Shown: one piece after another, positions 1-64,000 of the stretch | Numbering within the stretch: the first letter of the stretch is position 1 | How the letters are laid out: each line of letters begins with the position of its first letter | Assembly (NCBI RefSeq): GCF_000337675.1 | Contig: NZ_AOIB01000028.1 | Span: 210,140-274,139, forward strand | DNA from: Natronococcus amylolyticus DSM 10524 | GTDB taxonomy: Archaea; Halobacteriota; Halobacteria; Halobacteriales; Natrialbaceae | DNA length: 64,000 nucleotides | Direction of reading: 5' to 3' | Notes under the pieces: generated by a model | Database searches by the model: none | Told to the model about the DNA's origin: nothing | What the model saw: the letters and a program-made list of their open reading frames with translations, nothing else | Translations under genes and position numbers: made by a program

Positions 1-2395
1 GGTCGTCCTCGCCGACGGCTCCGTCGAACGGTTCGGCGAGATCGACCTCGAGGAACTGCGCGAGCGGGGCGATCCCGACGGGGAGCTCCTCGAGCGGATC
101 TACGCCGAAGTCGCTCGGGTCGTCGACGAGGAGAGCGACGCGGTCGAGGAGGCCTACCCGACGCTCAAGCGGAACGTCTCGGGGTACAACCTGGACATGC
201 TCGTCGAGGAGGCCAAGAGCGGAACCGTCAACCTCGCGCGGCTGCTGGTCGGCAGCGAGGGCACCCTGGGAATCGTCACGGAAGCGGAGGTTTCCCTCGA
301 GACGATCCCGAACACGATCTCGGTCGCGGTGCTTTGCTACCGCAGCCTGCTCGACGCGATGGACGACGTCGGGGATATCCTCGAGCACGACCCCGCGGCG
401 GTCGAGGTGCTGGACGACGTGTTGCTCGATCTGGCGCGAAACACCGAGGAGTTCGCCGACGTCGTCGGTATCCTTCCCGAGGGGACCAGTTCGTTCCTGC
501 TGGTCGAGTTCTACGCGGACGACGAGGAGGAGGGCCGCGAACTGGTCGAGGCGCTGATCGACGACCGCGAGGGCGAGATCGCGTTCGACGCGTTGACGGC
601 CTACGACGAGAAACAGCAGTCCCGGCTCTGGAAGATGCGAAAGGCCTCGACGCCAATCTTGCTCTCGCGGACCGGCGACGAGAAACACATCGCCTTTATC
701 GAGGATATCGCGATCCCGCCGGAGCACCTCATGGAGTACGTTGCCGACTTCCAGGAGGTCATGGAGGAAAACGGGACGTTCGGCAGCTTCTACGCTCACG
801 CCGGGCCGGGCTGTATGCACGTCCGACCGCTCGTTAACACGAAAACCGCCGACGGGGTCGACACGATGGAGGCGATCGCCGACGGCGCGACGGACCTCGC
901 GGTGAAGTACGGCGGCAGCGTCTCCGGCGAGCACGGCGACGGTCGCGCCCGCACGCAGTGGAACCGGAAGCTGTACGGCGACCACATCTGGAACGTCTTC
1001 CGCGACCTGAAGACCGCGTTCGATCCCGACTGGCTGCTCAACCCCGGCTCGGTCTGTGGCGACCACGACATGACCGAGAACCTCCGGTTCGGCCCCGACA
1101 GCGAGTTTGAAGCCGGCTTCGAGCCCGCCCTGAACTGGGAGAACGAGAACGGGTTCCAGGGGATGGTCGAGCTCTGTCACGGCTGTGGCGGCTGTCGGAC
1201 CAGCCAGGAGGGCACCGGCGGCGTGATGTGTCCGACCTACCGGGCGGCAGACGAGGAGATCACGAGCACCCGCGGCCGGGCGAACATGCTCCGCCAGGCG
1301 ATGACTGGTGAACTCGAGCCGGACGAGGCGTTTTCCGACGAGTTCGTCACCGAGGTGATGGACCTCTGTATCGGCTGCAAGGGCTGTGCGAAGGACTGTC
1401 CGAGCGAGGTCGACATGGCGAAGCTCAAGGTCGAGGTCGAACACGAGTACCACCAGCGAAACGGCGCCTCGATCCGCGAACGCATGTTCGCGAACATCGA
1501 CACGCTCTCGAAACTCGGCAGCGCCACCGCACCGCTGTCGAACTACATGACGAAGCTGCCGGGCGCCCGGACGGTGATGGAGAAAACCGTCGGGATCGCC
1601 CGAGAGCGGTCCCTGCCGACGTTCCACCGGGAGACGTTCACCGACTGGTTCGAGAGCCGGGAGTCGACTGTGGATCCGGAGACGGCCGACCACAAGGTCC
1701 TGTTGTTCCCGGACGTCACCACGGAGTACAACGATCCCGAGATCGGCAAGGCCGCGGTTCGGCTCCTCGAGGCCGCCGGCGTCTACGTCGATCTCCCGTC
1801 CGGAACCACCAGCAGCGGTCGCCCCGCCTACTCGAAGGGCTTCCTCGAGACGGCTCGCGAACAGGCCGAGCAGAACGTCAACGCCCTGATTCCGAGAGTG
1901 CGAAACGGCTGGGACGTCGTCGTCTGCGAGCCCAGCGACGCGGTCATGTTCCAGTCGGACTACCCGGATCTGGTCACCGGCCACGACGTGACCGACGTCG
2001 CCGAAAGCGCCTACGGCGTCTGCGAGTACCTCGACGTCCATCGACTCGATGACCGCCTCGAGTTCGGGCCCGTCGACGAGCGCCTGACCTACCACGGTCA
2101 CTGCCACCAGAAGGCGACGAAGAAGGACCACCACGCCGTCGGCGTGCTCCGACGGGCGGGGTACGGCGTCGACCCCCTCGACAGTAGCTGCTGTGGGATG
2201 GCCGGCTCCTTCGGCTACGAGGCCGAGCACTACTCGATGAGCCGCGCGATCGGCACGCAGCTGTTCGGCCAGATCGACGAGAGCGACGGCGACGGCGTCG
2301 TCGCTCCGGGGGCGTCCTGTAGAACCCAGATCGGCGACGAGTACGAGAAGAAACCGCCCCACCCGATCGCGAAACTCGAGGCGTCGCTCGCGTAG
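1..2395 (+). CDS. FAD-linked 2-hydroxyacid dehydrogenase, GlcD-GlcF fusion (5' end outside window)
   Basis: The reading frame is open from the first base, so the true start lies upstream; about 797 residues are visible. Order of parts: the end of the FAD-binding PCMH domain (TLKRNVSGYNL, GSEGTLGIVTEAE), the FAD-linked oxidase C-terminal domain with the GEHGDGRART signature, then a GlcF/GlpC-like half. That half has two Fe-S cysteine clusters (CHGCGGCR...CPTY and CIGCKGCAKDCP) and a CCG domain near the end (SSCCGMAGSFGYEAEH). The family oxidises D-lactate, glycolate or similar 2-hydroxyacids and passes electrons towards the respiratory chain. A full-length paralog lies at 12703-15693 (996 residues), so roughly 200 residues are missing here. 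The stop is 1 nt from the convergent IclR gene, which may regulate it. The substrate cannot be told from sequence. Confidence 0.92.
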   Translation, partial: VVLADGSVERFGEIDLEELRERGDPDGELLERIYAEVARVVDEESDAVEEAYPTLKRNVSGYNLDMLVEEAKSGTVNLARLLVGSEGTLGIVTEAEVSLETIPNTISVAVLCYRSLLDAMDDVGDILEHDPAAVEVLDDVLLDLARNTEEFADVVGILPEGTSSFLLVEFYADDEEEGRELVEALIDDREGEIAFDALTAYDEKQQSRLWKMRKASTPILLSRTGDEKHIAFIEDIAIPPEHLMEYVADFQEVMEENGTFGSFYAHAGPGCMHVRPLVNTKTADGVDTMEAIADGATDLAVKYGGSVSGEHGDGRARTQWNRKLYGDHIWNVFRDLKTAFDPDWLLNPGSVCGDHDMTENLRFGPDSEFEAGFEPALNWENENGFQGMVELCHGCGGCRTSQEGTGGVMCPTYRAADEEITSTRGRANMLRQAMTGELEPDEAFSDEFVTEVMDLCIGCKGCAKDCPSEVDMAKLKVEVEHEYHQRNGASIRERMFANIDTLSKLGSATAPLSNYMTKLPGARTVMEKTVGIARERSLPTFHRETFTDWFESRESTVDPETADHKVLLFPDVTTEYNDPEIGKAAVRLLEAAGVYVDLPSGTTSSGRPAYSKGFLETAREQAEQNVNALIPRVRNGWDVVVCEPSDAVMFQSDYPDLVTGHDVTDVAESAYGVCEYLDVHRLDDRLEFGPVDERLTYHGHCHQKATKKDHHAVGVLRRAGYGVDPLDSSCCGMAGSFGYEAEHYSMSRAIGTQLFGQIDESDGDGVVAPGASCRTQIGDEYEKKPPHPIAKLEASLA

Positions 2396-2396
2396 G

Positions 2397-3158
2397 CTAC
2401 ACCTTGTACTTGTTCAGCTCGATGACGTTCGCGGTGCGACGGAGCTGCTCGACGAACTCGTTTTCCGCCCAGTCGTCGTCGATGCGGGCCGTCGGTGCCG
2501 AGATGCTGATCGCACCGATGACCTCGGAGTCGAACCGGATCGGTGCGGCGATACAGCGAAGCCCCTCGAGTCGCTCCTCGTCGTCGACGGCGAACCCTCG
2601 TTCCCGTGTTCGCTCGAGCGTGTCGTAGAGTTCGTCCCGGCTCGTGATCGTCTTCGGCGTGACCGACGGGAGGCCGTGGCGGTCGATGATCTCCTCGACC
2701 CGCTGATCGGGGAGATGCGAGAGGATCGCCTTGCCGAACGCCGAGCTGTGCATGGGGTGACGACAGCCGACGTAGGTGTCGAGGTCGACGGCCCGCTCGC
2801 CCTTCGCGCGACAGAGGTAGACGCCCTCTCCGCCCTCCTCGACGACGAAGTGGACCAGCTCTCCGGACTCCTCGGCCAGCGCCTCGACCTGCGGCTCGGC
2901 GACCCTGTAGACGTCCATCTCGCTGCGGAGCTGCCCGCCGATATCCAGAAAGCGCAGACTCAGCTCGTAGGTGTTCCCGTTCTTGACGACGAACCCGTGT
3001 TCCTCGAGCGTACTGAGGTGGTTGTGAATCGCGCTCTTGCCCATGCTCAGCTCGTCCGCGAGCGTCGTGATCCGCGCGCCCCCGCGGCGGTTGAGCTCGT
3101 CGATGAGCGTCAGCGACTTCTCGGTCGTCCGGACGGGGTGTTTGGCCCGTTTTTCCAT
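2397..3158 (-). CDS. IclR family transcriptional regulator
   Basis: 253 residues, the usual IclR length. An N-terminal winged helix (about 8-65; KSLTLIDELNRRGG, then ELSMGKSAIHNHLSTLEEHGFV) is followed by the IclR effector-binding domain (about 80-250; HPMHSSAFGKAILSHLP, ERGFAVDDEERLEGLRCIAAPI). I start at the ATG at 3158 (MEKRAKHPVRTTEKS). The frame runs further upstream, but those residues look like translated non-coding DNA, and an A/T-rich CTATAAG-like box near 3200 fits a promoter for this start. IclR proteins usually sense small acids and control neighbouring catabolic genes. The gene is convergent with the GlcD-GlcF fusion and lies downstream of malate synthase, so 2-hydroxyacid or glyoxylate metabolism is the likely target. 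The effector is unknown. Confidence 0.92.
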   Translation of the reverse strand: MEKRAKHPVRTTEKSLTLIDELNRRGGARITTLADELSMGKSAIHNHLSTLEEHGFVVKNGNTYELSLRFLDIGGQLRSEMDVYRVAEPQVEALAEESGELVHFVVEEGGEGVYLCRAKGERAVDLDTYVGCRHPMHSSAFGKAILSHLPDQRVEEIIDRHGLPSVTPKTITSRDELYDTLERTRERGFAVDDEERLEGLRCIAAPIRFDSEVIGAISISAPTARIDDDWAENEFVEQLRRTANVIELNKYKV

Positions 3159-3709
3159 ACGCGAAACCAGTCGATCGACGCCAATAAAGGTTGGTCTCTT
3201 ATAGAGAACGTCGTAATCAGCCGATGCCGAGCTTCCGGGCGGAAAATCGACGAGTATAGTTATCAGCCGAAACCGCGAGCTTCGGCAGAAGTCGGCGTAA
3301 GTGGCATCTGAGCTGCGAAAACGTCCCCTTGTACTGCACACGGGAGCTGGGGATCGAGCGGGAGACAAATTCTCACATGGAGAACAGATCATTCGTCGGT
3401 AGTCGAGACCGGCCGTCCGTTCGCCCGTCCTCTCGAGCCGTGACCGATGCCCCGAAGTGGAGGAACTTCCTGTCCGCAAGCATGGGTTAGTGCTACGGGT
3501 ATCGCCCGTCGAGCGGTGTCGTCGGACGCTCGACGCTCGCTGCCACCATTGCCTGCGGGCACGAACTGCGGACGCCGTCGGCCGTGCTCGAGAGCGCTCG
3601 CCACCGCGGAGGGAGCCGTGACGAGCCGACAGGGTGGGAGTAGGGATCTGTCTCCTTGAGCACGAGCATCAAAAAAACGAGACGATTCGTCCGAGGTACC
3701 GAACCCCGA
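3159..3709. other. 551-nt gap between IclR and malate synthase genes
   Basis: No convincing gene is seen. The left end should hold the IclR promoter (TATA-like sequence on the minus strand near 3195-3203). The right end holds the U-tract terminator of malate synthase. Short open frames here (for example 3447-3659 plus) have Arg/Ser/Pro-rich composition unlike haloarchaeal proteins, and I treat them as chance. Confidence 0.5.
3671..3677 (-). terminator. U-tract terminator of malate synthase gene
   Basis: A run of seven A on the plus strand reads as TTTTTTT on the minus strand, about 33 nt after the malate synthase stop. Archaeal RNA polymerase terminates on such T-tracts without needing a hairpin. 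It is the only such run in the neighbourhood. Confidence 0.55.
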
Positions 3710-5020
3710 CTATCCGACGACGACCGCGCGCTCGACGAGGTCCTCCCCGTAGAGTTCCTCGAGGTCCTCGTGCTGGTCCGGACGGTTCTCGTAGACGTCC
3801 TGGAACAGCGTGATCGGCGTCTGGGCCGCCTGATAGGTCGCCTCGTCCCACATGCGGTCGTTGCTGACTTCGACCTCGACGCCGTCGATGACGAGCGTCC
3901 CCGATCGCTCCATCGCGATGGCGCCCTTGCCGGCCTCCTTGGCCGCCTCGAACTCCTCCATCGAGTCGACGATGTCGTCCAGGCTCGGGATGTAGGAGGT
4001 CATGTCGAGCAGCTCCTGGGAGAGCTCCTCGCCGTCGAGCTCGAGCTCGTCGCCGCCGACGCGGAGCGTGTACTGGTCGTCGCCCGTCTCCTCGAGTTCG
4101 ACCTCGTTACCGCTGTAGACGTGGCGTCCGTCCTCCTCGTCGAGCTCGATCGTGCGGTCGTTGACCTCGAGCTGCCAGCTGCCGTTCTTCGGCGGCAGCG
4201 GCGACTTGTTGGCCTCGACGACCTGGCCGGGGGTGAGCGACCAGATGCCGAGCATCCCCTTCGCCTGGTTGTCGGTCATGCGCTCGCGGTAGCCTTCGAC
4301 GTCGCGGATGTCGTCGTAGGGACCGTCGACTGCGATCAGACCGGCCGCGCTCGCGCCGCGGGAGGTGTTGTGTCGCAGCTCCGGCCACGGCGGGAGCTCG
4401 CCGGTCGGCGTGATCGCGCGCATGCTCTTCGTGTAGTCGACCTCGCCGTCGACCAGCATGAACAGGCGCTCGAGGTTGTTCGACGGCTTGCCCATCTCCT
4501 CGCGGAGGTCGCCCATCGCCAGCTCGGACTCGCCGCTCTCGACGATAACCGACATGGCCAGGCTCCCTTCCTCGAGGTCGTACTCGTTCTCGACGATGGT
4601 GAGGAACTCGTCGGCCTTCTTCCAGTCGTCGATGTCGCCGACCTCGGGAATCACGAAGCCGTCGAGGTGTTCGATGGCGCCGTTTTCGGGATTGGCCAGC
4701 TTCATGATCTGCTGGAGGCCCTGGTATCGCGTTCCGGGACTCTCACGGTGCCAGACAACACGGGGGTGGATCTCGCCGGGGAAGTCGGCGCCGTGCTCCG
4801 AGATCACGTCGATCATGTTGTCGACGCCCTCGGGTCGCATCGACGGGGCGGTCGCGTCCTCGTTGTCCGGCACCCAGACGTCGGGTGCCTGCATGCCACG
4901 AAGCTGGACGGCGCTCTGGAGCATCTTCGCGGAGTCATCCTCTCCTTCGACGGCGGTCGGGGTAGTAAAGAACGTTCGCACGAACTTCCGGTCGTGTAGA
5001 CGGTCGGTATGCGTACTCAT
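3710..5020 (-). CDS. aceB: malate synthase, haloarchaeal short type
   Basis: 436 residues. It resembles the short haloarchaeal malate synthase described from Haloferax volcanii rather than the longer A or G isoforms; it belongs to the HpcH/HpaI aldolase-like TIM-barrel group. Recognisable segments are the N-terminus MSTHTDRLHDRKFVRTFFTTP, the barrel region VWVPDNEDATAPSMRPEGVD, HPRVVWHRESPGTRYQGLQQI and the C-terminal MWDEATYQAAQTPITLFQDVYE. It condenses glyoxylate with acetyl-CoA to give malate. In Haloferax the isocitrate lyase gene is adjacent; none is seen here, while glycolate-oxidase-like and malic enzyme genes are, which suggests use in glyoxylate assimilation. A TATA-like box lies about 30 nt upstream, so the mRNA is probably leaderless. 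Confidence 0.9.
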   Translation of the reverse strand: MSTHTDRLHDRKFVRTFFTTPTAVEGEDDSAKMLQSAVQLRGMQAPDVWVPDNEDATAPSMRPEGVDNMIDVISEHGADFPGEIHPRVVWHRESPGTRYQGLQQIMKLANPENGAIEHLDGFVIPEVGDIDDWKKADEFLTIVENEYDLEEGSLAMSVIVESGESELAMGDLREEMGKPSNNLERLFMLVDGEVDYTKSMRAITPTGELPPWPELRHNTSRGASAAGLIAVDGPYDDIRDVEGYRERMTDNQAKGMLGIWSLTPGQVVEANKSPLPPKNGSWQLEVNDRTIELDEEDGRHVYSGNEVELEETGDDQYTLRVGGDELELDGEELSQELLDMTSYIPSLDDIVDSMEEFEAAKEAGKGAIAMERSGTLVIDGVEVEVSNDRMWDEATYQAAQTPITLFQDVYENRPDQHEDLEELYGEDLVERAVVVG

Positions 5021-5688
5021 GAATCCATCTGGCTCTATTGCGTTCTAATATTAAAATCGTTTGGTACCGCCTCGCGGCCGAGACGGCCGAGTTCGGCGCG
5101 AACGCGCCGTCTCCGGTATCCGACGGAGCGTTCGTGCGACGGTTCGGTACAGCACTGGGGATCGGGAAAACCGGACCGACGGCGAAGCGACGGCCGCGGA
5201 CGCGCTCGAGTGCCGCGGCGACGACGACGACCTCGCGTCCGAACGGCTGGTTCGTCCAGTCCGTCTATGACGATACTGTCGGGTCAGTGCTCCTATAGAA
5301 ATAATCGCTTACCGATCCATCGAACCGACCGACGGCACGGCAGCCAAACCCGATTCGTGGGCTGAGCGACCGATTACTCGGTAGTTCAACTTTGTTCTGA
5401 GATAGAAAACATAGGTTGAATCCGCTTCTTTTACCACTCCATAGCGACGAGAGGATATCAGTATATTTACAGCAGTATTTTTGTAATTCACTTCGGTTCC
5501 GCCCGCATCAGCGCCAGATATTCTGAAATAGAGAACTCGAGCGAGCGAACTGTACTGATTTGTCATCCTGGTCCGGCCGATCGCCGTCCGGTTCGTCGGC
5601 ACTGTCGATTCGTGGAGGCGAGTTCCGCCGAGAAGAAGGGTAAATCGGTCGTGCAGCCGCTCCGCCGCGGCGAGTGCGTGTTGATCCG
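5021..5688. other. 668-nt gap between aceB and VOC genes
   Basis: Apart from the aceB promoter at the left end I see no gene. The stretch 5390-5560 is clearly A/T-rich compared with its surroundings, and no open frame in it has haloarchaeal codon use. It may be regulatory or the remains of a lost gene. Confidence 0.45.
5045..5058 (-). promoter_or_regulatory. TATA-like promoter of aceB
   Basis: On the minus strand the sequence TTTTAATATTAG is centred about 30 nt upstream of the ATG at 5020. This spacing fits a leaderless archaeal promoter. No Shine-Dalgarno sequence precedes the ATG. Confidence 0.55.
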
Positions 5689-6057
5689 TTAGTCGAGCGA
5701 TTCGACGAGTTCGACCTTCCGTCCGTCCGGATCGTAGACGAACGCCGTTCGGGCGCCCGCTTCGGGCTGGTCGCCCGGTTCCTTCTCGACGCCGTAGTGG
5801 TCGATCTCGTCGAACACGCTGTCGACGTCGTCGACGCCGATCGCGAGGTGGTCCCACGACGACCCCTCCTCGAAGCTCTCCTCTCCATCGGTGTCCGATA
5901 GCTGGAGTTCGACGCCGTTCTCGTCGGCGATGTAGCGGTTCTGCGTCTCGCCATCGGGCGTCTCGAACTCCCAGCTCTCCTCGAAGCCGAACTGTTCGTA
6001 GAACGCGATCGTCTCGTCGGCGTCGGCGACGTTGATGTTGATATGGATAAGCTCCAT
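5689..6057 (-). CDS. VOC-family (glyoxalase/bleomycin-resistance fold) protein
   Basis: 122 residues starting at ATG 6057 (MELIHININVADADETIAFY). This is a single VOC domain with paired beta-alpha-beta-beta-beta units: N-terminal HININVADADETIAFYEQFGF and C-terminal HLAIGVDDVDSVFDEIDHYGVEKEP...AFVYDPDGRKVELVE. The His near residue 4 and the Glu in KVELVE sit where metal ligands usually lie in glyoxalase I-like proteins, so it may be a metal-dependent lyase, isomerase or dioxygenase, for example lactoylglutathione-lyase-like. Haloarchaea lack glutathione, so the substrate is open. It is transcribed divergently from the tartrate/D-malate dehydrogenase-like gene across a 145-bp region. Confidence 0.85.
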   Translation of the reverse strand: MELIHININVADADETIAFYEQFGFEESWEFETPDGETQNRYIADENGVELQLSDTDGEESFEEGSSWDHLAIGVDDVDSVFDEIDHYGVEKEPGDQPEAGARTAFVYDPDGRKVELVESLD

Positions 6058-6202
6058 ACCGTTTTCCCGGTCGACCACGGTATTAAAGTCACTGGATGCT
6101 ACCGATCGACACTCCGGGTCCACAGAATGCAGGGACGTCGGGTGGACGAGGAATCCTTGACCCTTTCAGAGTCTTTTTGACGGTCGGGCGGTATCACTCC
6201 AC

Positions 6203-7258
6203 ATGGCATACGAGATAGCGAGTATTCCAGGCGACGGTATCGGTCCCGAGGTCGTCGACGCGGCCCGACCGGTGTTCGAGGACGTCGCCGAACAGCACGG
6301 GTTCGAACTCTCACTAACGCGGTACGACTGGGGAACCGAGCGACACCTCGAGGAGGGGGCGATGATGCCCGACGACGGCCTCGAGGAACTCGAAGGGTAC
6401 GACGCAATTTTGCTGGGGGCGGTCGGTCACCCCGACGTCCCGGACCACGTCACGCTGAACAACCTCCTCCTCCCGATCCGCAAGGGGTTCGATCAGTCCA
6501 TCTGCAAGCGTCCCGCGATCCTCTTCGACGGCGTCGAGAGCCCGCTCGAGGGGTACGACGGCGGCGACATCGAGTTCGTCGTCTACCGGGAGAACACGGA
6601 GGGCGAGTACGCCAACATGGGCGGGCAGGAACACCCCGGCCACGACCACGAGGTCGCGATCCAGAGCGCGGTCTTCACCCGAACCGGAACGGAGCGCATC
6701 GTTCGGGCCGCCTTCGACGCGGCAGCCGAGCGGGAGGGCCACCTGACGAGTATCACGAAGTCCAACGCCCAGGCTCACAGTATGGTGTTCTGGGATCAGA
6801 TCGTCGAGGAGGTAAGCGAGGAGTACCCAGAGGTCACCGTCGAGCGCCTGCTCGTCGACGCGGCGAGCATGGACTTCATCCGCCGTCCCGAGGAGTTCGA
6901 CGTCGTCGTCGCCTCGAACCTCTTCGGCGACATCCTGACCGATATCGGCGCGATCATCACGGGCAGCATGGGGCTTGCACCCTCGGCCAACATCGACCCC
7001 TCGAGGACCTACCCGTCGATGTTCGAGCCCGTTCACGGCAGCGCCCCCGACATCATTGGTGAGGGCGTCGCGAATCCGATTGCCACGGTTCTCTCCGGCG
7101 CGATGATGGCCGACTACCTCGGCGAGGAAGCGGCCAGCGACGACCTCTGGGACGCTGTCACCGACCAGCTCGCCGACGCAGATGCCCCGCGGACGCCCGA
7201 CCTGGGCGGCTCGAGCGGGACCGAGGACGTAGTTGAGGATCTCCGCAGTCGCCTCTAA
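6203..7258 (+). CDS. tartrate/D-malate dehydrogenase-type enzyme (isocitrate/isopropylmalate DH family)
   Basis: 351 residues, the full length for the family. It starts with the cofactor-site segment IASIPGDGIGPEVVDA and has the substrate-loop region YRENTEGEYANMGG, SITKSNAQAHSM, the metal-binding segment DAASMDFIRRPEEFDVVVASNLFGDILTD (aspartates bind Mg/Mn) and FEPVHGSAPDIIG. These enzymes oxidise and usually decarboxylate 2-hydroxyacids with NAD(P). The RENTEGEYA..GG form is typical of the tartrate dehydrogenase/D-malate dehydrogenase branch, but 3-isopropylmalate dehydrogenase cannot be excluded. The setting (malate synthase, malic enzyme, glycerate kinase) favours tartrate or D-malate: tartrate would give glycerate, the substrate of the kinase at 11226. 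A strong palindrome follows the stop. Confidence 0.85.
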   Translation: MAYEIASIPGDGIGPEVVDAARPVFEDVAEQHGFELSLTRYDWGTERHLEEGAMMPDDGLEELEGYDAILLGAVGHPDVPDHVTLNNLLLPIRKGFDQSICKRPAILFDGVESPLEGYDGGDIEFVVYRENTEGEYANMGGQEHPGHDHEVAIQSAVFTRTGTERIVRAAFDAAAEREGHLTSITKSNAQAHSMVFWDQIVEEVSEEYPEVTVERLLVDAASMDFIRRPEEFDVVVASNLFGDILTDIGAIITGSMGLAPSANIDPSRTYPSMFEPVHGSAPDIIGEGVANPIATVLSGAMMADYLGEEAASDDLWDAVTDQLADADAPRTPDLGGSSGTEDVVEDLRSRL

Positions 7259-7272
7259 CGGATCTCCCGGTG

Positions 7273-7290
7273 TCGTGGCGATCGCCACGA
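7273..7290 (+). terminator. hairpin terminator between convergent genes
   Basis: TCGTGGCGATCGCCACGA is a perfect 18-bp palindrome 14 nt after the dehydrogenase stop, followed within about 10 nt by TTTTT. It lies between two convergent genes and could stop transcription from the left and block read-through from the right. Confidence 0.55.
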
Positions 7291-7311
7291 AAACAGCAAT
7301 TTTTGTTGGCG

Positions 7312-7737
7312 CTACTCGTTGAGCCAGAGGTCCAGGCCCGTCGTCTCGTCGAAGTTCCGGACGAGGGGCTCCTCGAACGCGCGGAGGTGGACCTCGCCGG
7401 CGAAGACGGTCCCGCCCTCGAGGTGTCCGGCGAGGGTCTCGCCGTCCCGTCGGGAGAGCACGGCGTGGGTGTGAGCGAACACGTCGCCGTCGAGTTTCGC
7501 GATGTTCCCGACGCAGGCGGCGACCTCGAGCGGTTCGTCGAAGGAGACCGACTGGTACTCCTCCTTGTCCTGGTCGTAGAACCAGATCTCGGCGTCCTGT
7601 ACTGCGCCCATCGCGTTGAACCAGCCCGCCTCGACCTCCTCCGCCCGGGCGAGGCTCTCGATCTCGTCGCGCCAGTCCTGTCCGGTCTCGAGTCGCGCGA
7701 GGAACTCCCGCGTCGCCTCTACTTCCTGGTACTCCAT
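7312..7737 (-). CDS. PPC/DUF296 domain protein
   Basis: 141 residues forming one PPC (plants and prokaryotes conserved) domain over the whole length: start MEYQEVEATREFLARLETGQDW, core AGWFNAMGAVQDAEIWFYD and the motif VFAHTHAVLSRRDGETLAGHLEGGTVFAGEVHL. In this family the conserved histidines (here in HTH and GH) line a trimer interface and may bind metal. In plants the domain accompanies AT-hooks; the stand-alone prokaryotic proteins have no settled function. It is convergent with the dehydrogenase and divergent from the D-hydroxyacid dehydrogenase. Confidence 0.85.
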   Translation of the reverse strand: MEYQEVEATREFLARLETGQDWRDEIESLARAEEVEAGWFNAMGAVQDAEIWFYDQDKEEYQSVSFDEPLEVAACVGNIAKLDGDVFAHTHAVLSRRDGETLAGHLEGGTVFAGEVHLRAFEEPLVRNFDETTGLDLWLNE

Positions 7738-7884
7738 ACCGCAACACGCGCAACGTTGCTCAAAAAAGATTGCGGTGGCGGCGACGCCACCCTCGCAGTT
7801 TGACTCTCGCGACAGTTGTCTCTACCCCGTTCGAGGACCGAACAATACGCAACATTCAACACCTCTCCACGGAAGGAGTAGCGT

Positions 7885-8823
7885 ATGACCGAGCGCCACG
7901 AGCTCGAGCAGCTGTACGTCCACGAATCGGTCGAAAACGTGATCCCGCCGGAAGCGTTCGTCGAGGCGTTCGACGACCTTCCGATTCCGGCCGAACTGGT
8001 CGGCGACGGTCGCGAGTACGGCCCGACGGACGCGGTGGCGACCTACGTTCCGCAACCGGAGTATCTGGACGCGGGCTGGGTCCACTGCATTCGCGCCGGC
8101 TACGACGAGTTCGACACCGACGAGTACGAACGGGAGGGAGTTCCGCTCACGAACAGTTCGGGGATCCACGGCTCGACGGTCAGCGAGGTTGCGCTCAACT
8201 GCATGCTCTCGCTGGCCCGGCTGGGCCACCGCTACCGCGATCACCAGAACGACCGCGAGTGGTGGGAGCCGCCGTACGAACGACCGTTCACCCTCGAGAA
8301 CGAGCGCGTCTGCGTCGTCGGGCTCGGGACGATCGGCGAGGCGACCGCGACCCGCTGTGACGCTCTCGGTATGGACGTTGTCGGCGTTCGCCGCTCGGAC
8401 GAGCCGGTGCCCGGCGTCTCCGAGATCTTCTCTCCCGATCGGCTCCACGACGCGATCGAGGACGCCAGGTTCGTCGTCCTCACCGTCCCGCACACGCCCG
8501 CGACCGACGACATGCTGAGCGACGCGGAGTTCGAGGCGATGCGCGAGGACGCCTACGTGATCAACGTCGCCCGCGGGCCCGTCGTCGACGAGGACGCGCT
8601 CGTCGAGGCCCTCGAGGCCGACGAGATCGCCGGCGCCGGACTCGACGTCTTCGAGACCGAACCGCTCCCCGAGGAGTCGCCACTGTGGGGCTTCGACGAC
8701 GTGATCATCTTCCCGCACAAGGGGTCGGCGACCAATCGGTACCACCTCGACATCGCCGAACTCGTCGCAGAGAACGTCGAGCGCTACCAGTCGGACGAGG
8801 AGCTGAAAAACCGCGTCGCCTGA
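7885..8823 (+). CDS. D-2-hydroxyacid dehydrogenase
   Basis: 312 residues. The N-terminal catalytic domain is followed by the Rossmann NAD(P) motif VCVVGLGTIGEATATRC (about 140-157) and the family signatures VINVARGPVVDEDALVEAL (catalytic Arg), LDVFETEPLPEESPLW (catalytic Glu) and FPHKGSATNRYH (catalytic His). The residue after the Rossmann strand is VGVRRSDEP, where Arg often indicates NADP preference. It reduces 2-oxoacids such as hydroxypyruvate, glyoxylate or 2-ketoisocaproate to D-hydroxyacids. A purine-rich GGAAGGAG precedes the ATG by 6 nt. With a glycerate kinase nearby, hydroxypyruvate or glyoxylate reduction is a reasonable guess. The stop is 12 nt from the convergent malic enzyme stop. 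Confidence 0.9.
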   Translation: MTERHELEQLYVHESVENVIPPEAFVEAFDDLPIPAELVGDGREYGPTDAVATYVPQPEYLDAGWVHCIRAGYDEFDTDEYEREGVPLTNSSGIHGSTVSEVALNCMLSLARLGHRYRDHQNDREWWEPPYERPFTLENERVCVVGLGTIGEATATRCDALGMDVVGVRRSDEPVPGVSEIFSPDRLHDAIEDARFVVLTVPHTPATDDMLSDAEFEAMREDAYVINVARGPVVDEDALVEALEADEIAGAGLDVFETEPLPEESPLWGFDDVIIFPHKGSATNRYHLDIAELVAENVERYQSDEELKNRVA

Positions 8824-8835
8824 GACCCGGGTCGC

Positions 8836-11097
8836 TCAGTTCTCCGTTCGCTGTGCGTCGACGACCGCGACGGCCGCGAGGTTGACGATATCCTTGACCT
8901 CGTCGCCCCGCTGGAGGACGTGCACGGGTTTGTCCATCCCCGCGAGCATCGGCCCGGTCGCCTCGGCGCCGCCCAGCCGCTGGAGCAGCTTGTAGCCGAT
9001 GTTGCCCGACTCGAGGTTCGGGAAGACGAGCACGTTCGCGGGCTCCTCGAGTTCCGAGAACTCGTAGGTGCCGTTGAGGATCTCCTCGACGACGGCGGTG
9101 TCGGCCTGCATCTCGCCGTCAATAGGGAAGTCGACGTTCGGGTCGGCCTGCAGCCGCTGGGCGGCCTCGCGGGAGGGACGGGTGCGTTCGTTGTCGACGC
9201 TGCCGAAGTTCGAGTACGACAGCATCGCCGCGCGGGGCTCGACGTCGAACCGGCGGGCAACGTCGGCGGTGTGTCGGGTGACCTCCTCGAGGACGTCGGC
9301 GTCGGGATCCTGGTTGACCGTCGCGTCGGCGATGAAGACCACGCGGTTCTTGAACGCCAGCATGTAGACGCCGGCGGCGTAGTCGGCGTCGTCGCCGGTG
9401 CCGATCACCTCGAGGGGCGGACGCAGCGCGGAGGGGTAGTGGTGGGTCAGCCCCGTCAGCATGGCGTCGGCGTCGCCGACGTCGACCATCACGCTGCCGA
9501 GGTAGTTCGGGTCGCTCCGGACGAGTTCGTCGGCCTCGTTGCGGGTCATCCCCTTGCGCTGGCGCTGCCCGTAGAGGTGGTCGGCGTAGGAGTCGTAGTC
9601 GCCGGTCGACGGATCGACGATCTCCGGCTCGAACTCGAGGCCGAGCCGGGTGACCGTCGTCCCGATCTCGTCGCGGTCGCCGAGCAACACCGGCGTCGCG
9701 ATCCCTTCGTCCTGGATCTGGTAGGCCGCCCGGATCATCTTCTCGTCTTCCCCCTCCGAGAGGACGACGCGCTTCGGGTCGCTCTTGGCTTTGTTGAGCA
9801 CGACCCGCATCATCTCGCGGGACTTGCCCAGTCGGGCCTCGAGTCGCTCCCGGTACGTTTCGGGGTCGACCTCGCTGCGGGCGGCCCCGCTCTCGACTGC
9901 CGCCTCGGCGACCGCAGGCGCGATCTCGAACAGCACTCGAGGGTCGATCGGCTTCGGCAGGATGTACTCGGGGCCGAAGCGCAGCGGTTGATCCCCGTAG
10001 GCCTTGATGACGGCGTCGGGGACGTCCTGTTTCGCCAGGTCGGCGAGCGCCTCGGCGCAGGCGACCTTCATCGCCTCGTTGATTTCGGTCGCCCGAACGT
10101 CGAGCGCACCGCGGAAAATGAACGGGAAGCCGAGCACGTTGTTGACCTGATTCGGGTAGTCCGAGCGTCCCGTCGCCATGATCACCGTATCGTCGCGGGC
10201 GGCCTTGGCCTCCTCGTAGCCGATCTCGGGGTCCGGGTTGGCCATCGCGAAGATGATCGGGTCGGCGGCCATCGCCCGCACCATCTCCTGGGAGACGATG
10301 CCCGCTGCCGACAGCCCGACGAGGACGTCGGCTCCCTCCATTGCGTCCGCGAGGCCCCCCTCGGGAAGGTCGCGGGCGAACTCCTGTTTGAACTCGTTGA
10401 CGTCGCCCGCCTCGGCGCGCTCTTCGGTGATGATCCCGGTCGAATCACACATCGTGATGTTCTCCTTCCGAACGCCGAGCGAGACGTAGAAGCGAGCCGT
10501 CGCAATCGCGCTCGCGCCCGCCCCCGAGAAGACGACCTCGAGGTCCTCGAGGTGTTTTCCCGCGAGTTCGGCGGCGTTCAGCAGTCCGGCCCCGGAGATG
10601 ATCGCGGTGCCGTGCTGGTCGTCGTGGAAGACGGGGATATCCATCCGCTCGCGGAGTCGCTCCTCGATCTCGAAGCAGTCCGGCGCCGCGATGTCCTCCA
10701 GGTTGATCCCGCCGAACGTCGGCTCCATCGCCGCGGTCGCCGCGACGATCTCGTCGGGATCGTCGAGCTCGAACTCGAGGTCGAAGACGTCGATGTCCGC
10801 GAACCGTTTGAACAGGACGCCCTTCCCCTCCATCACCGGCTTCGACGCTTGCGCGCCGATGTCGCCCAGCCCCAGTACCGCGGAGCCGTTCGAGACGACG
10901 CCGACGAGGTTCCCCTTCGCCGTGTACCGATAGGCGTCGTCAGGCCGCTCGTCGATGGCGCGACAGGGGCCGGCGACGCCGGGTGAGTACGCAAGCGAGA
11001 GATCTCGCTGCGTGCTCGTCGACTTCGTCGTCGCGATCTCGATCTTTCCTGGCGGTTCCTCCTCGTGGTACTCAAGTGACTCGTCCTCGAGGGACAT
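8836..11097 (-). CDS. maeB: NADP-type malic enzyme with C-terminal phosphotransacetylase domain
   Basis: 753 residues, the length of the MaeB class. N-terminal malic domain (about 15-150; [15 protein letters not shown], catalytic Lys in [15 protein letters not shown], metal ligands in [11 protein letters not shown]), NAD(P)-binding domain (about 160-400; [26 protein letters not shown]), then a PTA-like domain (about 425-750; [42 protein letters not shown]). It decarboxylates malate to pyruvate. In characterised MaeB enzymes the PTA part is regulatory, responding to acetyl-CoA, rather than catalytic. It would complete glyoxylate to malate to pyruvate with AceB in this window. It diverges from the glycerate kinase over an A/T-rich 128-bp region containing an imperfect inverted repeat. 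Confidence 0.95.
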
Positions 11098-11117
11098 ATG
11101 TCATCATATATCGCACA

Positions 11118-11141
11118 GGTGGTAAAGCTGTTTTCACTACC
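11118..11141. promoter_or_regulatory. imperfect inverted repeat in maeB / glycerate kinase divergent region
   Basis: GGTGGTAAA and TTCACTACC, separated by 6 nt, form a 9-bp imperfect inverted repeat about 21 nt upstream of the maeB ATG. It lies in A/T-rich DNA that must hold promoters for both divergent genes. It could be an operator; no regulator is assigned. Confidence 0.35.
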
Positions 11142-11225
11142 AACAATTATGTATAACCGACGACGGACGCGGGAGCCGCGGGCGATCCAGGAAAGCTACA
11201 TACCGCGGTCCGTTCATTGGAACGT

Positions 11226-12581
11226 ATGGTCACGATTGCGAACCGCGACGCGCTCGAGCGATCGCGCGCCCACGAGGTCGCGCTCGACTGCCTCGTCGCC
11301 GGCCTCGAGGCCGCCCATCCCGAGCGGATCGTCGACGAGACGCTGACCGTTCGCGAGGGCGTGCTCGCGGTCGAGAACGCCGCCGGAGACGAACGCACCG
11401 AGTACGACCTGGACCGCTACGAGAACGTCTTTGTCGTCGGGGGCGGCAACGCCGCAGGCCACCTCGCCCGAACCCTCGAGGACGCGCTCGGCGACGCGCT
11501 CACCGGCGGGGTCGTCGTCACCGACGATCCGGCCGGCACGTCGGTCGTCGAGGAACACCCCGGCGATCACCCCATCCCGAGCGAGGACGGCGTCGAGGGC
11601 GCCCGGCGAGTGCTCGAGGTCGCCGACCGGGCCGGCGAGGACGACCTCGTGCTGGCCTGTATCACCGGCGGCGGAAGCGCCCTCCTGCCGGCTCCCGCCG
11701 GGGGGATCTCGCTTGCCGACCTCCAGTCGGTCACCGAGTCGCTGCTCGAGTGTGGGGCCTCCATCGACGAGATCAACGCCGTTCGCAAGCACTGTTCGTC
11801 GATCAAGGGCGGCAAACTCGCCCGCCGAGCGGCGCCGGCGACGGTCGCGACGCTCGTCCTGAGCGACGTCGTCGGCGACGACCTGAGCGTGATCGCCAGC
11901 GGTCCGACCGCCCCCGACGCCTCCACCTACGCCGACGCCCTCGAGGTGCTCGAGCGCTACGAGTTGTCGGTTCCAGAAACCGTCTCGTCGTACCTGGAGG
12001 CCGGCGAGCGCGGCGAGAATCCCGAAACGGTCTCGCCGGACGATCCGCTGCTCGAGTCCGTGCGGATCCACGTGCTCGGAAGCGGCCGGACCGCGATCGA
12101 GGCGGCCCGCGAGGTGGCGAGCGACCGGGGGTACGATCCGCTCGTCCTCTCTTCGAGAGTCCGGGGCGAGGCCAGCGAGTCCGCGATCACCCACGTCTCG
12201 ATCGCCGAGGAGTGCGCCGAGACTGGTGATCCGATCTCGCCGCCTGCGGTCTTGCTCTCCGGCGGGGAGACGACCGTGACGCTCGCCGAGGATCACGGCG
12301 AGGGGGGGCCGAACCAGGAGTTCGTGCTCAGTAGTGCCGTCGAACTCGAGAGCGACGAGGTCGTCGTCGCGAGCGTCGACACCGATGGGATCGACGGCGC
12401 GACCGATGCCGCCGGCGCGATCGCAGCGGCTGGCGACGTCCCGGCCGCAGAGGGTCGGCGTGCGCTCGCGCGAAACGACGCTCTGCCCGCGCTCGAGGAC
12501 GCCGACGCGATCGTCCGGACCGGACCGACCGGAACGAACGTCAACGACCTTCGGATCCTCGTCGTCGAACCCGAGGAGTGA
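11226..12581 (+). CDS. glycerate 2-kinase, MOFRL family
   Basis: 451 residues from ATG 11226 (MVTIANRDALERSRAHE); a TTG three codons upstream is less likely. The GckA/TtuD-type N-terminal domain contains FVVGGGNAAGHLARTLEDAL, CITGGGSALLPAPAGGISL, EINAVRKHCSSIKGGKLA and VLSDVVGDDLSVIASGPT. The C-terminal MOFRL domain contains LLSGGETTVTLAEDHGEGGPNQEF and VDTDGIDGATDAAGA. It phosphorylates D-glycerate, giving 2-phosphoglycerate in the archaeal branch, and so feeds glycolysis/gluconeogenesis. Glycerate could come from tartrate through the gene at 6203 or from hydroxypyruvate through the gene at 7885. It stands alone with its own promoter, divergent from maeB. Confidence 0.92.
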   Translation: MVTIANRDALERSRAHEVALDCLVAGLEAAHPERIVDETLTVREGVLAVENAAGDERTEYDLDRYENVFVVGGGNAAGHLARTLEDALGDALTGGVVVTDDPAGTSVVEEHPGDHPIPSEDGVEGARRVLEVADRAGEDDLVLACITGGGSALLPAPAGGISLADLQSVTESLLECGASIDEINAVRKHCSSIKGGKLARRAAPATVATLVLSDVVGDDLSVIASGPTAPDASTYADALEVLERYELSVPETVSSYLEAGERGENPETVSPDDPLLESVRIHVLGSGRTAIEAAREVASDRGYDPLVLSSRVRGEASESAITHVSIAEECAETGDPISPPAVLLSGGETTVTLAEDHGEGGPNQEFVLSSAVELESDEVVVASVDTDGIDGATDAAGAIAAAGDVPAAEGRRALARNDALPALEDADAIVRTGPTGTNVNDLRILVVEPEE

Positions 12582-12669
12582 CTGCCAGATTTTCCTCGTG
12601 AGGCAAGCCTTGCGGGAACCGCCAGTTCGTGTGGGTGTCTATCGGATTTCATGGGGAGGACAGACACAG

Positions 12670-12681
12670 GATTTATCATAA
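12670..12681 (+). promoter_or_regulatory. TATA-like promoter of the second GlcD-GlcF fusion gene
   Basis: GATTTATCATAA is centred about 27 nt upstream of the ATG at 12703, which suits a leaderless transcript. No Shine-Dalgarno motif precedes the ATG. Confidence 0.5.
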
Positions 12682-12702
12682 TCGATCCCTGAGGGTCGGG
12701 TA

Positions 12703-15693
12703 ATGGCTGTTGAAAAGCCACGCGGTGGCTTAGCTAACTACGAGGAGTTCCGTGACGAACTCGATCACGAGTACGACGACGTCGACGAGTACGTGGAACT
12801 CGCGAGGGATCTCCGATCGGTCGTCACGGGCGAGGTTCGGTTCGACGAGTACGCCCAGGTCCTGTACGCGACCGACGGCAGCATCTACAAGGCCAAACCC
12901 GCCGGCGTCGTGCTTCCGCGAGACGCCGCCGACGTCCAGAACGCCGTTCGCGTCGCGGCCGAACACGACGTGCCGATCATGGCCCGTGGCGCGGGCTCGT
13001 CGCTCGGCGGCCAGGCCGTGGGGCCCGGCTGCGTCGTGCTCGATATGACGACCTACATGGACGATATCCTGGAGATCGACGCCGACCGCCAGCGAGCGCG
13101 GGTCCAGCCCGGTGTCGTCCAGGACCACTTCGACGAAGCCGCCAGGGAGTACGGACTCAAGTTCGCTCCCGACCCGGCCTCTTCGAACCGCGCGACGATC
13201 GGCGGCGGCATCGGGAACAACTCGACCGGTGCCCACTCGGTCCGGTACGGCATCTCCGACGCCTACACCGAGGAACTGGACGTCGTGCTCGCGGACGGCT
13301 CGCTGATCCATACTCGCGAGGTCGTCCTCGACTCTCCCGAGTGGGAGGAGATCGTCTCGAAGAACGACCGCGAGGCCGAGATCTACGAGACCGTCCGCGG
13401 CCTCGTCGAGGACAACCGGGAGGAGATCGAGAAGCGCTACCCCGATCTCAAGCGCAACGTCTCGGGTTACAACCTCAACAAGGTCGTCTACGAGAACGAC
13501 GACGGCGAGGAGGTCATCAACCTCTCGAAGCTGTTCGTCGGCGCCGAGTCGACGCTGGGCGTGATCGTCGAGGCCGAGATCAGCCTCGTCACCCTCCCCG
13601 AGGAGACCGCGCTCGTGCTGTACTGTTTCGAGGACCTCATCGAAACGCTCGAGGCCGTCCCCGAGGCCCTGGAGTTCGAACCCAGCGCCGTCGAGCTGAT
13701 GGACAGCGAGGTGTTCCGGCTCGCCCGCGAGTCCGAGCAGTTCGCCCAGTACGAGGAACCCATTCCCGACGGCACCGAGGCGACGCTGATGCTCGAGTAC
13801 GACTCCGAGCTCCACGACGACTTCGAGGAGGCGATCGGTCGGACGAACGAGCACTTCGTCGAGAAGGGCGACGCCTTCGACGCCCTGGAAGCGTACACCG
13901 AGGAGGATCAAGCCGACATCTGGAAGCTCCGGAAGGCCGCGATCCCGCTGCTGATGGGCCTCGAGGGCGACCCGAAGCCGTACCCCTTCATCGAGGACGC
14001 GACGGTTCCCCCCGAGGAGCTCGCCGAGTACGTCGAGAAGTTCATGGACGTCCTCGAGGACCACGACACCTCCGCCGCCTACTTCGCCCACGCGGGCAGC
14101 GGGACCCTACACATTCGGCCGATCCTCAACCTCAAAGACGACGGCGGCATCCAGACGATGCAGTCGATCACCGACGCCGTCACCGACCTCGTCCTCGAGC
14201 ACGAGGGATCGTTCTCCGGTGAGCACGGCGATGGGCTTGCCCGGACCGCGTTCAACCCGAAGATGTACGGCGAGGACCTCTGGCAGGCGTTCAAGGACGT
14301 CAAGTCCGTGTTCGACCCCGACTGGCGGATGAACCCGGGGAAGGTCGTCTACACCGACGAGGAGCCGACGGACATGCGCGAGAATCTCCGCTACGGGCAC
14401 GCCTACGCCTCGATCGAGCCTCAGACGAAGCTCGACTTCTCCGACGAGGGCGGCTTTTCGCACCTCGTGGAGCTGTGTAACGGCTGTGGCACCTGTCGCC
14501 AGACCGACGACGTGATGTGTCCGACCTACCGCGGGATGAAAGACGAGATCGCGACGACCCGCGGCCGGGCGAACATGCTCCGCTCGGCGATCTCGGGCGA
14601 CCTTCCCGAGGAGGAGATGTACACCGAGCGCTTCCAGGAGGAGGTCCTCGACCTCTGTGTCGGCTGCAAGGGCTGCAAGAGCGACTGTCCGACCGGCGTC
14701 GACCTGGCGAAGCTCAAGGCCGAGACCAAGTACCAGTACTACGAGCGTGAGGGCGTCAGCCTGCGCTCGCGGCTGTTCGGCAACATCGACACCCTCTCGA
14801 AGGTTGGGAGTGCGCTCGCTCCGCTGTCGAATCTCGGACCGAAACTCCCCGGCAGCCGCCTCGTGATGGAGAAGGTGGCGGGGATCGCCGCCGATCGGGA
14901 ACTCCCCAGCTTCCAGCAGGAGTCCTTCCAGGACTGGTTCGCGAAGCGCGGCCCGCGGGTCGATCCCGACGCGGCCGACCGGAAGGTCGTCCTGTTCCCC
15001 GACACGTACACCAACTACAGCTACTCCCGTCCCGGAAAGGCCGCCGTGCGCGTCCTCGAGTCCGCGGGCGTCCACGTCACCGTTCCCGAGGACGTCGGAC
15101 CGAGCGGCCGCGCGGCGTTCTCGGTCGGCATGCTCGACGACGCCGAGGAGCGCGCGGTGGCGAACATCGAGCGGTTCGCCGACTACGTCGACCGCGGGTA
15201 CGAGATCGTCTCGCTCGAGCCCTCCGATGCCGTGATGTTCCAGGACGAGTACCTCGATCTGGCGCCCTCCGCGACCGCCGAGAAGGTCGCGGGCCACTCC
15301 TACGGGATCACCGAGTACATGGACACCTACCGCCTCGTCGAGGATCTCCCGCTCGAGGAGACCGACGAGACGCTGGCCTACCACGGCCACTGCCACCAGA
15401 AGGCGACCGGCAAGGACCATCACGCCGTCGGCATCCTCCGGCGGGCTGGCTACGCCGTCGATCCGCTCGACAGCACCTGTTGTGGAATGGCCGGCTCGTT
15501 CGGCTACGAGGCCGAACACTACGACCTCTCGAAGTCGATCGGCGAGCGACTCTTCGAGAAGATCGACGAGAGCGAGGGGAACCCGGTCGCGCCCGGCGCC
15601 TCCTGCCGGAGTCAGATCGGCGACCGCGACGAACCCTCCGAAAAGCCGCCGCACCCGATCGAAAAGGTCAACGAGCTACTCCCGGCTCGATAA
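12703..15693 (+). CDS. FAD-linked 2-hydroxyacid dehydrogenase, GlcD-GlcF fusion
   Basis: 996 residues. The FAD-binding PCMH domain (about 65-290) has PAGVVLPRDAADVQNAVR, PIMARGAGSSLGGQAVGPG and NRATIGGGIGNNSTGAHS. The FAD-linked oxidase C-terminal domain (about 300-545) has FSGEHGDGLART. Next comes an Fe-S region with two cysteine clusters (CNGCGTCR...CPTYRG, CVGCKGCKSDCP), then CCG-type domains (YHGHCHQKATGKDHH, STCCGMAGSFGYEAEH). It joins what bacteria make as separate GlcD and GlcF subunits. It should oxidise glycolate or D-lactate to glyoxylate or pyruvate with transfer to quinone or cytochrome. A lactate-permease-type carrier follows on the same strand, and a close paralog opens the window. 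Confidence 0.93.
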   Translation: MAVEKPRGGLANYEEFRDELDHEYDDVDEYVELARDLRSVVTGEVRFDEYAQVLYATDGSIYKAKPAGVVLPRDAADVQNAVRVAAEHDVPIMARGAGSSLGGQAVGPGCVVLDMTTYMDDILEIDADRQRARVQPGVVQDHFDEAAREYGLKFAPDPASSNRATIGGGIGNNSTGAHSVRYGISDAYTEELDVVLADGSLIHTREVVLDSPEWEEIVSKNDREAEIYETVRGLVEDNREEIEKRYPDLKRNVSGYNLNKVVYENDDGEEVINLSKLFVGAESTLGVIVEAEISLVTLPEETALVLYCFEDLIETLEAVPEALEFEPSAVELMDSEVFRLARESEQFAQYEEPIPDGTEATLMLEYDSELHDDFEEAIGRTNEHFVEKGDAFDALEAYTEEDQADIWKLRKAAIPLLMGLEGDPKPYPFIEDATVPPEELAEYVEKFMDVLEDHDTSAAYFAHAGSGTLHIRPILNLKDDGGIQTMQSITDAVTDLVLEHEGSFSGEHGDGLARTAFNPKMYGEDLWQAFKDVKSVFDPDWRMNPGKVVYTDEEPTDMRENLRYGHAYASIEPQTKLDFSDEGGFSHLVELCNGCGTCRQTDDVMCPTYRGMKDEIATTRGRANMLRSAISGDLPEEEMYTERFQEEVLDLCVGCKGCKSDCPTGVDLAKLKAETKYQYYEREGVSLRSRLFGNIDTLSKVGSALAPLSNLGPKLPGSRLVMEKVAGIAADRELPSFQQESFQDWFAKRGPRVDPDAADRKVVLFPDTYTNYSYSRPGKAAVRVLESAGVHVTVPEDVGPSGRAAFSVGMLDDAEERAVANIERFADYVDRGYEIVSLEPSDAVMFQDEYLDLAPSATAEKVAGHSYGITEYMDTYRLVEDLPLEETDETLAYHGHCHQKATGKDHHAVGILRRAGYAVDPLDSTCCGMAGSFGYEAEHYDLSKSIGERLFEKIDESEGNPVAPGASCRSQIGDRDEPSEKPPHPIEKVNELLPAR

Positions 15694-15803
15694 CGTCAGA
15701 CACCTTGTAGCTTTTCGCACTGTTCAAGAAGCGATAACTTCTCGTTGGGGTGACGGCCGGCTTCCCTCTCGGATTCGTATCCTCCTACTGACACTCAATA
15801 GTC

Positions 15804-15815
15804 AGATTATAAATA
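15804..15815 (+). promoter_or_regulatory. A/T-rich promoter region upstream of the lactate permease gene
   Basis: ATTATAAATAGA lies in an A/T-rich stretch (15795-15850), which also contains TTTATTATAC. This suggests a promoter of its own for the permease, about 140 nt upstream of the start, hence a long leader or a further start site. The exact start point cannot be read. Confidence 0.4.
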
Positions 15816-15955
15816 GAACCATTTATTATACTTTGTGATATACGTGATCATGGGACGTTCATGACACAAAAGGACGGTGCGACGCGACAGGAAACCGGGC
15901 AGGGGAACGGACGAACGGTGGCCATACGCCAACACAACCGGGGTGAACGGCACAG

Positions 15956-17728
15956 ATGGTAGTGGACGTCATCGTTGCGGCGCTACCGCTCGTGATCGTC
16001 GCGGTGTTGCTCGTCGGGCTATTGTGGCCGGCGACTCGGGCGATGCCGATCGCGTGGATCGCCGCGCTCGCCGTCGGCTACATCTGGTGGAACAACCCGC
16101 CGGACTACCTGGCGGGGTCATCGTTCGTCGGGGTGATGACCGCACTCGAGATCCTGTGGATCGTCTTCGGCGCGCTGGTCCTGTTGTACACGCTGATGCA
16201 AGCCGGCGCGTTCGATCGGATTAACAAGGGGTTCACCGCCGTCTCCGACGATCGTCGGGTCCAGATCGTGCTGATCGCGTTCTTCCTCGCGACGTTCATC
16301 GAGGGCGCCGCCGGGTTCGGGACGCCGGCGGCGGTCGTGGCACCCCTGATGCTGGCGCTGGGATTCCCGGCGCTGGCCGCCGTCATCGCGGCGCTGATCG
16401 GCCACATCATCGCCGTCACCTACGGCGCAGTGGGGACGCCGATCATCGTCGGGATCCAGGATCCGCTGATGATCTACGAGGACCAGATCGTCAACGACGG
16501 CGGGATGAGCGTCGTCGAGTACTCCCACGAAGTCGCGGCGTGGGCGGCGACCTACCACGCCCTGACGGGCTTCCTGATGCCGCTGTTCGCGGTCGGGATG
16601 GTCGTCTACTTCTTCAGCCCGCCGGGCGAACGCTCGCTCAAGCCGGCACTTAGCGTCTGGCCGCTGTGTCTGTTCTCGGGGTTCGCCTTCGCGATTCCCT
16701 ACTGGATCTCCGCGTGGTTCCTCACCGCGGAGTTCCCGGCGCTGATCGGGGCGATGGTTGGCGGAGCGATCACCGTCTCATTGCTCCAGCGAGGATACCT
16801 TCTGCCGGACGACGAGTGGCACTTCCCGCCGCGAGAACAGTGGGCCGACCACTGGGTCGGCGCGATCGAGCCCGGTAGCGAGGAGGCGAACGGACCCGTC
16901 CCGAACGGCGGCGAGCAGATGTCGCTGCTGAAGGCGTGGTCCCCCTACATCGTGCTCATCGTCCTGCTGGTCGTTACCCGCGTGGTCGATCCGATCTCCG
17001 AGACGATCACCGACGCGGACCTCGGCGCCGAGTTTGCCGTCGCCGGTCTCGGCGAGTTCACGATTGGCGTCGTGATCGCGTGGAACGAGATGTTCGGCTA
17101 CGATCTCGCCGCCGACATCGCATGGCTGAACGCGCCGGGCTTCTGGCTGCTGCTCAGCGCGATCCTCGCGATCGGTATCTTCGGAATGTCGGGTCAACAG
17201 GTGAAAGCCGCCTGGGCCGAGGCTGCACAGAAGCTCGTGTCGCCGTTTATCGCGCTGGTCTTCGTGATCGCGATGGTGCAGGTGATGATCCAGTCCGGCG
17301 GCGCACCCGGCGCGCCCGAGGTGGGTAGCATGATCGAGATTCTCGCGATCGCGACCGCGGACGCCACCGGGCCGCTGTATCCCGCGCTGGCGGCGCTTAT
17401 CGGCGCGCTCGCGGCCGCAATGGTCGGTTCGAACACCGTCTCGAACATCACCTTCGGCGGGTTCCAGTTCACGGCCGCACACGAACTTGACCTGCCGAGC
17501 CAGATCGTCGTCGGAACGCAGGCCGTCGGCGGTGCGATCGGTAACCTCGTCGCGATCCACAACATCGTCGCGGCGCTGGCGACCGTCGGCCTCGTCGGTC
17601 AGGAGGGTCGGGTCATCAGGCTGAACCTGATTCCGTTGTTCTACTACGCCGTCGTCGTCGGCATCTGGGCGCTGCTGTTCGTCTACGTCATGCCCGACGT
17701 GCTCCCGTCGGTGTTCGACGTCTACTGA
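15956..17728 (+). CDS. lctP: L-lactate permease family carrier
   Basis: 590 residues of hydrophobic protein with about 12-14 membrane segments, matching the LctP/LldP family in length. Visible family segments are IEGAAGFGTPAAVVAPLMLALGFP, TYGAVGTPIIVGIQDP, MVGSNTVSNITFGGFQF and VGTQAVGGAIGNLVAIHNIVAA. Members import lactate, and in some cases glycolate, with protons or sodium. Its position directly after the 2-hydroxyacid dehydrogenase supports uptake of that enzyme's substrate. The start at ATG 15956 (MVVDVIVAALPLV) begins the first membrane segment directly, so no signal peptide is needed. Glycolate permease GlcA belongs to the same family, so lactate versus glycolate is unresolved. Confidence 0.92.
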   Translation: MVVDVIVAALPLVIVAVLLVGLLWPATRAMPIAWIAALAVGYIWWNNPPDYLAGSSFVGVMTALEILWIVFGALVLLYTLMQAGAFDRINKGFTAVSDDRRVQIVLIAFFLATFIEGAAGFGTPAAVVAPLMLALGFPALAAVIAALIGHIIAVTYGAVGTPIIVGIQDPLMIYEDQIVNDGGMSVVEYSHEVAAWAATYHALTGFLMPLFAVGMVVYFFSPPGERSLKPALSVWPLCLFSGFAFAIPYWISAWFLTAEFPALIGAMVGGAITVSLLQRGYLLPDDEWHFPPREQWADHWVGAIEPGSEEANGPVPNGGEQMSLLKAWSPYIVLIVLLVVTRVVDPISETITDADLGAEFAVAGLGEFTIGVVIAWNEMFGYDLAADIAWLNAPGFWLLLSAILAIGIFGMSGQQVKAAWAEAAQKLVSPFIALVFVIAMVQVMIQSGGAPGAPEVGSMIEILAIATADATGPLYPALAALIGALAAAMVGSNTVSNITFGGFQFTAAHELDLPSQIVVGTQAVGGAIGNLVAIHNIVAALATVGLVGQEGRVIRLNLIPLFYYAVVVGIWALLFVYVMPDVLPSVFDVY

Positions 17729-18176
17729 ACGCACGCCTTCTCTCTCGGTTCTCTCGACGCGTCTCGTGACTATCCATCAGCAGGCAGTTATTGTAACATT
17801 AGTGTTATTATAATTCATATTATCTATGGTGGAATGGGGACGGATGGAGCCGCAGCTATCAATCGAAACGGCGGCCACAAAGAGTCGCTGCCTCTTCGAA
17901 AACACTTGGATCGGTACTTCTCGGAAGACAACCGGCTCGGACACTCACGTCATCCTTGTAGCATATCTACAATGGCATTTAACCGATAGTATCAGTTCTA
18001 TAATTTGTCTTGTGGGAATGCTCGGAGGGTTTCGTTCACCTGAGGACGGCTGTGAGAAAGGACGATCGGGTCGATGCGATCAGGATTATCTTCTCCCAAA
18101 ACTGCCACGTAATGACCTAACCGAGAAACGAAGAGTCTCCGGTATCGTTATATCAGTCTCGCTCGAGAAACGTGGT
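17729..18176. other. 448-nt gap upstream of the sensor kinase gene
   Basis: No gene is evident. The kinase frame stays open back to 17826, but those residues (WGRMEPQLSIETAATKSRC and on) look neither haloarchaeal nor like a sensor domain. The left part is very A/T-rich and contains the near-palindrome at 17794. Regulatory DNA is the best reading. Confidence 0.45.
17794..17807. promoter_or_regulatory. near-perfect palindrome TAACATTAGTGTTA
   Basis: TAACATTAGTGTTA pairs at six of seven symmetric positions and is followed by A/T-rich sequence (TTATAATTCATATTATC). It has the look of an operator next to a TATA element. No binding protein is assigned. Confidence 0.35.
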
Positions 18177-20030
18177 ATGGCGTGGCAACATACTGTCTAC
18201 GCGTACCCAATTCTTTTCGCCACGGCACTCTCGCTCGTTCTGGGTACGTACGCAGTTGCCCGCATTTACCGCCGCGGACGATCACCGACGGTGCTCGCGT
18301 TCGCCGCCATGACCGGTGCGATCGCGATCTGGACCGGGTTTTCCGCGCTGAAACTCCTCAGCACCGACCCGACGGTCCAGTTCCGGAGCTACCAGTTGCT
18401 TCACGTCGGCAGCGCTGCCGTTGGCCCCCTCCTGCTGTTGTTCGCGCTCGCGTACACCGATCGCTCTCGCTGGCTTACCCGTTCGCTCTCCGTCGGCGTG
18501 TTCGTCGTCCCGGTCGCGTTCGTCGCGCTCCTGTTCACGAACCCGTACGACGTCGCGATCATCGACACGCGGATCGTCGACGCCGACGGACTGGTCGTCT
18601 GGCGAGCGGATCGTGGCCCGGCACACGTCGCTCTAAGCTTCGTCTACGCCGCGCTCATGGCCGCCCTCACCCTCGCCGTCGTGCTGTACGAGTCGGTTCG
18701 CACTGACCGAACGTACTACCCGCAGGCCGCCCTCCTGACGGTTGCGGTCGTCGCTCCTATCGGGGCAAGTTTCCTCACGATCGCAGGGGTTCCGCCGTTC
18801 GGTCGGGAGGGCGTGAACCTCGTTCCCGCGGCGGCGGGCCTCTCGGTTGCCGCACTCGGGATCGCGACGTTCCGGTACCGGCTGCTGGATCTGCCGCCGA
18901 TCGCGTACACGACCGCGATGCGCAACTCGCCCGACGGCGTCCTCGTTCTCGATTCGAACGGGCGGGTCGTCCACTCGAACGAGAGCGTCGGTCAGCTGCT
19001 TGGCGTTTCGCCGCCGTTCACCGGGAAACCCGTAGACGCCGTCCTTCCGGAGCTGTGTGACGAAACGGACGATGTGCGGACAGTCGAGACCGAGACGCCC
19101 GAGGGCGATCGGTTCCTCGAACTCCGCTCGCAGCCGTTGCGCTCCCAGGAGACGACCGTGGGACGGGTGATCGTCCTCCGGGACGTCACCGCTCAGAAGC
19201 GCTACGAACGGTCACTCGAGTTGCGAAACGAGCAGGGAGAGCTGTTGAATCAGCTGGTTCGCCACGATATCAGAAACGAGATGGGACTCGTTCTGGGACT
19301 GTTACGTCGTGTCGAACCCGAACTCGAGCGCCTGCGCGAGGACAGCCCCGAGGTTCACGATCGGCTCGCGGCGCACACCGACCGTATCAGGTGGAACTGC
19401 GAGCACGTCGTCGACCTCACGGAGACGGTCGGCGAACTCCTGCAGACGATCGACCAGCGCGAGCGCGAACCGCGACCCGTCGACCTCGAGCCGGTTCTCG
19501 AGGAGGAACTCGAGATCGTAGCGGCCGCGTTCGATGACGCACGAATCGAGGTCGAATCCGAGCTCCCCGACGCGACGGTGTACGCCGACGAGATGCTCTC
19601 GTCGGTGTTCTACAACCTCCTGACGAACGCGATCGTCCACAGCGACAACCCACGTCCCGAGGTGACCGTCACCGTAGCCGAGTCCGCCGACCGGATCGCT
19701 GTCGCGATCGCCGACGACGGTCCCGGCCTCCCCGAGGGGCCGACGGATCTGCTCACCGGGGAGACCCCCCTTTCGGAGTACGAAGGTCCGGGCTACGGGC
19801 TCTACATCGTTCGATCGCTGATCGAGGGGTACGGAGCTGAACTCTCGGTCGCGGAGAACCAGCCAACCGGATCGATCGTGACCGTCCGACTGGCACGCGC
19901 CGACGGCGACCGTAAACCGGCGGCCGCACAGACCGTCGGGGTTTCCGATTCTGCCCCCTCGGACGGAACCGGAGCGGTGATCGAGAGCGAACGCTCGTCG
20001 GACGAAATGACTGGGTGGTCGAATGACTGA
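18177..20030 (+). CDS. membrane sensor histidine kinase (7TM-PAS-HisKA-HATPase)
   Basis: 617 residues from ATG 18177 (MAWQHTVYAYPILFATAL), chosen because it begins the first membrane segment; the open frame upstream is not protein-like. An N-terminal seven-helix sensor of the haloarchaeal type occupies about 1-230, then a PAS domain (about 246-345; NSPDGVLVLDSNGRVVHSNESVGQLLG). The phospho-acceptor His is in QLVRHDIRNEMG (about 362), and the ATPase domain has an N box (NLLTNAIVHSD, about 480), IADDGPGLPEG and GYGLYIVRSLIEGYGAELSV. It should autophosphorylate in response to an unknown membrane or intracellular signal and pass phosphate to the regulator encoded immediately after it, whose start overlaps this gene by 8 nt. 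Confidence 0.9.
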   Translation: MAWQHTVYAYPILFATALSLVLGTYAVARIYRRGRSPTVLAFAAMTGAIAIWTGFSALKLLSTDPTVQFRSYQLLHVGSAAVGPLLLLFALAYTDRSRWLTRSLSVGVFVVPVAFVALLFTNPYDVAIIDTRIVDADGLVVWRADRGPAHVALSFVYAALMAALTLAVVLYESVRTDRTYYPQAALLTVAVVAPIGASFLTIAGVPPFGREGVNLVPAAAGLSVAALGIATFRYRLLDLPPIAYTTAMRNSPDGVLVLDSNGRVVHSNESVGQLLGVSPPFTGKPVDAVLPELCDETDDVRTVETETPEGDRFLELRSQPLRSQETTVGRVIVLRDVTAQKRYERSLELRNEQGELLNQLVRHDIRNEMGLVLGLLRRVEPELERLREDSPEVHDRLAAHTDRIRWNCEHVVDLTETVGELLQTIDQREREPRPVDLEPVLEEELEIVAAAFDDARIEVESELPDATVYADEMLSSVFYNLLTNAIVHSDNPRPEVTVTVAESADRIAVAIADDGPGLPEGPTDLLTGETPLSEYEGPGYGLYIVRSLIEGYGAELSVAENQPTGSIVTVRLARADGDRKPAAAQTVGVSDSAPSDGTGAVIESERSSDEMTGWSND

Positions 20031-21996
20031 ACCGCCGACCGACGATCGCGGAGGAGACCCGTTCCTCGAGACGATCGAGGTCCTGCTCGTCGACGACAAC
20101 GAGCGGTGGGCGACGTTCATGGCCGACGAGCTCGAGGGGCACGATCCGTCGTTCCGGGTCGAACTGGCCCTCGGTGCAAACGAGGCGCTCTCCGCGCTTC
20201 AGGGGGCGGACTACGACTGTCTCGTCGTCGACTACCGGATGCCGGAGGCGGACGGGATCCAGCTGGTAGAGCGCGTTCGAGAGCGCCGCCCGGAGCTGCC
20301 GGTCATCCTCGTGACGGGCGAAGGAAGCGAGACGATCGCGACGCGGGCCATCGACGCCGGCGTAACCGACTACCTCCCGAAAGATCCCAAGGTCGACCAG
20401 ACGCCCGTTCTGGCCGGCAAAATCAGAAGTGCGGTCGAACGCCGCGCACTACGACGGGCGATCGAGGACAGCGAACGGCGCTACCGGACCGTGATCGAGC
20501 AGAGCCGCGACGTGATCGTGATCCTCCGAGACGACCGGATCCTGTTCTGCAACGAGCGCTTCGCCGAACTCACCGGCTCGAGCGTCGACGACCTCGTCGA
20601 CACCTCGTTCGTCGACGCCTTCGTCCACGAGGCAGACCGGGAACGGTTTCGCGGGATCGACAGGGAAATCCTCACGGACGGCGTCCACCGCTTTCGGTTG
20701 GTGACCGGCGAGGGGACGACCGCTCACTGCGAGTACACGGGATGTGAACTCGTGTACGACGGCGCCCCGGCGACGATGCTCTCGATCAGGGACGTTACGA
20801 CGAAGCGACTGAAGGAGGTTCGTCACCGTCGGGAGCGAAATCTCAACAGACACCTCCAGCGAGCGCTCGTGACGTCCCGAAACCGGGAGGAGCTCGAGGA
20901 CGCCGTTGTCACCGAACTCGCTCGACAGGGGTACGATCTCGTCTGGTTCGGGACAGTCGTCGACGCGAGGCTTCAGCCGCGTGTCGTCGCCGGGGACCGG
21001 ACGTACGTCGAGGACGTTGAACTCTCGCTCGAGCGAGCGGAACACGAGTGCGAACCCAGCGTCTGGGCGGCCCGGACCGGAACGACGCAACTGATCCCCG
21101 ACCTCGAGGCGCTGTTTCCGACCGACTGGCGAGGGCTGGCCCTCGAGCGTGGCTTTCGGACGGCGATCGCGCTTCCGGTCGGCTACGATGACGTCACCTA
21201 CGGCGTCCTTGCGGCCTACCGAACCGAACCCGACTCGATCGACGACGCAGAGCACGAGTTCCTCCGCGACCTCGCGGCGACCGTGGGCTACGCGATCCAC
21301 CACATGGACGCCCGGAAGGCGCTTACAGCCGACCACGGCGTCGAGGCCCGGATCGAACTCCGGGAGGGCTCGCACTACCTGAGCGAGATCGTCGCCGCCG
21401 TCGGCGCCGAGTCGTCGGAGCCGGAGCTGGTCGTTCACAGTACCTACTCGAGCGGCGACGGCGAAGTCGTCCAGTACGTCTCCGTCCGCGGCGGCTCCAC
21501 CGAGGACTTTCGCAATGTCGTCGCGGATCACCCGGCCGTCCGAGAGGCCGTCCCGGTCCGGCAGGCCGACCACGATTCGTTTCGGCTGACGGTCGACGGT
21601 CCGACGCCGGAGTCGACCCTCGCTCCCTTCAACGTACGCGTTCGATCGACGCAGATCACTGCCAATCGCGCCGTGCTTCGGATCGAACTTCCCTCGAGGG
21701 AGAACCTCGGCGCGCTGATCGACCGCCTCGAGGACCGGTATGGACACGTGTCGGTACAGTCGCTCGCCGAACGGGAGTGGGGGGATCACGCCGGGGGGCT
21801 CACGGTCGACACGAGTGCGCTGACCGAAAAGCAGGCGGTCGCGCTTGAGGCGGCTTACCGTCACGGCTACTTCGAGCAGCCGCGCCGCTCGTCGGCGACC
21901 GATATCGCGACCATCCTGGGTATCTCTCACTCGACGTATCTGCAACATCTCCGCGCGGCTCAGCAGAAGGTGTTCGCGACGTTTTACGACGAGTAG
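20023..21996 (+). CDS. response regulator with PAS, GAF and Bat-type HTH
   Basis: 657 residues. Receiver domain (about 17-135) with phospho-acceptor Asp in CLVVDYRMPEADG (about 70) and switch/Lys region LVTGEGS...YLPKDPK; PAS domain (about 145-265; RTVIEQSRDVIVILRDDRILFCN); GAF domain (about 285-440); bacterio-opsin-activator domain (about 450-595); C-terminal HTH_10 (about 603-652; LTEKQAVALEAAYRHGYF...SATDIATILGISHSTYLQHLRAA). It combines a phosphorylation input with a DNA-binding output of the type known from the haloarchaeal regulator Bat. The ATG lies inside the end of the kinase gene, so the two are translated together and should form a two-component pair. Its targets are unknown. Confidence 0.92.
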   Translation: MTEPPTDDRGGDPFLETIEVLLVDDNERWATFMADELEGHDPSFRVELALGANEALSALQGADYDCLVVDYRMPEADGIQLVERVRERRPELPVILVTGEGSETIATRAIDAGVTDYLPKDPKVDQTPVLAGKIRSAVERRALRRAIEDSERRYRTVIEQSRDVIVILRDDRILFCNERFAELTGSSVDDLVDTSFVDAFVHEADRERFRGIDREILTDGVHRFRLVTGEGTTAHCEYTGCELVYDGAPATMLSIRDVTTKRLKEVRHRRERNLNRHLQRALVTSRNREELEDAVVTELARQGYDLVWFGTVVDARLQPRVVAGDRTYVEDVELSLERAEHECEPSVWAARTGTTQLIPDLEALFPTDWRGLALERGFRTAIALPVGYDDVTYGVLAAYRTEPDSIDDAEHEFLRDLAATVGYAIHHMDARKALTADHGVEARIELREGSHYLSEIVAAVGAESSEPELVVHSTYSSGDGEVVQYVSVRGGSTEDFRNVVADHPAVREAVPVRQADHDSFRLTVDGPTPESTLAPFNVRVRSTQITANRAVLRIELPSRENLGALIDRLEDRYGHVSVQSLAEREWGDHAGGLTVDTSALTEKQAVALEAAYRHGYFEQPRRSSATDIATILGISHSTYLQHLRAAQQKVFATFYDE

Positions 21997-22134
21997 CGGC
22001 CGGCGACCTCGAACCGTCGACCGAACGCCTCTGGACTGTTCGAAACGGGATCTCTTTAGGTCGGAAAAACGGTGGTGTCAGTATGGTCGTTCACGAGTCA
22101 CTGTGCGGTGAAGGCCGTCCAAATCCGAGTGTCG

Positions 22135-23439
22135 ATGAGTGAAGTCGACAGGCTCACGGCGTTGTTCGTCGAGTCCTCCCGAAACACGGCGCTCTCGTGG
22201 CTACTCCTCGCCGTACTTGGAGCGAGCTTCGTCGGCGGGATTCTCCTCGGTCGGTACGAATCGGTGCTGTTCAGTGGCATCGCGATCGTCGTGATCGCGG
22301 CTCCGGCGGTCAAGTTCCGCGATCCGACGCTGATGCCGCCGTGGTACTTCGTCGGGCTGATCTGTCTGCCCGTCCTCTGGGAGGCGTTCGCACCGAGACC
22401 GCTGATGACGGCCGTGGTCCCGAGTCTGGCACTCGCCACGCTGGGACTGCTGATGGCGGTCGAACTACACCGGTTCACGTCGCTCCGCCTCGTTCCGTGG
22501 TTTGCCATCGTCCTCACCGTACTGTTTACCCTCGCGATGAGCGGCCTGTTAAACATCGTTCGCTGGTCGGCGGACGTTCTGTTCGGAACGGCGTTCTTGC
22601 TCGACGGACGGACCCAGGACGCGATCAACGCGGCGGTGATGATCGAGTTCATCTACGCAACCATCGCCGGACTCCTCGCGGGAGTGATCTTCTATTGGTA
22701 CTTCCGTAACGCAGGCGGGCGTACATCGCCTCGAATGGCTGCTTCCTCGACGCCCCGAGCCGAGGACGAGGATATCGAGGGAGTCGTGCTCAGCGAGCGG
22801 TTGGGGGTCGCAAAGCGACGACAGCTCCAGCTGGTACGGCTGATGCAGTTCGTCCTCGTCGGCGTCCTTGCCTACGGTGTCTGGAGCCTCCAACTTCCCG
22901 TCGTGACCAACGCCATAATCGCGCTGGTCATCACCTTTGTCCCGGCGGTACTGGACCGAGACTACCACATCGCGATCGAACCCGGACTCGCACTGTGGGT
23001 GACGAGCGCCGTCTTTCTTCACGCGCTCGGCACCGCAGGACTGTACGACGCGATCGCTCGCTGGGATAACCTGACGCACACGCTGTCGGCAACGGTCGTC
23101 GCGGCTGCTGGCTACGCCACCCTTCGAGCGATCCACCTCCACGGGCGGGACATTCACCTTCCGCGGTGGGCGCTGTTCGGGTTTACCGTCGTATTCGTGC
23201 TCTCGATGGGTGTCGTCTGGGAGATTTTCGAGTTCGTCGTCGATCAAGGCGCGCTCCTGTTAGGCGTCGAACCCGTACTGGCACAACACGGAATCGACGA
23301 TACGATCGTCGATATGCTGTTCAACACGCTCGGTGCGATCATCGTCGCGACGTGGGGGACGGTGTACCTCACGGAGGTTTCCGAGAGTCTCGCGGCGCAA
23401 CTCGAGAGCCGATTCGGTGTCGACGAATCAGATGCGTAG
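22135..23439 (+). CDS. multi-pass membrane protein with DUF2238 (YjdF-like) C-terminal half
   Basis: 434 residues from ATG 22135 (MSEVDRLTALFVESSRN); earlier GTG starts are possible. About ten membrane segments. The C-terminal half carries WDNLTHTLSATVVAAAGY, VVWEIFEFVVDQGALLLG and HGIDDTIVDMLFNTLGAIIVA. The order W-E-I-x-E, D-T-x-x-D-M and N-x-x-G-A is the pattern of the DUF2238/YjdF family of unknown function. The N-terminal half has four or five further helices and a charged loop near 200-235. It stands alone between the two-component pair and a convergent DedA gene. Confidence 0.8.
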   Translation: MSEVDRLTALFVESSRNTALSWLLLAVLGASFVGGILLGRYESVLFSGIAIVVIAAPAVKFRDPTLMPPWYFVGLICLPVLWEAFAPRPLMTAVVPSLALATLGLLMAVELHRFTSLRLVPWFAIVLTVLFTLAMSGLLNIVRWSADVLFGTAFLLDGRTQDAINAAVMIEFIYATIAGLLAGVIFYWYFRNAGGRTSPRMAASSTPRAEDEDIEGVVLSERLGVAKRRQLQLVRLMQFVLVGVLAYGVWSLQLPVVTNAIIALVITFVPAVLDRDYHIAIEPGLALWVTSAVFLHALGTAGLYDAIARWDNLTHTLSATVVAAAGYATLRAIHLHGRDIHLPRWALFGFTVVFVLSMGVVWEIFEFVVDQGALLLGVEPVLAQHGIDDTIVDMLFNTLGAIIVATWGTVYLTEVSESLAAQLESRFGVDESDA

Positions 23440-23994
23440 GAGATCGTACTCCGGGAGAAAGTCGATAGCCTCCAACAGACCGTTCGCGACCGCCACGAGA
23501 ATTACCATGTATATCGCGTTCCCGATCGCCGAGAGGAGCACGAATCGGTGCCGCGGGTAGCCGTTCAATCCGGCAACGACCGTCATCAGCCCTCGGAGCC
23601 CGGGAGTCGCGTTCGAGACGCAGATCGCTTTCCCGCCGTACCGGTCGAACTGGCGGTTGATAAACGACATCCGTTTGCGACCGAGGCGACGCCTGACGAC
23701 GACCGGGATCCGATCGACGTATTGAACGACGCGGCTGGCTTGATTTCTGTCCTCGTGCTCACCTCTGAAGCCCTCGTACAGAACCCACTGTCCCGCCGTC
23801 GCGGCAACGACACAGAGGACAGAAACCACGGCCGTAACTAGCAGTCCGGCTTCCGTAACGACGAGATACAGAATCAGGAGAACGGACGGGTGGAGGAGTT
23901 TCCCGATCCACAGCCCCTCGAGAAAGTACAACAATACGAGCACCGGCGGACCGATCGTAAGCACCAACTCGGCCAGCGTCGTCTCGAGAGCCAT
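23428..23994 (-). CDS. DedA/SNARE-associated (VTT domain) membrane protein
   Basis: 188 residues from ATG 23994 (MALETTLAELVLTIGPPVLV). The frame is open further upstream but is not protein-like there. The VTT motif is visible in the C-terminal half: Phe/Tyr-rich loop FINRQFDRYGGKAICVSNATPG, LRGLMTVVAGLNGYP, RHRFVLLSAIGNAIYMVILV. DedA proteins are probably lipid scramblases or proton-linked transporters acting on membrane phospholipids. The stop overlaps the end of the DUF2238 gene by 12 nt (convergent). It diverges from the gene at 24118. Confidence 0.85.
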   Translation of the reverse strand: MALETTLAELVLTIGPPVLVLLYFLEGLWIGKLLHPSVLLILYLVVTEAGLLVTAVVSVLCVVAATAGQWVLYEGFRGEHEDRNQASRVVQYVDRIPVVVRRRLGRKRMSFINRQFDRYGGKAICVSNATPGLRGLMTVVAGLNGYPRHRFVLLSAIGNAIYMVILVAVANGLLEAIDFLPEYDLLRI

Positions 23995-24117
23995 CTCGTC
24001 CGCCCCCTTCTCACCACCCTCATATAGGAGTTTGGAGGTGATACTGCGTTCTCGTCGAGACGGATCGCACGGGTTACCCGATACGTTGAAGACTTCTGTC
24101 CTCTTAATAGGGACACT

Positions 24118-24753
24118 ATGATGCTCCCGACCCACGCTCTCGTCGGCATGGCACTCGCGTTGCCATTGCTGGTCGTCGCTCCGGAGTTCGCTCCCCTGGC
24201 GCTTAGCGCGGGACTGATCGGTGGGATCTTTCCCGACCTCGATATGTACGCCGGCCACCGCAAAACCCTCCACTTTCCGGTGTACTACAGCGTGCTTGCC
24301 GTCCCCGCGACCGGCGTCGCGGCACTCGTTCCGACGGGAGCGACCGTCGCCGTCGCCGTCTTTCTGCTCGCCGCCGCCATCCACTGTGCGACCGACGTCC
24401 TCGGGAGCGGACTCGAGTTGCGCCCGTGGGAAGGGACGTCCGACCGGGCGGTGTACGATCACTACCGTCGGACCTGGATTCCGCCACGTCGCCTGGTTCG
24501 ATACGACGGCTCGCCGACGGATCTGATGCTCTCGGTAACGGTCGCGCTCCCGCTTCTGTACACGCTCGAGGGCGAGTTCCGGTGGCTCGTGTTCGGGATC
24601 GTCGTCGTCGGGGCCGTCTACACCGCACTCAGGCGTCGTCTCGCCGATCTCGCGGCCGTCGTCGCTCGGCGAATACCGACGGGCATCCGCCCCTACGTCC
24701 CGAAACGATACCTGGAGGAGCCAGAATCCGAGACGAGCACGACGAGAAGCTAG
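24118..24753 (+). CDS. YdjM-like membrane-bound metal-dependent hydrolase family protein
   Basis: 211 residues with four or five membrane helices. It starts MMLPTHALVGMALALPLLV, and the family pattern is visible: an N-terminal His in PTHALVGMALAL, then IGGIFPDLDMYAGHRKTLHF with the Pro-Asp-Leu-Asp and His residues that give the family its predicted metal site, and AIHCATDVLGSG. Its function is unproven; relatives in bacteria are SOS- or membrane-stress-linked. It has its own start 123 nt from the divergent DedA gene. Confidence 0.8.
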   Translation: MMLPTHALVGMALALPLLVVAPEFAPLALSAGLIGGIFPDLDMYAGHRKTLHFPVYYSVLAVPATGVAALVPTGATVAVAVFLLAAAIHCATDVLGSGLELRPWEGTSDRAVYDHYRRTWIPPRRLVRYDGSPTDLMLSVTVALPLLYTLEGEFRWLVFGIVVVGAVYTALRRRLADLAAVVARRIPTGIRPYVPKRYLEEPESETSTTRS

Positions 24754-24830
24754 TGGGGCCGATACTCCGACATCGGTTCGAATCCGCTGAAGTATTAACG
24801 GCTAAATAGATCGTTTTGGAATGGGCGGGT

Positions 24831-25904
24831 ATGGATCTCCGCGTCGTGTTTATGCTGTTTCTTGTCGCGCTTCTCGGCGGTATAAGCGCCCTGTTGTTGC
24901 TCCCGCTACTGCAGTATATCGTCGCCGCCGCGCTGCTGGCGTTCGTCCTGTTTCCGATTCACGACCGACTCGCCGCTCGTACGGTCGACATTCGAGGGCG
25001 GACGCTCACGATTTCGCCGCGCATATCGGCAGGCGTCGTAACCCTCTTCGGCGTCGTCGCCACCGTTCTTCCGCTCCTCCTCGTCTCCATCGTCGTTCTT
25101 CGGACCGTTCTCTCGTTCCTCGAGGAGTTCGACGATCTGGCGATCGCCGAGACGGTTCAGGAGACGGTCCACGGGCTGGGAATCGACGACGCGACCGTCG
25201 ACGAAATAGAGCAGTTCCTGAGCGCGGAGGTCGAGGGGTTCCTCGAGCAGGGGATCGAATTCGTCCTCCAGGAGCTAGTCGGCCTGCTCGACACGAGCTT
25301 TCGCGTCGGTCTGGGAATCCTGGTGCTCGTCTTTCTCCTGTACTACTTCCTTGTCGACGGGCGGCGGTTGGTCGGTTGGATGGGGTCGGTCGCACCGATC
25401 GAAGACGAGACGCGAACGGAACTGGTAGCCGAAATCGAGGGCGTCACGTGGGCAGTACTGATCAGTCACGTTCTCGTCGCGCTCGCGGAGGGTGTGCTGG
25501 GCGGAATCGGACTCTACCTCCTGGGCGTTCCGAACGTCGCGTTCTGGTCGGTCGTGATGGTCGTCGTCTCATTTCTGCCCGCGATCGGGATCTGGCTGGT
25601 CTGGTTGCCGATAGTCGGCTACCTTCTCTCCGTCGGCGATCCCGTCGGTGCACTCCTCCTGTTAGCGTACGGCGTTACGGTCCTCTCGATCGTCGACAAC
25701 TACCTGCGCGCCTTCCTCGTCGATATCGGGTCCGGTGTGCATCCGGGGACCGTCCTCGTCGGCGTGATCGGCGGCCTCTACCTCTTTGGCTTTCTGGGAC
25801 TGATACTCGGTCCGGTCCTCTTGGCGACGCTCAAGGCCGTCCTCGAAGTTTTTAGCGAAACGTACACCGCCGATACCGGAGAACGAAACGCTCTCTCGGA
25901 TTGA
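24831..25904 (+). CDS. AI-2E transporter family (UPF0118/PerM) membrane protein
   Basis: 357 residues from ATG 24831 (MDLRVVFMLFLVALLGG); an upstream TTG adds only five residues. About eight membrane segments in the family order: three at the N-terminus, a long extracytoplasmic loop (about 95-155), then YYFLVDGRRLVGWMGSVAP, LLGVPNVAFWSVVMVVVSFLPAIG and the C-terminal GVIGGLYLFGFLGLILGPVLLATLKAVLEV. Bacterial relatives include the autoinducer exporter TqsA and Na+/H+ antiporters; archaeal substrates are unknown. It is a single gene. Confidence 0.88.
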   Translation: MDLRVVFMLFLVALLGGISALLLLPLLQYIVAAALLAFVLFPIHDRLAARTVDIRGRTLTISPRISAGVVTLFGVVATVLPLLLVSIVVLRTVLSFLEEFDDLAIAETVQETVHGLGIDDATVDEIEQFLSAEVEGFLEQGIEFVLQELVGLLDTSFRVGLGILVLVFLLYYFLVDGRRLVGWMGSVAPIEDETRTELVAEIEGVTWAVLISHVLVALAEGVLGGIGLYLLGVPNVAFWSVVMVVVSFLPAIGIWLVWLPIVGYLLSVGDPVGALLLLAYGVTVLSIVDNYLRAFLVDIGSGVHPGTVLVGVIGGLYLFGFLGLILGPVLLATLKAVLEVFSETYTADTGERNALSD

Positions 25905-26305
25905 GCCACGTTCTCGCGGTCCGAACGTCGCAACGATTGGACTCAGTCACACACCGATTGTCCAACCGTCGTGTAACCCGGCATGCACCGACTGTCAATG
26001 ACTGTGATAATGGACTCGGTCAACAGCTGGAAACCGTAGAAAAGCCGCTCTAGGTACATCTTCGGCCGTTACCGAAGTTCCGTGCCGAACGGCTCGAGGA
26101 AGCACCGTTAAGAATCGAATACCTTCATATGTCGGACGAGGACTGGGCTGGGACGCTCAGTATCATACCGAAACCACGATTGGTACGTCGTATTATGTGA
26201 CAACGCTTCTTAATTGGAAGATTCAATAGAGTAACGCAGCGTGAACGTCTTCCCCGCACGTTCGTCGACGAGAGACGGTCCGGGGAAGGATCAGGAGGCA
26301 ATTAC
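25905..26305. other. 401-nt gap with structured leader upstream of the DUF4870 gene
   Basis: No gene is seen. The last 60 nt before the DUF4870 ATG contain an 8-bp stem (CTTCCCCG at 26249-26256 with CGGGGAAG at 26281-26288). Its loop holds the palindrome TCGTCGACGA, and a Shine-Dalgarno AGGAGG follows. A/T-rich sequence near 26200-26230 (TTCTTAATTGGAAG) may be the promoter. Confidence 0.45.
26249..26298 (+). promoter_or_regulatory. 5' leader hairpin plus Shine-Dalgarno sequence
   Basis: CTTCCCCG and CGGGGAAG form a perfect 8-bp stem with a 24-nt loop. CAGGAGG starts a few nt after the stem and 7 nt before ATG 26306. Most genes in this window lack such a clear ribosome site, so this gene is probably translated from a leadered, structured mRNA. 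Confidence 0.45.
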
Positions 26306-26797
26306 ATGTCAACCGATAATACAGAAATCGATGGGGAGCTGGGAACCGATCACTCGAACGCGATCACGACGGAGCCGGAGTCTTCCGACACGGAACCGAT
26401 AGTTTCCGATTCGGCTGTGGATGCCGAAGACAGCACTGTCGTCGGCGGCCTCAGCGAGAACATCGCAGGAGCGCTCGTCTACCTGTTCGCACCGTTTATC
26501 GCGGTGTTGTTCTACCTCCTCGAGGATCGAAACGAGTTCGTCCGCTTCCACGCCGCACAGAGTATCGTTGTCTTCGGCGGCTTCTTCGCCGTCGGGATGG
26601 GCGTGTTCATGATGGGATTCGTACTCGAGTTCCTGCCGTTCGTGGGCTGGATGCTCTCGCTGGCGATCTCGATGCTGACGTTCCTGGTGCTCGCTCCGCT
26701 CGGGTTCATCCTCTGGGTACTGCTGACGTACAAGGCGGTTACGGGTGAGCGATACGCCCTCCCCGTCGCCGGTGAGATCGCAGAGAGGTACGTCTGA
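26306..26797 (+). CDS. DUF4870 domain membrane protein
   Basis: 163 residues. An acidic, disordered N-terminus (about 1-45) precedes three or four membrane helices: AGALVYLFAPFIAVLFYLLE, DRNEFVRFHAAQSIVVFG, and the C-terminal segments ending in TYKAVTGERYALPVAGEIAERYV. The RFHAAQS loop and the final G-E-Y-x-LP-x-x-G-x-I-A are the hallmarks of DUF4870, a Tic20-like family of unknown function. ATG 26306 follows a clear Shine-Dalgarno site. The TGA overlaps the next ATG (TGATGG), so it is translationally coupled to the lipoprotein gene. Confidence 0.85.
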   Translation: MSTDNTEIDGELGTDHSNAITTEPESSDTEPIVSDSAVDAEDSTVVGGLSENIAGALVYLFAPFIAVLFYLLEDRNEFVRFHAAQSIVVFGGFFAVGMGVFMMGFVLEFLPFVGWMLSLAISMLTFLVLAPLGFILWVLLTYKAVTGERYALPVAGEIAERYV

Positions 26798-27504
26798 TGG
26801 GAGTGCGCCGGCGTTCGTTCGTCGCGATCGCCGGGCTCACCGCGCTGAGCGGTTGTCTCAGCGTCGACGACATCACGAACCGGGCGAGAAGCGAGGCCAG
26901 CGATCGGGCGGGCGACGAGTTCCGGGATCGAACGGGGATCGACGTCGAGACGCCCGAGGAGCCGCCGGAAACCGACGAGGAGTGGCGGCTGTACGAGTTC
27001 GAGCCGGGCGAGCGCTACGAGTACCGCATCGAGACCGAGGAGGACGGCCCCGGAACCTTCAGCTGGACCGTCGAGGACGCAGGGGAGGATCGGCTCGTCG
27101 TCGACACCGAGCTGGTGTTCGAAAGCGGGGACGAGTTCGCCCGAACCGTAACCGGCACCCAGGACGAGGTGTTCTCGGAGTTGCTGGCGACGCCGGCGGC
27201 GATCTTCATCGGCTCGGGACTGCACTCGCCGTACGTCGTCGCCGACGAGGGTGTGTACCTCGGCTACGAGTGGCGGTTCGCGACCGACGAGGGGAGCTTC
27301 CGGTACGCGGTCGAGGACACCGACACCTACGTCGGGACCGACTGCTACGTGGCCGTAACCGAGATCGACGGCACGACCGTCCACGAGAGCTGTCTCTCGC
27401 CCGACCTGGCGTTTCCGGCGTTCGTCGCGTACTACGACGAGAGTGGCGAGCAGCAGCTCGAGATGGAACTGCTCGAGTACGATGTGCCGAACGAGGGGAG
27501 TTGA
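26797..27504 (+). CDS. predicted Tat-exported lipoprotein, unknown function
   Basis: 235 residues. The N-terminus MGVRRRSFVAIAGLTALSGCLS has a twin-arginine-type motif followed by a lipobox (LSGC, Cys about 20), so the mature protein should be anchored outside the membrane by lipid. The mature part is acidic and beta-rich (YEFEPGERYEYRIETEEDG, FSWTVEDAGEDRLVVDTELVF, YLGYEWRFATDEGSFRYAVEDTDTYVG). I do not recognise the family. It overlaps the DUF4870 stop and is followed by another lipoprotein and a membrane protein on the same strand. Confidence 0.75.
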   Translation: MGVRRRSFVAIAGLTALSGCLSVDDITNRARSEASDRAGDEFRDRTGIDVETPEEPPETDEEWRLYEFEPGERYEYRIETEEDGPGTFSWTVEDAGEDRLVVDTELVFESGDEFARTVTGTQDEVFSELLATPAAIFIGSGLHSPYVVADEGVYLGYEWRFATDEGSFRYAVEDTDTYVGTDCYVAVTEIDGTTVHESCLSPDLAFPAFVAYYDESGEQQLEMELLEYDVPNEGS

Positions 27505-27537
27505 GAGACGACCAATACGGCCCGAACTACGGTAACG

Positions 27538-28134
27538 ATGACGATACCAAATCAGAGGGAGAGAGGAGGAGTTGACCGGCGAACGATCCTTCGAGTACTG
27601 GGCGCCGTGAGCGTGCCAATCGTGAGCGGTTGCCTCAGCGGGGACGAGGACGACGGTGGCGACGAGACGGAGGATACGAACGACGAGCCGTCGGACGACG
27701 GTGGCAACGACGAACCATCGGACGGCGGTGGCGACGACGAGAGCGGGGAAAGCGTCGGAACCGCCGAGATTACGTTTCTGGACGAGACGTATACCTACGA
27801 CGACGCCTCGTGTGAGGAGAGCAGGACCTTTCCACCGGAGAACGAGATGATTCGCCACCGAGATGTGGATGACGAGATCGAGTTCTGGGTCGAACGTCAC
27901 GATCCAGCCGAATCCGATGTCGTCGACGTCCACCTCTCGTTTCCGACCGGCGATCCGGACGAGACGATCGGCGAAGTGGAAGCGTACGACGCCCAGACGA
28001 CCGTCGACGAGATCGAGTTCGAACTCGGCAGCGGCACGTCGGGCAGCCTCCACCTCGAGCCCTCGTCCCATATGAACGACGACGTAGAACACGACCCCGA
28101 CGGCGGGGAGGTAACCTGGGAGATAGCATGCTAA
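27538..28134 (+). CDS. predicted Tat lipoprotein with acidic linker, unknown function
   Basis: 198 residues. A Tat-type motif (DRRTILRVLGAVS) and a lipobox (IVSGC, about residue 32) are followed by a Gly/Asp/Glu-rich linker with near-repeats of the type DEPSDDGGND (about 35-75). A compact domain of about 120 residues follows with a single Cys in the middle (YDDASCEESRTF) and one at the very end (VTWEIAC), possibly a disulfide. The linker may come from slipped-strand repeat expansion. The globular part is not recognised. It is third in a run of four co-directional genes. Confidence 0.7.
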   Translation: MTIPNQRERGGVDRRTILRVLGAVSVPIVSGCLSGDEDDGGDETEDTNDEPSDDGGNDEPSDGGGDDESGESVGTAEITFLDETYTYDDASCEESRTFPPENEMIRHRDVDDEIEFWVERHDPAESDVVDVHLSFPTGDPDETIGEVEAYDAQTTVDEIEFELGSGTSGSLHLEPSSHMNDDVEHDPDGGEVTWEIAC

Positions 28135-28156
28135 CACGAGAGACACCGACGGTACG

Positions 28157-29212
28157 GTGCCGCGCGACGACTTCGGCGAGGGGGACCTCGTCGTCACCGC
28201 CGAGCCGACGGAGGGCGTAGCGATGGTCCTGCACTTCCTGAAGGCGACGAGCGTCTTCCTCAGGACGCTCCCGTTCGTCGCGCTGCGGATCGCCGTCGGG
28301 ATCCTGTTCGGCCTCGTCACAGTGGTCTATTTCGGGATCGTCGGCTGGCTGGTGCTGACGCTGCTCGACGCGGGGACCGTCTCCGGACCGATCGGCGGGA
28401 TCGGGTTGCTCGTCGCGACCCTGCTCTTCCTGGCCGCGATGCGCTTCGCCCGTCGGTACGTCCTCTACATGGTCGCCGCGGGCCACGTCGCCGTCATCGC
28501 CCACATTGTCGAAACCGGCGAGACGCCGCGAAACCAGCTCGCGTTCGGGACCGGACAGGTGCGGTCGCACTTCAAGGAAGCCAACGCCCTGTTCGTCGTC
28601 GATCAGCTGGTGAAGGCGGCGATCAGGCAGTTCAACAACACCGCCATCTCGCTGTCGAATCTGGTGAGCTTCGTTCCGACGCTCTCGAACATCCTCACCG
28701 TCCTCCGGAAGGCGATTGGGCTCGCCGCCTCCTACATCGACGAGGCGATCATCGCTTACGTCTTCATCGCCGAGGAGGAGAACAACTGGCGAGCAGCCCG
28801 GGACGGCGTCGTTCTCTACGCGAAGACCTGGAAGTCGATCCTCGGCTCGACGCTGGCGATCATCCTCGGGATGTACGCGGTGGCGTTCGGACTGTTGCTG
28901 GCGCTGACGCCGCTGGCTGCCGTCTTCGGAAGCCTCTCGCCGACGTTCGAGCTCCTCGGCTGGGTCGCCGTCGCCGGGATCGGCCTGACGGTCTACCTCG
29001 GCGTCCTCAGACCCTGGGTGAAGACCGTCGTGATCACGACGTTCCTGATCGAGTCCCGCGAGCTGACGCCGGACAGCGAGACAGTCGACTTCCTCGAGCG
29101 CCGTTCGAAGAAGTTCCGGGAGCTGACGGCGAAGGCCGACGCCGAGGAGGCGGAGTCCTACCCGACCGAGGGCTCGTCGGACGGCGACGTTCCGAGAAGG
29201 GAGCCCACCTGA
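28157..29212 (+). CDS. multi-pass membrane protein, unrecognised family
   Basis: 351 residues from GTG 28157; an in-frame ATG at 28223 (MVLHFLKATSVFLRTLPFV) is the alternative. I prefer the GTG because the codons between the two have the usual third-position G/C. About six helices: two pairs at 35-95 and 95-125, amphipathic loops around 130-200 (RSHFKEANALFVVDQLVKAA, SYIDEAIIAYVFIAEEENNW) and two strong helices near 235-300, with a charged C-terminal tail (about 310-351). The general shape recalls choline-transporter-like proteins, but I cannot confirm it. It is the last of the DUF4870-lipoprotein-lipoprotein-membrane run. Confidence 0.7.
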   Translation: MPRDDFGEGDLVVTAEPTEGVAMVLHFLKATSVFLRTLPFVALRIAVGILFGLVTVVYFGIVGWLVLTLLDAGTVSGPIGGIGLLVATLLFLAAMRFARRYVLYMVAAGHVAVIAHIVETGETPRNQLAFGTGQVRSHFKEANALFVVDQLVKAAIRQFNNTAISLSNLVSFVPTLSNILTVLRKAIGLAASYIDEAIIAYVFIAEEENNWRAARDGVVLYAKTWKSILGSTLAIILGMYAVAFGLLLALTPLAAVFGSLSPTFELLGWVAVAGIGLTVYLGVLRPWVKTVVITTFLIESRELTPDSETVDFLERRSKKFRELTAKADAEEAESYPTEGSSDGDVPRREPT

Positions 29213-29413
29213 AACCACGTCGCCGGACGATAGGGAGCCAGCACGACCCGCCGGGGCCTGTAAAAGAGCGACACCGTGTTTCCGATGAATTTTCGAAGTC
29301 GCACGCCGACGTACTCGCGTCGTCCCGTCGATTCGGTACGAGTTCGAGACCGTTCGGTATGTGTGTGAGTGTCTTACGGAAAGCATATTAGCGACTGGTG
29401 TCGTTCGTATTAC

Positions 29414-29524
29414 ATGGCACAATACGCGACCGACCGATGTACTGACTGCGGTGGACGAAAGATCGCTCGGGCCGACAGCTCCGTCTGGTGTCCGAACTGC
29501 GCCCTCTTCCGTCCCGATACGTAG
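29414..29524 (+). CDS. 36-residue zinc-ribbon microprotein
   Basis: A short gene with ATG 29414 and TAG 29522-29524. It encodes MAQYATDRCTDCGG..., with two CxxC knuckles: CTDC (residues 9-12) and CPNC (26-29), 13 residues apart. This is the standard spacing of a single zinc ribbon. Haloarchaea have many such CPxCG-type microproteins; a few studied in Haloferax affect biofilm formation or swarming. It is preceded by A/T-rich sequence (AAAGCATATTAG, about 25 nt upstream), which would suit a leaderless start. It stands alone, and its target is unknown. Confidence 0.7.
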   Translation: MAQYATDRCTDCGGRKIARADSSVWCPNCALFRPDT

Positions 29525-29665
29525 CCGCCTCCGGCCGGGTCCGACCGGTCAGGGCGAGCTCGCCATCGAGCGGGCGTCAGTCCGAAGAACCTGCTCGAGC
29601 CGAGGGAGACGCTCCTCGCGTCTCACCTTCGAGCGAGCGCACGAGTGCAAACCACGGTTGTCCTC

Positions 29666-30223
29666 TCAGAGACCGTCGCTAGGTTGGGTCGTTCGGCTCT
29701 CGCTCAGCAGATGCGTAAGCGTTCGCTTGACTCGTTCCGGGTTCGGAACGCTGCGAAAGGTGACATCGTCGGTCGACGTTCCGGCCGTGTAGACCACGAC
29801 GTCGCCGAACGAGAGCGCCCGCTCGAGTGCCGATTGGTTGTACGCGGTGTTTTGGACCCTGTCGAGGCGGACCTGCGTGACGTCTCGAGAGATGAGCCCG
29901 TGTTTGACGTAGATCTCCTCGTCGGTGATGACGTACAGCAGCCGGATCCAGTTGAGGTACGTCGCGCCTACCTGTCCGGCGCCGGCCAGGACCAGTGCCA
30001 GCGGCAGATACGCCACCCAGGACGGAACGGTCTCGCCGGTGATGACCCCCGAAAGCCAGACCGTAAGCACGATCCCGAGCACTGCGAGACCGATCCCGAA
30101 CGCGACCGAGGCTGCGATCGTCAGCCACGAGGGACGGCCCGCCCACTGAACCTGCTCGTCGTCGGTGAGGTGAAGCCAGTCCGCGGCCGCGAGGTCGTCG
30201 TACGACTCGTGCGTTTCCTCCAT
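29666..30223 (-). CDS. PH-domain membrane protein (YdbS/bPH2-like)
   Basis: 185 residues from ATG 30223 (MEETHESYDDLAAADWLHL). It opens with LTDDEQVQWAGRPSW, the usual lead-in of bacterial PH-domain membrane proteins. Two membrane helices follow (about 33-60 and 67-90), then the PH-like domain (about 95-170; YVITDEEIYVKHGLISRDVTQVRLDRVQNTAYNQSALERALSFGDVVVYTAG). The family acts at the membrane in an unknown way. The frame stays open upstream of 30223, but the residues there are not convincing. Confidence 0.88.
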   Translation of the reverse strand: MEETHESYDDLAAADWLHLTDDEQVQWAGRPSWLTIAASVAFGIGLAVLGIVLTVWLSGVITGETVPSWVAYLPLALVLAGAGQVGATYLNWIRLLYVITDEEIYVKHGLISRDVTQVRLDRVQNTAYNQSALERALSFGDVVVYTAGTSTDDVTFRSVPNPERVKRTLTHLLSESRTTQPSDGL

Positions 30224-30447
30224 CGGTACTACGTTTCGTCTCTTCGATACTGGTCCTTTCGGACGATGAGGTCGTCTCCCGACCACCGGCGAGTGCCCTC
30301 GACCCCATCGATCCACGAAAACGATACCCCATCCGTTACGCTGAGTCGGCTTTTGACTTCCCCGTCTTCCTCACTATTTCACGTCGTACGCCGTGTGAGT
30401 CGTGCGCCGACGAGTTACCCTTCCGAGGCTCCGAATCGTCGAGGCAG

Positions 30448-30858
30448 TCAGTGCATGAGCATGCCGTACTCGGCTTTCATGCATCGATCCTGAACAACTT
30501 TAATTCCGGCGCGCTCGGCCCGCCGTGTGGCCGTCTCGTTACTGATACCGAGTTGCATCCAGACCGTTTGCACGTCGTCGCGCTCGAGTACCGCGTCGAC
30601 GATGTCGTCGACCTCGTCGCTCGGGCGGAAGATCTGCACGATATCGATACTCGTCTCGACGTCGGAGAGTGAGGCGTAGGCGGGTCGTCCGAATACCTCA
30701 TCGGCGTAGGGGTTGACCGGAACGATCTCGTAGCCCTTTCGCTGAAGGAACGCGGGGACGATGTGGGCAGCTTTCTCGTAATCCGTGGACGCCCCGACCA
30801 CGGCGACCCGCTCTAACTCGAGGATCTCCCGGAGTTCGTCGTCGTCTTCGACTGGCAT
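30448..30858 (-). CDS. CoA-binding domain protein (YccU-like)
   Basis: 136 residues from ATG 30858 (MPVEDDDELREILELERVAVVG). It is a single Rossmann-like CoA-binding domain: VAVVGASTDYEKAAHIVPAFLQRKGYEIVPVNPYADEVFG, then IDIVQIFRPSDEVDDIVDAVL, VWMQLGISNETATRRAERAGIKVVQDRCMKAEY. The final D-R-C-x-K-x-E is typical of the small YccU-type family, which binds CoA but has no proven reaction. It stands alone. Confidence 0.88.
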   Translation of the reverse strand: MPVEDDDELREILELERVAVVGASTDYEKAAHIVPAFLQRKGYEIVPVNPYADEVFGRPAYASLSDVETSIDIVQIFRPSDEVDDIVDAVLERDDVQTVWMQLGISNETATRRAERAGIKVVQDRCMKAEYGMLMH

Positions 30859-31065
30859 ACGGTATGTTGTCGGGCCAATCGATTGAGTGTACCGACACCG
30901 GGTAGCTTGACAGCAGTACCTCACAGATCGGCGACCCCCTCAACGTTCGCGGACCTCTTCAGGTGGCGTCCGGACTGCCTCGACTCCGGAATCGTCTTCG
31001 AACGTCGGTGATGAGTTCGCCCATGGCCATTCGATACCTACAGTTCCGGAATCGAACGGTCGCAA

Positions 31066-31725
31066 CTACTCGTCGCTGGAAAAGCCAATCTCGTCGTGTG
31101 AGCCGTCACAGAACGGCTTGTTCTCCGACGCGCCGCACCGACAGAGCGCGACCGAAGAGTTTCGAACGGTCTCCGTCCCGTCCTCCCCTCGAATTTCGAA
31201 CTGGCCCTGGATCTGAACCGGTCCATCCGGTCTCGGAGTAACCGTGAGTACGCCGTCGTCGTCATCGGACTGCGTGTCCGACTCGGGGGCGTTCTTCGCT
31301 CCGGGTGCCCGGAACTCCGCCTCGACATGACCGTTATCACAGAGCGGTTTGTTCTCCGACGCGCCACACCGACACAGCGCGACGCGCGTGTCCTTTAGTA
31401 CAGTCGTCTCGTCCGGAGTCACGATCTCGATATTGCCACGGAGATACAGCGGCCCATCGGGCCAGACGGTGACGACGTTCGTCTCCGGAACCCGTTCTTC
31501 CGGTCCGCCGTCCGTTCGGTCGAACTGTAGTGCCCCTGTCGGACACTCCACGATCACGTCCTCGAGGTCGTCGACGTCGGCGTTGTCCGGTTCGATCCAC
31601 GGTCGCTTATCGGGGTCGAACACCTCCGGAAGCCCGCGAACGCACTCCCTGGCGTGAATACACCGGTTGACGTCGTAGCTGACTTCGATTCGATCTCCAG
31701 AGTAAGTGTGAACGTTCTCCTCCAT
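31066..31725 (-). CDS. ferredoxin-like domain fused to two CDGSH iron-sulfur domains
   Basis: 219 residues from ATG 31725 (MEENVHTYSGDRIEVSYD). First a divergent mono-cluster ferredoxin domain (about 10-70; CIHARECVRGLPEVF and VECPTGALQF). Two CDGSH domains follow (about 85-140 and 160-215) with the ligand sets CRCGASENKPLCDNGH and CRCGASENKPFCDGSH. Each CDGSH set keeps three Cys and one His for a [2Fe-2S] cluster, but the first reads CDNGH instead of CDGSH. The protein should therefore carry up to three clusters and act in electron transfer or in iron/redox sensing. An acidic linker (about 140-160) separates the CDGSH units. No partner gene adjoins it. Confidence 0.88.
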   Translation of the reverse strand: MEENVHTYSGDRIEVSYDVNRCIHARECVRGLPEVFDPDKRPWIEPDNADVDDLEDVIVECPTGALQFDRTDGGPEERVPETNVVTVWPDGPLYLRGNIEIVTPDETTVLKDTRVALCRCGASENKPLCDNGHVEAEFRAPGAKNAPESDTQSDDDDGVLTVTPRPDGPVQIQGQFEIRGEDGTETVRNSSVALCRCGASENKPFCDGSHDEIGFSSDE

Positions 31726-31956
31726 AGTGGTCCTCCCATCGACAATGTCAAAATACACCACGATAGACGATAGCACTGTTGGGGGAAAGACGTGGTTCCG
31801 GTTCGGGTGCCAGTGAGAACTCCGACATGGGGGGACGAGGGATCATCGCCCGGAACGGACGCAATAATCGCTATTTCGCACTGTCAGCGCTCTCTCTTCC
31901 TGCGCCCGATCGCGTCCGTATCAGTTCTCGATTCCCGGGGAGTTCTGTGGCGCCAG

Positions 31957-32304
31957 TTACGTACCGTCCTCATCGTCCTCTTCACCATCCTCGTCCTCGG
32001 CGTCGGTATCGCGGCCGTACCCCTCTACCTCTTGAATTTCGGCGTCGTCATCCCCGTCGTCGGTTTCGGTTTCGTCCTCCTCGTCGTCGCTGTCGTCGTC
32101 ATCCTCAGTTTCGTCGTCGCCGGTCTCGTCCTCCGTTTCGTCTTCGTCCGTTCCGCCGTCTTCGTCCCCGTCAGTGCCCGTTTCCTCCCCTTCGGTCTCT
32201 TCCGGTCCTTCGTCTCCGAGATCTCCGCAGCCTGCCAGTCCAGCTACTGCACCCACGCCAACGAGTGACACCATCCGGCGACGAGTCAGGGTTCGATCTG
32301 TCAT
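31957..32304 (-). CDS. very acidic predicted Tat lipoprotein
   Basis: 115 residues. MTDRTLTRRRMVSLVGVGAVAGLAGCGD gives a twin-arginine motif and a lipobox (LAGC, Cys about 26). Nearly all of the mature chain is Asp/Glu with Gly and Thr (DEDGGTDEDETEDE type), without a folded domain. It may be a charged surface tether or a degraded precursor of a longer lipoprotein. The acidic codons (GAC/GAG) make long open frames on the opposite strand, which I ignore. The start has a well-formed signal, so I accept it as a gene. Confidence 0.65.
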   Translation of the reverse strand: MTDRTLTRRRMVSLVGVGAVAGLAGCGDLGDEGPEETEGEETGTDGDEDGGTDEDETEDETGDDETEDDDDSDDEEDETETDDGDDDAEIQEVEGYGRDTDAEDEDGEEDDEDGT

Positions 32305-32729
32305 AATGCAACTCTGGTACGGCGGAACGGGGTAATAAGGACGGCCGATAGTTCGAACGATCAGTATGGATTAGGCGTACTCCGGCTGAATTAGTGCTTT
32401 GATGGGTGTAACTAAATCAGTTAGCCGCACCGTACTCGTTTGCCGTCGCAAGGTATCGAACCCGAAGCCCGCGCTTTCGGTTGTCGGTAGACGTCACCGC
32501 GGTTCTGTGGCCAGGAGTAGGGAGTACCGAACGACAGGCCGAACGACCTACCTGGCACCGTCTGGCCGGGTCGGTTTGCAGAACGGACGGGACGCTGGAC
32601 CGACTCGGCCGGTACCCGCAAACACTCCTCGGAAGCTGCAACGTGAGCGACTGACACTGCCACGAGCGTAAAGAACCCCTTATACCCGTCTCGCGCTCTG
32701 AGGGCGGATATAACGCCACTGAGTGGCGT
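32305..32729. other. 425-nt gap between acidic lipoprotein and membrane cassette
   Basis: No gene is accepted. Minus-strand frames here give Arg/Ser/Pro-rich chains without haloarchaeal composition. The right end carries the terminator hairpin of the membrane cassette. The segment AAAGAACCCCTTATACCCG (about 32672-32690) could be a promoter or RNA element, but I cannot assign it. Confidence 0.4.
32713..32729 (-). terminator. hairpin directly after the membrane cassette stop codon
   Basis: ACGCCACT-G-AGTGGCGT is a perfect 8-bp inverted repeat abutting the stop codon of the gene at 32730. On the minus strand it is followed by TTATAT. It is probably a terminator or an mRNA 3'-end stabiliser. Confidence 0.5.
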
Positions 32730-33470
32730 CTACCTGTCCTGTCCTATCATTCCTCGTTGCCACATCCACTTCGAGATAAACATCGTCCCGAAGACGGCGA
32801 TAATGATAACGGCGTAGATCGGATCGCCGGGAAGGAACGCAAAGTAGCCAAACTCCAGGAGCAGGTTCGCAACGAACGCCAGCGAGAGAGCAATAGCCGC
32901 GACTTTGGGGAAGTCTCTCCCGAACTGGGCGAAGATCGCACCGAAGATCGCCGGAACGAGATAGAGCTCGAGCGCGTTCTGCCAGAGTTCCGGGAGGGCC
33001 TGAAACACCGAAACGAGCCCGAGAACACCGACGGTGAGGATGGTGATATTGACAAATATCGAGCCGGCGATTCCCAGCGTAGAGATGATATCTCCTTCTG
33101 GTGTGCCGATTTCGACGTCAGCAGCTTCCTGTGCTGCCGCAGAGCTCGGCAGTCGGAGGTTGGAGATGTTTCCCGACAGAAACGCCATGTACGTCCCGGA
33201 AACGCCAAGAACCGGGTAGTAGGAGATCGGCTCGACGAGCCAGAAGGCACCCCAGGCGCCGACCACGGATATGATGCCACCCAGGATAGCACCTGCTGGC
33301 GGGAGAATTCCGTACACGCTGAGCAGGACCATAGCCGGTCCGAAGGAGAGTGCGACGGCGAGCAGATTCGTTCGTCGTCCCCATTTGTTGATATACGGAA
33401 CGAACTCCTCTTCGTACACTTCCTCCGTCGAGCGATCCGTAGAACGTTGTTGGGTTTGTTTTCCAGCCAT
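32730..33470 (-). CDS. multi-pass membrane protein, large subunit of a two-gene cassette, function unknown
   Basis: 246 residues with about seven membrane helices after a charged N-terminus (about 1-35; EEVYEEEFVPYINKWGRR). A striking conserved-looking cytoplasmic or re-entrant segment lies in the middle (about 90-135): GVSGTYMAFLSGNISNLRLP followed by SSAAAQEAADVEIGTPEGDIISTLGIA. I recall similar GNxSNLxxP...GTPEGDxIST segments in uncharacterised bacterial membrane proteins, without a proven function. The gene starts 1 nt after the stop of a 72-residue membrane protein, so the two probably form one complex, perhaps a transporter or channel. Confidence 0.75.
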   Translation of the reverse strand: MAGKQTQQRSTDRSTEEVYEEEFVPYINKWGRRTNLLAVALSFGPAMVLLSVYGILPPAGAILGGIISVVGAWGAFWLVEPISYYPVLGVSGTYMAFLSGNISNLRLPSSAAAQEAADVEIGTPEGDIISTLGIAGSIFVNITILTVGVLGLVSVFQALPELWQNALELYLVPAIFGAIFAQFGRDFPKVAAIALSLAFVANLLLEFGYFAFLPGDPIYAVIIIAVFGTMFISKWMWQRGMIGQDR

Positions 33471-33471
33471 C

Positions 33472-33690
33472 TTACCACAACCCGCCGAGCGTTACCTGCG
33501 TCAGGACTCCTGCAAACAATCCCACGATCATCGCCGTTCCGAGAGCCCACTCTCGTATCCACTGAACGTCCCTCGAGTCGGCGATGTGCAGTAGTGCAAG
33601 CATCATGAGCCCGCCGACGGCGACGGAAGCGGTAAACGGACTTCCGGACATGACCTCCCCGGTAGCGAGGTACCCAAAGGCACCGAGCAT
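33472..33690 (-). CDS. small membrane protein, partner of the 32730 gene
   Basis: 72 residues with two helices: about 1-38 (MLGAFGYLATGEVMSGSPF then TASVAVGGLMMLALLHIADS) and 45-70 (WALGTAMIVGLFAGVLTQV). It ends 1 nt before the larger membrane gene, in the same direction, so it is translationally coupled to it. I do not recognise it on its own. The size and arrangement suggest a small accessory subunit. Confidence 0.7.
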   Translation of the reverse strand: MLGAFGYLATGEVMSGSPFTASVAVGGLMMLALLHIADSRDVQWIREWALGTAMIVGLFAGVLTQVTLGGLW

Positions 33691-33868
33691 AGCCGCGGCG
33701 CTGATAACGGGACATCTGTACGGTCTCGAGCGAAACTTCGAACGGGTGCTCGGTGGGACTATCCCTGCTGTTCTACGGAGATACAGCGAGAGTGTCCCGG
33801 GGCTTGCCCCCGAGGTACTTTACGGCTCAGGGATCCGGAGGGGTCCCACCCGACAGGTGAACGCTCGC

Positions 33869-34225
33869 TTAGACACCGGCATAGCCAGCGAGATCCAGGT
33901 ACGGCGTTACCACGGATCGTTCGACGGCCAGTTGCACCGACTCGCTCTCTCGATCGTAGTCGACGAGGTTCATCTCCTGCAACAGCGGCAGGTGATGGTG
34001 TGCCAGATCAGTGAGGATCCGCTCGTACCACTCGTACGACGGGTTCTCCTCCTTGATCGCGATGTACTCGGCGAGATCTCCGAGCGAAATGGCCGCAGCT
34101 TTCTGAGCCAGGTAGGCGATCGTTTTCTGACGACGTGCGTGCGAGAACGCGACGAAGAGTTCCGTCGGGGTGATTTCGGAACGGTTCTCGTCAGGTTGGT
34201 TCGGACCGTGAGCGTGGGGCATCAT
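33869..34225 (-). CDS. winged-helix DUF7344-type regulator
   Basis: 118 residues starting MMPHAHGPNQPDENRSEITP. The core is TELFVAFSHARRQKTIAYLA...ISLGDLAEYIAIKE, then YERILTDLAHHHLPLLQEMNLVDYDRESESVQL. This is the pattern of haloarchaeal winged-helix proteins in which helix 1 carries the S-x-x-R-R-x-x-x-x-x-L motif and the helix after HHHLP leads into the wing. These are thought to be transcription factors; a fold of about 90 residues leaves room for dimerisation only. It stands alone, so the target is unknown. Confidence 0.8.
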   Translation of the reverse strand: MMPHAHGPNQPDENRSEITPTELFVAFSHARRQKTIAYLAQKAAAISLGDLAEYIAIKEENPSYEWYERILTDLAHHHLPLLQEMNLVDYDRESESVQLAVERSVVTPYLDLAGYAGV

Positions 34226-34398
34226 AGGCGAGTGAGGTACTACACCGATACAGCGCGAGCCAACATCTCTTGAAAGCCAACATCAGTAGAGTACGTCTAC
34301 CCTCGGATGAGCGAAGCGTAATTATAACCTTTGTCGTTGGACTCACTGCTCAAGCGGATCGCTTGACTTTGGTTGACAAATCGTCCCAAAATGACAAT

Positions 34399-34617
34399 TT
34401 ACTCTTCGAGAACGGTCGGCTCGAAGCGGCGGTCGTCCGGCGTATCCTTTTCGATCGTTACGCCCCAGTTCGGAGCATCAGCGGCCGGAGAGACGATTTC
34501 CCACGTTCCCTCGACGGCCGCTCCGTGTCCGAACGCGGTGAGAACCAGGTCTTGAAGCTCGTGCTCGAACGCTGCTGTTGCATCCCTGGTGGAGTGAGGA
34601 GAGTGATTGGATTCCAT
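34399..34617 (-). CDS. small haloarchaeal protein, unknown function
   Basis: 72 residues: MESNHSPHSTRDATAAFEHE, then LQDLVLTAFGHGAAVEGTWEIV, then PNWGVTIEKDTPDDRRFEPTVLEE. It is acidic and could form a helix followed by beta strands. Codon use fits the region, and a purine-rich CTCACCTATC (minus-strand GATAGGTGAG) lies just upstream. I do not recognise a family, though the G-T-W-E-I-x-x-P pattern is suggestive of a small haloarchaeal domain. Confidence 0.55.
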   Translation of the reverse strand: MESNHSPHSTRDATAAFEHELQDLVLTAFGHGAAVEGTWEIVSPAADAPNWGVTIEKDTPDDRRFEPTVLEE

Positions 34618-34715
34618 GATAGGTGAGAGAGCGGAACGACGCGTGATCGCTGTACTCTCACACCTTTCAAGCTCCGAACATTAATAACGGTGTCGTTCAT
34701 CTCGAACGACCAGTG

Positions 34716-36908
34716 TTACTCAGCGCCCGCCGACTCGGCGGTCGAACGAACTAGCGCCGGTGAGAGAGAGGATAGCGGGACACGTTCGCCGCCGGCCTCG
34801 TCGACGACGAGCTCCGAGAGTCCGGCATGGGGATCGTTACCGGCGTCGACGACGACGAGCTTCGCTCTAGCACTCCCGAGCTTCCGGGCTGCCTCCCGTG
34901 TCGCGTCCGTCGGGCTTCCGTCGGCGACGTTCGCCCTGCCGTCGGTGACGAGGACGACGACAGCAGCCTCCGACGTCGAGCGCTCGACGACCGACCGGGC
35001 GGTCTCGAGACCGGCGGGCAACGGCGTTCGGTCACCCGACGGCAGCTCCTTGAGATGGCGCGCGGCGAGGGAGACGCTGTCGGTCGGCGGAAGCAGTACG
35101 TCGGCGTCGTCGCCCGCGAACGCGACGAACGCGACCTCGTCGCGGTGCTGGTAGCTGTCCCGCAACAGCTCGAGGACGACGCCCTTGGCGGTTCGCATCG
35201 CGGGTCGCATCGATGCGCTCGCGTCGACGGCGAAGACGATCGTCGTCGACGTATTCCCGGCTCGCACGGATCGGCGGAGATCCTCCGTCTCGACGTCCGA
35301 CGCACCACGGGCCGCAGCGGACCGGACCGACGCCGCGGCGTCGATCGGGCCGTCGTCCGACGCGGATTCGGTCCTGACGCGGGCCCCCCGGTTCTCTGTG
35401 TCCGGCGTAACTGTCGTTCGGCTCCCTCCCGTACGGCCACGGCGGTCGGCCGTGACCTCGTCCGTCTCGAGTGCCGGCGCGCTCGCGTCGCCGACCTCAG
35501 CCCGACGGCCGGGAGCGAGCGGTCGAGCGTCGTCCCCATCCTCGTTCGATTCGGTATCGGTACCGTCGTCGTTCGATTCTGTACGATCCTCGGTCTCACC
35601 GTCCGATCCCTCGCGATCGCCCGCGGTCGCTCGTCCCGCCTCGGTCGAAGCCGAACGGTCGTCCTCGTCCGGTCGCCGTCCGCGCTCCGTTCCGTCGCGC
35701 TCGTCGTCGTTCGTGCCGTTCGAGCAATCCGAGCTACCGTCGGCCTCATCAGACTCGTCGTGGTCGCGGTCATGGCCCTCGTCGGCGTCGGGTTCGTCCT
35801 CGCGGGCGTCCTCGGATTCGGGTTCGCCCTCGTCGTCCCCGTCGCCCTCGTCGCTTCCATCCGTCTCGTCGGACGACTCCTCGTCGAACCAGTCCTCGAG
35901 AAGGTCCTTGAGCTCCGGTTCGTCCTCGAACGGCGTGCTCCGGAGGCGATGCGGGAGCGCGTAGCTGGCCGCCTCGCGGACGTCCGACTCGATCACGGTC
36001 GTCCGCCCTTCGAGGGCGGCCAGCGTCCTCGCGGTCCTGGCGGTCGCGATGTCGCCGCGGTGGCCGTCGACGCCGGCCTCGAGGCAGAGTTCGGCGATCT
36101 CGGTCTTGAACTCGTCGGGAAGCTCGACGCGGGACAGGCGGTCGCGCGCGCCGGCTACCGTCTCGCCGAGTCGATCGACGGCGTCGGCGTACGCCTCGGC
36201 TTGATCCGGATCGTCGCCGCGTTCGATCGTTCGGTCGATGATCTCGACCCGATCCGCGACGTCCCGGCAGCCCTCGACGGTCGCCTGGAGGGCGAACCGG
36301 TCCCGAAGCTGCGGGCGCAGGTCGCCCTCCTCGGGGTTCATCGTCCCGATCAGCGTGATGTTCGCGGGATGAGCGACGCTGATCCCGTCTCGCTCGACGG
36401 TGTTGACGCCGCTGGCTGCCGCGTCGAGGACGACGTCGACGAGGTGGTCCTCGAGCAGGTTGACCTCGTCGACGTAGAGGATGCCGCGGTTCGCGCGGGC
36501 CAACAGTCCGGGGTCGAACTCGGCCTCGCCTGCCAGGGCGTCCTCGACCGAGAGCGTTCCCACGATCCGGTCGCGGGTCGCTCCGAGCGGGAGCGTGACC
36601 AGCGGAACGGGTCGCGTCTCGACGGGCAGCTCGTCGGAATCGCGCTTTCGACAGCTCGCACACTGCAGCGTCGGGTCGTCGGGTGCGCAGCCGTACCGGC
36701 AGTCCGCGACGGCGCGCTGTTCGGGGAGGAGATCGGCGAGTCCTCGGACGGCGGTCGACTTCGCCGTCCCCTTCTCGCCGACGATCAACGCGCCGTCGAG
36801 TGTGTCGTTCGCAGCGATCGTCAACAGCGCGCGCTTGAGCTCCGACTGGCCGACGATCGCCGGAAACGGGGTCGACGACAGCTTTTTGCCCCCGGCGTTT
36901 ACAACCAT
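34716..36908 (-). CDS. cobaltochelatase AAA+/VWA subunit (ChlI-ChlD fusion)
   Basis: 730 residues. The N-terminal AAA+ domain (about 1-310) has Walker A GEKGTAKSTAVRGL, a Cys-rich insert (CRYGCAPDDPTLQCASCRK), Walker B ILYVDEVNLLEDHLVDVVLD and sensor region LIGTMNPEEGDLRPQLRDRF. A very acidic linker of about 170 residues follows. The C-terminal VWA domain (about 545-730) has the MIDAS motif IVFAVDASASMRP. It corresponds to BchI plus BchD (CobS plus CobT function) in one chain. It should power CobN, encoded divergently 34 bp away, in ATP-dependent cobalt insertion. Haloarchaea make no chlorophyll, which argues against magnesium chelation. Confidence 0.9.
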   Translation of the reverse strand: MVVNAGGKKLSSTPFPAIVGQSELKRALLTIAANDTLDGALIVGEKGTAKSTAVRGLADLLPEQRAVADCRYGCAPDDPTLQCASCRKRDSDELPVETRPVPLVTLPLGATRDRIVGTLSVEDALAGEAEFDPGLLARANRGILYVDEVNLLEDHLVDVVLDAAASGVNTVERDGISVAHPANITLIGTMNPEEGDLRPQLRDRFALQATVEGCRDVADRVEIIDRTIERGDDPDQAEAYADAVDRLGETVAGARDRLSRVELPDEFKTEIAELCLEAGVDGHRGDIATARTARTLAALEGRTTVIESDVREAASYALPHRLRSTPFEDEPELKDLLEDWFDEESSDETDGSDEGDGDDEGEPESEDAREDEPDADEGHDRDHDESDEADGSSDCSNGTNDDERDGTERGRRPDEDDRSASTEAGRATAGDREGSDGETEDRTESNDDGTDTESNEDGDDARPLAPGRRAEVGDASAPALETDEVTADRRGRTGGSRTTVTPDTENRGARVRTESASDDGPIDAAASVRSAAARGASDVETEDLRRSVRAGNTSTTIVFAVDASASMRPAMRTAKGVVLELLRDSYQHRDEVAFVAFAGDDADVLLPPTDSVSLAARHLKELPSGDRTPLPAGLETARSVVERSTSEAAVVVLVTDGRANVADGSPTDATREAARKLGSARAKLVVVDAGNDPHAGLSELVVDEAGGERVPLSSLSPALVRSTAESAGAE

Positions 36909-36942
36909 AGTTGCGCTAATACAATAGAGGTTTAAAAATTCG
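36909..36942. promoter_or_regulatory. 34-bp divergent leaderless promoter of chlID and cobN
   Basis: The two start codons face apart with only 34 bp between them. For the plus strand AATACAAT lies about 22 nt upstream of the cobN ATG; for the minus strand TTTTTAAACC lies about 22 nt upstream of the chlID ATG. Both spacings leave no room for leaders, and no Shine-Dalgarno site is present. The two TATA elements nearly abut, so the two transcription complexes may compete or be co-regulated. Confidence 0.6.
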
Positions 36943-39900
36943 ATGGCACGAATCGGGATCTACACGGCGACGGAGAACGAGCTTGGATCGATCGGACGCG
37001 CAGCGAAGCGCCTCGAGGACGTCGAACTGGTCGTTCGCTCGGAGAGCGACCTCGATGACGAGGCCGCGATCGAGGCGTTCGTCGAGGAATTGCGCGGCGC
37101 CGACGCAGCGATCTTCTGGCTACACGGCGCCGAGGACAGCATGCCGGGCTACGAGTACGCGACGGGCACACTCGAGGAGGCGAGCGTTCCGCTGATCGTC
37201 AAGGCGACCGGGGACGCCTTCGCCCTCGAGGATACGACAGTCGGCGCCGAGCACCGCGAGCGGGTCTGCGAGTACCTCGAGCGGGGCGGAACGATCAACG
37301 TCGAGAACTGCTGTCGGTTTCTCGCGAGCGAGTACGGCGACCGCGACCTCGCGTACGAGGAGCCGACCGAACTCCCCACGGAGGGTGTCTACCACCCCGA
37401 CTATCCGGGCGTGGGGTACGAGGAACTGCTCGAGACCCACGATCCGGGAAAGCCGACCGTGGCGGTCTGGTTCTACGAATCGCACTGGACCCACGAGAAC
37501 ACCCGCTACGTCGACGCGCAGGTCCGGGCGCTCGAGGAACAGGGGGCGAACGCCTTGCCGATCTTCTGCAACCCGGCGACGGATACGGACGAGCAGGAGG
37601 ACGCGGAGTGGGTGACCGACGAGTGGCTGCTGGACGACGCGAACGAACCCGTCGTCGACTCCGTCCTCTCCTCGTTTATGTTCTCGCTGTCGATGGACGA
37701 GCGCGGCCGCAGTGCAAACGACGAGGGCTCGAGCGCCGAGGACGTCTTCCTCGACCGACTCGGCGTCCCCGTCCTGCAGACCGTGACGACGATGCGCTCC
37801 CGGTCGCGCTACGAGGGCAGCGACACGGGCGTGATGGGGTTCGAACTCGCGCTTTCGGTCGCCTTACCGGAGTTCGACGGGAACGTGATCACCCACCCGA
37901 TCTCGGGGAAAGAACGCACCGACGACGAGGCCGGGATCGGGTCGGCCCCGGAACACCACTTCCCCATCGAGGATCGGATCGACCACGCGACGCGGCTGGC
38001 GGTCAACTGGGCCGAACTCCGGCACACGCCCAACGAGGAGAAACGGATCGCCGTCGTGCTGCACAACTACCCGCCGAGCGACGACGGGATCGGTACGGCG
38101 TTCGGACTCGACAGTCCCGAATCGACGGTGAACCTGCTCGAGGAGCTCGATGCTCGAGGGTACGACCTGGACGGTAAGTTGCCCGAGGACGGGCAGACAC
38201 TGGTTGAGAAACTGACCTCGCAACTGACGCTCGAGGACCGCTGGGTCGCCCCTGAGGACGTCCGCGAGCTCTCGGTCGACGTGGTCTCGACCGACCAGTA
38301 CGGCGAGTGGTTCGCCGACGCCGACGAGCGCTTTCGGGAGCACGTCCTCGAGGAGTGGGGCGAGGTTCCCGACCGTCCGTTCGCGATTCCGGGCGTCGAG
38401 TTCGGAAACGTGCTGGTGACGGTCCAGCCCCCGCGCGGATTCGGGATGGATCCCTCGAAGGTGTACCACGACTCCGACCTGCAGCCGCCCCACGACTACT
38501 ACGCGTTCTACGGCTGGCTGCGCAACGAGTTCGGCGCGGACGGCGTCGTTCACCTGGGCACCCACGGCAGCCTCGAGTGGCTCCCCGGCAAGACGGTCGG
38601 GCTCAACGGGGAGAGCGCGCCCGACCAGCTGATCGACGACCTGCCGAACGTCTACCCCTACATCGTCAACAACCCCGGTGAGGGCACGCAAGCGAAGCGA
38701 CGGTCGTACGCCGCGATCGTCGACTACCTCACGCCCGTCATGCGGGCCGCCGGAACGTACGACGAGCTGGCCGAGCTCGAGGAGCTCGCGAACCAGTACC
38801 GCGAGGCCGGGATGGAAGACGCCCGCGCCGACAGCGGCGAGCACCTCGAGGCGCTGATCCGGGAGAAAGTCGACGAGCTGGATCTCGCGGTCGAACTGGG
38901 TATTTCGGGTGAAATCACCGAGAAGGCCGACGTTCGCGGTCCCGAGGAAACCGGCACGACCCTGGCCGAGGGCGACATCACGGGCGACGAACTCGAGATC
39001 GACGAGCTCGTCGAGCGAGTCCACGAGTACCTCACGGACGTGAAGTCGACCCAGATCCGGCTGGGGCTCCATACCATGTCCGAGCCGCCGACCGACGACC
39101 GCCTCGTGGAGTATCTCGTCGCACTTACTCGACTCGAGAACCCCGGCGCGCCGAGCCTCCGGGAGAGCGTCGCCGGCGTCCTCGGGGTGGACTACGAGCG
39201 GATGCTGAACGCGCCCGGCGAGTACGACGAGGCCCTCGGAATGACTTACGCCGAGGCCGCCGACGAGGTGCGGGCGACGAGCCTCGAGCTGGTCGAGACG
39301 CTGGCCGAGCACGGGTTCGACGTTCCCGACTCGGAACGCGATGCTGGCCCCGAGGATGAGGTGAACATGAACCTGCTCGTCGTCGACCTCGAGACGATCG
39401 GCGACGCCCGCGCGACCTCGAGGGCTCACGACGATCTGCGGGAGGTGCTGGCGTACATCTGCGAGGAGGCCCAGCCGCGCGTCCAGGGGGCCGAGGACGA
39501 GGTCCCCCGGACCGCCGACGCCCTCTCGGGCGAGTACGTCCCGCCGGGCGGCTCCGGCGCGCCGACTCGCGGCGGCGTCGACCTGCTGCCGACGGCGCGG
39601 AACTTCTACACGCTGGATCCCCGGAAGGTGCCCGCCAGGCCCGCCTGGCAGGTCGGCAGCGAGGTCGCCGAGGGTGTCCTCGAGCGCCACTACGACGAGA
39701 ACGGCGAGTACCCCGAGGAGATCGGCGTCGTCGCCTGGGGGACCCCCACCGTTCGCACCCGCGGCGAGACGATCGCCCAGGTGCTCGCGATGATGGGCGT
39801 CGAGCCACAGTGGACCGACGCCGGCCGGATCGACGACGTCGAACCGATCCCCCTCGAGGAGCTCGACAGACCGCGGATCGACGTGACGACGCGGGTCTCG

Positions 39901-40839
39901 GGTCTGTTCCGGGACGCGTTCCCCGCCGCAGCGGGAGTGATCCACGATGCCGTCGACGCCGTGGTCGATCTCGAGGAACCCCACGAGATGAACTACGTCA
40001 AGAAGCACATCGAGGAGGAGGCCGAGGAGCTCGAGCAGGAAGCAGGGCTCGAGGAATCCGAGGCCCGCGAAGCCGCCACACACCGCGTCTTCACCACGAA
40101 ACCCGGCGGCTACGGCGCCGGGACGAACAAGGCCGTCGACGAGGGCAACTGGGACGACCGATCCGACCTCGCCGATGTCTACGTCCAGTGGGGCGGCTAC
40201 GCCATGGGGTCGCGAGGACGCGTCTCGGACGCCCACGACGCCTTCGAGCGCCGGCTCTCGAGCGTCGACGCGACCGTGAAGATCGAAGACACGATGGAGC
40301 AAGACGAGTTCGACTCCTCGGACTGGTACGCCTTCCACGGCGGCTTCATCTCGGCGGTGAGCGAGATCGCGGGCGAGGAGCCCGCCTCCTACGTCGGGGA
40401 CTCCTCGGATCCCGACAACGTCTCCGTCTACACCAACGAGGAGAAGGTCCGCAAGGCGATGCGCTCGCGGGTGCTCAACCCCGACTGGCTCGAGTCGATG
40501 GAGGACCACGGCTACAAGGGCGCTGGCGACCTCTCGACGACCGTCGACGTGACACTGGGCTGGGACGCCACCACGGGGGTCGTCAGCGACACCCTCTGGA
40601 ACGAGGTCGCCGAGAAGTTCGCCTTCGACGAGGATCGCCAGGAATGGATGCGCGACGTCAACCCGTGGGCCCTCGAGTCGATCACCGACACGCTGCTCGA
40701 GGCGATCGATCGCGACCTCTGGGACGCCGACGCGGAGACCGTCGACCGCCTGCGCGACCTGAATCTCGAAGTCGAGGGCGACCTCGAGGCCCGGACGACC
40801 AACGAGGTCGTCGGTGCGGGGGTGACGAACGATGACTGA
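36943..40839 (+). CDS. cobN: cobaltochelatase large subunit CobN
   Basis: 1298 residues, full length for CobN/BchH. Recognisable parts are the N-terminus MARIGIYTATENELGSIGRAA, EHHFPIEDRIDHATRLAVNW, the family block HLGTHGSLEWLPGKTVGLNG with YPYIVNNPGEGTQAKRR, TARNFYTLDPRKVPARPAW and the C-terminal KPGGYGAGTNKAVDEGNWDD...WGGYAMGS. It binds the tetrapyrrole and the metal; chelation needs the ATPase encoded divergently. In the aerobic pathway it acts late, on hydrogenobyrinate a,c-diamide. The same cluster also encodes CbiX, an early chelatase. Its stop overlaps the cbiC start by 8 nt. Confidence 0.95.
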   Translation: MARIGIYTATENELGSIGRAAKRLEDVELVVRSESDLDDEAAIEAFVEELRGADAAIFWLHGAEDSMPGYEYATGTLEEASVPLIVKATGDAFALEDTTVGAEHRERVCEYLERGGTINVENCCRFLASEYGDRDLAYEEPTELPTEGVYHPDYPGVGYEELLETHDPGKPTVAVWFYESHWTHENTRYVDAQVRALEEQGANALPIFCNPATDTDEQEDAEWVTDEWLLDDANEPVVDSVLSSFMFSLSMDERGRSANDEGSSAEDVFLDRLGVPVLQTVTTMRSRSRYEGSDTGVMGFELALSVALPEFDGNVITHPISGKERTDDEAGIGSAPEHHFPIEDRIDHATRLAVNWAELRHTPNEEKRIAVVLHNYPPSDDGIGTAFGLDSPESTVNLLEELDARGYDLDGKLPEDGQTLVEKLTSQLTLEDRWVAPEDVRELSVDVVSTDQYGEWFADADERFREHVLEEWGEVPDRPFAIPGVEFGNVLVTVQPPRGFGMDPSKVYHDSDLQPPHDYYAFYGWLRNEFGADGVVHLGTHGSLEWLPGKTVGLNGESAPDQLIDDLPNVYPYIVNNPGEGTQAKRRSYAAIVDYLTPVMRAAGTYDELAELEELANQYREAGMEDARADSGEHLEALIREKVDELDLAVELGISGEITEKADVRGPEETGTTLAEGDITGDELEIDELVERVHEYLTDVKSTQIRLGLHTMSEPPTDDRLVEYLVALTRLENPGAPSLRESVAGVLGVDYERMLNAPGEYDEALGMTYAEAADEVRATSLELVETLAEHGFDVPDSERDAGPEDEVNMNLLVVDLETIGDARATSRAHDDLREVLAYICEEAQPRVQGAEDEVPRTADALSGEYVPPGGSGAPTRGGVDLLPTARNFYTLDPRKVPARPAWQVGSEVAEGVLERHYDENGEYPEEIGVVAWGTPTVRTRGETIAQVLAMMGVEPQWTDAGRIDDVEPIPLEELDRPRIDVTTRVSGLFRDAFPAAAGVIHDAVDAVVDLEEPHEMNYVKKHIEEEAEELEQEAGLEESEAREAATHRVFTTKPGGYGAGTNKAVDEGNWDDRSDLADVYVQWGGYAMGSRGRVSDAHDAFERRLSSVDATVKIEDTMEQDEFDSSDWYAFHGGFISAVSEIAGEEPASYVGDSSDPDNVSVYTNEEKVRKAMRSRVLNPDWLESMEDHGYKGAGDLSTTVDVTLGWDATTGVVSDTLWNEVAEKFAFDEDRQEWMRDVNPWALESITDTLLEAIDRDLWDADAETVDRLRDLNLEVEGDLEARTTNEVVGAGVTNDD

Positions 40840-41575
40840 GGGCGAGTACGACGAGGAGTACGCCGATCTCGGGGCGACGACGGAGAACGCCATGGAGATC
40901 GCCGAGACGAGCATGGACATCGTCAGGCAGTTCGTCCCCGACGAGACGCTCGCCGATCGGGTTCGACAGAAGTCGGTCCACTCGATGGGCGACATCGAGT
41001 TCCAACACCTACTCGAGTTCACTGGCGGCGACGAACTCGGCGACGACGAGGACGCCCCCGTCCGTGCCGGCGCTCGCGCCGTCCTCGAGGAGGCGACGAT
41101 CGTCACGGACATCACGATGGCCAAAGCCGGCGTCACGGGTCGGGGTCACGACTGCGAGACCCGCAAGGCGATCGGCAACGGGGCCGAGCTCGCGAAGGAG
41201 ACGGGTATGACCCGGACCGCCGCCTCCGTGCTCGAGTTCGACAAGCGGGGCGTCTACGACGATTCGATCGCCGTGGTCGGCAACGCACCGACGGCGGCGT
41301 TCGCGCTCGCGGACTGCATCGAGAACGGCACCCGCCCGGCCGCGATCGTTGCGACGCCGGTCGGCTTCGTGAAGGCCGAAGAGAGCCGCCAGCGCGTTCG
41401 CGAGGTCAGCGAGGAGCACGGCGTTCCGGCGATCACCAACGTCGGTCGCCGCGGCGGGAGCGGCCTGGCGGCCGCGCTGACGAACGAGCTGATCCACGTC
41501 GCGAGCGACGTTCGAACGGGCGAGCTCGAGCTGGATCGGACGGCATCCGATCGGGCGACCCGGAGGGACGAATGA
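40832..41575 (+). CDS. cbiC: cobalt-precorrin-8 methylmutase CbiC
   Basis: 247 residues. The precorrin-8X methylmutase fold is clear: SVHSMGDIEFQHLLEF (with the catalytic His region), VRAGARAVLEEATIVTDITMAKAGV, DSIAVVGNAPTAAFALADCIENG and AIVATPVGFVKAEESRQRV...GVPAITNVGRRGGSGLAAALTNEL. The enzyme moves a methyl group from C-11 to C-12 to make cobyrinate. An acidic extension of about 30 residues precedes the core. It overlaps cobN by 8 nt and cbiE by 4 nt, so all three are translationally coupled. Confidence 0.95.
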   Translation: MTEGEYDEEYADLGATTENAMEIAETSMDIVRQFVPDETLADRVRQKSVHSMGDIEFQHLLEFTGGDELGDDEDAPVRAGARAVLEEATIVTDITMAKAGVTGRGHDCETRKAIGNGAELAKETGMTRTAASVLEFDKRGVYDDSIAVVGNAPTAAFALADCIENGTRPAAIVATPVGFVKAEESRQRVREVSEEHGVPAITNVGRRGGSGLAAALTNELIHVASDVRTGELELDRTASDRATRRDE

Positions 41576-42411
41576 GCGGCGAGTACGACCTCGATTCGGG
41601 TCCTGACCCGGCAACGTTCGCGGCCGGGAGCGCGGAGCCCGACGTCGACGAGTCGACCGACGACCCCGTCTACGTCGTCGGCGTCGGGCCCGGGAACCAA
41701 GAGTTCCTCACGCCCCGCGGCGAGCGTGCGATCCGGGAGGCCGACGTCGTCGTCGGCTTCACCACCGTCGTCGAGTTCGTCGAGGAGCTGACCGACGCCG
41801 ACCTGCTGACCTGCGGCTACAAGGACGAGGCCGCAGCTCTCGAGACGTTCGGCGAACGCGTCGCTACCGGCGAGTCCGGAACTGCCGTGGCGATGGGCGA
41901 CCCCAACCACTCGGGCTACCAGTTCGTCGGGAAGGTCCAGAACGCCGTCGAGCAGAGCTCGACGAGCCCCGACTCGCACACTCGTCGGGATGCCGCGGAC
42001 CGAGCGATCTCCGAGCGTCCGATCCGGATCGTCCCCGGCATCTCCTCGCTGCAGGTGGCCGCGAGCCGCGCCCGAATCCCGATGGAGGACGCCGAGTTCG
42101 TCACGCTCCACAAGAGCGGCGACCTCGAGGACGACGTCGACCGACTCGCGAGGGCCGTCGTCGAGGAGGACCGTCACCTGCTCGCGCTCCCGCGACCGTA
42201 CGATCGGATGCCCGGCGACCTCGCTGCATTGTTGCTCGAGCGCGGCGCCGACCCCGAACTCGAGGCGCTGGTCTGTGAGAAGCTCACCCACGAGGACGAG
42301 CGGATTCACCGGTTCACGCTGGCCGACCTGTCGGCACACGCGGGCGGCGACGACCGGGAGGACACACCGTTCTCGGATCTGGTGGTGCTCGCGGTGCGAC
42401 AACCCGTGTAG
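41572..42411 (+). CDS. cbiE: cobalt-precorrin-7 C5-methyltransferase CbiE
   Basis: 279 residues. After an acidic N-terminal extension (about 1-34) comes the tetrapyrrole methylase fold: VYVVGVGPGNQEFLTPRG, READVVVGFTTVVEF, VAMGDPNHSGYQFVGKVQNAV, IRIVPGISSLQVAASRARIPMEDAEFVTLHKSG and LALPRPYDRMPGDLAALL. CbiE methylates C-5 using S-adenosylmethionine. In many bacteria CbiE and CbiT are fused as CobL; here they are separate, with cbiT 163 nt downstream. Confidence 0.92.
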   Translation: MSGEYDLDSGPDPATFAAGSAEPDVDESTDDPVYVVGVGPGNQEFLTPRGERAIREADVVVGFTTVVEFVEELTDADLLTCGYKDEAAALETFGERVATGESGTAVAMGDPNHSGYQFVGKVQNAVEQSSTSPDSHTRRDAADRAISERPIRIVPGISSLQVAASRARIPMEDAEFVTLHKSGDLEDDVDRLARAVVEEDRHLLALPRPYDRMPGDLAALLLERGADPELEALVCEKLTHEDERIHRFTLADLSAHAGGDDREDTPFSDLVVLAVRQPV

Positions 42412-42574
42412 GGGTTGGTCGTTTTGCTTCCCGACTTCGAAGATCGCTCTCTACCCTCTTCGGCCAATCCAGTAGCACAACGAATGTTTCGCTATTGAAA
42501 CTCAGAATGCGCAATAGAATTTGATCTAAACCAACCACAATTGTTTTAGTGGAGGCACCAGTCATCCACGGGTA
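42412..42574 (+). promoter_or_regulatory. 163-nt A/T-rich region before cbiT, probable internal promoter
   Basis: This is one of only two sizeable gaps in the cobalamin gene string. The A/T-rich part (about 42480-42550) contains AATAGAATTTGATC and CAATTGTTTTAG, the latter about 25 nt upstream of ATG 42575. It looks like a separate promoter for the cbiT-cbiL-cbiF part. I see no cobalamin-riboswitch B12-box pattern. Confidence 0.4.
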
Positions 42575-43186
42575 ATGGCACCGATTGCGCTGCCACACGA
42601 CGCGAAGGCCGGGCCGACGAAGGCCGAAGTTCGGGCCGTTACCCTCTCGAAGCTCGCGCTCGAGGCGGACGACCACTTCGTCGAGGTCGGCTCCTGTACG
42701 GGCGCCGTCACGATCGAAGCCGCGCGACGGGCGGGGCGCGTAACCGCCCTCGAGCGGAAGGCCGAACGGCTCGAGACGACCGAGAAGAACCTCGCGGCGA
42801 ACGCCGACTCGTTGCGGGCCGACGTCGAACTCCGAAACGCGGAGGCCCCCGGGGGGCTACCCGAGGACGCCGACGCGCTCTTTCTCGGCGGGAGCCGCAA
42901 CTTCGAGGCCGTGCTCGACCACGCCGCAGAGACGGGCGTCGATCGCGTCGTGATGAACGTCTCGCGCCTCGAGGTCGCCGGTCGGGCGACCGAGGCGTTC
43001 CGCGAGCGGGACCTCCTCGAGGAGGTCGTCCAGTTCCAGGTGAGTCACGGCTACGAGCTCGCCGGGGCGACGAGCTTCGACTCGGAGAATCCGGTGTACA
43101 TGCTGGTCGGCAGCGCGACCGACAACGACGCGGGCGGGGACGACGGAAAGCGAGTCGCCGCCGACGGTGGGGGATCGCAGCGATGA
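42575..43186 (+). CDS. cbiT: cobalt-precorrin-6B C15-methyltransferase (decarboxylating) CbiT
   Basis: 203 residues with a class I Rossmann methyltransferase fold: LPHDAKAGPTKAEVRAVTLSKL (typical CbiT entry), SAM motif DDHFVEVGSCTGAVTIEAA, VTALERKAERLETTEKNLAAN and ALFLGGSRNFEAVLDHAA. It methylates C-15 and removes the acetate side chain at C-12. The C-terminal 20 residues are a Gly/Asp-rich tail. It overlaps cbiL by 4 nt. Confidence 0.93.
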   Translation: MAPIALPHDAKAGPTKAEVRAVTLSKLALEADDHFVEVGSCTGAVTIEAARRAGRVTALERKAERLETTEKNLAANADSLRADVELRNAEAPGGLPEDADALFLGGSRNFEAVLDHAAETGVDRVVMNVSRLEVAGRATEAFRERDLLEEVVQFQVSHGYELAGATSFDSENPVYMLVGSATDNDAGGDDGKRVAADGGGSQR

Positions 43187-44121
43187 CCCTCTACGGCGTC
43201 GGGCTCGGCCCCGGCGAGGCCGACCTCGTGACGGTCCGAGGAAAACGGATTCTCGAGGACGCGGACGTGGTCTACTCGCCGGGCCGACTCTCGCGGACCG
43301 TTGCCCTCGAGCACGTCCCAGAGGAACGGATCGGCGACCTCGAGTTTCCGATGACGAGAGACGAGGAGAAGCTTCGGGCGGCCTGGAAGGAGGCCGCCGC
43401 GGAGATCGCGCCCAACGCTCGCGAGGGCGACGTCGCCTTCGTCACGCTCGGCGATCCGAACGTCTACTCGACGTTCGGTCACCTGCGGCGAACGATCGAC
43501 GCCTTCCACCCCGACGTCGACCTCGAGATCGTCCCCGGCGTGAGCGCGGTGACGGCCTTCGCGACCGCGCTGGGCGTCGAGATCGAGGCCGGCGCAGGGC
43601 TCTCGCTCCGGGAGGCGGCCAGCGGGGCGAGCCCCACGGGACCGGATCGGATGATCCTGTTCAAGGTCACCGACGCGCCGGCGACCCACGCGGGGCTCGT
43701 CGAGGCGGGCTACGAGGTGACCTACGGCCGCCGGCTGTTCATGGAGCAGGGTGAGACCCTCGTGACCGACGACCCCGCCGAGATCGACGAACGGGACTAC
43801 TACACGCTGGCCTACGCCGAGAAGGCGGATCTCGAGATCGAGCAGGCGACGGCAGCCTTCCGAACCGACGGAACGGACGCTCGCTCGAGCGACGGTGGCA
43901 CCGAGCCCGACGCCGAGCCGTCGGGCGACGAGTCGATCGCGGATGGCGGCAGCGAGTCGACCGTCGCGGGGCGATCGTCGGCGAACGGACCGTCGTCCGG
44001 ACGCGAACGAGGTGTCGAGTTTCGTTCCCTTCCGGAGGATTCGGACGTCGACGGCACGCTCGTCGACCTCGAGCGCGCCGAGGGCTGTGAACACGGCGAC
44101 TGTAGCGAGCACTGGTACTGA
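43183..44121 (+). CDS. cbiL: cobalt-factor II C20-methyltransferase CbiL with metal-binding C-terminal tail
   Basis: 312 residues. Tetrapyrrole methylase core (about 1-225): MTLYGVGLGPGEADLVTVRG, VVYSPGRLSRTVAL, VTLGDPNVYSTFGHLRRTID, EIVPGVSAVTAFATALGV and FKVTDAPATHAGLVEAGYEV. The first dedicated C-20 methylation is its likely job. Beyond the usual end the chain continues with a Ser/Gly/Asp-rich linker (about 230-285) and finishes in CEHGDCSEHWY (residues 302-312). That tail offers two Cys and two His in nine residues, a plausible metal site. Its ATG overlaps cbiT by 4 nt, and its TGA shares one base with the cbiF ATG. Confidence 0.93.
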   Translation: MTLYGVGLGPGEADLVTVRGKRILEDADVVYSPGRLSRTVALEHVPEERIGDLEFPMTRDEEKLRAAWKEAAAEIAPNAREGDVAFVTLGDPNVYSTFGHLRRTIDAFHPDVDLEIVPGVSAVTAFATALGVEIEAGAGLSLREAASGASPTGPDRMILFKVTDAPATHAGLVEAGYEVTYGRRLFMEQGETLVTDDPAEIDERDYYTLAYAEKADLEIEQATAAFRTDGTDARSSDGGTEPDAEPSGDESIADGGSESTVAGRSSANGPSSGRERGVEFRSLPEDSDVDGTLVDLERAEGCEHGDCSEHWY

Positions 44122-45056
44122 TGGGTGAGACGACCGAGACGGACGACAACGAAGCCACAGACGACGGCGACCCCCAGAGCGCGATCGACGCGCAGGGGGA
44201 CCGTCGCCGAGAGGAACTGGACGACCGAGTCTTCGACCACAGCGCGGGCGACGAACAGGCGGGGATTCCATTCGTCGGGGCCGGTCCCGGCGATCCGCGG
44301 CTGTTGACGGTGGCCGGAAGGGAGCTGCTCGAGGAGAGCGACCTCGTGGTCCACGCCGGTTCGCTGGTCAACAGCGAACTGCTCGAGGCGTACTGCGACC
44401 ACGCGGAACTCGTCAATTCCGTGGGGAAGGACCTCGAGGAGTTGATCCCGCTGATGCGGGACGCCTACGAAGAGGGCCGGAACGTGGTCCGCCTGCACAG
44501 CGGCGATCCCGCCATCTACGGGGCGGCGCTCGAGCAGATGGACGCCCTCGAGCACGAGGGCGTGCCGACCTACTTCGTCCCCGGCGTCACCTCGGCGTTC
44601 GCTGCGAGTGCGACCCTGCGGACGCAGCTGACACTCAACGAGGTCGCGAACCACGTCGCGTTCACCCGCCCCCAGGGTAAAACCCTGAGCGCCGAGGAGG
44701 ACCACATCTCCGATTTCGTCGAGATGGGCGACGTGACGACCTGCATCTACCTCGGGACTCACGCCGTTCGGGACACGATGGATCGGCTGCTCGAGGACGG
44801 CCACGACCCCGAGACGCCGGTCGGCGTGATCTACCACGCCTCCTGGCCGGACGAGGACGTGATCGTCGGCTCGATCGGCGATATCGCTGACAGGATCGAG
44901 GAAGCCGGGTATCGAGCGTCTGCGCTGGTCGTCATCGGCGACGCCGTCACCGGCGCGGGCTACGAGCGCTCGTATCTCTACGGCGACTGGGCTAATCGGG
45001 GTTCTTCAGGAAGCTCGGCCGAAAACACGAGCGAGCCGGAGGCGAGCGATGACTGA
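44121..45056 (+). CDS. cbiF: cobalt-precorrin-4 C11-methyltransferase CbiF
   Basis: 311 residues. After an acidic N-terminal extension (about 1-48) the methylase core reads IPFVGAGPGDPRLLTVAGRELLEESDLVVHAGSLVN, VVRLHSGDPAIYGAALEQMDAL, YFVPGVTSAFAASATLRTQLTLNEVANHVAFTRPQG and CIYLGTHAVRDTMDRLLEDG, which is the CobM/CbiF branch. It adds the C-11 methyl group. A Ser/Glu-rich tail closes it. The stop lies 222 nt before cbiG, a break in an otherwise overlapping gene string, filled by the repeat element at 45085. Confidence 0.94.
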   Translation: MGETTETDDNEATDDGDPQSAIDAQGDRRREELDDRVFDHSAGDEQAGIPFVGAGPGDPRLLTVAGRELLEESDLVVHAGSLVNSELLEAYCDHAELVNSVGKDLEELIPLMRDAYEEGRNVVRLHSGDPAIYGAALEQMDALEHEGVPTYFVPGVTSAFAASATLRTQLTLNEVANHVAFTRPQGKTLSAEEDHISDFVEMGDVTTCIYLGTHAVRDTMDRLLEDGHDPETPVGVIYHASWPDEDVIVGSIGDIADRIEEAGYRASALVVIGDAVTGAGYERSYLYGDWANRGSSGSSAENTSEPEASDD

Positions 45057-45282
45057 GGAGAGTCGGGTGCGGTACCGCGAACACAATGAAAGCCCCCAGC
45101 CCCGTCGACTCGGGGGCCTCGCTGTGCTCCTCGGTCGTTCGCGACGCTCCCTCCCTGCGGTGCTTGCGTCGCCCGCCTTCGCCGACGGGGCTGGCCCCTT
45201 TCAGTCCCACCCCAGCGGTGGACAGGACGGGTCGATTCGGCGTGGAACGGGCGAGTTCGGTACGACGGAGGTTCGACAATGA
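45049..45282 (+). CDS. 77-residue open frame bridging cbiF and cbiG, doubtful gene
   Basis: The frame starts ATGACTGAG, overlapping the cbiF stop by 8 nt, and ends with a TGA inside the cbiG ATGA. This is exactly how real genes in this operon join. But most of the product (about 12-62; Arg/Ser/Pro/Leu-rich, with RSRRSLPAVLASPAFADG) is translated from the structured repeat element and is not haloarchaeal in composition. Either a small gene was interrupted in frame by the element, or the frame merely lets ribosomes pass so that cbiG stays coupled. I doubt a folded product. Confidence 0.3.
   Translation: MTEESRVRYREHNESPQPRRLGGLAVLLGRSRRSLPAVLASPAFADGAGPFQSHPSGGQDGSIRRGTGEFGTTEVRQ
45085..45231. 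repeat. nested inverted-repeat element between cbiF and cbiG
   Basis: An outer stem TGAAAG (45087-45092) pairs with CTTTCA (45198-45203). After a symmetric CCC/CCC internal loop, CCAGCCCCGTCG (45096-45107) pairs perfectly with CGACGGGGCTGG (45183-45194). Inside lies a second hairpin, GCGACGC (45141-45147) with GCGTCGC (45166-45172). A competing local hairpin CCCCG-TCGACT-CGGGG lies at 45100-45115. I recall similar sequences (reverse strand ending in GGGGCTTTCATT) scattered through haloarchaeal genomes, so it is probably a dispersed, possibly mobile, RNA-structured repeat. Confidence 0.6.
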
Positions 45283-46274
45283 GTTCAGGAACTGAGAACG
45301 CGGACGGGACGGACGACTCGAGTACAGACTCCGGTAGCCACTGTTCGACGCCGGATTCGGACGGCGAGGTGGCCGAGGAGATCGCGATCGTCTCTTTCGA
45401 GCGCAAGATGGAGACCGCCGAGAAGATCCGGGCTGAACTCGAGGAGCGCTACGAGTCGATCGAGATCCTCGAGTACCACGGCGACGTCTTCGCCGAGCAC
45501 TGGGGCGAGTACGACTGCTTCGTCGGCCTGATGGCCTCCGGTATCGCGATGCGGAAGACCGCGGGCCTGCTCGACGACAAGTGGGAGGACCCCGCGATCT
45601 GCGTCGTCGACGAGGAGCTGACGTGGGCGATCCCGATCACGGGCGGCCACCACGGCGCCAACCAGGTCGCCCAGGATCTGGCGACGATGGGCGCCGTGCC
45701 GGCGATGACCACTGCCAGCGAGGCGGCGGGCAAGCAGGGCGTCGAGTCGAGGGCCAAGGCGATGGACGCCCACGTCGTCAACGGCGACTCGACGGTCAAG
45801 ACGAACCTCGCTGTGCTCGACGACGAGCTGGGTCCTGTCGAGCGACTCGAGGGTCCCCGGGCCGTCCTCGTCGGCGACGACGTTACCGTTCTCAAGCGCA
45901 ACAAGCAGGACGGAATCGTCATCGGTACCGGCAGCGTCTCCGGTGCGAGCGCGGAGTCGTTCCTCGCCGCCTGGGAGGAGGCCCTCGAGGAGACCGAGTA
46001 CGACCTCGCCGACGTCGAGTTCGTCGCCACCGCGACCCGGAAGGCCGAGGAGGAGGGGCTGCTCGAGGCCGCCCGGGAGCTCGATCTGGGTGTTGTGGTC
46101 TTCGACAAGGAAACGCTGCTCGAACACGAGGGGCCGACACCCTCGAAGTCCAAGGAGCTGATCGGTTGGCCGGGTGTCTCCGAGGCCAGCGCGATCGCGG
46201 GCGGTGCCGAGCAGGAACTGGTACTCGAGAAGCTAGGGTATGAAAACGAGGTCACGGTGGCGATCGGCCGATGA
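45279..46274 (+). CDS. cbiG: cobalt-precorrin-5A hydrolase CbiG
   Basis: 331 residues. An acidic N-terminus (about 1-30), then the CbiG N-terminal domain (IAIVSFERKMETAEKIRAEL, FVGLMASGIAMRKTAGLLDDKW, VVDEELTWAIPITGGHHGANQVAQDLA), a central domain and the CbiG C-terminal domain (GTGSVSGASAESFLAAWEEALEE, FVATATRKAEEEGLLEAA, GWPGVSEASAIAGGAEQEL). It opens the delta-lactone of cobalt-precorrin-5A and releases acetaldehyde, a step specific to the early-cobalt (anaerobic) route. It overlaps the next gene by 4 nt. Confidence 0.94.
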   Translation: MSSGTENADGTDDSSTDSGSHCSTPDSDGEVAEEIAIVSFERKMETAEKIRAELEERYESIEILEYHGDVFAEHWGEYDCFVGLMASGIAMRKTAGLLDDKWEDPAICVVDEELTWAIPITGGHHGANQVAQDLATMGAVPAMTTASEAAGKQGVESRAKAMDAHVVNGDSTVKTNLAVLDDELGPVERLEGPRAVLVGDDVTVLKRNKQDGIVIGTGSVSGASAESFLAAWEEALEETEYDLADVEFVATATRKAEEEGLLEAARELDLGVVVFDKETLLEHEGPTPSKSKELIGWPGVSEASAIAGGAEQELVLEKLGYENEVTVAIGR

Positions 46275-47170
46275 GTTCGGACGCCGACCCCGCGGACCTC
46301 GACGGAGCCGACGCGAACGCGGCAGCTCCCGGAACTCCCGAGGACCACGGCACTCTCTCGGTGGTCGGGATCGGTCCCGGACTGCCCGAACACATGACCC
46401 TGAAGGCGAAACGGGTCATCGAGACCGCCGACGTCGTCATCGCCTCGAGCCTCTACCAGGAGTTTCTACGCGACGACGGGACGATCCCGTCCGAAGAGCG
46501 GACGAACGAGGACGGCATCGCTACTCGAGAGGACGGCTTCGAACAGGAGATCGTTCGCTCGACGATGGGCCGCCAGATCGAACTCGCCCGCGCGGCGTTC
46601 GACTACGTCCGCGAGGGGAAAGACGTCGCCCACGTCTCCGGCGGCGATCCATCGGTCTACGGCAAGTCCGATCTGATCTTCAAGATGGCCGACGAGGAGG
46701 ATGCGACGGACGTTCCGATCGAGATCGTCCCCGGCATGACGGCGGCACTGGGCGGTTCGGCCAACGTCGGCGCGCCGCTGTGCAACGACTTCTGTACCGT
46801 CTCGCTGTCGGACAAGTGGCGCGGCTGGGACGAGATCGAGGAGAAGCTGCGCGCGGCGGCGATCTCCGATTTCGTGATCGTGCTGTACAACTGCTGGCGC
46901 AACTACGAGAAGGCAGTCGAGATCGTCCGCGAGGAACGAACCGACGACGCCCGCGTGGCGATCGTCAATGACGCGGGTCGGGCCGACGCGGGTCGCAACG
47001 GCGAGAGCGAGTTCATCACCACCCTCGGCGAGGCTGCCGACCACGACGACAGGGTCTCGGGGATGGGTACCTCGCTGATCGTCGGCAATCACGAGACCGA
47101 AACCTGGAGCAACGACGACCGAACGTACCTCGTCACGCCCCGCGGCGGGCGCGACGTCGAGGATTTCTGA
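46271..47170 (+). CDS. cbiH: cobalt-precorrin-3 C17-methyltransferase CbiH (copy 1)
   Basis: 299 residues. After an acidic, Ala-rich extension (about 1-25) the methylase core reads LSVVGIGPGLPEHMTLKAKRVI, VIASSLYQEFL, DVAHVSGGDPSVYGKSDLIFKM, IEIVPGMTAALGGSANVGAPL, NDFCTVSLSDKWRGWDEIEEKLRAAAISDFVIVLYN and YLVTPRG. The C-T-V-S-L-S-D segment marks the C17-methyltransferase (ring-contracting) branch. A second member of the same branch follows after 9 nt. The two may do different steps. Here an insertion of about 25 residues between the first strands (SEERTNEDGIATREDG) differs from copy 2. Confidence 0.88.
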   Translation: MSSDADPADLDGADANAAAPGTPEDHGTLSVVGIGPGLPEHMTLKAKRVIETADVVIASSLYQEFLRDDGTIPSEERTNEDGIATREDGFEQEIVRSTMGRQIELARAAFDYVREGKDVAHVSGGDPSVYGKSDLIFKMADEEDATDVPIEIVPGMTAALGGSANVGAPLCNDFCTVSLSDKWRGWDEIEEKLRAAAISDFVIVLYNCWRNYEKAVEIVREERTDDARVAIVNDAGRADAGRNGESEFITTLGEAADHDDRVSGMGTSLIVGNHETETWSNDDRTYLVTPRGGRDVEDF

Positions 47171-47179
47171 CTTACAACT

Positions 47180-48142
47180 ATGAGCACGAATACTAACACT
47201 GACGACGAATCGACTTCCAACTGCGGTGCCTCCACGAACGAATCCGAGTCCTCGGGGTCGGCGTGCGGAGCCTCCTCGAGTGGCGACGACTCGAGTTCGA
47301 CGTGTGGTGCCTCGAGCGACGACTCCCACGAACAGGAGGTCGGCGCCACGGTCGCGGACTTCGACGCCGACCCGGGCCAGCTAACCGCTGTCGGGCTCGG
47401 CCCCGGCCACGCCGAAGGGATGACCGAACGGGCGAAGACGGCGCTGCTCGAGGCCGACCACATCGTCGGCTACACGACCTACATCGAACTCATTCCGGAC
47501 GAAATTACCGAGCAAGCCGACGAAATCTACGACACGCCGATGTGTGGCGAGGTGTCGCGCACGGAGGAGTCGATCGACCGCACCCTTGCCGGAAACGACG
47601 TTGCCATCGTCGGCAGCGGCGATCCAAACGTCTACGCGCTGGCCGGGCTGGCCCTGGAGATCCTCGAATCTAAGGGTGCAACGGCCTCGATGGTCGAGTT
47701 CGACGTCGTTCCGGGCGTTCCTGCGGCGCAGTCCTGTGCGGCTCGTCTGGGCGCGCCGCTGGTCAACGACACCGTCTCGGTGTCGCTGTCGGACCACCTC
47801 GTGCCGATGCCCGAAATCGAGTCCCGGCTGCACTCCGTGGCGAGCGAGAACTTCACGATCACGATCTACAACCCCTGGAGCCGCAAGCGCCGGGAGAACT
47901 TCCGGAAGTGCTGTGAGATTCTTACCACCCACCGGGACGAGGAGACGCCCGTCGGCATCGTCCACGGCGCTGGCCGCGAGGACGAGCAGGTGATGATCAC
48001 CGAACTCGGCGAGCTCGAGGAGCTCGGCGAGAGCGAGATTATCGACATGACGACGACAATCCTCGTCGGCACCGAGGACACCTACGTCTGGGACGATCGG
48101 ATGGTGACGCCGCGGGGCTACGAGACGAAATACGACTACTAA
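47180..48142 (+). CDS. cbiH: cobalt-precorrin-3 C17-methyltransferase CbiH (copy 2) with cysteine-repeat N-terminus
   Basis: 320 residues. The core (about 65-320) has LTAVGLGPGHAEGMTERAKTAL, IVGYTTYIELIP, DVAIVGSGDPNVYALAGLALEI, FDVVPGVPAAQSCAARLGAPLV, NDTVSVSLSDHLVPMPEIESRL and YNPWSRKRRENFRKC. It is closer to canonical CbiH than copy 1. The first 55 residues are a Ser/Asp/Glu-rich tail with three CGAS repeats (Cys 15, 29 and 42), which is unusual because haloarchaeal proteins are poor in Cys. A bacterial CbiH with an Fe-S extension is known (CbiH60), so a metal or Fe-S role is possible. Confidence 0.9.
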   Translation: MSTNTNTDDESTSNCGASTNESESSGSACGASSSGDDSSSTCGASSDDSHEQEVGATVADFDADPGQLTAVGLGPGHAEGMTERAKTALLEADHIVGYTTYIELIPDEITEQADEIYDTPMCGEVSRTEESIDRTLAGNDVAIVGSGDPNVYALAGLALEILESKGATASMVEFDVVPGVPAAQSCAARLGAPLVNDTVSVSLSDHLVPMPEIESRLHSVASENFTITIYNPWSRKRRENFRKCCEILTTHRDEETPVGIVHGAGREDEQVMITELGELEELGESEIIDMTTTILVGTEDTYVWDDRMVTPRGYETKYDY

Positions 48143-48157
48143 CTACGAGACAAACCA

Positions 48158-48424
48158 ATGCCACGCTACGAGATCACCATCGAGAAGGACGCCTGCGACG
48201 GCATCTTCGCCTGCCTGACGCGCGACCCGCGCTTCGTCGAGGGCGAGCGCGGCCTCGCGACGATCGATCCCGACGGGGATCCGATCTACGATTGCGAGGG
48301 CGACGTGACCGACACCGCCGAACGGGTTGTCGCGACGTTCGACGACGACCGCATGGACGAGGCGAAGCAGGCTGCTGCCGCCTGTCCGACCGACGCCATC
48401 GTCGTCAAGGAGGTGGACGGATGA
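48158..48424 (+). CDS. mono-cluster ferredoxin of the cobalamin operon
   Basis: 88 residues: MPRYEITIEKDACDGIFACL (Cys 13 and Cys 19), a middle segment with YDCEGD, and KQAAAACPTDAIVVKEVDG. The pattern C-x5-C ... CPTDAI resembles single-cluster [3Fe-4S]/[4Fe-4S] ferredoxins; a conventional fourth ligand is replaced, or supplied by the middle Cys. It should pass electrons to an oxygen-sensitive step such as ring contraction, reduction of cobalt, or the missing precorrin-6 reduction. It sits 15 nt after cbiH copy 2 and overlaps the next gene by 4 nt. Confidence 0.85.
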   Translation: MPRYEITIEKDACDGIFACLTRDPRFVEGERGLATIDPDGDPIYDCEGDVTDTAERVVATFDDDRMDEAKQAAAACPTDAIVVKEVDG

Positions 48425-49161
48425 GCGAGTCCGCGACTCCCGACGATACGGACCCCCTCGAGATCGAGGTCCCCGCGGATCCGCTGGCTGGCCATCCCGC
48501 GAGCGCGTACTTCTGGGGGCACGTCGCCGGGAGCGGTGACGTCGTTGATAGCGGTATCGAGGTCACCACCAACGACGAGCGCTCCGCACGGGTGCTCGCG
48601 GCCATTGCCGGCGGCGACCTCGAGCACGAGACGACGAGCCGCGAGTACGCCCACGACGCGTCGATCACCCGAACCGAGGACGAGTACACGCTCTCGATCG
48701 GGGACGACGAGGAAGAGAGCGGCGAGGGCCACGAGGACGGTACCAGGGGATTGCTCGGCCGCAGCAACGCGCTCGGGCTCCCCGTCGACGGCCGCGGGAA
48801 CTACCGCTTTGGGGCGTTCTCGAGCCACGACCGCGAGCTGCTTCGAGGACTGCTCGAGGGCTGCGGGACGATCTGTTTCAAGTCGAAGAGCGGTACCGTC
48901 GGGATCTCGTTCGTCCACGACGACCGCGACCTGCTCGAGTTGACCCGGGAGCTGATCACGGGGTGTCCGATCGAGGCGTCCGTCGACGACCTCTCGGAGA
49001 CTTCGTCGGGTGGCTACTGGTTCGGAATCGACGACGCCGACGCGCCCGCGTTCGGAACGTGGCTCTACGAGGACTGTGCGGAAACCGGACTCTACGCGCC
49101 GAGTCGTCGCCGCAAGCTCGAGCGGAGCCTCGAGCAGGCCGAGGCGTACGACGAGCCGTAA
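48421..49161 (+). CDS. conserved cobalamin-operon protein with degenerate LAGLIDADG fold
   Basis: 246 residues, ATG 48421 overlapping the ferredoxin stop by 4 nt. I read two LAGLIDADG-type repeats. The first motif, FWGHVAGSGDV (residues 31-41), is followed by IEVTTNDERSARVLAAIAGG. The second, LRGLLEGCGTI (142-151 with Leu 141), is followed by VGISFVHDDRDLLELTRELI, YWFGIDDADAPAFGTWLYEDC. The layout matches a single-chain homing-endonuclease or WhiA-like fold. The catalytic Asp position of each motif is Ser 38 and Cys 148, so nuclease activity should be absent. It could bind DNA, RNA or a corrin intermediate. Haloarchaeal homologues are known only as cobalamin-operon proteins of unknown function. 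Confidence 0.75.
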   Translation: MSESATPDDTDPLEIEVPADPLAGHPASAYFWGHVAGSGDVVDSGIEVTTNDERSARVLAAIAGGDLEHETTSREYAHDASITRTEDEYTLSIGDDEEESGEGHEDGTRGLLGRSNALGLPVDGRGNYRFGAFSSHDRELLRGLLEGCGTICFKSKSGTVGISFVHDDRDLLELTRELITGCPIEASVDDLSETSSGGYWFGIDDADAPAFGTWLYEDCAETGLYAPSRRRKLERSLEQAEAYDEP

Positions 49162-49220
49162 CCGAGGCGACCGAATCCGATCATGACCATCACCGACGAA
49201 AGAACACTCACGAGACCGAG

Positions 49221-50447
49221 ATGAGTACGCCAGACGACACCGCGCCTGCGGCGGCGTTCGACGACGAGGCGGTTTTGCTGGTCGGTCACGGCTCCCGCCG
49301 GGAGAAGTCGAACCAGCAAGTACGGGAGCTGGCCGCCGACCTCGAGTCGCGGCTGGGGATCCCGGTCGACGTCGCGTTCCTCGAGCTCGCGGCGCCGGCG
49401 ATCGACGAGGCGTTCGCGGAGCTCGCGACGCTCGTGTCGCGGGTGACGGTCGTCCACTGCTCGCTGTTCGCGGCGAGTCACGTCAAAAACGACGTGCCGC
49501 TGGCGATCGAGCGAGCGCGGGCAGCACACGACCTCGAGATCGACAACGGGGCGCACCTGGGCATCCATCCGGCGATACTCGACCTGCTCGACGACCGGGC
49601 TCGCGCGGTCGAGGCCGAGCTGGGCGTTGACCGGACGACGGACGACGTCGCCGTCGTCCTCTGCGGGCGGGGCTCGAGCGACCCCGATGCGAACGGCGAC
49701 GTCCACAAGCTCGCCCGGCTGCTGTACGAGGGGCGGGCGTTCGACCACGCCGAAGCGACGTTCGTCGGCGTCACCGAGCCCACGCTCGAGGACACGCTCC
49801 ACGGGCTCTCGAAGCACCGTCCCGACGCGGTCGTCGTTCTCCCGTACATGCTCGGCGACGGCGTCCTCACCCAGCGCGTTCGAGACTGGACGAGCGAGTT
49901 CGACGACCAGTACCCGTACGTCGACGCGCTCGCGGGCGATCCCCTCGGGACGGACTCCCGGTTGCTCGACGTCCTCGCCGACCGCTGGCAAGAGGGGCGC
50001 ACCGACAGTGTCGAAATGTCCTGTGACACGTGCAAGTACAAGGTCGATCTCGAGGGCTACGAGGAGGACGTCGGCGGCGCGCGGGCCATGCTGCGCGCGC
50101 TGGCCCACCAGGAGGCACACGCCGATCGGGACGACGTCGACGACGAGCCCCACAGCCATGACGCGCCGGAAAAACACGTCACGGTCTGTACAAACCGGAC
50201 CTGTGCCGACATGGGGTCGTCCGCGGTGCTCGAACGCATTCGTCAGGAGGCCCGCGACGCCGAGCACTGTGACGTTCGCATCACCCGCTCGTCGTGTCTG
50301 GGTCGCTGTGGCGACGGGCCGATGGTCGCGGTCTACCCCGACGGGATCTGGTATGGCGACGTCGCGGCCGAGGACGCCGATCGGATCGTTTCCGACCATC
50401 TGGAACGAGGGCGTCTCGTCAGCGATCTCGTCGATCAGACCCTGTAG
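49221..50447 (+). CDS. cbiX: sirohydrochlorin cobaltochelatase CbiX with C-terminal ferredoxin domain
   Basis: 408 residues from ATG 49221 (MSTPDDTAPAAAFDDEAVLL); the frame is open upstream but overlaps the preceding gene. Two CbiX/CbiK-type halves (about 15-130: VLLVGHGSRREKSNQQVREL, IPVDVAFLELAAPAIDEAF; about 140-260: VVLCGRGSSDPDANGDVHKL, DAVVVLPYMLGDGVLTQRV) insert Co into sirohydrochlorin. A CDTC motif (about 268) and a His-rich stretch (about 288-316) follow. A thioredoxin-like [2Fe-2S] domain (about 318-395) closes it, with VCTNRTCADMGS, CLGRCGDGPMVAVYPDGIWYG. It is the early cobalt-insertion enzyme, 59 nt after the LAGLIDADG-like gene. Confidence 0.93.
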   Translation: MSTPDDTAPAAAFDDEAVLLVGHGSRREKSNQQVRELAADLESRLGIPVDVAFLELAAPAIDEAFAELATLVSRVTVVHCSLFAASHVKNDVPLAIERARAAHDLEIDNGAHLGIHPAILDLLDDRARAVEAELGVDRTTDDVAVVLCGRGSSDPDANGDVHKLARLLYEGRAFDHAEATFVGVTEPTLEDTLHGLSKHRPDAVVVLPYMLGDGVLTQRVRDWTSEFDDQYPYVDALAGDPLGTDSRLLDVLADRWQEGRTDSVEMSCDTCKYKVDLEGYEEDVGGARAMLRALAHQEAHADRDDVDDEPHSHDAPEKHVTVCTNRTCADMGSSAVLERIRQEARDAEHCDVRITRSSCLGRCGDGPMVAVYPDGIWYGDVAAEDADRIVSDHLERGRLVSDLVDQTL

Positions 50448-50516
50448 AATACCTCTCGAACTCGGTACTGAATCGCACTCGAACGAAACCGCCGAACCAC
50501 CACACACCTACCACAT

Positions 50517-50888
50517 ATGAGCTGCTACGAAATCGAAGCGCTTCGACTCGGACTGATGACTGTCCTCGGCGTCGAGGACCAGCACGCCCGCGAGCACGCG
50601 GAGAAGGAACTCGAAGGCCACCTCGAGGGTCCTATCGAGGGACTCGCCGAAGCAGAGAGCCTCGCGGAGATCGAACGCCACCTCGACGCCGCGCTCGTCG
50701 ACCTCGAGGAGGCCGTCGCGTCGATGGACGCTGACGACCCGGAGTACGATTACACCCGGGGTCGGCTGCTGGCCGTCCGCGACGCCGAGCGCGCCGTTCG
50801 TCGGCTCCGAATCCAGGGCGAGAGCGTCGTCGACGGTCTCGGCGACGCACACGATCTGCTCCACGAGACCTTCCCAACCGAGGGCTGA
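50517..50888 (+). CDS. DUF3209 family protein
   Basis: 123 residues: MSCYEIEALRLGLMTVLGVE, EHAEKELEGHLEGPIEGLAE and a second half with DLEEAVASMDADDPEYDYTRGRLLAVRDAERAVRRL. It is entirely helical in appearance. The family repeatedly lies next to cbiX in haloarchaea, but its role is unknown; a chaperone or cobalt-handling accessory to CbiX is an inference. A Met-Ser-Cys start and scattered His residues are the only possible metal ligands. It is the last gene of the cobalamin block, 69 nt after cbiX. Confidence 0.85.
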   Translation: MSCYEIEALRLGLMTVLGVEDQHAREHAEKELEGHLEGPIEGLAEAESLAEIERHLDAALVDLEEAVASMDADDPEYDYTRGRLLAVRDAERAVRRLRIQGESVVDGLGDAHDLLHETFPTEG

Positions 50889-51596
50889 ACGAGCCCCGCC
50901 AAACGAACTGGTTCGGGCACGTTCCGTTCGGGAGCCGACGACTGTAGACGCGCTCGGGCGGAGAACCCAGGCATTTTCGGTCGCTCCTTTCACTGTGAGT
51001 GCAGCTACTGGACCGAGTCGGCAAACATGGTGTTGTTACTGGGGGAGACCCTGTCGTCATCTCGAGCCGCAGTCTGCTACTCTGGAAAGAGTCTTAGACA
51101 TATATCTTTGCTAAGAGTCTTATCTAAGATTAGCCCGTCGAGTGGATCGTCCCGGGTAAGCGGCTACAAACTGAGACCTGATCGGATCCGTATGTGTTCC
51201 CCGTGATCGGACCACCTTCTCGAATCGGAGTACAGTCTCGGAACCAATGTCGTTGCAATCTGCTACCTGGTTGGAAACTCGTCTCGAGGTGGGCGTATTC
51301 GGCGACTCCGACGTAGGGTCCATTCCGATCGACGCGGTCCACGGTCACCAACTCACCGGCAAATCGGAATCGCGTTACACCTGTCGCGATCAGCCGTCGA
51401 GTTGACCTTTGGCTGTGAGATCGCCGGAAGCACCCACGGACTCGCCTCCGAGATTCGCCATGTGGAGGGCGAAGGCTCGGATTTGGGCCGACAGTTACTG
51501 GCCGACGGTCAGGGAGGACGACTTTCGTCGCCAGCGGCTGACGTCCGATGGATACCAAAGTTTGTATGGTTATCTCGGTCCTTCGGAAGAACAACG
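50889..51596. other. 708-nt gap between cobalamin and proline operons
   Basis: No gene is firmly supported. At 51086-51130 there is a cluster of alternating TCTTAG/CTAAGA motifs in A/T-rich DNA (see the repeat entry). After it both strands show moderately protein-like short frames: plus 51247-51405, about 52 residues beginning MSLQSATWLETRLEVG; minus part of 51130-51594. Neither is convincing. The proC promoter should lie near 51560 (TTTGTATGGTTATC). Confidence 0.4.
51088..51129. repeat. cluster of AGAGTCTTA direct and TCTTA/TAAGA inverted repeats
   Basis: AGAGTCTTA occurs at 51088-51096 and 51114-51122, 26 nt apart. TCTTAG (51092) and CTAAGA (51111) are inverted, and TCTTATCTAAGA (51118-51129) is a palindrome with 2 nt between arms. 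A TATA-like ATATATC lies between. It looks like an operator array at a promoter reading into the gap or towards proC. Confidence 0.45.
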
Positions 51597-52364
51597 ATGG
51601 TACGGACGAGCGTTATTGGCTGTGGCAACATGGGTGGTGCCCTGATCGAGGGGCTCTCGAGCGCCGGCGGTCACACGGTAATCGCGTGCGACCTCGACCC
51701 CGACGCGCTGGAGGCGGTCGCCGAGTACGCGACACGGACTACCGCGGAGGCCGCCGAGGCGGCCGACGCTGACGTAGTGGTCGTCGCCGTCAAACCCGAC
51801 ATTGTCGAGGCGGTACTCGAGGAACTCGATCTCTCGCCCGAACAGACGCTGGTGTCGATCGCCGCGGGCGTGCCGACCGACTTTCTCGAAGCGCGAACCG
51901 ATGCGAACGTGGTCCGGCTCATGCCGAACTTGGCGGCCCGAACGAGGAACATGGCGGCGGCGGTCACCGGGGAGGAGATCCCCGACGACGTCAAGATCCT
52001 GCTCGACGACGTCGGCGAGTACGTCGAGGTCGAGGAGGCGCAGATGGACGTCGCGACCGCGGTCAACGGCAGCGGGCCTGCGTTCGTCTTCTATCTGATC
52101 CAGACGATGGCTGACGCCGGCGTCGCGGGCGGTCTCGACCCCGAAGACGCCCGGGTGTTGGCCGCCCAGACGTTCAAGGGAGCCGCCGAAACCGTCCTCC
52201 GTTCGGACGAGGAACTCGACGGGCTGATCGACGCTGTCTGCTCTCCGAAGGGGACGACCATCGAGGGGATGGAGGTGCTCCGGGACAGTGTCGCCGATGA
52301 GGCGGTCGCTGGGGCCGTCCAGGCGGCCGAAGAGCGCTCTGCGGAGTTAGCTACCGATGGTTGA
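51597..52364 (+). CDS. proC: pyrroline-5-carboxylate reductase ProC
   Basis: 255 residues from ATG 51597 ([20 protein letters not shown]). The frame runs further upstream but is not protein-like there. The Rossmann motif [37 protein letters not shown] and the C-terminal dimer domain with [19 protein letters not shown] and [10 protein letters not shown]...[13 protein letters not shown] are all present. It reduces pyrroline-5-carboxylate to proline with NAD(P)H, the last step of proline synthesis. Its stop overlaps proB by 8 nt. Confidence 0.95.
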
Positions 52365-53220
52365 GCCGGTCCCCGCTGCCGAGGTGGCCGCGGCGAGACG
52401 ACTCGGAGCGGACGCCGAGCGCGTCGTCGTCAAAGCCGGGACCAACTCCCTCACCGACGAGGAGTCGAACCTGGACAGCGGGAAACTCGACAAGCTCGTC
52501 GACGATCTCGAGGCCTTGCTCGAGCGGGACAAGGGGGTCATCCTCGTTTCCTCCGGAGCGATCGGCGCCGGCACCGGTCGGATCGACCAGCCCACCGGAA
52601 CCGTCGAGGAATCTCAGGCGTTGTCGACGGTTGGCCAGAGCCATCTCATGCACCGCTACACCGAGAGCTTCGCCCGCTACGACCGGAAGGTGGCCCAGCT
52701 GTTGCTCACTCAGCACGACCTCGAGAATCCCGAGCGTTTTACAAACTTTCGCAACACCGTCGAGACGCTGCTCGAGTGGGATGTAGTACCAATCATCAAC
52801 GAAAACGACGCGGTTGCGACCGCCGAGATCCGAATCGGCGACAACGACATGCTCTCGACCTCGACTGCAATCGGCGTCGAGGCGGACCTGCTGGTGACGC
52901 TGACCGACGTGGGCGGCGTCTACACGGGTAACCCGAAGACCGACGGTGAGGCGGAGCTAATCGAAGCGGTCGGGGAAAACTACGATTCGGTCGAGGAGAT
53001 CGTCGCCGGCGGCACCGGCGAGGGCGTCGGCTTCGGCGGCATCGAGACGAAAGTCGCGGGCGCCCGCGACGTCAGTGAGTACGGCATTCCCGCGATAATC
53101 GCGAAGTCGACCGAACCGAACGTCCTGGAGAAGATCGCCACCGCCAAATCCGTGGGGACCATATTCGTCCCCATCAACGGCGTGACCGACAGCCGAACCG
53201 AGACCCCATCCAAGCTATGA
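52357..53220 (+). CDS. proB: glutamate 5-kinase ProB, without PUA domain
   Basis: 287 residues: an amino-acid kinase fold from [69 protein letters not shown] to [26 protein letters not shown]. Bacterial ProB usually carries a C-terminal PUA domain and reaches about 370 residues; this one ends after the kinase domain. It phosphorylates glutamate and should be the feedback-controlled step. It is coupled to proC (8-nt overlap) and proA (4-nt overlap). Confidence 0.94.
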
Positions 53221-54548
53221 CGAACACTGAAACCGAACGGAAGGTCGAGACAGCACAGACCGCAGCCTTACAGCTGGCACAGCTATCCGACGAGCAGCGA
53301 CGCACAGCCCTGCTGGACGTCGCTGACGCGCTCGAGGCGCGAACCGACGAAATTCTTGCGGCGAACGAACGCGACGTCGAGGCCGCAGAAGAGCTTCTCG
53401 CCGACGGCGAGTACACCCGAGCGTTCGTCGACCGACTCACCCTCTCGGTGTCGAAAGTCGAGAGCATTGCCGAGATGGTCCGCAGCGTCGCCGACCAGGA
53501 CGATCCCCTCGAGAAAACCCTCGAGGCGCGCCGACTCGACGAGGGACTCGAGCTGTACAAGGTTGCCGTACCGATCGGCGTCGTCGGCGCCGTCTTCGAG
53601 TCTCGCCCCGACGCACTCGTCCAGATCGCCGCGCTCGGACTCAAATCCGGCAACGCGGTGATTCTAAAAGGCGGCAGCGAGGCGCTACACTCGAACAGGA
53701 CGCTGTTCGAGATCATCACCGACGCTACGGCGGACGTTCCCGACGGTTGGGCCCAGCAGATCGAAGCCCGGGAGGACGTCGATACCCTGCTCGAGATGGA
53801 CAACGCAGTCGACCTCCTGATGCCCCGTGGCAGCTCCTCGTTCGTCAGCTATATCCAGGACAACACGAGCATCCCGGTTCTCGGCCATACGGAAGGGGTC
53901 TGTCACGTCTACGTCGATGCCGACGCCAACCTCGAGATGGCCGAAGACATCGCCTACGATGCGAAAGTACAGTATCCTGCCGTCTGTAACGCCATCGAGA
54001 CGCTGTTGGTCCACGAGGACGTTGCGGAAACGTTTCTGCCGGCGATCGTCGATCGCTACGAGGCTGCCGACGTCGAGATCCGGGGCGACGAAGCTACCCG
54101 TGAGTTCGTCGACGTCGAGGCCGCGACCGACGCCGACTGGGACACCGAGTATGGCGATCTGATCGTCTCCGCCCGGGTGGTCGACTCGCTCGGGACCGCG
54201 TGTAATCACATCACCACCCACGGCTCAAAGCACACCGAGTCGATCGTCACCGAGGACGCCGATCGCGCAGAAACGTTCATGCGCAGCCTCGACTCCGCGA
54301 GCGTCTTTCATAACGCCTCGACTCGGTTCGCCGACGGCTACCGGTACGGCCTCGGTGCCGAGGTCGGCATCTCCACGGGGAAGATCCACGCCCGCGGTCC
54401 CGTCGGCCTCGAGGGGTTGACGACCTACAAGTACCACCTCGAAGGTGACGGCCACCTCGTCGCCACCTACGCAGGTGAGGACGCGAAACCGTACCGTCAC
54501 GAGGAGTTCGACGGCGAGTGGATGCCTGGTCGACTCGCTGGAGAGTAA
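53217..54548 (+). CDS. proA: glutamate-5-semialdehyde dehydrogenase ProA
   Basis: 443 residues. Aldehyde dehydrogenase-like: [64 protein letters not shown], the catalytic Cys region [34 protein letters not shown] and [27 protein letters not shown]. It reduces glutamyl-5-phosphate to the semialdehyde, which cyclises for ProC. It is the last gene of the proCBA operon. Downstream the base composition drops and a different kind of DNA begins. Confidence 0.95.
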
Positions 54549-54705
54549 AGTTCGGGTTCTCTTGCCGGTCTTCCCGGGGAACAAGTATACAGAGCCTGTC
54601 CTGACATATCAGAAGTGTTATTGGATAATGTAAGATTACAGTCAATGCTGAATCCGACGGCTACGAAAGCGGAAGTACAGATATGGAAATCGAGAGCGAT
54701 GATGA

Positions 54706-55815
54706 AGGACCATCACACTCGAGCCAGAACCCGAACCAGAGCCCGCAGAAACCGACGACAGTTCTGATGACGACTCGAGTTCGGGCATCGAGCAGCACGC
54801 TAGCGAGACGTACAGCACCTCAGGACTCGTCACAGGCCTCTCACCCGACGGTGAGACCGTCCTCTTCGGATTCGGTGAGGGGAACGTAATGGTATACGAC
54901 GATCAGAGAGACGGCGATGTCATCAATCTCGGAGCTGATCGCAGCGTCTCTCATCTCCAAGTGTCCGAAGATGGAACCACAGGTACTGTCGGCTGGATGG
55001 ATGCTGATATGTACGGCTCACTCGACCTAACCGAGGACGACGGGCCGGCTCTTCAGCACCCCGAATTATGGGATCTCGATGCCACCGCAGATGGGACAAC
55101 GATTGCGTCTGTTTCCTCACCAGTCACTGGTCCCGGGACTGTTGCTGCTTCAGCGAATGGCGAGATCCAGTGGGAAACAGACCTGAGCGAATCTGTTGGA
55201 CAGACTGTTGCTATCACAGATGAGGGAGACTACGTGGCTGTCGGTGCCGGTCGTTGTTCAGGTGATGATATCGAGCGCTATGGATCCGCTGGTGTCAAAC
55301 TCTATGATAGCACTGGCGCCGAGCAATGGACTCACGAAACTGACGAAGATGTGATTTCGGTCAACATCGGCAGCGAACGTGAGTTGGTTGTCGCCGGAAC
55401 TGACGATGGCAAGACGATCGTTCTTGACCTCGAGGGCAACGTTGTCTGGGAAACTGATTCGTATGGTGGTTGGGTCTACCTCTCGTCAGATGGCAGTACG
55501 ATCGTTACGTCAGAGGGGGATGGAACCCTCCACGCTGTTGACGCTGAAACCGGCAATGAACAATGGACAGCATCGGTTGGGTTCTGGGGTGCTGAGGATG
55601 TAAGCGTCAGTGACAACGGAGACCGTGTACTCGTTGCAGATCGAGGCAACGGTGGGATAGCCGTTGTCGACAGTGGTGACCTCATCTGGGAGAATTCATA
55701 CGATGTTGGTCCTGCTGTTGGAGCGATTTCTGGAGACGGTTCGACTTGGAGTATCAGCGTCCAAGATAACGACAATCAGTCCGGGGAGGTCGAGATCTAC
55801 AGAGACGGGTCGTAG
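54706..55815 (+). pseudogene. 5'-truncated PQQ/WD-type beta-propeller gene
   Basis: The frame is open from 54706, just after two TGA codons, to 55815. The only standard start codon early in it is ATG 54889 (308 residues), but protein-like sequence begins before that: an acidic Pro/Glu/Asp/Ser linker, then TSGLVTGLSPDGETVLFGFG, the first strands of a propeller blade. The linker looks like the region behind a lipobox. A neighbouring frame at 54629-54715 (ESDGYESGSTDMEIESDDEG) may be its continuation, giving a frameshift near 54710. Blades repeat as WETDLSESVGQTVAITDEGDYVAVG, WTHETDEDVISVNIG and so on. The signal peptide is missing, so it is probably dead. Its codons are richer in A/T than proCBA. 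Confidence 0.65.
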
Positions 55816-56076
55816 AACGCACACTGCTTGGAACCCTCCTGATCTCGAGTTTCCAAACGACTCAGTAATTCTATGGGCAAGGGGCTAAATCTACGGCCCC
55901 ATACAACAGCGGGGGCTACGCTACCGAGTTGAGAATCACGAGAGAACGACTTCCCGTCATAGCTCTACTTTGTGGCCAGAAGAACTTAAAGAGCAAATCG
56001 ACTGTAGTCAGCAGTAACAAGACTAATCGCGGCTCATGACTGGCTATAAGCAGACGTCCTGAAACTCAAACAACAG

Positions 56077-56751
56077 TCACCCGGCCGCTGGAGACTGTTC
56101 TGGCATGCTCTCACCACTAAGCCGTCCTTCAATAAATCCAAACAACGAGTCAAGACCGATAGCCAGTAGCGCACCAGGAATGGCACCTGCAAGCAGCTGA
56201 GGGGTATTGAAGAGCGAAATTCCGCTGATGACCCAGACACCAAGACCCCCGCCACCGATGAAGAACGCAAGGTATGCGGTCCCGACGTTGAGAACGGCAC
56301 TCGTTCGAATACCGGCGAAGATGACAGGAACAGCTAGCGGAAGCTGAATTTGTCGAAGGATCTGATTTTCAGTCATTCCCATACCACGCGCTGCTTCGAC
56401 GGTACTCTCATCAACGTTCTCGAGACCAGCAACAGTATTGGTCAAGATCGGCAGAAGCGCATACGCGAACAGGCCGACCAGTGCAGGCAGGAAGCCGAGA
56501 CCAAGTATAGGGAAGACGAGTGCGATGATAGCGAGTGTTGGAATCGTCTGTGAGACGTTTCCGAAACTCATGACGATAGATTTTGCACGCTCGTTTCGTG
56601 TGGCGAGGACACCCATTGGGATGGCAATCATAATTGCCAAGGTGACCGACACAAGAACGAGGGCTAGATGTTCTGCTAACAGCCCAAGAAACTCGTCAAA
56701 GTTCGCTACGAGGTAGGCATAGGCTGCGAGAAGTGCATCAATCAGTCCCAT
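56077..56751 (-). CDS. osmoprotectant ABC transporter permease (OpuB/OpuC type)
   Basis: 224 residues, five or six helices, with the binding-protein-dependent permease motif ARGMGMTENQILRQIQLPLAVPVIFAGIRTSAVLNVGTAYLAFFIGGGGLG. The EAA-loop form A-R-G-M-G-M-T is typical of OpuBB/OpuBD glycine betaine/carnitine/choline permeases. It pairs with the permease at 57810. It is last in the operon (binding protein, permease, ATPase, permease), 3 nt after the ATPase stop. It probably lets betaine-like compounds through the membrane. Confidence 0.9.
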   Translation of the reverse strand: MGLIDALLAAYAYLVANFDEFLGLLAEHLALVLVSVTLAIMIAIPMGVLATRNERAKSIVMSFGNVSQTIPTLAIIALVFPILGLGFLPALVGLFAYALLPILTNTVAGLENVDESTVEAARGMGMTENQILRQIQLPLAVPVIFAGIRTSAVLNVGTAYLAFFIGGGGLGVWVISGISLFNTPQLLAGAIPGALLAIGLDSLFGFIEGRLSGESMPEQSPAAG

Positions 56752-56754
56752 TGG

Positions 56755-57813
56755 TTACACACCACCGTTCGATTGGTGCGCACGAATCGAAGATTCCGTA
56801 ATAGTGCCTACAACGTCATCATCTTTGACAACGGGGAGTGATTGTGTATCAGTTTCGATCATCCGAGAGAGTGCGATGTCGACTGTATCCGTTGGAGTGA
56901 CGTACTGATCCCCAGTTCCATCCGCGAGTGCCGCAGTAGAGTCTTCTCCGGTCTCGGTAACAGCTGAAGCTGTTGGCTGCTCAGCTGTAGGTACCGACTC
57001 CGACATAATATCCCGGACGGGGGTGATCTGGAGCTCTTTCAACGTTTTATCATCTCCAATGAAGTCTTTGACGAAATCAGTAGCTGGGTTATGCAGAATC
57101 TCTCTGGGCGACCCATACTGCACAAGCTCGCCAACATCAAAGATTGCAATTTTATCACCCATTTTCAGCGCTTCATTGATGTCATGTGTGACGAAGAGAA
57201 TCGTCGTATCAATTCGTTCCTGGATTTCAAGGAACTCATCCTGCAGTTCCTCGCGGGTAAGTGGATCAAGCGCACCGAAGGGCTCATCCATTAACAGGAC
57301 ATCGGGATCTGCAGCAAGTGCACGAGCAACGCCAATTCGCTGTTGTTGGCCACCAGAGAGGGCGTTGGGATACTGGTCGCGATACGTACCTGGTTCGAGG
57401 TCCATCAACTCGAGCAGTTCGTCAACGCGGTCATCGATACGCGACTGGTCCCATCCTTTGAGTTCAGGGACTGTTGCGATATTTTCTCCAACAGTCATAT
57501 GATCGAATAGTCCGATCTCCTGAATCACGTAGCCAATATCTCGTCGCAGATCGACTTTGTCCAGCTCCTGGATATCAGCGCCATCGTAGTACACTGTTCC
57601 CTCTGTTGGGTCCTGCATTCGGTTGACGAGGGTCATCGTCGTGGTTTTGCCACAGCCGGATGGGCCCACGAAGACTGTTGTCGTTCCACGTTCAACCTCG
57701 AAGCTAATATCTTCAATAGCAACGGTCTGGTCCGAGTATATCTTGGTGACGCCATCGAATTTAATCATCGTGTCCGATGCTTCTGTCGTACCTGTTGTGT
57801 TCGTCTTAGTCAT
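56755..57813 (-). CDS. osmoprotectant ABC transporter ATP-binding protein with CBS region
   Basis: 352 residues. ABC domain (about 15-245): Walker A VGPSGCGKTTTMTLVNRM, Q-loop YVIQEIGLFDHMTVGENI, signature NALSGGQQQRIGVARALA, Walker B VLLMDEPFGALDPLTREEL and the switch His in LFVTHDINEA. The C-terminus (about 260-352) holds a CBS pair region (TPVRDIMSESVPT ... TDTVDIALSRMIETDTQSLPVVKDDDVVGTITE) with a Ser/Thr/Glu-rich insert between. In OpuA/OpuC proteins the CBS part senses ionic strength. The TGA/ATG overlaps the permease at 57810 by 4 nt. Confidence 0.93.
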   Translation of the reverse strand: MTKTNTTGTTEASDTMIKFDGVTKIYSDQTVAIEDISFEVERGTTTVFVGPSGCGKTTTMTLVNRMQDPTEGTVYYDGADIQELDKVDLRRDIGYVIQEIGLFDHMTVGENIATVPELKGWDQSRIDDRVDELLELMDLEPGTYRDQYPNALSGGQQQRIGVARALAADPDVLLMDEPFGALDPLTREELQDEFLEIQERIDTTILFVTHDINEALKMGDKIAIFDVGELVQYGSPREILHNPATDFVKDFIGDDKTLKELQITPVRDIMSESVPTAEQPTASAVTETGEDSTAALADGTGDQYVTPTDTVDIALSRMIETDTQSLPVVKDDDVVGTITESSIRAHQSNGGV

Positions 57814-58526
57814 GCTATCGACCTCTGGATGAATCGCGTACCGAGAGTCAATTCGATGTCTTCGCCGTTCTGAAGTCTGAAGACCTGTTCGAGGACTTGG
57901 AAGATGTAATCAAAGGCCAGTGCAAGTAGCGACACTATAATTGTCGAGACAACGATTGCCGCGGTGTTGGCCTCGCTGATGCCGTTAAAGATGGGATCAC
58001 CGAGATTATTTGCCCCGATGAAAGCTCCAATAGCGGCAATGCCGACGAGGATAACAACGGCATTGCGCACACCCGCCATGATAACTGGAACTGCTTGGGG
58101 AAGTTGGAGTCGAAGGAGCCGTTGCGTTTTTGTCATCCCCATTCCACGCCCGGCCTCGATGGTTGCCTCATCAACCTGCGTGAGACCTAGGTAGGTGTTT
58201 CTGATGATGGGCAACTGTGCGTAGAGGATAAGCGCAATCACAACCGGAAGTTCCCCAATCCCGACGAGAGGAATTAGCAGTCCGAAAAGAGCAATGCTCG
58301 GCACCGTCATCATCATACTCGCACTCCAGAGAATGCCCTTTCCAAGGCGGTCGTTGTAGGTAGCGAGCACCCCAAGAGGGACACCAATGAGGAGTGCGAA
58401 CCATACAGAGTCGATGACGACGATAATATGATTAACGAGTAACTCCCATAGAAGCTCTCTGTTGGTAAGGAAGTACTCGACGTACTGGTTTGCGAACAGT
58501 GATAGCGGATCGACAAGCGTAGACAT
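57810..58526 (-). CDS. osmoprotectant ABC transporter permease (OpuB/OpuC type), second
   Basis: 238 residues, six helices. The motif EAGRGMGMTKTQRLLRLQLPQAVPVIMAGVRNAVVILVGIAAIGAFIGANNLGD marks it as the partner of the 56077 permease. The N-terminal segment SLFANQYVEYFLTNRELLWELLVNHI is the usual OpuBB opening. Its stop overlaps the ATPase and its start the binding protein by 1-4 nt, so the transporter is one transcriptional and translational unit. Confidence 0.9.
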   Translation of the reverse strand: MSTLVDPLSLFANQYVEYFLTNRELLWELLVNHIIVVIDSVWFALLIGVPLGVLATYNDRLGKGILWSASMMMTVPSIALFGLLIPLVGIGELPVVIALILYAQLPIIRNTYLGLTQVDEATIEAGRGMGMTKTQRLLRLQLPQAVPVIMAGVRNAVVILVGIAAIGAFIGANNLGDPIFNGISEANTAAIVVSTIIVSLLALAFDYIFQVLEQVFRLQNGEDIELTLGTRFIQRSIA

Positions 58527-59476
58527 TAGAGTACCCCCGTTTCGCGTAGATACTCTCTGGCTACGGTCTGTGGATTCGCATTGTCGATCGCAACTCGATT
58601 GTTGAGTTCACGTATTTGTTCAGTAGTGAGATCCGCGCTCATTTCGTTCAACTGTTCGCGAATCGATGGGTGGGATTCGACCGTTGACGTGGGTACCATG
58701 GGGGCCGCATTGTAGCCCGGGAAAAAGTGCTCATCATCCTCGAGCACCTGTAGATCAAACTGTAGGATTCGTGGGTCTGTATTGAAACCGACACCGATAT
58801 CGGCTTCACCCTCACCGACGACCTGGTACAGCAGTCCAGACTCGATATTTCGGACGTCTATTTGACCCTCTTCGGGAAATTCGTAGTGATCAACGAGTCC
58901 GGGCCAGCCATCCGCTCTATCTTGGAACTCAGCGTTCAAGGCTACTGTAGTCTCCGTATCCGTCTCGGTAAGATAAGATACGAGCCCGGATAGCGACTCT
59001 ACACCAGTCTGGTCCGACCACTCGGGATTCGCCATGAGGACGTAGGTGTTGTCGAGTGGTGCTCGCTCCAGGAAAGTCAGTCCGTGTTCCGTTTCGAATT
59101 CCTCTTTTACTCTATTGTAGAGTTCCTCAGGATCGGGGATGACTTCGTCTTGCTCTGGTGGTAGTGTTTGCCAAGCCGTACCAGTGTACTCCCAGTATAA
59201 TTGAATCTCCCCGGAATTCACTGCCTGGAAGTTCGTTGTGGTGCCGCCGAGACCAGTCTGGTCATCAACATGGAGGTCAGTGTTTGCATCAAGCGACTCG
59301 AACGCGAGGTAGCCGAGAATCTCTTGTTCGGTGAACCGCTTCGATCCAATTGGAATTGAATCGCTCCGAAACTGTGTCGCAAGGGTGAGACACCCGGCTG
59401 TCACCCCGCTAATCGCTGTGGCGGCGAGCCCACCTCCCGTCCTGAGGAGACTACGCCGTGTGTTTTGAGTTGGCAC
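58526..59476 (-). CDS. osmoprotectant ABC transporter substrate-binding lipoprotein
   Basis: 316 residues. N-terminus with a Tat-type motif and lipobox (TRRSLLRTGGGLAATAISGV, then TAGC; Cys about 29). The OpuAC-type domain follows: IPIGSKRFTEQEILGYLAFES, GGTTTNFQAVNSGEIQLYWEYTGTAWQTLP, FLERAPLDNTYVLMANPEWS, VGEGEADIGVGFNTDPRI and YNAAPMVPTSTV. The Y-W-E-Y-T-G-T-A segment and the aromatic residues around it bind quaternary ammonium groups in OpuBC/OpuCC. The ligand may be betaine, carnitine, choline or something related that feeds the adjacent catabolic genes. It is first in the operon. Confidence 0.9.
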   Translation of the reverse strand: MPTQNTRRSLLRTGGGLAATAISGVTAGCLTLATQFRSDSIPIGSKRFTEQEILGYLAFESLDANTDLHVDDQTGLGGTTTNFQAVNSGEIQLYWEYTGTAWQTLPPEQDEVIPDPEELYNRVKEEFETEHGLTFLERAPLDNTYVLMANPEWSDQTGVESLSGLVSYLTETDTETTVALNAEFQDRADGWPGLVDHYEFPEEGQIDVRNIESGLLYQVVGEGEADIGVGFNTDPRILQFDLQVLEDDEHFFPGYNAAPMVPTSTVESHPSIREQLNEMSADLTTEQIRELNNRVAIDNANPQTVAREYLRETGVL

Positions 59477-59526
59477 GCCAAGTCATTCTGTGATAAAGAC
59501 CCTAAGTATTGACCCACACTAATCAA

Positions 59527-59572
59527 TTGTTTATAAACAAAGCACATGATAGAGCAGCAATGTTTATAAATA
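59527..59572. promoter_or_regulatory. tandem TGTTTATAAA palindromes upstream of the transporter operon
   Basis: TTGTTTATAAACAA (59527-59540) is a perfect 14-bp palindrome. A second TGTTTATAAATA begins at 59561. The shared core TGTTTATAAA repeats 33 nt apart, about three helical turns, so proteins bound at both would lie on the same face. The region lies 50-96 nt upstream of the binding-protein ATG and downstream of the nitrilase gene on the same strand. It may be operator and TATA box together. Confidence 0.5.
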
Positions 59573-59651
59573 AGATGCACGAAGAATATATAAATACGAG
59601 GGCTGAGTCCCGGAAAGGAGAAGAAAGCCTACTCTATTATCAGAGGGGGTG

Positions 59652-60434
59652 CTACTGCCGAGAAGTGCTGGTCATCTCGTAACGGGATTCCCGAACCGGG
59701 TTCTTGATACGGGCGGTTTCAATCGAATCAGCGTCGACTTCGACCGAAACAGTCGAGGTATCATCTGTGGTTTTCGCGAGGATCTCACCACGTGGCCCTG
59801 CAACTAGACTTTCACCCGCATGATGCCGTCCGGATTGGGTACCGGAATGATTCGAGCCGACAACGTAGCAGGTTTGATCAAGTGCGCGAGCACAGCAAAG
59901 GAGTCGCCAGTCATTGTCGAACGACTGCCGCCAGGCTGAGCTGACGGCAATATGGTCACAATCAGCTTCGTCGTACTCGAGTGCGAGTTCGGGGAAGTTC
60001 AGGTCATAGCAAAGCAGCAACCCGACTCGTCCAACTGGCGTGTCAACGATCACTGGTTCTGTTCCGGCTGCAAACTGTGCTGCTTCATCGCCCCATAGCT
60101 GTTGCTTCCGATATGTTGCCTCGACACCGTGGTTAGACATGTACACAAGCGAATTGTAAACGTTGTTGTCGGCGGCTTCGGGCAGTCCAACTATTAGATC
60201 AACACCGGTCCTTTGAGCAATTCCCTGGATTCGTTCAGTTATAGGTCCCGGTACCGGTGTTTTCGCTGCCGAAACGTCACTGAGATCATAGCCGGTTACA
60301 CAGAGCTCTGGGAAGACAGCGAACACGGTCGATGTGGGTAGTTGATCAGCAAGCTGCTCGATATGATTGAGATTTGCGTCCACATCGCCAATATCCGGTT
60401 CAAATTGGCAAGAAGCGATACGTGCGTTTGTCAT
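59652..60434 (-). CDS. carbon-nitrogen hydrolase (nitrilase superfamily)
   Basis: 260 residues from ATG 60434 (MTNARIASCQFEPDIGDVDANL). The catalytic triad is present: Glu in AVFPELCVTGYDL, Lys in TYRKQQLWGDE and Cys in VGLLLCYDLNFPELAL. Relatives hydrolyse omega-amides, carbamoyl groups or nitriles, and this short form resembles amidase/omega-amidase-like members rather than true nitrilases. On the same strand and upstream of the transporter genes, it may share regulation with them. It is divergent from the amidohydrolase operon across 274 nt, so it may be part of the same pathway. Confidence 0.9.
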   Translation of the reverse strand: MTNARIASCQFEPDIGDVDANLNHIEQLADQLPTSTVFAVFPELCVTGYDLSDVSAAKTPVPGPITERIQGIAQRTGVDLIVGLPEAADNNVYNSLVYMSNHGVEATYRKQQLWGDEAAQFAAGTEPVIVDTPVGRVGLLLCYDLNFPELALEYDEADCDHIAVSSAWRQSFDNDWRLLCCARALDQTCYVVGSNHSGTQSGRHHAGESLVAGPRGEILAKTTDDTSTVSVEVDADSIETARIKNPVRESRYEMTSTSRQ

Positions 60435-60574
60435 CGATTGAAATACCTCGTTCGAGAACACATATGGGTACCTCAATTCTTAAATGCGGTAATCTTTGAC
60501 ACGAACATCTCCAGCGCTTAAATGAAGCCCCTCCCAACACCAATGACAGGTCTTTAACCTTTTGCTGTTTTGGT

Positions 60575-60650
60575 CCCCTAATGAGAGGGGCACGATAATT
60601 CGGAGGGTCGTGGGTCTGGATAAAGCCATCTGCGACAGCTAGTATATATA
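60575..60650 (+). promoter_or_regulatory. hairpin and TATA-like sequence in the divergent catabolic promoter region
   Basis: CCCCT-AATGAG-AGGGG (60575-60590) is a perfect 5-bp inverted repeat. TAGTATATATATCC (about 60640-60653) is a strong TATA-like run, about 60 nt upstream of the amidohydrolase ATG. Another A/T-rich region near 60470-60490 would serve the nitrilase gene. Confidence 0.4.
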
Positions 60651-60708
60651 TCCGCTACAAGTTCGCCCTGTGGTTTAGGGGGGTATCCCTGTTTGGTTGT
60701 GCCAGACG

Positions 60709-61824
60709 ATGTCAGGACGACAAGTCGAACAATCGACTGGGTCAGAGGATACAGCTCCGACGCTCATCGATTGTGATATCCATCAAAAATGGAAAGATCC
60801 CGAGGAGGTTATCGCCTACCTTCCAGACCAGTACAAAGATCGTGGTGTGCAGTCGCCCAGTATTCTCTACGACAACGTCGCAGAATTCTCTCGACGCGAT
60901 GCGATCCCAGATGATGGCAGTCCTGCGGGATCCAGCATCGAGAAAATGAAGGAACATCATTTTGAGGAATTCGGCGTAGATTATGCGGTTCTGACAGGCA
61001 ACTCGTATCTCAATCTCACTGCTCTTCCAAACCGTGACTACGCTGCCGAACTTGCAGTCGCGAACAACAAATGGGTTATCGATAACTGGCTTTCAGCGGG
61101 AGGTCCATTTGTCGGATCGCTACTTGCTGCACCACAGAAACCAGAGCGGATGGCTGAAATGATTCGAGAACTGGGGGATCACCCGCGTGTTGTCCAAGTC
61201 GTGATGCCGATGGCCTCGCAGCACCCCTACGGTCACGAGTACTATTGGCCGATGTACGAAGCTGCCGAGGAGATGGAGCTTCCCATCGCTATGCATCCCT
61301 ACACAGAAGGGCACGGTGTAACGCGTCCGCCGACAGGCGCAGGACATCCGAACACCTACTTTGAGTGGCATACGCTCCTGGGTACGTATGCAATGGGACA
61401 ACTCGTCAGCCTCGTTGCTGAAGGTGTCCTTGCGAAATTCCCCAATCTCAATTTCGTTGTTATTGAGGGGGGACTGAGTTGGGTTCCACATTTCCTCTGG
61501 CGGATGGACAAAGACTGGAAAGCCCTCCGTGCACAGGTACCCTATCTTCAGAAGCCACCGAGTGAATACGTTCGCGACCAAGTTCGGTTTACCACTCAAC
61601 CTATCGAGGAGCCGGATAACCCCGAGCATCTCTTACAAATTCTAGAGATGATGCATGCTGAGGAAACGGTAATGTTCGCCAGTGACTATCCACACTGGGA
61701 TACGGATTCACCGGTGTACGCACTGCCGCCGATGTCTGATGAGATGGAGCAAGCCGTGATGGCCGGTAACGCACAGGAACTGTACGGGCTCCCGAACGAT
61801 CCGACGAGCCTCCCAACCAACTGA
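60709..61824 (+). CDS. amidohydrolase family (metal-dependent TIM-barrel) enzyme
   Basis: 371 residues from ATG 60709 (MSGRQVEQSTGSEDTAPTL). The amidohydrolase-2 pattern is visible: N-terminal metal-site segment LIDCDIHQKW, then VVQVVMPMASQHPYGHEYYW, ELPIAMHPYTEGHG with a metal His, VVIEGGLSWVPHFLWRMD and the catalytic Asp in VMFASDYPHWDTDSP. The family includes decarboxylases such as gamma-resorcylate and ACMS decarboxylase, and lactone or amide hydrolases. A Rieske protein follows 10 nt later and PrpD after it, so ring-containing or carboxylated substrates are possible. Codons are relatively A/T-rich. Confidence 0.85.
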   Translation: MSGRQVEQSTGSEDTAPTLIDCDIHQKWKDPEEVIAYLPDQYKDRGVQSPSILYDNVAEFSRRDAIPDDGSPAGSSIEKMKEHHFEEFGVDYAVLTGNSYLNLTALPNRDYAAELAVANNKWVIDNWLSAGGPFVGSLLAAPQKPERMAEMIRELGDHPRVVQVVMPMASQHPYGHEYYWPMYEAAEEMELPIAMHPYTEGHGVTRPPTGAGHPNTYFEWHTLLGTYAMGQLVSLVAEGVLAKFPNLNFVVIEGGLSWVPHFLWRMDKDWKALRAQVPYLQKPPSEYVRDQVRFTTQPIEEPDNPEHLLQILEMMHAEETVMFASDYPHWDTDSPVYALPPMSDEMEQAVMAGNAQELYGLPNDPTSLPTN

Positions 61825-61834
61825 GAGTGATTTG

Positions 61835-62299
61835 ATGGAGAAACGCTTCGAAATCTGTTCGACTGACGAACTGCCACCCGGTGAACGAACGATCGTTGAA
61901 TTAAACGGCCATTCGATCGGCGTATTCAACGTTAATGGAGAGTACCACGCACTCAAAAACGATTGTCCACATCAACGAGCTCCACTCTGTATGGGGAAAG
62001 TGACAGGAACGACATCGGCTACAGACCCTGAGAAGGTAGAATGGGAAGACGATGGCCAGATTTTGCGCTGTCCGTGGCACGGCTGGGAATTCGATATTGC
62101 AACGGGCGAGTCCGTATTCAATCCCCACAAGGTTCGTGCAAGGTCGTTTGATACTGCTGTTGAGTCTACAAGCGACGACACTTCGGAAGAAAGCGCTACC
62201 GATGGGGGCTGTGACTGTGGGGCCGTTGAAGGTGATCAACCGCCAGTGGACACGTATGAAGTGGATGTCGAAGACCAGCAGGTCGTTGTCTACTTATAA
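61835..62299 (+). CDS. Rieske [2Fe-2S] ferredoxin-like protein
   Basis: 154 residues from ATG 61835 (MEKRFEICSTDELPPGERTI). The two Rieske motifs are CPHQRAPLC (Cys 44, His 46) and CPWHGWEF (Cys 79, His 82). This is the small Rieske form without a catalytic oxygenase domain. An acidic, Ser-rich segment and a Cys pair (GGCDCGA) sit near the C-terminus. It might supply electrons to an oxygenase encoded elsewhere, or serve the amidohydrolase/PrpD pathway directly. Its TAA shares a base with the next ATG (TAATG), so it is translationally coupled to the PrpD gene. Confidence 0.9.
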   Translation: MEKRFEICSTDELPPGERTIVELNGHSIGVFNVNGEYHALKNDCPHQRAPLCMGKVTGTTSATDPEKVEWEDDGQILRCPWHGWEFDIATGESVFNPHKVRARSFDTAVESTSDDTSEESATDGGCDCGAVEGDQPPVDTYEVDVEDQQVVVYL

Positions 62300-63591
62300 T
62301 GGATACCGCTCGAGCAGTAGAATTCACGCGGTCAGCGAAGATAGCAGACGCGCCGGATAGCGTCGAGGCACAACTAAAGGCACGCGTGCTCGATACATTG
62401 GCAGCCATAACTGCCGGATATCGGCAGGACGGTGTCGATATTGCTCGTCAGTATGCTACAAAGCATCTTGGAGAGGGAAAAATAACACTTCTTGATAAAT
62501 CACAAGACACAGTATCTGTCGGCGGTGCAGCATTAGCTAACGGCGTTGCTGCAAACGCACTCGATATCGATGATGGACACCGTGAGGTCAAGGGTCATCC
62601 TGCTGCAGTGGTTGTCCCTCCTGCGTTAGCGGCCGCAGAAGAAGTCGATGCCTCGATACGCCAATTTCTTAATGCTGTTTTTGTAGGCTACGAACTCGCC
62701 GTTCGTGCGGGGTTAGCAATTCATACGGTTGATGATATCTACACGGGTACTGGATCATGGGGCGCACTCGGGGCAGCCGCAGCAGTTGCCCGGCTATTTG
62801 AATTCTCAACAGAGCAGACGACACATGCTCTTGGTGTCGCTGAATATCATGCTCCTCGGACACCGATCATGCGTGGTGTGGAGAAACCAGGCATGACTAA
62901 AGACGGGATCGGGTGGGGGGCATACACCGGTACCGTGTCTGCGCAACTCGCTGAAATGGGATTCACAGGATCTGGTACTGTCTTCGATGATGCATCAATG
63001 GACGATACCCTAAACGATGTATTCCACGTGACAAAGGGGTACCTCAAACCATATCCGTGCTGTCGTTGGGCACAACCCGGTGTCGAGGCAGTCCTAATGT
63101 TGACATCCCAGTACGATATTGACCCAGCGAGTATTCGGTCAGTACAAATTTCGACTTTTGAGGAAGCAGTACATCTGGAGACGCGTAAGCCACAGACACC
63201 GGAAGAAGCACAGTACTCCTATGCATACCCAGTTGCCGCTGCACTCCTTCGGGGTCGCTTTACACAATCTGAATTGTCCGAATCGGCACGGGAAGATTCC
63301 GATATATTAGCAATTGCTGACCATGTCGAATTCGCTGTCGACAATGAATTAGACAGACGGTTTCCAGAAGAGTGCCTAGCTCGTGTAGCTGTAAGAACTA
63401 CTGAGAGAACATACCGATCCGATGTAACATCTAGTCGTGGTTCACGGAACATGGCACTGTCTGTCGAAGAGCGGTTGGAAAAAGCGCGCCGACTTATTTC
63501 GCCCACATTATCAAAGACTGCGATCGAACGCCTTTCTGTTAATCTCCAGAATGAAGACCAGTCGATCGAGACACTACTCAAATCTTGGTAA
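62299..63591 (+). CDS. MmgE/PrpD family protein
   Basis: 430 residues. Characteristic segments are VLDTLAAITAGYRQDGVDIA, AALANGVAANALDIDDGHRE (family His/Asp region), GYELAVRAGLAIH, GTGSWGALGAAAAVARLF and KPYPCCRWAQPGVEAVL. PrpD dehydrates 2-methylcitrate, and relatives include cis-aconitate decarboxylase and other 2-hydroxyacid or dicarboxylate lyases. The distance from propionate genes and the Rieske and amidohydrolase partners argue for another substrate. It is coupled to the Rieske gene. Third codon positions are often A/T, unlike the first 54 kb. Confidence 0.9.
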   Translation: MDTARAVEFTRSAKIADAPDSVEAQLKARVLDTLAAITAGYRQDGVDIARQYATKHLGEGKITLLDKSQDTVSVGGAALANGVAANALDIDDGHREVKGHPAAVVVPPALAAAEEVDASIRQFLNAVFVGYELAVRAGLAIHTVDDIYTGTGSWGALGAAAAVARLFEFSTEQTTHALGVAEYHAPRTPIMRGVEKPGMTKDGIGWGAYTGTVSAQLAEMGFTGSGTVFDDASMDDTLNDVFHVTKGYLKPYPCCRWAQPGVEAVLMLTSQYDIDPASIRSVQISTFEEAVHLETRKPQTPEEAQYSYAYPVAAALLRGRFTQSELSESAREDSDILAIADHVEFAVDNELDRRFPEECLARVAVRTTERTYRSDVTSSRGSRNMALSVEERLEKARRLISPTLSKTAIERLSVNLQNEDQSIETLLKSW

Positions 63592-63651
63592 CAAGCAGGG
63601 CTGTTTCGGCCGCAGGGAAGCTATACCATGCTCCCCGGTCATTTGCTAGCT

Positions 63652-64000
63652 ATGCTCACTGCAAAGGTAAGCGTCCAATATGACGGAGACTGGACGGCGG
63701 AAGTCGCGAAGCACGATGTGTTTGGCGAGTTTATCGCCTCCACGTTCCGGAACAATCGCTACGTCGGTATGCTCGCAATCGAATCTCAAGATTGTGATGC
63801 TGTTCGCAAAATCATTAGTTCACACGATACAGTAGAGACTATCAATCTTGTTGAGCAGTATGAGACTGGCGAAGGGCGATGTGCTGCGACAATGTTGCTC
63901 CGAGGGCGACTGAACGAAGTAACGCCGCTACAGGCACTGATGTACGACGGATATCTTCCTCTCGGTCCAACGCAGTTGGTCAATGGGCGCGAGTGTTTTG
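63652..64000 (+). CDS. Bat-type HTH regulator, 5' part (3' end outside window)
   Basis: The frame stays open to the window end. I choose ATG 63652 (MLTAKVSVQYDGDWTAEVAK); an in-frame ATG at 63628 adds eight residues. The visible 116 residues match the N-terminal domain that precedes HTH_10 in haloarchaeal bacterio-opsin-activator-like regulators: VFGEFIASTFRNNRYVGMLAI, ATMLLRGRLNEVTPLQALMYDGYLPLGPTQLVNGRECF. It follows the PrpD gene on the same strand and may control this catabolic cluster. The DNA-binding part lies beyond the window. Confidence 0.75.
   Translation, partial: MLTAKVSVQYDGDWTAEVAKHDVFGEFIASTFRNNRYVGMLAIESQDCDAVRKIISSHDTVETINLVEQYETGEGRCAATMLLRGRLNEVTPLQALMYDGYLPLGPTQLVNGRECF

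Follow-up and report, generated by a model that had tools for sequence, protein, structure and literature searches.

A predicted LAGLIDADG-fold protein in the cobalamin operon of Halobacteria and its possible part in cobalt insertion

The cobalamin locus and its conserved upstream element

The window, the whole stretch of 64,000 nucleotides from Natronococcus amylolyticus DSM 10524 that was analysed, contains a cobalamin gene run in the order cbiT-cbiL-cbiF-cbiG-cbiH1-cbiH2-ferredoxin-LAG-cbiX-DUF3209. Its upstream portion, cbiT to cbiH2, lies at 42575..48142 on the plus strand. It is followed on the same strand by a small single-cluster ferredoxin gene (Fer4_15; 48158..48424), the gene for the 246-residue LAG (48421..49161), defined here by its ORF translation and predicted fold as a LAGLIDADG-fold cobalamin-operon protein of the HVO_B0055 type, the CbiX cobaltochelatase gene (49221..50447) and a gene for a DUF3209 protein (50517..50888). 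A second cobalamin gene block lies immediately upstream on mixed strands (34716..42411), with chlID on the minus and cobN, cbiC and cbiE on the plus strand. Annotation of Natronococcus occultus plasmid 2 gives an identical cobalamin gene order. The ATG of LAG and the stop codon of the ferredoxin gene share 4 nt, as described in an earlier note on this DNA, which had also correctly placed two LAGLIDADG-like motifs at residues 31-41 (FWGHVAGSGDV) and 141-151 (LRGLLEGCGTI). CbiX ends in a thioredoxin-like [2Fe-2S] domain (residues 316-392), which occupies the place of the His-rich tail found in clusters without LAG. Judged by locus-tag order, the protein should be the equivalent of HVO_B0055, which has been listed as 'function unassigned' (PMC8305020); a literature search found no assignment of HVO_B0055 to the LAGLIDADG fold.

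Upstream of cbiT, at 42531..42548 on the plus strand, is a conserved operator- or promoter-like element with the consensus ACAANCANAATTGTTTTA. A close copy with at most 4 mismatches was found in 111 of 111 regions upstream of cbiT, whereas shuffled sequence gave at least 6, and in all but one of these regions the element ends 22-26 nt before the ATG. It forms a near-invariant inverted repeat of the AACAA-N6-TTGTT type and resembles an operator over a leaderless promoter. A pattern search of the same genome located a weaker copy upstream of a beta-propeller gene adjoining cbiA (L182, near 5798). An RNA element in the window was also considered and was rejected for want of any Rfam match.

Predicted fold and remodelled active site

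The structure of LAG was predicted with AlphaFold2 from 55 relatives (pLDDT 82.2, pTM 0.82). The model contains the alpha-beta-beta-alpha-beta-beta-alpha repeat twice, with paired LAGLIDADG helices. Repeat 1 comprises a helix (residues 26-38), two strands (39-42 and 45-50), a helix (53-63) and two further strands (66-76 and 79-94); repeat 2 comprises a helix (130-148), two strands (149-154 and 159-166), a helix (169-180), a strand (199-203) and two helices (208-216 and 227-244). By the model and the family alignment, the first LAGLIDADG helix is encoded at 48496..48534 and the second at 48808..48864, both on the plus strand. When the model was compared with the PDB by Foldseek, the LAGLIDADG domain of WhiA ranked first (3hyj, E 2.4e-6), followed by I-DmoI and other LAGLIDADG proteins, and the significant matches were LAGLIDADG proteins. 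Alignment by VIA-align gave Z 14.5 with WhiA in its RNA-polymerase complex (184 residues, 3.1 Å), Z 13.7 with PI-PfuI and I-DmoI, and Z 12.6 with the LAGLIDADG maturase 2ab5.

At the sequence level, the protein of the window alone scored below the cut-off of Pfam PF14528 (LAGLIDADG_3), with E 0.14 and 12.9 bits against 22.5 bits, and 23 of 39 relatives matched this family, with a best E of 2.7e-5. An NCBIfam search returned no match, and a profile of the family against PDB sequences returned a single, meaningless one (tektin, E 0.16). Neither the protein nor its relatives matched CbiD (PF01888) or CbiJ (PF02571) in Pfam. No helix-turn-helix (HTH) was found either: the model stops at the last LAGLIDADG helix, and no HTH family was matched by the protein or its relatives. 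The assignment of LAG to the LAGLIDADG fold, as made on the predicted model, is well supported. It had been proposed in the earlier note and is upheld by the two repeats, the Foldseek matches and the VIA-align score of 14.5 over residues 12-244, the model agreeing with LAGLIDADG proteins and not with another fold. The comparison with WhiA, also suggested there, is supported as well, with WhiA being the nearest solved structure.

In the window, the positions of the two metal-binding acids are occupied by Ser38 and Cys148. Across 39 relatives, position 38 is Asp in 24, Ser in 5, Asn in 5, Gly in 3 and Ala in 2, and position 148 is Cys in 38 and Thr in 1. The claim that both catalytic acids are lost is therefore correct for this species, but it does not extend to the family, in which position 38 is most often Asp. 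Judged from the aligned sequences, the lost second acid is characteristic of the family and the first acid is often retained. In an active nuclease each LAGLIDADG helix ends with a metal-binding acid, an arrangement that LAG does not have; since position 148 is nearly always Cys, the family is without a two-acid nuclease site. His78, Arg142, Glu146, Cys152, Arg229, Arg230 and Lys232 are invariant in the family. Comparison of the gene with close relatives gave dN/dS values of 0.20-0.25, indicating purifying selection.

Distribution and clusters without the gene

Co-occurrence of LAG and CbiC was assessed in the same 292 genomes of Halobacteria. LAG is present in 145 and CbiC in 150; both occur together in 145, CbiC alone in 5 and LAG alone in none, so that 0 of the 142 genomes lacking CbiC have LAG. 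Its absence from the five CbiC-positive genomes was re-checked with the LAG family profile. The co-occurrence is strong, yet it is no count of independent events, because members of one operon are co-inherited and the genomes share ancestry. No LAG was found outside the order: a search of 345 genomes of the phylum yielded 32 matches, all within the same order, and the best 80 of 161 genome-contig LAG loci are all from Halobacteria. The gene order CbiH2-ferredoxin-LAG-CbiX is nearly invariant: of about 118 loci, essentially all keep it. One exception, G136 (L162), has LAG without an adjoining ferredoxin gene. In the other, G142 (L163), LAG is unlinked to the cobalamin cluster and adjoins a rhodanese gene, and the genome retains CbiX-[2Fe-2S] and DUF3209; this copy (L163 9826-10422) is short and diverged, with a rhodanese-like neighbour.

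No relatives of LAG were found on viral contigs, and a viral or mobile origin was accordingly rejected. The view of the earlier note that LAG is an operon member and not a parasite agrees with the fixed slot in about 118 loci, the purifying selection and the lack of an interrupted host gene. Some variation in length was observed. The LAG of Natronococcus pandeyae (L091 10001-10783) has an in-frame insertion of about 20 residues directly after the first LAGLIDADG motif, and split LAG matches in G087, G088, G067, G106 and G008 suggest similar insertions. Three LAGLIDADG_3 domains above the cut-off occur in long open frames elsewhere in the genome of the window (L174, L175, L176) and are probably inteins.

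A CbiX with a His-rich tail is found in all five CbiC-positive genomes without LAG (G080, G125, G129, G222, G324). In G125, G129, G222 and G324, CbiH2 is followed directly by CbiX, ferredoxin, LAG and DUF3209 all being absent from the cluster, and this CbiX bears the His-rich tail where other CbiX have the [2Fe-2S] domain. G080 does have ferredoxin, CbiX-[2Fe-2S] and DUF3209; here a second, His-tailed CbiX fills exactly the slot of LAG between ferredoxin and CbiX-[2Fe-2S], overlapping the end of the ferredoxin gene (L165 13434-16301). The idea that LAG and a His-tailed CbiX strictly exclude each other was rejected because L143 contains both, along with ferredoxin, while lacking DUF3209. In the CbiX tree, the [2Fe-2S]-tailed forms make up one group (92/96) that excludes the His-tailed ones; the inserted G080 copy lies beside the CbiX of L143 (91/76) in a tree with several long branches. 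According to the CbiG tree, four of the five clusters without LAG look like one early-branching cluster type, so about two independent events underlie the link between absence of LAG and a His-tailed CbiX; in the CbiH2 tree the same four clusters split.

Possible role and relation to known systems

Domestication of LAG is well supported. Its role is best read, with a probability of about 0.4, as that of a nuclease-dead LAGLIDADG accessory of CbiX in cobalt insertion during de novo B12 synthesis. A domesticated LAGLIDADG-fold protein without a nuclease site would thus serve inside the pathway, where it may assist the early cobalt-insertion step of the neighbouring CbiX by handling cobalt or the tetrapyrrole; its partners in this step would be the ferredoxin, the [2Fe-2S] tail of CbiX and DUF3209. 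The binding place may be the remodelled site, formed by Asp/Ser38, Cys148, Cys152, His78, Glu146, Arg142, Arg229, Arg230 and Lys232. Since position 38 varies, conservation of a metal site with two ligands is unproven. This role is preferred because His-tailed CbiX occurs in the genomes without LAG and because the His-rich tail of Bacillus megaterium CbiXL has been proposed to store and deliver metal (cobalt) (PMC7689651), observations that are suggestive and fall short of proof. G142, with its unlinked LAG beside retained CbiX-[2Fe-2S] and DUF3209, counts for the accessory reading, and L143, with LAG and His-tailed CbiX together, counts against it. More tentatively, a selfish endonuclease may have been domesticated once in Halobacteria, its divalent-metal cleft having been remodelled (Asp/Ser plus Cys) to bind cobalt or a tetrapyrrole and supply CbiX. 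If so, LAG would to our knowledge be the first protein of the LAGLIDADG fold to have a function not involving nucleic acids.

Other explanations are less probable. LAG may, in a WhiA-like use, bind DNA as an autoregulator of the cobalamin operon that senses cobalt or cobalamin; the best structural matches, WhiA and the DNA-binding homing endonucleases, the near-invariant operator-like element ahead of cbiT and the strict co-occurrence with the operon would all suit a dedicated regulator. Nevertheless, such a role is unlikely. Clusters without LAG retain the cbiT element with 2-4 mismatches, so LAG is not its dedicated binder, and LAG has no HTH, the part by which WhiA binds DNA site-specifically, the LAGLIDADG domain alone giving no footprint (PMC3781837). 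These points weaken the earlier suggestion of a cobalamin-responsive regulator acting at 42412-42574; a regulator LAG might act at a different site. LAG is also as acidic as the pathway enzymes (K+R 7.7%, D+E 21%), although in a halophile this is a weak argument. Rather less probable still is a role in organising the pathway enzymes, as a scaffold or as an RNA-binding protein, with no direct part in cobalt handling. The structural match to the maturase and the translational coupling to ferredoxin are consistent with it, but no Rfam family lies within the window and hence no RNA target, and the conserved Cys, His, Arg and Glu residues suggest a ligand site.

The pathway itself offers a further candidate role, in which LAG would be, or would help, the enzyme for CbiD methylation or CbiJ reduction. 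CbiD is absent from 282 of 282 sampled Halobacteria, and in the same 282 CbiJ gave nothing above the cut-off and one weak match, with positive controls in both searches. The published reconstruction has the same two gaps and offers four unassigned cluster genes, HVO_B0055 included, as candidates (PMC8305020). Still, this is improbable: the five CbiC-positive genomes without LAG also lack CbiD and CbiJ, so LAG alone does not explain the gap and the earlier idea that it covers a missing step loses ground, and CbiH1 is the published candidate for the methylation. Counting further against it, we know of no methyltransferase or reductase precedent in the LAGLIDADG fold. That LAG is a homing endonuclease still active, or recently so, is highly improbable in spite of its homology to such enzymes, given the Cys in place of the second acid in 38 of 39 members, the fixed and generally single-copy occurrence under purifying selection with no host gene interrupted, and the failure to find relatives on viral contigs.

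The role of LAG is directly testable in Haloferax volcanii. A predicted fold has now been given to one of the four genes without an assigned function in the cobalamin cluster of haloarchaea, where HVO_B0055 and its orthologues occupy the same slot as LAG, and the search for replacements of CbiD and CbiJ is narrowed, since these must occur in genomes without LAG. As for the proposed cobalt role, the His-rich tail of B. megaterium CbiXL may be a functional counterpart of LAG, the His-tailed CbiX of G080 replacing LAG in situ, but it is unrelated to LAG in sequence and fold. The archaeal homing endonucleases I-DmoI and PI-PfuI match LAG in fold over both halves; unlike them, LAG has its catalytic acids replaced, stands in no intron or intein context and is an obligate operon member. 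The N-terminal domain of WhiA (DUF199) is, like LAG, a two-repeat LAGLIDADG monomer whose active site is degenerate and which is maintained by vertical inheritance in a host function. WhiA, however, has a C-terminal DNA-binding HTH and belongs to Gram-positive bacteria, whereas LAG has no HTH, was found only in Halobacteria among the samples searched, and lies in a B12 operon. Beside WhiA, LAG would be a second LAGLIDADG protein domesticated long ago and throughout its hosts, in this case archaeal and placed in a metabolic operon.
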